Source: Polyangiaceae bacterium
Lineage (GTDB): Bacteria > Myxococcota > Polyangia > Polyangiales > Polyangiaceae
Reading direction: 5' to 3'
DNA length: 16,730 nucleotides
NCBI GenBank assembly: GCA_025936205.1
Contig: JAICTU010000170.1
Coordinates: forward strand, 1-16,730
In this document: piece by piece, positions 1 to 16,730 of the stretch
Layout of the letters: the number at the start of each line of letters is the position of its first letter
Numbering within the stretch: the stretch's first letter is position 1
Made by a program: the position numbers and the translations under genes
Notes under the pieces: model-generated
What the model saw: only the letters and a program-made list of their open reading frames with translations
Told to the model about the DNA's origin: nothing
Databases searched by the model: none

Positions 1-1708
1 CGAACGGCGAAAAGGGGGAATACTGGTCCTCGGGGCGCGCGCGCAGATGGATGACACTGGCGCCCACCTCCACGGCGAGCTCCGCAAAACAGCGCAGGAG
101 ACGTGACTTTCCAATGCCGGGAGCACCGACCAGGAACAGCATTTCCAGGCGCGTCTCCTGGCTGGTCCGGAATGCCTGCGCGAGCAGATCCAACTCCCGG
201 TCCCTGCCGATCAGCACGGGGCCGGAGCCCGGGGGCGCTGGGAGCGCCAGCGCGAGAGGCTCGCTCGGGGCGCGCAGCTCGTGAAAATGCGTGGAAGAAA
301 CGGCACCCGAGGCGCGCGGCACGCACAGCTCGCCCCGGCTCTCGAAGCTGAAGAAGCGGCGCAAGATGCGCTGCGCCGCAGCGCTCACCAGCAGCTGGCC
401 CGGCGCTGCTGCGGTACACAGTGCCGCCGCCACCGCCAGCGCCGGACCTGCGACAAGGCCGCCGGAAAGCAGGGCATCGCCGACGTCGAGGCCAGCGCGC
501 AGGGGCGTGTTCTCACCCAGTGCGTCATGCCGCCAGACCGCGCGGAGCTCGAGCAGTAAGCGCGCGGCGCGCTCGCAGTTGTTGTCATGGGCTCGCGGGT
601 AGCCCAGGCAGATCGTCAAGCGATGCCCGTCCGTGCTGAGCAGCTGGCCCTCGCAGCGCTCGACCATCCCAGTCGCCAGCTGCTGGAAGCGATTGACCTG
701 CCGCAGATAGGGCTCGCACTCCTCGATCGCGCTCGGGACATCGAGGGCAAGCTCGACATTGAGCACGCTGAGCACGCGGCGCTCCAGCGGCGGTTCGCGC
801 ACGGCGCTGCTGGAAATGCGCGAACGGCGCTCGATCAGCTCCGAGAGCACTGCTTCAACTTCGCGCGCCGATTCGGGTCGATCCGCGACGTCCTTGGCAT
901 GCAGCCGCTGGACCAACTCGGAAAGTGCGGGGGGTACCTCGCGGCGCAACTCGCGCAACGGCAAAGGGCGCAGCTCGCGGATGCGCCGGATGGTTTCCTC
1001 CGCATGACCCTGCGAATGGAACGGAGACAGACCCGCAAAGAGCTCGTATAGCAGGGTGCCGAACGAAAACAGATCAGAGCGAGCGTCCGCCGGCCCGCCA
1101 CGCGTCTGCTCCGGTGACATGCTGCGGAACGTTCCCCGGATCGTGATCCCGCTCGCTTCGTGGCGTTCACCGGCATCGATGCGGCGCGCCACGCCGAAAT
1201 CCGCGATCTTCGAGACACCGTCGCGCCCGATCAGGACGTTTTCGCTCTTGAGGTCCAGATGCACGACGCCCGCGGCGTGCGCAAAAGCGAGCCCGCGACT
1301 GATCTGCAGCGCGCGCATCAGCTGGCAATCCAGATCCTGTGTTGCCCCGCTGCCCTCCGCGAGCGACGCGCCGTCCACGTACTCGCTGACGATGAAGTCC
1401 GCGCCCCCCACCGACAAGAAGTCGTACACGCGCACGATGTTGGGATGTTCGAGCCTGGCGTTGATGCGCGCCTCGTGCGCCAGCTGCACACGCGCTTCCG
1501 GGCTCGCAACTTCGGGCCGCAGACGCTTGATCGCGACCAACCGGTCGAGCTGCAGATCCTGACCCAGGTAGACCTCGCCCGCGCCGCCGGCGCCGCGAAA
1601 TTCGAGCAAGCGATACCGCCCATTCAAATGCCTCGGAGCGGCTGACAGCCGGACGGGCTCGGAAGCACGCGCTGCGGAGCCGAAGCTCAACGTCTGCGTG
1701 TCACTCAT
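1..1708 (-). CDS. Ser/Thr protein kinase with cyclase-like and AAA ATPase domains (3' end beyond window)
   Basis: A cytosolic signalling kinase; 569 residues are visible and the C-terminus lies beyond the left edge. In order it has a glycine loop (FRGAGGAGEVYLG), the ATP lysine in VAIK (K61), the catalytic loop HLDLKSEN (H150, D152, K154, N157), DFG at 170-172 and SPE in place of APE. Residues about 310-475 resemble a class III nucleotide cyclase domain (CLGYPRAHDNNCERAARLL, LRAGLDVGDALLSG, PGQLLVSAAAQRIL). LIGRDREL and a Walker A GAPGIGKS (528-535) then open an AAA/STAND ATPase, which in this family is usually followed by TPR-like repeats. The arginine normally in HRD is Leu151. The ATG at 1708 is preceded by GGTGGGG (complement of 1714-1720) five bases upstream and leaves about 30 residues before the kinase fold. 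No membrane helix is visible. The architecture is common in myxobacteria; the target is unknown. Confidence 0.93.
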   Translation of the reverse strand, partial: MSDTQTLSFGSAARASEPVRLSAAPRHLNGRYRLLEFRGAGGAGEVYLGQDLQLDRLVAIKRLRPEVASPEARVQLAHEARINARLEHPNIVRVYDFLSVGGADFIVSEYVDGASLAEGSGATQDLDCQLMRALQISRGLAFAHAAGVVHLDLKSENVLIGRDGVSKIADFGVARRIDAGERHEASGITIRGTFRSMSPEQTRGGPADARSDLFSFGTLLYELFAGLSPFHSQGHAEETIRRIRELRPLPLRELRREVPPALSELVQRLHAKDVADRPESAREVEAVLSELIERRSRISSSAVREPPLERRVLSVLNVELALDVPSAIEECEPYLRQVNRFQQLATGMVERCEGQLLSTDGHRLTICLGYPRAHDNNCERAARLLLELRAVWRHDALGENTPLRAGLDVGDALLSGGLVAGPALAVAAALCTAAAPGQLLVSAAAQRILRRFFSFESRGELCVPRASGAVSSTHFHELRAPSEPLALALPAPPGSGPVLIGRDRELDLLAQAFRTSQETRLEMLFLVGAPGIGKSRLLRCFAELAVEVGASVIHLRARPEDQYSPFSPF

Positions 1709-2099
1709 TCGATCCCCACCGTTTCGCATGAGTGGGCCATGATACGGATGGCTGACCCCGCTGAGAACCCGCACATTTCAAAAATGCACGATGCCGCGAC
1801 GTGCGGCGTGCCGAGATCGGACTCAGTTTCCCCACATCGCTCCCGCGCGCGATCGGACGGCGGCCCGCAGCGGTGCTTGCGCAGCGTCCGCGCTGCATGA
1901 AATGGCTGTGTAATTGTCGCTGGTGGCTCAACCGTGCACGATGGCCCTGCAGCGCGGTGCATCTGTGGAAGGGGCCCGATAGATGTGGTCGCGCCGCGCA
2001 CACTTACAGCGACCGGAGGCTGCGACCGCTGCTGTTGGACCCGGGTCTGCCGGCGGCTTCGGTTGCGCTGGGGGGGCCTCCGGGCGCGGCCCTAAAAAC
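1709..2099. other. Intergenic gap, no gene seen
   Basis: These 391 bases lie between the kinase start and the stop of the 3D-domain lipoprotein, both on the minus strand. Short open frames exist on both strands but none has a recognisable protein or good ribosome binding site. The stretch presumably carries the kinase promoter. I could not pick a convincing -35/-10 pair, and I see no RNA gene, only a very short CATTT/AAATG inverted repeat near 1770. Confidence 0.5.
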
Positions 2100-2882
2100 C
2101 TACCGAGTGCTCCAGAGCAGCTTGCCCGCGCAGCGCGGTGGATCGCGATACACGGTGGTGGATGAGTCGGTGGGCAGCACCTGCTCCAGCGCCCTCCAGA
2201 GCGTGGAAGTGCCGGCGTAGAAGTCGTAGTGGCGCCCCTGCACGCCATACCCGATGTCGTCAGCGCGGAAGCAGCCGTCGTGCGTGAACCCGCCCAACCC
2301 GTGGGGACTCGCGGGGATCTTCACGCCGTCCCACTCCGGAATGTAGAGCACCGTTCCATGCGGCACAACGCTCTCTTCGATGGCGAGTGAACGCAGGGGG
2401 ATCAGCGGATTGCCATCCGAGCCATAACCCCAGGTGTCGCTGCCGTCCGTGACCGGAAGAAAGCAGACCGACGAGCCCGTCTCCCGGCAGGGATAGCCGC
2501 AGACGCACTCGCCGGACAGGTTGAGCAGCGCGCCGCTCGAAAGCCTCCCGCTTCCCTCGACGCAGACGCGATCGGCGAACGCCTCGGGCACCCTGGCCAC
2601 AGCCCGGCAGTCGCTCCCGGTCAGCTCGGTGTCGGCACGCCCCGGATAGTCATCCTCGAATTCCATCCAATAGAACGTATTCACGAAGCTCCCGATCACG
2701 ACGCCTCGGTCGTCGCGCGGGCTGGTGTTCGGCAGAATGAACGCCGGCGCGGGACGCTCGTGCACGGAACCCTCTGCGCTGGCCTCCCCACTGCCGCACC
2801 CGTTCGCCAACACCAGGAAGGCCGTCAGCAGCGCAAGCCACCTGAGTCCCCTGCACGTGCAGCTCGACGCCTCGTCCTTCAT
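2100..2882 (-). CDS. Lipoprotein with 3D (Asp-Asp-Asp, MltA-like barrel) domain
   Basis: A predicted envelope lipoprotein of 260 residues. The N-terminus has arginines, a hydrophobic core (WLALLTAFLVLA) and a lipobox-like ANGC that would lipidate Cys29; the lipobox is imperfect. Residues about 60-225 resemble the 3D/MltA C-terminal double-psi barrel: a GSFVNTFYWMEFE strand, then LAIEESVVPHGTVLYIP, then FRADDIGYGVQGRHYDFY. Two of the family's signature acids are visible (D209, D220); the first aligns with Glu169 rather than Asp. The family includes lytic transglycosylases and resuscitation/spore-germination type peptidoglycan enzymes, so peptidoglycan cleavage is an inference. Six cysteines between 92 and 140 suggest disulfides in the mature protein. 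No LysM, SH3 or other wall-binding domain is present. The neighbours do not form an obvious operon with it. The start codon has only a weak ribosome binding site. Confidence 0.8.
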   Translation of the reverse strand: MKDEASSCTCRGLRWLALLTAFLVLANGCGSGEASAEGSVHERPAPAFILPNTSPRDDRGVVIGSFVNTFYWMEFEDDYPGRADTELTGSDCRAVARVPEAFADRVCVEGSGRLSSGALLNLSGECVCGYPCRETGSSVCFLPVTDGSDTWGYGSDGNPLIPLRSLAIEESVVPHGTVLYIPEWDGVKIPASPHGLGGFTHDGCFRADDIGYGVQGRHYDFYAGTSTLWRALEQVLPTDSSTTVYRDPPRCAGKLLWSTR

Positions 2883-2912
2883 CGCAGCCGCTCGTCATAC
2901 ACGATGGCGCGC

Positions 2913-2954
2913 GCCGGCGGGAGCCGCCAGCCAGGCTCGACACGGCCCGCCGGC
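2913..2954 (-). terminator. GC-rich inverted repeat downstream of the DUF4198 gene
   Basis: GCCGGCGGG (2913-2921) and CCCGCCGGC (2946-2954) form a perfect 9-bp stem with a 24-base loop that can itself pair AGCC with GGCT. It lies 47-88 bases beyond the stop of the DUF4198-type gene on the minus strand, so it may end that transcript. There is no U-tract, so intrinsic termination is unproven. Confidence 0.35.
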
Positions 2955-3000
2955 AAGGGGGCATATCCTGCTGCGACCTGGCGACGTGTCGCGACGAGCT

Positions 3001-3759
3001 CTATTCCTTCTCGTCGTCGAGGCTGTTCGGCGGAGCCGGTGGGGGCGCGGGCAGCGCGGCCAGGCCCGCCGTGGTCGTGAACGTCAACGTCGTGCCAAAA
3101 CTCGCCCGGTCGTAGTTTTCAGCACCCTTGTCCGCCGTACGCGAACCGGGCGTGTTGTCCTTGTGTCGGACCAGCAGGCCGTAGGTACCCTTCCACGGCA
3201 AGCTGAACTTGACCTTGCCGGCCGCATCGCTGTGGGCCTGCCGAGACCAGCCTGATGCAGCGGTCAGCGTCAGCTCCGCTGCGGCGAGAGGCGCGCCACG
3301 GAAGAAGACCTGAAACTCGCCGAGCGTGCCCGTTGGGACGATATCCAGTACCAACTTGGGAGTCTGTGCGGCCCAGCTCCCCACGATGCGCGCCGCCGGT
3401 GTCCAGGCCGTGCGGATCGGCTTGTCACCTTCCTTGCTTTCGAGCAGCGGGTACGCGGCATCGACGACGATCAGTGATTCACCCTTGGCAGGCCGCCCGG
3501 CAATCGCGTAGCCATCGCGCTGCTTGGTGATCGTCAGAGCCTTCTCAGCTGACGCCGTCAGCAGGGTCGCGCTCGGCCGGGCCAGCTGATCCAGATAGCC
3601 GGGCGACACCTCATGCAGGTTGTCACCGAATTCCCCAAAGTAGAGCTTTGCGCCGCTCGCGTCCCGTTCGATCCACACCTGGTGCGCTGCGGCGCTGATC
3701 GAAAGCGCCAGCGAGAGGATGACCGAGGTGAAGCCTGCACGGGGCAAACGGCATTGCAT
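3001..3759 (-). CDS. Periplasmic DUF4198-type protein
   Basis: A 252-residue exported protein. The N-terminus carries a signal peptide with core FTSVILSLALSISAAA, probably cut before HQVWIERD. The start of the mature protein (HQVWIER, then AKLYFGEFGDNLHEVSPGYLDQL) and the later beta-rich part (ELTLTAASGWSRQAHSDAAG, then KFSLPWKGTYGLLVRHKDNTPG) fit the DUF4198 family. That family has Ig-like beta domains and often occurs near metal or iron uptake genes. The C-terminus is a Pro/Ala-rich tail ending in DDEKE. The ATG at 3759 has GGTGAG just upstream. The gene is divergent from the YceI gene. A sigma70-like promoter overlapped by a Fur-box-like palindrome sits in front of it, suggesting iron repression. 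A role in metal handling is inferred from family and operator; no binding residue can be named. Confidence 0.78.
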   Translation of the reverse strand: MQCRLPRAGFTSVILSLALSISAAAHQVWIERDASGAKLYFGEFGDNLHEVSPGYLDQLARPSATLLTASAEKALTITKQRDGYAIAGRPAKGESLIVVDAAYPLLESKEGDKPIRTAWTPAARIVGSWAAQTPKLVLDIVPTGTLGEFQVFFRGAPLAAAELTLTAASGWSRQAHSDAAGKVKFSLPWKGTYGLLVRHKDNTPGSRTADKGAENYDRASFGTTLTFTTTAGLAALPAPPPAPPNSLDDEKE

Positions 3760-3795
3760 GTCTCACCCGGTACCAGCTCAACAGCTCGCAAATCA

Positions 3796-3824
3796 ATCTA
3801 ATTGCTACTGGCTATCATTTTCAA
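3796..3824 (-). promoter_or_regulatory. Sigma70-like promoter of the DUF4198 gene
   Basis: On the minus strand TTGAAA (complement of 3819-3824) is separated by exactly 17 bases from TTAGAT (complement of 3796-3801). This is a good -35/-10 pair, with the expected transcription start about 30 bases before the ATG at 3759. The stretch is clearly more AT-rich than its surroundings. Confidence 0.55.
3809..3823. promoter_or_regulatory. Fur-box-like operator in the DUF4198/YceI spacer
   Basis: TGGCTATCATTTTCA matches 10 of the 14 specified bases of the Fur 7-1-7 consensus TGATAATnATTATCA. It overlaps the -35 and spacer of the DUF4198 promoter and lies 27 bases before the YceI start codon, so one bound repressor could cover both divergent genes. 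The site was judged by eye; no Fur gene is in the window. Confidence 0.45.
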
Positions 3825-3850
3825 CTACACCTGAGTGCCAAGGAGAGCCG

Positions 3851-4372
3851 ATGCCGAAATACGATGAGAGTCAGGCCGAATGCCTGGTGTTCACCTTCAA
3901 AGAAGGTCTGCTGTCGAAGGTCGCTCACGACCTGAAGATCCGCGTCACGCGCTTCAGCGCCGATGTCACGTCCGACTCGGTGCGAGCGGAGTTCGATCTG
4001 CGTTCCCTGCGGGTGGTCGAGGCCATGAAAGAGGGCAACGAAAACCCGGGAGCGCTCTCCGACGCAGACAAAGCCAAGATCGCGGAGCAAATCAGCAACG
4101 AGGTGTTGCACGCCGGGCAACACCCAACGGCCGTGTTCAGGTCGCGCTCGATCACGACGCGTCCAGACGGCGGTTACAGCATCGCAGGCGAGCTATCGCT
4201 GCACGGAGTCACGCAGCCGATTCGAGCCGAGACTCGCTCCGAGGGCGGTCGCCAGGTGGCATCCATCGAGTTGCACCAGCCGACGTATGGCATCACGCCC
4301 TTCAAGGCGATGATGGGCACGCTCAAGGTGAAGGCGGACGTGATCGTCCGCTTCAGCGTACCCTCGAGCTGA
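3851..4372 (+). CDS. YceI-family lipocalin-like protein, cytosolic form
   Basis: A 173-residue protein of the YceI family, beta-barrels that bind long amphiphiles such as polyisoprenoids. Family features are AECLVFTFKEGLLSKVAHDLKI near the start, RAEFDLRSLRV, a Lys/Ile helix region with EVLHAGQHPTAVFRSRSI, then YSIAGELSLHGVTQPI and the closing strand YGITPFKAMMGTLKVKADVIVRF. The ATG at 3851 was chosen because AGGAGA (3841-3846) lies four bases upstream; a longer in-frame extension to 3719 would run through the promoter region. No signal peptide is present, unlike E. coli YceI, so it is probably cytosolic, as in many myxobacterial paralogues. It is divergent from the DUF4198 gene and shares the Fur-box-like spacer. 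Ligand unknown. Confidence 0.88.
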   Translation: MPKYDESQAECLVFTFKEGLLSKVAHDLKIRVTRFSADVTSDSVRAEFDLRSLRVVEAMKEGNENPGALSDADKAKIAEQISNEVLHAGQHPTAVFRSRSITTRPDGGYSIAGELSLHGVTQPIRAETRSEGGRQVASIELHQPTYGITPFKAMMGTLKVKADVIVRFSVPSS

Positions 4373-4396
4373 AGCTCGGCAGCGAGCGGTCCTGTA

Positions 4397-4425
4397 CCCG
4401 GGTGCTCTGCGCAAAAGCACCCGGG
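4397..4425. terminator. Hairpin between convergent genes
   Basis: CCCGGGTGCT (4397-4406) and AGCACCCGGG (4416-4425) form a perfect 10-bp stem with a nine-base loop. It lies between the YceI stop and the stop of the AgmX-like gene, 24 and 16 bases away respectively, so it could serve both directions. Neither strand has a U-tract after it, so it may act as an RNA end stabiliser or a Rho-assisted terminator. Confidence 0.6.
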
Positions 4426-4440
4426 CGCCGCCTTCCGCGC

Positions 4441-6345
4441 TCAGGGGATCTCGAAGCGCTGCCGCACCACCGCCGTCTTGGCGCCGTTGAACGCGGGCAC
4501 TTTGGCGCGCCGGAACAACATCTGGATGCAGGCGGCGGCCTCACTGTTTTCAAAGCCCGCCGTCACGATCGTCACGGACGCCACCTTGCCCGAGGGCTCG
4601 TACGTCACTTGCACGGTACCCGAGCCGCTCGGACCACCGATGGGGCGGCAGTTCTTGGCCTGCTCCGCCGCGGCGGAGAGTGCGGTTTGCGCCGCCTGGC
4701 GGTCGAACGTGCTACCCGCTTCGGAGGCCGCGCTGGCTGCCTCGCGCTCCGGCTCCACTCGAGCGGTCTCCTTCACTGCGCGGCGCTGCTGCCGGGCCTC
4801 CACGGCCGCCGCGCGTCGGGCCGCCCATTTGGCACGGCGTGCTGCGCGGTCTTCCTTGCCGGAGCGCGCGGAAGCGCCGGAAGTGGACCCCGGCTCCTTG
4901 GCATCGGCCGCATCGCTCGAGCCCTGATCGCCCGAAGCAGCCTTGGCTTCGTTCGCGCCTTCTTTGGCCGCTCCGTCCTTCGTGGCAGAAGCAGGATCGG
5001 ATTCGGCCACCGCGGCCGCGGGCTTCTCCGCGGCGGCGGTCACCGCATCGCCCGAAGTAGCCGCGGGCTCGGTGGCGGCCCCAGGCGCGGCTGGCTCTCG
5101 ACCCTTGGCCTCCGTAGCCGGGGAACTGGCTGCCGGCAAATTGGCTGCCGGCAAATTGCCTGCCGGCAAATTGGCTGCCGGGGAACTGGCTGCCGGGGAA
5201 CTGGCTGCCGGCAAATTGCCTGCCGGCAAATTGGCTGCCGGCAAATTGCCTGCCGGATGCAAGGCTAGCGTGCTGGTGGATGCGATCGCCGGGCTGGGCT
5301 CGGCATGCAGGGCCGGGCTCGCGGGGGTCCCCGATTCGAAGACGCCCGCGCGGATCAAGCCATACGAAGTGCCGACCAGGGCCAGCGCGGCTGCCGCTCC
5401 CTGGGCAATGAGCCCCCGCCAGGGGCTCGAGCGCTTGCTCGCCGCGGGGCCGAGATCGAGCGCGACAGAAGTCGCCGTGTCCACGCGCCGAGCGGGAGGA
5501 GCACCCTCAGCATCGAGTGCCGGTGCCCCAAACTCCGACCTCGCATCCGGGGACATCGCATCCCGAGACATCGCATCCCGAGACATCGCATCCCGAGACA
5601 TCGCATCCCGAGACATCGCATCCCGAGCTGAAGAGCTCGAGCGCTCCGGGCGGGTGCGAGGTTCGATCCGAGGCGGCGGTGGAGAGACGCCGAGCGAACG
5701 AGCGCCGCTCGCTGGAACCGAGGCTGCGCTGGGCGAAGAGCCGAGAGCCCGTGCACTCGCGGCCGATCCGCGTGCGAGCGGGGCGATCGGTGCTGGGCTG
5801 GCCGCAGGCCGACTGGCGGTTGGACGACTGGCCGTCGGCGGGAGGCGCGGTGGCGGCGGCGATGGGATGGCAGGCACCGTCCGCTTCGCCGGGGGGGCAG
5901 CCGGCGGTGGAACGAGCGGCCGTGCAACACCGGAACTGGGTTCAACCGCGAGAAGGGCCACAGCCGGGGCCCCCTCCGCAGCAGCGGCCAGGTCCACTTC
6001 GGCGAGCGGCGTCCAGGCGCCCATTCCATTGCGCCAGACGCGCGCCGCCGGGGGCAACGTACCCGCGTCACGCTCCGCTGCGAGTTGCGCCGTGGACAGG
6101 CGACGGCGATCGTGGGCGCTCGTCTGCACCATCCACTCGCCGTCGTCGAGCGGCGCGTCCATCTGCAACGTGACGACATCATCGTCCTCGTCGCCATCGT
6201 CGGTGTACGGCCCCACCGCGATCTCATCCGAGCTCACCTCGAGCGAGTCGGAGCTCGGCGCACGCACTTCGCGCTCCTGCTCCGGCGAAGCCGAGGCTGA
6301 CTCTTCTGCGGGGGACGCCTGATCTTGGGCTAGAGATTCTTTCAC
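4441..6345 (-). CDS. AgmX/GltJ-like protein: GYF_2 domain, one membrane helix, AgmX/TonB-like C-terminal domain
   Basis: A 634-residue envelope-spanning protein. An acidic N-terminus (about 1-68) is followed by a GYF_2-type domain at about 70-118 (EWMVQTSAHDRRRLSTAQL, VWRNGMGAWTPLAEV). Next come a Pro/Ala/Ser-rich linker, five RDAMS pentapeptides (241-265), one membrane helix (about 311-332, GLIAQGAAAALALVGTSYGL), a periplasmic PA[AG][NS][LS] pentapeptide array (364-408) and a charged Ala/Lys/Arg region. It ends in an AgmX_C/TonB-like fold at 547-634 (FDRQAAQTALSAAAEQAKNC, SGSGTVQVTYEPSGKVASV, ACIQMLFRRAKVPAFNG). In Myxococcus, AgmX (GltJ) works in gliding and focal-adhesion assembly; its N-terminal zinc ribbon is not visible here. 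The GTG start has AGGT seven bases upstream. Motility is inferred from domains only; many myxobacterial paralogues have other, unknown roles. Confidence 0.85.
   Translation of the reverse strand: MKESLAQDQASPAEESASASPEQEREVRAPSSDSLEVSSDEIAVGPYTDDGDEDDDVVTLQMDAPLDDGEWMVQTSAHDRRRLSTAQLAAERDAGTLPPAARVWRNGMGAWTPLAEVDLAAAAEGAPAVALLAVEPSSGVARPLVPPPAAPPAKRTVPAIPSPPPPRLPPTASRPTASRPAASPAPIAPLARGSAASARALGSSPSAASVPASGARSLGVSPPPPRIEPRTRPERSSSSARDAMSRDAMSRDAMSRDAMSRDAMSPDARSEFGAPALDAEGAPPARRVDTATSVALDLGPAASKRSSPWRGLIAQGAAAALALVGTSYGLIRAGVFESGTPASPALHAEPSPAIASTSTLALHPAGNLPAANLPAGNLPAASSPAASSPAANLPAGNLPAANLPAASSPATEAKGREPAAPGAATEPAATSGDAVTAAAEKPAAAVAESDPASATKDGAAKEGANEAKAASGDQGSSDAADAKEPGSTSGASARSGKEDRAARRAKWAARRAAAVEARQQRRAVKETARVEPEREAASAASEAGSTFDRQAAQTALSAAAEQAKNCRPIGGPSGSGTVQVTYEPSGKVASVTIVTAGFENSEAAACIQMLFRRAKVPAFNGAKTAVVRQRFEIP
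5117..5256. repeat. 15-bp tandem repeat coding for PA[AG][NS][LS] pentapeptides
   Basis: Nine 15-bp units lie head to tail (5117-5251) with a partial tenth. There are three variants: GCCGGCAAATTGGCT, GCCGGCAAATTGCCT and GCCGGGGAACTGGCT. Read on the minus strand they code for PAANL, PAGNL and PAASS. The array sits in the predicted periplasmic linker of the AgmX-like protein. The ordering of variants suggests duplication of multi-unit blocks. Confidence 0.93.
5552..5626. repeat. 15-bp tandem repeat coding for RDAMS pentapeptides
   Basis: Five identical copies of GACATCGCATCCCGA run from 5552 to 5626, preceded by a degenerate copy at 5537-5551. On the minus strand they code for five RDAMS pentapeptides followed by PDARS, in the cytoplasmic linker of the AgmX-like protein. 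Perfect identity points to recent expansion. Confidence 0.95.
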
Positions 6346-6706
6346 GGTGCTACCTGCGGCAAACCCGGCTCAAACTTGCCAGGATCCGAACTGACTACAA
6401 GCGAAAAACTGCGCGCTACTTCTGATCGGCTGAGCTGTAAATGTGGCCATGCCAGCGCGGCGTTGACCCGATCTCGCGCGCTGGCGCTCGGGGCGCGCTC
6501 ACACTCACGAGCCGTGTGCCGGAGACGGAGAAATTTCCTACTCGAGCTCGAGGTGCAGGAAGTGCCGGCAGAGATCTCAATCGCAGCAAACATTTCGACT
6601 CGTATCGATCGCTGAAAACAATTTCACACGATCTTCCCGCGCCGCGTTTGGCATCTTGCTCGCCCGCAACGGTTGCTGCCGAGCGCCGCCGCGCTCTCGA
6701 CGTTGG

Positions 6707-6735
6707 TTTCGAACCATGGGGTTTTCGAACCATGG
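6707..6735. repeat. Short direct repeat TTTCGAACCATGG, two copies
   Basis: The 13-base sequence occurs at 6707-6719 and again at 6723-6735, a spacing of 16 bases. Each copy contains the palindromes TTCGAA and CCATGG. It could be a tandem protein-binding site or a small duplication. Confidence 0.6.
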
Positions 6736-6797
6736 AAACACTTCCGCCGCCCGGGCTGTTCTCCAGCACACCGAGCGGCGGAAGGGGACCTGTCGTA

Positions 6798-6819
6798 TGC
6801 GCTAGGGAATGCTAGCGCA
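6798..6819. terminator. Hairpin beyond the symporter gene
   Basis: TGCGCTAG (6798-6805) and CTAGCGCA (6812-6819) form a perfect 8-bp stem with a six-base loop, about 48 bases beyond the symporter stop on the minus strand. There is no U-tract, so it is only a possible terminator. Confidence 0.35.
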
Positions 6820-6866
6820 GATGATAGCCGTTGTCGATATCATACCTGCATCGAGCAGCAAATTGC

Positions 6867-8333
6867 TCACACGGTCCCGCGCCGCGCTTCCAGCTGCGCC
6901 CGGATCTGGTGCATGCGCTCGCGGGTCAGGGGGAAGAACTGCACCAGCACCAGCGCCGCGACCAGCGCTGCGACCGGGATACCGGTGAACAGGGCGCGCA
7001 TGGTGAAGATCGCCTCCGCAGTCTGATTGCCGCCCAGCTTCGCATCGAAACCCGAGAGACGATCGAGCAGCGGCCCCAGAATCAGCATGCTGACGGACAT
7101 TCCGAACTTCAGCACCCAGGAGAATACCGAGGAGTAGGCACCTTCGCGGCGCTGCTGGCTCTCCAGCTCATCGTAGTCCACCACGTCGATGCACATCGAA
7201 GGCAGCACCACCCAGAGCCCCGTCGCCGAGAAGCCGTTGAGCCCCGCCTGCGCCACGCTCCCCCAGGGATGCGCGGGATTGTACAACCACCAGCTGGAGC
7301 CGAACGCGATGACGCCGCACAGCAGGGTGCAGGTGAGCGCGATCGGCTTGCCAAAGCGCTTGGCGAGCCCCGCGGCCACCGGCACGCCGGCTACGCCGCA
7401 ACCGGCATAGGCAACGCCGCCCCAAAAACCAAAGCTGGACTGCACCGCCAGGTCACCGTGAAACACGTAGTAGGTGCTGACATACCAGCCGAGTGTGTTG
7501 ATCATGCCCGTGGGGATGGCATAGACGAGCGCCGTGCCGAGCAGCACCAGATAGGGCTTGCAGGTGAAGGTGGAGCGGATCATGTCCTTCACTCGGACCT
7601 TGGACTGCGTGCGCGCCTTTTCGTAGTAGCGCTCGCGTACGAACACGAAGTTCGCGATGCCGGAGACGATCATGACCGCGCCGGCGATCGCGGTGGCGTA
7701 GACGGCTCCGCGCAGCGTGTCGATCTTGCCGGTGACGGGATCCTTGAACAGATCCTGGTTGGCAAACCACCAACCAGCGGCGATCAGCATCCCCGCGACC
7801 TTCTGCACCACGGCTTTCCAGGACAGAACGGCCGTGCGCTCGTTGTAGTCGGGAGTGAGCTCCGCTCCGAGGCTCTGGTACGGCATGTTGTATGCGCTGA
7901 TCAGCGGCGCGTACAGACTCGCCGAGATGATCATGAACCAGAAGATGCCGTTCGGGCTCCAGCTCGGCGATGCCATGAACAGGCAGGGCAGTGCGAGGCC
8001 CGCCAGGACCGAGCCAAACAGGATGTAGGGGCGCCGCCGGCCCCAGCGCGAGCGCGTGTTGTCCGAGACCCAGCCGAAGAGCGGGTCCGTGAAGGCATCG
8101 ATGAAACGGCTGAAGCCGAGCGCCAGGCTCACCTGGCTGGGCGAGAGCCCCAAGAGCACGTTGTAAACGCGGTTGGAGAAGTCGTTGTAAAGCCAGTGTC
8201 CAAAGATGTCCGTGGTGCCGCCGAGCGCATAGGCCGCCTTGGCCTCCAGCGGGACACGATCGGAAGGCGCCTTCCCCGCCTCTCCTGCCTCGCTCGCTGG
8301 CGCGTCTCGCACGTCAGACGTCAGCGACGTCAT
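6867..8333 (-). CDS. GPH-family (MelB-type) sugar:cation symporter
   Basis: A 488-residue inner-membrane transporter of the MFS_2 / glycoside-pentoside-hexuronide:cation symporter family, with about 12 hydrophobic segments. The family signature is clear: GFSRFIDAFTDPLFGWVSDN, then TRSRWGRRRPYILFGS. D79 and D83 match in spacing the MelB cation-site aspartates D55 and D59. The helix IV segment reads YNMPYQSLGAELT, where Asn takes the place of MelB D124. NERTAV and the later DVVDYDELESQQRREGAY block (family DYDE..tG.R.EG) also fit. A 30-residue hydrophilic N-terminus precedes helix I. The ATG at 8333 has GAGGTGAG just upstream. It stands alone, with gaps of several hundred bases on both sides, so the substrate cannot be guessed from neighbours. 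Confidence 0.92.
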   Translation of the reverse strand: MTSLTSDVRDAPASEAGEAGKAPSDRVPLEAKAAYALGGTTDIFGHWLYNDFSNRVYNVLLGLSPSQVSLALGFSRFIDAFTDPLFGWVSDNTRSRWGRRRPYILFGSVLAGLALPCLFMASPSWSPNGIFWFMIISASLYAPLISAYNMPYQSLGAELTPDYNERTAVLSWKAVVQKVAGMLIAAGWWFANQDLFKDPVTGKIDTLRGAVYATAIAGAVMIVSGIANFVFVRERYYEKARTQSKVRVKDMIRSTFTCKPYLVLLGTALVYAIPTGMINTLGWYVSTYYVFHGDLAVQSSFGFWGGVAYAGCGVAGVPVAAGLAKRFGKPIALTCTLLCGVIAFGSSWWLYNPAHPWGSVAQAGLNGFSATGLWVVLPSMCIDVVDYDELESQQRREGAYSSVFSWVLKFGMSVSMLILGPLLDRLSGFDAKLGGNQTAEAIFTMRALFTGIPVAALVAALVLVQFFPLTRERMHQIRAQLEARRGTV

Positions 8334-8741
8334 GCGCTCACCTCACGTGCGGCGGACAGCACGGAACACCCGCAGGGCGCGCGGGCAGGACATCGATCGG
8401 AAACGACAGCCATGGGACCTCTGGATTGATCTCGGCGGGTCCGCCCGGCGGCGCGGCATGCGCCGGAGCAGACCCCTCGCACCTTGCGACTCATACCAAA
8501 GTGCTTGGCTACGAACCAGGCATCGCGCGAACGGCGCTGCACGTCGGATTGGCGCCGCGCAGCATTCTTCCGCAGAAAAATCCTGCACGAGGACGGTCTG
8601 TGCCGCTTCGGCGTGCCGAGTGGGACCATGTGCGCCGGTCACGCGCCGGATTGCCCCAGACCCGCAGCGCGTGCCGAACAGGTTGCGTGGTGGAAGCACT
8701 GCCCTGTCATTTTCCACTTTCGTGGTTGAGTGCTGCGACGC
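8334..8741. other. Intergenic gap upstream of the symporter gene
   Basis: This 408-base stretch lies between the symporter start and the stop of the cytochrome c lipoprotein gene. Open frames on both strands have arginine/alanine-rich compositions typical of shadow frames. No RNA gene, array or clear hairpin was found. It should hold the symporter promoter, but no convincing -35/-10 pair was seen. Confidence 0.45.
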
Positions 8742-9095
8742 CTAAGGCGCCCGGCTCGCGGCGCCGAGGTAGCGCAGGATGTCGCGCTGCTCCTCCGGGG
8801 TCAGCCGGACTTGATGCTGAGTTTGCATGCGCTGCACCTCGAGCGGCCACGCCTCGGGAGAGTGCTCGTTCGGCGCACGCAGCGCATGGCAGCTTCCGCA
8901 GCGCTGGATGTACGTGGTGCGCCCGCGCTGCAGGTCTTCGAGCGACAGGTCCGGTTCGGTCGCGCGCGCCGCGGCCAGCTGCCCCGGAGTGGCTTCGGGG
9001 AGCGCTGACACACAGGCAACTGAGGCGAGCGCACTCGAAGCCATCACCCCAAGGGCGAACAGCATCCGGCGCCGAAGGCACAACTGAACCAGCAT
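8742..9095 (-). CDS. Monohaem cytochrome c lipoprotein
   Basis: A 117-residue small electron carrier expected to be membrane-anchored in the envelope. A signal sequence (RRRMLFALGVMASSALASVAC) ends in a lipobox-like SVAC giving lipidated Cys28. A single haem c motif CGSCH lies at 66-70, and Met90 in WPLEVQRMQTQ is a candidate sixth ligand. The ending LTPEEQRDILRYLGAASRAP is the usual last helix of small class I cytochromes c. The ATG at 9095 has AGGAG at a suitable distance (complement of 9100-9104). The gene is divergent from the di-haem DUF1111 gene with an 126-bp spacer containing a Fur-box-like site, so it may be its electron partner; that is inference. Confidence 0.88.
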   Translation of the reverse strand: MLVQLCLRRRMLFALGVMASSALASVACVSALPEATPGQLAAARATEPDLSLEDLQRGRTTYIQRCGSCHALRAPNEHSPEAWPLEVQRMQTQHQVRLTPEEQRDILRYLGAASRAP

Positions 9096-9172
9096 GAAAC
9101 TCCTAATATTCCAAAATCATTCGAAGAACCAGAGACGCCCCGGCGCGGTGGCGCGCTCGCCTGGCCCGCGGG

Positions 9173-9178
9173 TAGAAT
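9173..9178 (+). promoter_or_regulatory. Possible -10 element of the di-haem/imelysin operon
   Basis: TAGAAT fits a sigma70-type -10 box (consensus TATAAT) and lies 44 bases before the chosen ATG at 9222. The sequence upstream is GC-rich and has no clear -35 match. The adjacent Fur-like site would then cover the transcription start. Confidence 0.35.
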
Positions 9179-9180
9179 AT

Positions 9181-9195
9181 TGCGAATCATTGTCA
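9181..9195. promoter_or_regulatory. Fur-box-like operator before the di-haem/imelysin operon
   Basis: TGCGAATCATTGTCA matches 11 of the 14 specified bases of the Fur consensus TGATAATnATTATCA. It lies directly downstream of the -10-like TAGAAT and upstream of the AAGGAG ribosome binding site, a classical repressor position. Iron-dependent control also fits the DUF1111 and imelysin families. No experimental or matrix score is available. Confidence 0.6.
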
Positions 9196-9221
9196 TTTCC
9201 ACTAAGGAGAAAGCGGCTTAC

Positions 9222-10526
9222 ATGCTCGCCACGGTGTTGATGGGTCGCGTACGATTTGCAGGTGCCGGCGCGGTAGCGCTGTTGAGCTGGGCTTCGATCG
9301 GCTGCTCGAGCTCGGAGGAACCCGAGGACGGGAACGCCACGAGCACGGTGCAGGTTCGAACCAGCACAGTGGACGTGTTCGACGGCCCCATCGCCGGGAT
9401 TTCGGCGCAGCTGGAGGCGGGCTTCAACGACGGCGATCTGCTGTTCGGCACGCCGCTGCGCGCTGCCGACGGCCTGGGCCCGTTGTACACGCGGAGCTCG
9501 TGCGACGCCTGCCACGCGGCAGGCGTGCGCGGACCGGGTCTGGTTTCCAAGATGTCCGTGGTCGAGGCGGACGGCGTGACGCCCGCTGCCGATCAGTCGA
9601 TGCTCGCGTTCGGTCACACCGTGCACCCGCTGGGGGTGGCCGGGCTGAATGGCTCGGGGCTCAAGCCGACGCCCATCCTGCCGCCCGAGGGCCAGCCCAA
9701 CGTGAAGGTCACGACGCGTCTGGGGCCCCCGGTGATCGGGCGCGGCTACATCGAGGCCATCGCGGACAGTGAGATCGAGCGGGTGGAGGCCGAGCAGGCT
9801 GCGCGCGCCGACGGTATTCACGGCCGCGTGAACCGCGTCGCGTACGCGTCGGAGCCGAACGAGGACACCAGCTTTCACACCTATCAGAAGGGCGAGACGG
9901 TGATCGGGCGCTTCGGGTTGAAGGCGCGCGTGGCCACGCTGGATGACTTCACCGCGGACGCCTTCCAGGGCGATATGGGCATCACCAGCCCGCTGCGTCC
10001 CGTCGAGTTCGCCAACCCCGATGGGCTCACCGACGACGACAAGCCTGGCGTGGACGTCGACTATCGCAGCGTGAACCTGCGCGCGACGTACATTCGGCTG
10101 CTGGCGATCCCCGCTCGCAACACGAGCGCGCAGGGAGCTCAGCTGTTCGAGTCCACGCAGTGCTCGGCCTGTCATATCCCTGCCCTGCGCACACGCAGCG
10201 ACTACCCGATCCCCGAGCTCGCAGGGGTAGACGCGGAAGTGTACACGGATCTGTTGCTGCATCGCATGGGCAACGATCTCGCCGACGGCCTGCCCTCCAA
10301 CGCCAGCGTCGACGGCGAGGCTGACTCCTTCGAGTGGCGCACCGCGCCGTTGATCGGCCTGCGTTTCAACCGCACCTTCATGCACGACGGCCGCGCCAAG
10401 ACGATCGAGGAAGCCGTGCTGGCACATCGCGCGGAAGGCTCGGAAGCCAACGGCGTGGTGGACCGGTTCGAGGCGCTCGCCGGCGCCGACCGCGCAGCTC
10501 TGTTGGAGTTCGTCGAGGCACTCTGA
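9222..10526 (+). CDS. Di-haem DUF1111/DHOR lipoprotein (peroxidase-like)
   Basis: A 434-residue envelope lipoprotein of the DUF1111 di-haem oxidoreductase family, related to MauG/cytochrome c peroxidase folds and often mis-named thiol oxidoreductase. The lipobox is SIGC (Cys28). Haem c motifs are CDACH (94-98) and CSACH (314-318). Family blocks are GPLYTRSSCDACH, GPPVIGRGYIEAI, YTDLLLHRMGNDLADG, EWRTAPLIGL and FMHDGRAKTIEEAVLAH. In other bacteria the family occurs with imelysin in Fur-regulated loci, where roles in periplasmic iron redox or uptake are proposed but not settled. ATG 9222 was chosen over an upstream TTG at 9180 because that TTG lies at the promoter/Fur-like site and AAGGAG (9204-9209) precedes the ATG; ATG 9240 is also possible. 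Imelysin follows after 150 bp. Confidence 0.92.
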   Translation: MLATVLMGRVRFAGAGAVALLSWASIGCSSSEEPEDGNATSTVQVRTSTVDVFDGPIAGISAQLEAGFNDGDLLFGTPLRAADGLGPLYTRSSCDACHAAGVRGPGLVSKMSVVEADGVTPAADQSMLAFGHTVHPLGVAGLNGSGLKPTPILPPEGQPNVKVTTRLGPPVIGRGYIEAIADSEIERVEAEQAARADGIHGRVNRVAYASEPNEDTSFHTYQKGETVIGRFGLKARVATLDDFTADAFQGDMGITSPLRPVEFANPDGLTDDDKPGVDVDYRSVNLRATYIRLLAIPARNTSAQGAQLFESTQCSACHIPALRTRSDYPIPELAGVDAEVYTDLLLHRMGNDLADGLPSNASVDGEADSFEWRTAPLIGLRFNRTFMHDGRAKTIEEAVLAHRAEGSEANGVVDRFEALAGADRAALLEFVEAL

Positions 10527-10556
10527 GCGCCCTGCCAGTACTCCTCGAGCACACTT

Positions 10557-10601
10557 TCATTCCAGGCCCTCTCATTCGAGGCCCTCTCATTCGAGGCCCT
10601 G
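10557..10601. repeat. Three tandem 15-bp units in the DUF1111-imelysin spacer
   Basis: Three head-to-tail units lie at 10557-10571, 10572-10586 and 10587-10601: TCATTCCAGGCCCTC, then TCATTCGAGGCCCTC, then the same ending in G. They are non-coding, starting 31 bases after the DUF1111 stop. They may be a simple slippage array or a binding site. Confidence 0.9.
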
Positions 10602-10676
10602 CGGGCGATCGGCGCGCCCCCTTAGCGGCCAGGTTCTGAATCTCCCGGGACCGAATGCCCGGATTGCTTGAAAGAC

Positions 10677-11744
10677 ATGACGATGAAATCGACTACTTTT
10701 GCTTTGATTGCGCTCACGCTCGCTGTTCCTGCTTGCTCCAGCGATGATAAGGAGGGCAGCGCTGCAGATGCCGAGTACCAGCAAAAAGTGGTGACGGGCA
10801 TGCACAGCGCGCTGCTCGCAGATGTGAACGCGCTGCACGACGCGGCCGTGGACATCCAGGCGGCGGCGCCCACGCCGGCAGGTCGCGGCTGGGACGCTAC
10901 CCAGGACGCAGCGGCGATCAGCCGGATGACGGACGCCTGGTTGCGGGCGCGCGCCGCGTACGAGCGGACCGAGGGAGCCCTCGCCCCGCTCTTCCCGGAT
11001 ACTGACGCGGCCATCGACGCTCGCTACGAAGACTTCCTCGAGGGCGTGACCGGCGGTGACCAGGACCTGTTCGACGGGACCGGCGTGACCGGCATGCACG
11101 CGATCGAGCGCATCATCTTCGCGCAAAAGATTCCGGCGTCGGTGATCGAGGTGGAGAAGTCTCTGCCCGGCTACAAGGCTGCCGCCTGGCCCTCGAGCGA
11201 GGCCGAGGCGCGCGCCTTCAAGAACGAGCTCTGCGCGCAGCTGGTGACGGACACCCAGGATCTCGCCGATCAGTGGCAGCCGCAGGTGATCGATCTCGAC
11301 GGCGCGTTCAATGGTTTGATCTCGCTGATGAATGAGCAGCGCGAGAAGGTGAACAAGGCGGCCAGCGAGGAAGAAGAATCGCGCTATGCCCAGCGCACCC
11401 TGGCAGACCTGCGCGACAACCTGGCGGGCACCACCCGTATCTATGCGCTGTTCAAGGACTGGTTGCTGACCAAGTCGGACGGTGCGAAGATCGACTCCGA
11501 CGTGGAAGCTTCCTTCAGCGCCCTGGATACGACCTACAAGAGCTTCTCGGGAGACGCCATCCCAGCTCCCTCCGCGACCTGGAGCTCGGAAAAGCCCTCC
11601 GCCGCCGACCTGCAGACGCCCTTCGGCAAGCTGTACACGGCCGTTCAGGATGCCGTGGATCCCAACGTCAGCGGCTCCGCGGTGGACGGTATGAACCGCG
11701 CCGCTCGCGAGCTGGGCTTTCACGAGTTTGCCGAAGAAGAATGA
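10677..11744 (+). CDS. Imelysin (M75) family lipoprotein
   Basis: A 355-residue exported lipoprotein of the imelysin/ICMP/IrpA family, named after an insulin-cleaving protein but now linked to iron uptake (as in EfeO). The signal sequence MKSTTFALIALTLAVPAC ends in a lipobox lipidating Cys20, followed by SSDD. The family GxHxxE signature is present as GMHAIE (139-144), preceded by AWLRARAAYERTEGAL and GTGVT. The body is predicted helical (two bundles). ATG 10677 or ATG 10683 could start the protein; both give the same signal peptide, and the Shine-Dalgarno is weak (GAAAG). The stop overlaps the next gene's start as ATGA, showing translational coupling. The family was not seen to need catalytic protease residues, so a metal-binding role is preferred. 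Confidence 0.9.
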   Translation: MTMKSTTFALIALTLAVPACSSDDKEGSAADAEYQQKVVTGMHSALLADVNALHDAAVDIQAAAPTPAGRGWDATQDAAAISRMTDAWLRARAAYERTEGALAPLFPDTDAAIDARYEDFLEGVTGGDQDLFDGTGVTGMHAIERIIFAQKIPASVIEVEKSLPGYKAAAWPSSEAEARAFKNELCAQLVTDTQDLADQWQPQVIDLDGAFNGLISLMNEQREKVNKAASEEEESRYAQRTLADLRDNLAGTTRIYALFKDWLLTKSDGAKIDSDVEASFSALDTTYKSFSGDAIPAPSATWSSEKPSAADLQTPFGKLYTAVQDAVDPNVSGSAVDGMNRAARELGFHEFAEEE

Positions 11745-12319
11745 ACCGCGCGATCGCCCTAGCTTTCATTGTCGCAACGAGTTCGGCGGCCCTGAGCTGC
11801 GGCGGCGATGCTGGTGATGACAACGCCACCACCTGCGCCGTGAGCGTGCCGGCGGTGGCGGACGGTCCCGCGCCGACGCCGTTTCTGGCCTTCGCACAGC
11901 ACTTTCACGGCTATCACTCCTGGCCGAAGTTCGACACCAGCGAGGATGCCGACCTGGTCGGCATCCACGACGGCAGCACGGTCACCGAGTACATCAAGCA
12001 GCCCCCGGCGAGCGGCAGCAGCGAGTTTCCGGTCGGAACCCTGATCGTGAAGGAGGCGACGGGCGGGACCATTCCGCACGAGATCTTTGGCATGGCCAAG
12101 CGCGGCGGAAGCTTCAACAGCGCTGCTCCGGGCTGGGAATGGTTCGAGCTGGAGAATCTGGAGTGCCCGGATGATCGGGTGAAGCTGATCTGGCGAGGGG
12201 TCGGACCGCCGCTCGGTGAAAACTATGGCGGCGATCCCAACGCGGGATGCAACACGTGCCACACCGACTGCGGCAACGACGGCGTGTGCGCGAAGGCGCT
12301 CTCGCTGAGCAACTTCTGA
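11741..12319 (+). CDS. Cytochrome P460-like haem c lipoprotein
   Basis: A 192-residue protein, probably a lipoprotein (signal ALAFIVATSSAALSC, Cys20). The body resembles the cytochrome P460 fold: FPVGTLIVKEATGGT, then IFGMAKRGGSFNSAAPGWEWFELE, and a C-terminal haem c motif GCNTCHTDC (CNTCH at 170-174). In known P460 proteins the same layout (fPdGtvivKE, gWgW.., CxxCH near the end) carries a c-type haem with an extra Lys crosslink; Lys residues are present but I cannot assign the crosslink. Two further cysteines (DCGNDGVC) directly after the haem site are unusual. The ATG overlaps the imelysin stop. Family members can oxidise hydroxylamine or handle NO; here an electron-transfer or iron-redox role in the operon is inferred. 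A remote domain match rather than a confirmed family member. Confidence 0.7.
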   Translation: MNRAIALAFIVATSSAALSCGGDAGDDNATTCAVSVPAVADGPAPTPFLAFAQHFHGYHSWPKFDTSEDADLVGIHDGSTVTEYIKQPPASGSSEFPVGTLIVKEATGGTIPHEIFGMAKRGGSFNSAAPGWEWFELENLECPDDRVKLIWRGVGPPLGENYGGDPNAGCNTCHTDCGNDGVCAKALSLSNF

Positions 12320-12372
12320 GGCCAAATTCCCGTCGCCTTCGCTGCAGCTCTGGCTGTAGTGTGCGCCCCGCC

Positions 12373-13215
12373 ATGTCCCGTCGTTCTGCTTTTCGTTTGC
12401 CGCGTGCTGCCCTGCCCTCTGTGACGCTGGCTGCTGCTGTCGTCGCCTGGGCGGCGGCCGCCAGCGCCAATCCGCGCCCCTTGCCCTTCAGCTATCAGCA
12501 CGAGCAGATCGCGAAGGGTGCGGCAGAGCTCGAGCAATATGTCGATTTCACACCGGTGCGCGCGCGGGACGCCAGCAGCCCGGACCCCCGCTGGTACGGG
12601 CTGACGCAGTTCGCCACCGAGTTCGAATATGGCCTGACGGATCGACTCGAGCTCGGGCTGTACGTCACTTACGCGCCGGCCGCGTCGAGCGGCTTCGCGG
12701 AAATCCCTTCCCCGCCGGACGGCAACGGCATGAAGCAACGCTTGCGCTTCAAGCTGGCCGAAACTGGTGAATGGCCGATCGATGTCTCGCTGTACGGCGA
12801 GGCCGTGGAGAACGAGCGCGAGGTCGAGCTGGAGGCCAAGGTCATCCTGCAGCGCCGCTTCGGAATGGCCCGACTCATCGCCAACGCGAGCGCGGAGCAG
12901 GAGTTCTATTATGACGGCAAGCACGACCTCGTGCTCAATCCGTCCGCTGGGCTCACGTTCGAGCTGAGCCCGACGATCCAGCCTGGTATCGAATGGTGGA
13001 TGCGCGCCGAGTATCCGCTGGAAAACCCACCCGATCCGCGTCCGTTCGAGCTCGGTCCTCATCACTACGTGGGACCTGCCGTGCTACTGCAGTTTGGAGC
13101 GTTGTGGTGGACGACGGGCGTCTACTTCCGGCTCAGCGACACCTCGCATACGATGGCGATCGGCGAGAGCTTCGGCGGGATCTGGGCGCGCTCGGTGCTA
13201 GGTATCGAGCTCTGA
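12373..13215 (+). CDS. Outer-membrane beta-barrel candidate
   Basis: A 280-residue exported protein not recognised as a named family. The signal peptide (VTLAAAVVAWAAAASA) is probably cut before NPRPLPFSYQHEQIAKGA. The rest is rich in alternating amphipathic strands with many Tyr/Trp, for example FATEFEYGLTDRLELGLYVTYA, WPIDVSLYGEAVENEREVEL, PSAGLTFELSPTIQPGIEWWM and LQFGALWWTTGVYFRLSDTSH, with short charged turns. That is the look of an outer-membrane barrel. It ends in SVLGIEL, not the usual terminal Phe. ATG 12373 was taken because the signal peptide starts there; the in-frame extension to 12247 overlaps the P460-like gene. It lies 53 bp after that gene with no clear ribosome site, so it is probably the last operon member. 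Confidence 0.78.
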   Translation: MSRRSAFRLPRAALPSVTLAAAVVAWAAAASANPRPLPFSYQHEQIAKGAAELEQYVDFTPVRARDASSPDPRWYGLTQFATEFEYGLTDRLELGLYVTYAPAASSGFAEIPSPPDGNGMKQRLRFKLAETGEWPIDVSLYGEAVENEREVELEAKVILQRRFGMARLIANASAEQEFYYDGKHDLVLNPSAGLTFELSPTIQPGIEWWMRAEYPLENPPDPRPFELGPHHYVGPAVLLQFGALWWTTGVYFRLSDTSHTMAIGESFGGIWARSVLGIEL

Positions 13216-13225
13216 GGAGCCAGTA

Positions 13226-13258
13226 GGAGAACCCGAAGTCCGCGCCGGGTTTCTCTCC
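13226..13258. terminator. Hairpin between convergent transcription units
   Basis: GGAGAACCCG (13226-13235) can pair with CGGGTTTCTCTCC (13246-13258) as a stem of about nine pairs with a bulged T and a ten-base loop. It lies 11 bases after the barrel-gene stop, with convergent genes on both sides. There is only a short AT-rich tail (AAATGTAG) rather than a U-tract. Confidence 0.4.
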
Positions 13259-13322
13259 AAATGTAGCGGAAATACCGAGTGCAGAGTGCCGCATCTGCCG
13301 GCACGAACCTGGGCACGAGGCA

Positions 13323-14216
13323 CTAGCGCTGCGCGGGCGACGCAGCGGGGCACCCCACCCGCTGCTGCGACACCACGACCTCGTCGATCCAGAGATTCTG
13401 GTCGTTCTCCGGTTCTTGGTAGCGCTCCCAGCCCAGGTACAGGCTCTGAAACGCCGGCGGTGCCAGCCACCGGCCCTGCAGGTCATCGCCGAGGCAGCCC
13501 GATTCGGGACCGCTGCCGTGGTCCACGACGCGCAGATCGCTCAGCTCGTTGCCGTCGAGCCAGAACTCCATCTCATTGTTGGCAACCGCGAAGTGCCACT
13601 CGACGCAGGCCCAACGCTGCACCGGCAACTGAGCCGCCGAATGCTGCCAGCAGTCGGTGTGCTTGGGCGGAGTGGTCTCGAAGTTCGCCATCAGGCCCAA
13701 ACCCTGCTGATGCTGGCCGCCGTAGCGGTAGAGCGAGTTGAAGCTGTCATCGCGCGAGCGCCCCTCGCCTTGCACGAACGTCCAATGCACGTCGGGCTTT
13801 CCGGAGGGCGTGATGGGGGCGGCATCGAGCCACATCATCGCGCGCCCGTACATTTCGGAGGCGGCAGCGGGAAACACCGGCTTCTGATGGATGGCGAAGT
13901 ATCCACGGCGATACGCCGCGCCCTTCGGCGCGAGCACGTGCACCGCTCGAGCCCCGCTGAAGGCATGCTGCTCGTCGACGCGCACGCTGGCGCCGCTGCT
14001 GCCGGTCTCGTCACGCCAGGGCGCACCCGGCGCCTGGCCGACGCCGTCGTCCTCGAAGCCGTCGCAGAACAACGCCGGCGCTGGACAATCCCCTGGCACT
14101 GGCGCAGCGGACGAGCTGGTGTTGCCGGGAGGATGGGGTGAACCCGCAGGGGCGGCACTGTGCGAACAGGCCAGCGCCAGAGGTAGCAGCGCGAGCCAGA
14201 ACTTCCGAGTCTGCAT
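13323..14216 (-). CDS. Jelly-roll-like lipoprotein, paralogue 2
   Basis: A 297-residue lipoprotein: signal MQTRKFWLALLPLALAC with lipidated Cys17, then a short Pro/Ser/Gly linker. The globular part begins with CPAPALFCDGFEDDGVGQAP and continues with FPAAASEMYGRAMMWLDAAP, VHWTFVQGEG, YRYGGQH, LMANFET, WACVEWHFAVANNEMEFWLDG and RWLAPPAFQSLYLGWERYQ. It is predicted beta-rich. The order of blocks (YRYGGQH, WACxEWxFAVAxNExxFWLDG) suggests a concanavalin-like/jelly-roll fold, and possibly the Cip1/polysaccharide-lyase-like group. That is low-confidence inference without any catalytic residue assigned. It is a tandem paralogue of the gene at 14241, 24 bp away. The ATG has only a weak Shine-Dalgarno. 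Probably surface or periplasmic, carbohydrate-related. Confidence 0.75.
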   Translation of the reverse strand: MQTRKFWLALLPLALACSHSAAPAGSPHPPGNTSSSAAPVPGDCPAPALFCDGFEDDGVGQAPGAPWRDETGSSGASVRVDEQHAFSGARAVHVLAPKGAAYRRGYFAIHQKPVFPAAASEMYGRAMMWLDAAPITPSGKPDVHWTFVQGEGRSRDDSFNSLYRYGGQHQQGLGLMANFETTPPKHTDCWQHSAAQLPVQRWACVEWHFAVANNEMEFWLDGNELSDLRVVDHGSGPESGCLGDDLQGRWLAPPAFQSLYLGWERYQEPENDQNLWIDEVVVSQQRVGCPAASPAQR

Positions 14217-14240
14217 GGACGCTCTCGCGATCGCGCCGCT

Positions 14241-15233
14241 TCAGGGCGCCGGGCAGCCGAGACGTTCGGTCGACACGGCGACCGCGTCCAGCCAGATCCG
14301 GATGTCGCCGGACCATGCCTGGTAGTGCTCCCAACCGAGCAACAGGGTGTCGAACGCGGGCGGCGCCAGCCACTGCCCGTTCAGATCGTTACCTCCGCAG
14401 CCCTCGCCACGGTCGATGACGTGGATGTCCTGGACCTCTGTGCCATCGAGCCAGAACTGCATCTCGTTGGTCGCGACGGCAAAGCGCCACTCCGCACAGG
14501 CCCACTTGCCCGTGGGCACCACCGTCTCGGAGTGATCCCAGCAGTCCGTCTTGACGTTATTGCTGGTCTCGTAGTTGGCCATCAAGCGACCGGTACCGTG
14601 CTGTCCACCGTAGCGGTAGTCGGCGTTGTGCGTCCCATCCGCCGCGGGACCTTGCGCCTGGATCATCGTCCAGTGCACCTCGGTCGGTGCTGCTTCCAGC
14701 CAGATCATGGCGCGCCCGTACATCTCGCTCGCCGCCGCAGGAAAAATCGGCGAGCTGCTGCCTAGGCCGATGAAGGCGCGCCGATAGTTGGGGCCGTTTG
14801 GAGCGCTGGCCAGCACGGCCTTGCTGCCGCTGAAGGCGTGCGTCGAGTCCACCGCGACGCTGCCGGCGTTGGTGCTGGCGCTCCAGGGCGCGGCCGGTGG
14901 CTGCCCCACGGCATCTTCCTCGAAGTCGTCACAGAAGAGCGCGCCCGCGGGGCACGTGACCGCGCTGCTTCCCGCGCCGCCCAGCCCGCCCGACCCCGCT
15001 GCGCTGCTGCCAGCGCTGCCGCCGCTCGCCGCGCCGGCGCTGCCCGCAGAACCGGCCGCAGCAGAGTTGCCCGCGCTGCCGGGCACTCCAGCAGAGCCGC
15101 CGGCTCCGCCCAGCGCCGCTGCGCCATCACCGCTATCGCCCGTGCAGGCGTTGAGTCCCGCCGCGCACATGCTGCAGATGCACATCCTCTGGATCAACAA
15201 CAACGCCCGCAATCGTTCCAATCCTTTAATCAC
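14241..15233 (-). CDS. Jelly-roll-like lipoprotein, paralogue 1 (GTG start)
   Basis: About 330 residues from the GTG at 15233. That start gives VIKGLERLRALLLIQRMC and a lipobox-like LNAC (Cys30), and it overlaps the upstream stop as GTGATTAA. The frame itself extends to 15341, and an ATG at 15263 also lies in it, so the start is uncertain. A Gly/Ala/Ser-rich linker of about 65 residues follows, then the same globular module as the downstream paralogue: PAGALFCDDFEEDAVGQPP, FPAAASEMYGRAMIWLEAAP, VHWTMIQAQG, YRYGGQH, WACAEWRFAVATNEMQFWLDG and WLAPPAFDTLLLGWEHYQ. Two cysteines near each end recur in both copies. Role unknown; the long linker suggests a domain held off the membrane. Confidence 0.75.
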   Translation of the reverse strand: MIKGLERLRALLLIQRMCICSMCAAGLNACTGDSGDGAAALGGAGGSAGVPGSAGNSAAAGSAGSAGAASGGSAGSSAAGSGGLGGAGSSAVTCPAGALFCDDFEEDAVGQPPAAPWSASTNAGSVAVDSTHAFSGSKAVLASAPNGPNYRRAFIGLGSSSPIFPAAASEMYGRAMIWLEAAPTEVHWTMIQAQGPAADGTHNADYRYGGQHGTGRLMANYETSNNVKTDCWDHSETVVPTGKWACAEWRFAVATNEMQFWLDGTEVQDIHVIDRGEGCGGNDLNGQWLAPPAFDTLLLGWEHYQAWSGDIRIWLDAVAVSTERLGCPAP

Positions 15234-16730
15234 AGTTATCGCCGTCTGCTCGCTCGCAGTCATCGGAGGAAGAGCACTGCACCCGCGTGAGACCCCCATC
15301 GTCGCAGGTGAGTAAGATGTCGTCCTGGCAGCGATCGCCATCGACGAAGCCCGTGCCCACGCCGTTGCAGAACTCCAGCGTGTCGCCCGAGCAGCGCGGG
15401 GTTCCCGGGTTGCAACCGCAGTTGCCTGCGCCAGTACAGGTCAAGCCATCGCCGCAAGCTTGTGTCGCTCCCAGAGTTCCGCCCGAACACTGGCGGAAGC
15501 CATTGCCGCTGCAGACGCGTTGGGTCCCCGCGCATTCGTTGCACAGCCCGCGCGCGGTGTTGCAGCCATTGGCCCCGCATCCGCTCTGAGTGAGCTGCCC
15601 GAACGTGGAGCAACTGAACTGGGTGGCTCCCGAGCAGTCGCTGGCGCGATTGAGGGGAGTAAAGCTGCGACCGTCGTTACAGCGGGCGATGATGCCGCCA
15701 TTGCAGCGGTACGAGCCGACGGTGCAAGTGATGCACTGCCCGGTCGGGCTGTTGCAACCGAGCGGGCAAGGTGTCTGAGGGCCGAAGAAGTTGCCCGTGA
15801 TCGAGCAGACGCGGCTCGCGTCGAGCAAGGGCGTGCACTCTTGCCTGCCCGGAAAGCAGAAGTCGCAACGCCCGCGCACGGCGCTGCACAGCTCGGGGCG
15901 CAAGCAGGCCGCGCCCACGGGCTGGAAGCCCGTGCGACCTGGGTTGCACGTCTGCAGCTGAGCGCTGCCGAAGCAGTCGAATTGATTGACCGCGCATTTC
16001 GCTGCGTCGCACCGCACGTCGGACGGATCCGAGTCGTTACAGAGCTGAGGCGTGGCGCAGGGCTCGCCTTCCGGCCGGAAGCCGGTGCGATCGTCGAGAC
16101 AGACCTCGATCTGGGCGCCATTGCAGCGCCGATCGCCCGCCTCACACGCGACGTCGTTGCACTTCGCGTTCACCGGATCGCAGAACTGCGGCCCGGCGCA
16201 GGTTTCCTGCGTGTCGTATCCAGTGCGATCGATACGACAGCCCTTCAGCACTCCATCGGGCGTGCAGATGTGCGAGCCGATATCGCACGCCGGCGTCGCG
16301 CACGCCGGCGGCACCGCCGAGCGCCCCAGCTCGCACAGCGCGGCGGTCGCGCACTGACTGACGGGCTCCCAGTCCGTCCGGCCCGCGTTGCAGCGCTCGA
16401 GCCCGGTGCCGGTGCAGCGACTTTCGTTCTCCTGGCAGGGCGGGATCTGGCACGCGCAGCTGGCCCCGGACCCTCCGCAGGCGCTCAGACCGGCGAGGCA
16501 CAGATCCGGCGTGGCGCAAGTGGACAGCGTCTCCCAGTCCGTCGCGTCGCTGTTGCAGCGCTGCATCTGGCCCTGGTTGCAGCGCATCTCGCCGGCCTGG
16601 CAGGGCGCCGCCAGACAGCACGGGCCGGGGCCGTTGCAGCTGCTCGTGCTGGTGGAGCAGTGAGCGGCGGACATGCATGCCGACAACGTGGTCCAGGCGT
16701 CTCCGGCGGCGTTGCAGAGGCGCGGCGTCG
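15226..16730 (-). CDS. Cys-rich tandem-repeat protein (5' end outside window)
   Basis: The visible 500 residues are the C-terminal part; the frame stays open to the right edge, so the N-terminus is missing. The protein is made of about nine or ten repeats of roughly 40-60 residues. The pattern is RCNG..lerCn..rt.W.....CATp.LC.....C.....C..g, for example RCTGTGLERCNAGRTDWEPV and RRCNGAQIEVCLDDRTGFRP. Each carries several cysteines, likely disulfide-bonded outside the cell. Repeats decay in regularity towards the C-terminus. An internal TTG at 16686 opens a shorter frame but repeat sequence continues before it, so it is not the start. Such repeat proteins are typical of Polyangia surface or secreted proteins; no function is assigned. 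Its stop overlaps the GTG of the next gene. Confidence 0.85.
   Translation of the reverse strand, partial: TPRLCNAAGDAWTTLSACMSAAHCSTSTSSCNGPGPCCLAAPCQAGEMRCNQGQMQRCNSDATDWETLSTCATPDLCLAGLSACGGSGASCACQIPPCQENESRCTGTGLERCNAGRTDWEPVSQCATAALCELGRSAVPPACATPACDIGSHICTPDGVLKGCRIDRTGYDTQETCAGPQFCDPVNAKCNDVACEAGDRRCNGAQIEVCLDDRTGFRPEGEPCATPQLCNDSDPSDVRCDAAKCAVNQFDCFGSAQLQTCNPGRTGFQPVGAACLRPELCSAVRGRCDFCFPGRQECTPLLDASRVCSITGNFFGPQTPCPLGCNSPTGQCITCTVGSYRCNGGIIARCNDGRSFTPLNRASDCSGATQFSCSTFGQLTQSGCGANGCNTARGLCNECAGTQRVCSGNGFRQCSGGTLGATQACGDGLTCTGAGNCGCNPGTPRCSGDTLEFCNGVGTGFVDGDRCQDDILLTCDDGGLTRVQCSSSDDCERADGDNCD

Follow-up and report, generated by a model that had tools for sequence, protein, structure and literature searches.

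A Modular DHOR–M75–P460 Gene Set in Myxococcota Suggests a Haem-rich Variant of the DUF1111–Imelysin Iron Operons

Results

Organization of the locus

The window analysed here is the whole of a 16,730-nucleotide stretch from a Polyangiaceae bacterium (assembly GCA_025936205.1, contig JAICTU010000170.1). Positions 8742–13215 hold the full set of parts that the initial annotation had listed there, namely a DUF1111 protein, an imelysin, a P460-like protein, a monohaem cytochrome, and a barrel:

8742..9095, minus strand: monohaem cytochrome c, probable lipoprotein, CGSCH
9176..9194, plus strand: Fur-like box, 14 of 19 positions, 27 bases 5′ of the DHOR start
9222..10526, plus strand: DUF1111 di-haem oxidoreductase (DHOR), probable lipoprotein, CDACH and CSACH
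10677..11744, plus strand: M75 imelysin-like probable lipoprotein, HxxE (H141, E144)
11741..12319, plus strand: probable lipoprotein with a cytochrome P460 fold, CNTCH, K104 aligned with the cross-link lysine
12373..13215, plus strand: predicted 12-strand outer-membrane β-barrel (fold prediction)

All four haem c motifs said to surround one M75 protein were located, and the proposed coupling of a P460-like haem lipoprotein to M75 is seen in the start of its gene, which overlaps the stop of the M75 gene; its lipid anchoring is probable. The cytochrome gene is divergent from the DHOR gene, and the Fur-like box lies within the intergenic region common to the two. No sigma-70-like promoter was found in 8700–13400, where terminator-like sites number 1 versus 2.6 in shuffles, and the window gave neither an Rfam match nor a tRNA. 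Among the window proteins scanned there is no iron permease (including EfeU/FTR1), TonB system, or ApbE.

The full Fur consensus, with up to three mismatches allowed, has no match in the window. At a threshold of at least 13 of 19 positions, Fur-like boxes stand upstream of 19 of 40 DHOR genes (the other 21 have none at this level). The corresponding counts are 16 of 676 for other genes and 2 of 46 for M75 genes, and the statistic overstates independence because the loci are related. With the 14/19 box before the window DHOR, these counts point to the Fur link that had been proposed.

The metal-binding and haem proteins

The M75 protein retains H141, E144, E96, E99, D110, and D114, which correspond to residues of the EfeM metal sites, and its HxxE motif is conserved in aligned sequences (His in 43/44, Glu in 44/44). 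Four of the five site IV residues are retained, the Glu97 counterpart being the exception, and the protein scores 59.9 bits against the NCBIfam EfeO equivalog, below the cut-off of 270. Both DHOR haem motifs are kept in all 38 aligned sequences, the window copy included. The DHOR is annotated as a putative peroxidase; it also has weak matches to TIGR03791 (MauG; 19.5 bits, below the equivalog cut-off of 443.85) and CCP_MauG.

The predicted model of the third core protein (pLDDT 77) has a P460/cytochrome c′-β fold with a C-terminal CxxCH. A wider profile, A2, matches McP460 (E = 2.5e-4, best domain 0.007); P460 was not found by Foldseek alone at E ≤ 0.001, nor by a profile from close relatives searched against the PDB. 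Pfam PF16694 is matched at E ≤ 0.01 by 18 of 39 A2 members, the window protein (15.8 bits, gathering cut-off 27) not among them. K104 aligns with Lys78, the cross-link residue of McP460 (PMC11928373, Table 2), and this position is Lys in 40 of 53 sequences and Arg, His, Glu, or Thr in the other 13.

Conservation of the neighbourhood

Our survey of M75 yielded 26 loci from 24 of 377 genomes, with a DHOR in the flanks of 23 loci and a P460 protein in those of 22. The common core of the module is DHOR–M75–P460. The order DHOR–M75–P460–barrel is repeated in four other genomes (G459, G458, G464, and G374), and in one of these the barrel is followed by a small monohaem cytochrome; M75–P460–barrel occurs in G002. 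M75 is found without P460 in L054, L056, and L057. Conversely, of 34 P460-bearing genomes, 11 have no M75 match, seven of these 11 being weak matches. The barrel and cytochrome occur mostly without M75, DHOR, or P460. The set is modular, a DHOR–M75–P460 core plus a barrel–cytochrome pair usually located elsewhere, and not one fixed five-gene system.

Some other proteins appear near the core. In L035, M75 and P460 share a single open frame, but the linker between them resembles neither protein, and we therefore do not treat this case as a fusion. In eight loci (cluster 3) P460 is followed by a protein that is porin-like, judged from its sequence alone; the L044 copy of this protein has no Pfam match. 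Phosphatase-like genes adjoin some P460 genes and fit none of the readings considered below.

Of 56 loci of the barrel family, 31 pair the barrel with a small monohaem cytochrome, compared with 0 of 85 controls, and cytochrome homologues or similar small haem proteins lie directly 3′ of the barrel in relatives. Eight barrel loci without the cytochrome stand beside FMN_bind genes. Among 50 barrel loci (L186–L235), which span about 6 to 8 kb or end at contig ends, one (L190) has an imelysin and a DHOR, and two adjoin FeoAB, a short weak FeoB match in L206 having been left out. The closest genomes, G458 and G459, carry the cytochrome homologue elsewhere, with no recognised iron gene nearby. In G464 the cytochrome is behind FeoB–FeoA and the barrel within the DHOR operon; in G256 FeoA, FeoB, barrel, and cytochrome are together, in surroundings that by eye are similar.

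An iron context is also evident beside module parts in relatives. FeoAB is found in L176, L189, L202, and L238, a Fur-family regulator in L034 and L192, and PepSY_TM in L151, and in L044 the operon is followed by FMN_bind and ApbE genes, whose homologues keep this order in L046. A gene near the L146 operon, first taken for ApbE, is PhoD-like according to Pfam and was left out. The idea that the module works with no visible TonB receptor fits the window proteins scanned, but in L043 and L179 a TonB-dependent receptor occupies the slot that the barrel has in the window.

Discussion

We favour, at a probability of roughly 0.55, a reading in which the module is a Fur-repressed iron-acquisition system at the outer membrane of Myxococcota that employs haem redox chemistry. 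Its grounds are the genes and their motifs, the kept neighbourhood, the Fur-like boxes, and the M75 metal residues, joined by the predicted P460 and barrel folds. The module is probably activated by iron shortage. The barrel would be the route across the outer membrane and the M75 lipoprotein the catcher of incoming iron, and the DHOR, the P460-fold protein, and the monohaem cytochrome (with Met or His as a likely sixth haem ligand) would shift the oxidation state of iron or its carrier. The direction is most likely reduction, in which P460 may share, and Fe(II) could then enter the cell through a ferrous transporter whose genes lie elsewhere, FeoAB for example. We infer lipoprotein anchoring, outer-membrane location, assembly into a single complex, and the substrate.

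A rather unlikely alternative is an oxidative system at the outer membrane resembling EfeB, in which the DHOR, perhaps with P460, would use peroxide to convert Fe(II) into the Fe(III) that M75 would hold, and the proteins would also stop the reaction of peroxide with iron. The peroxidase annotation of the DHOR agrees with this, as does the finding that imelysins almost always accompany EfeB/DUF1111-type peroxidases (PMC3143127, in the part available), and oxidation coupled to uptake is considered in the accessible text on EfeM (PMC9174327). However, the expected EfeU/FTR1 partner is not seen among the window proteins scanned, and such partners as were identified in relatives belong to ferrous or reductive systems (FeoAB, PepSY, ApbE/FMN_bind). 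We find it improbable that the DHOR instead acts in maturation, as MauG/MbnH-like enzymes do, either modifying M75, whose iron binding would need the modification, or aiding the lysine–haem cross-link of P460. The weak MauG-type matches and the analogy with MbnH/MbnP favour such a role, but L054 and L057 have a DHOR and M75 with no P460, and the cross-link lysine is replaced in 13 of 53 sequences.

Cross-link formation in P460 requires peroxide, which also suits a maturation role, and known P460s oxidise hydroxylamine (both from the portion of PMC11928373 available). The predicted fold and the retained lysine position might indicate that P460 acts on hydroxylamine or NO and that the operon guards the envelope from nitrosative stress, its iron link being merely regulatory. 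This seems very improbable given that M75 proteins with metal-site residues, along with Fur-like boxes, are frequent partners, and that no nitrogen-oxide gene was identified among 30 typed proteins of relatives.

For an iron-acquisition module, the nearest precedents are the Fur-regulated operons PA4370–PA4373 of Pseudomonas and VC1264–VC1266 of Vibrio; the initial annotation stated that DUF1111 and imelysin are known partners in Fur-regulated loci. According to the part of PMC3143127 available, these operons also place M75 beside a DUF1111 di-haem protein; their Fur link, lack of EfeU, and proposed outer-membrane location have likely parallels in the window, in its Fur-like box, in the absence of EfeU from the proteins scanned, and in the location proposed here. 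They have two imelysins, whereas the window has one M75 protein, closer to EfeO/EfeM, and adds the P460-fold protein, barrel, and monohaem cytochrome. EfeUOB/M, as far as described in the text seen of PMC9174327, similarly sets an M75 protein with HxxE and acidic metal-site residues beside a haem protein; no permease is seen among the window proteins scanned, a DHOR replaces the DyP peroxidase, no cupredoxin domain was found, and P460 and the barrel are added. PepSY/ApbE flavinylation clusters (PMC8238504, available sections) are linked to iron reduction and Fur repression; they share extracytosolic redox genes, ties to iron and Fur, and some TonB receptors, but have a flavinylated carrier where the window module has haem proteins and M75. 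The P460-fold protein shares with cytochromes P460 and c′-β (PMC11928373, accessible portion) the fold, the C-terminal CxxCH, and the aligned lysine, and differs in being a probable lipoprotein in a Myxococcota iron-type operon and below the Pfam cut-off.

These comparisons suggest a variant of the known DUF1111–imelysin operons with a P460-fold protein, barrel, and cytochrome added, and a little-known form of haem-assisted iron uptake. In a search that left most subscription journals outside, we found no literature joining cytochrome P460 with imelysin and, judging by titles and abstract starts, no publication on this gene set, in keeping with the suggestion that the combination is undescribed. 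The recurrent additions of P460 and of the barrel–cytochrome pair give imelysins and DUF1111 proteins concrete candidate partners, and P460 proteins, known for hydroxylamine oxidation, would gain a place in iron uptake if our reading is true.

More tentatively, and as a possibility that we hold well short of probable, the barrel and monohaem cytochrome could act together as a two-piece redox gate in the outer membrane, functionally comparable to the fused Cyc2 but serving iron assimilation, and joined here to the M75–DHOR core and to a P460-type protein recruited from nitrogen-oxide to iron chemistry. Like Cyc2 (PMC8406198, in the part available), the pair combines, in an iron context, a monohaem c cytochrome with a barrel of the outer membrane; unlike Cyc2, a cytochrome fused to a 16-strand porin, it consists of two separate genes and 12 predicted strands, and the Cyc2 motif AxPxFAR[QK][TY] upstream of CxxCH is absent by eye from the window cytochrome. 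The outer-membrane channels FapF and COG4313 have about 9% identity to the window barrel and different partners. The barrel–cytochrome pair is found repeatedly across many sampled Myxococcota genomes, twice next to FeoAB.

Operon architecture and conservation

The initial annotation placed five genes and four haem c motifs between 8742 and 13215, and gene calls and domain matches bear this out. The window has a G+C content of 66.7%.

Genes of the window locus
8742–9095, minus strand, monohaem cytochrome c (CGSCH)
9222–10526, plus strand, DUF1111 di-haem oxidoreductase, DHOR (CDACH and CSACH)
10677–11744, plus strand, imelysin-like protein, M75
11741–12319, plus strand, cytochrome P460-like protein, P460 (CNTCH)
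12373–13215, plus strand, predicted outer-membrane β-barrel

The M75 stop codon is overlapped by the P460 start codon (ATGA), and 53 bases separate P460 from the barrel. The 150 bases that separate DHOR from M75 contain a 15-base repeat (2.9 copies, 10557–10600). By eye, DHOR, M75, P460, and the cytochrome of the window each carry a loosely lipobox-like cysteine after a signal-like stretch. In alignments, this cysteine is C20 in 42 of 44 M75 sequences and is nearly invariant in P460, and among genes called across the window and its relatives, a lipobox pattern occurs in 32/42 for DHOR, 36/46 for M75, and 44/55 for P460.

A search for M75 in 377 genomes from the phylum of genome G002, in which no more than five candidates per genome were scored, gave 26 matches in 24 genomes. 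DHOR flanks 23 of these 26 loci (missing from L039, L056, and L036, the last at a contig end) and P460 flanks 22 (missing from L047, again at a contig end, L054, L056, and L057). P460 itself is matched in 34/377 genomes, namely 23 of the 24 with M75 and 11 others, seven of which have only weak matches (E 2e-5 or weaker). The order DHOR-M75-P460-barrel recurs in G459 (L146), G458 (L147), G464 (L152), and G374 (L040), and M75-P460-barrel is found in G002 (L039). In G458 and G459, which are the nearest relatives, the homologue most similar to the window cytochrome lies elsewhere in the genome, with no iron gene recognized near it. G374 has every one of the five kinds of part in a single locus: its barrel is followed by a small CGACH protein, which gave no match to the window cytochrome in a search at 1e-4. 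Among public proteins, P460 and barrel carry consecutive locus tags (QM756_32705/32710 and ACOY0T_19150/19155). An exception to the order is L148, in which P460 directly follows DHOR without M75 between them.

Variations were also seen in relatives: two P460 genes (2025–2654 and 5243–5758) flank DHOR-M75 in G001 (L038), a LolA-like lipoprotein carrier gene (9990–10637) lies between DHOR and M75 in L032, and phosphatase-like genes (PhoX, PF04185, and PhoD; L150 7428–9251, L178 9129–10622, and L146 3245–4312) occur near P460 genes or the operon.

Probable iron acquisition and the proposed direction of electron flow

Upstream regions were scored against a 19-base consensus that we take to be that of Fur. 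The best plus-strand match of the window (14/19, 9176–9194) sits between the divergent DHOR and cytochrome genes, 27 and 80 bases, respectively, from their starts; 1 of 100 simulated windows of equal dinucleotide frequencies reached this score on one strand. Across loci, a match of at least 13/19 on either strand precedes 19/40 DHOR genes (window included) versus 16/676 genes without a window homologue (Fisher P 3e-17, kinship of loci being ignored), and 21/40 DHOR genes have no such box. Rates in comparison sets are 2/46 for M75 and 12/270 for controls of equal or lower G+C. Some of the 16 positive controls are divergent neighbors on the box of DHOR itself (e.g. gene 5 of L147); a PepSY gene of L151 is another of the 16. 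A first count with different gene calls on one strand gave 12/22 versus 9/313.

A second site (14/19, minus strand, 3804–3822) lies between divergent DUF4198 (3001–3759, minus strand) and YceI (3851–4372, plus strand) genes. According to sections of a flavinylation survey (PMC8238504), PepSY/ApbE clusters often contain DUF4198.

M75 matches EfeM, Algp7, and EfeO in the PDB (E 5e-6 to 1e-4) and scores far under the EfeO equivalog cut-off. In EfeM, site III includes His126 and Glu129, and site IV includes Glu90, Glu93, Glu97, Asp103, and Asp107 (PMC9174327, in part). The counterparts of His126, Glu129, Glu90, Glu93, Asp103, and Asp107 are each conserved in 42 to 44 of 44 M75 sequences, window included; that of Glu97 is not conserved in this alignment.

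An M75 with EfeM-type metal residues is accompanied, in one locus or another, by Fur-like boxes, by barrels or TonB receptors, and by FeoAB, PepSY, FMN_bind/ApbE, or Fur-family genes, and this company suggests that the operon serves to acquire iron at the outer membrane. The haem proteins could serve either to reduce or to oxidize iron. Since the recognizable partners are of ferrous or reductive types, we favor reduction over oxidation at odds of roughly 60 to 40.

An exchangeable outer-membrane part

In the slot 3′ of P460, the window and five relatives have a member of one and the same barrel family, eight loci have a different protein (cluster 3, a putative porin-like barrel whose L044 copy has no Pfam match), and L043 and L179 have a TonB-dependent receptor (Pfam E 3e-35 and 3e-34); in further loci no such gene follows P460. 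The outer-membrane protein is therefore a frequent yet exchangeable part of the operon.

The barrel has matches in 64 places in 60/377 genomes. Fifty-six barrel loci were examined: 52 of these 64 places, three that came from the search for gene order, and the window itself. In 31 of them the barrel gene is followed, within 400 bases on the same strand, by a small lipoprotein-like ORF that carries a single CxxCH; the ORF is always downstream. The identical test gave 0/85 for other genes of comparable length in the loci that had gene calls. Separate inspection found such an ORF in L206, L213, L225, and L226 as well, outside this count. About 20 residues past the haem motif, Met (21/32) or His (11/32) was counted by eye in the 31 paired proteins and that of the window, and we take the residue at this one position to be the probable sixth ligand of a haem that transfers electrons.

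G256 (L189) has the order FeoA-FeoB-barrel-cytochrome, and G010 (L202) has barrel-cytochrome-one gene-FeoA-FeoB. In G464, FeoB-small gene-FeoA-cytochrome (L238) has surroundings that resemble L189 by eye, and the barrel is located apart, in the DHOR operon. These orders and the split in G464 suggest that, in this lineage, the barrel was relocated from a Feo locus into the DHOR operon. The barrel of G177 (L190) is followed by imelysin-DHOR-imelysin, the classic arrangement. In L044 the operon is followed by genes for FMN_bind and membrane proteins, and eight barrel loci adjoin homologues of these; the ApbE homologue accompanies them in seven, and the cytochrome is absent from all eight by the same-strand, 400-base test.

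Relation to known systems and other features

Imelysin and DUF1111 under Fur are already known (PMC3143127, in part). The operon core is accounted for by known imelysin operons; P460, the barrel, and the cytochrome come in addition. A literature search found no paper combining cytochrome P460 with imelysin. Within the portions available, a P460 review (PMC11928373) mentions neither imelysin nor "myxo" words, and the flavinylation survey (PMC8238504) mentions neither imelysin nor cytochrome P460.

Elsewhere in the window, a large ORF (4441–6345, minus strand) contains 15-base tandem repeats (5117–5256 and 5537–5627) and has a weak AgmX/PglI-like tail match, and two neighboring genes (13323–14216 and 14241–15341) both encode a Cip1-like domain (PF21340).
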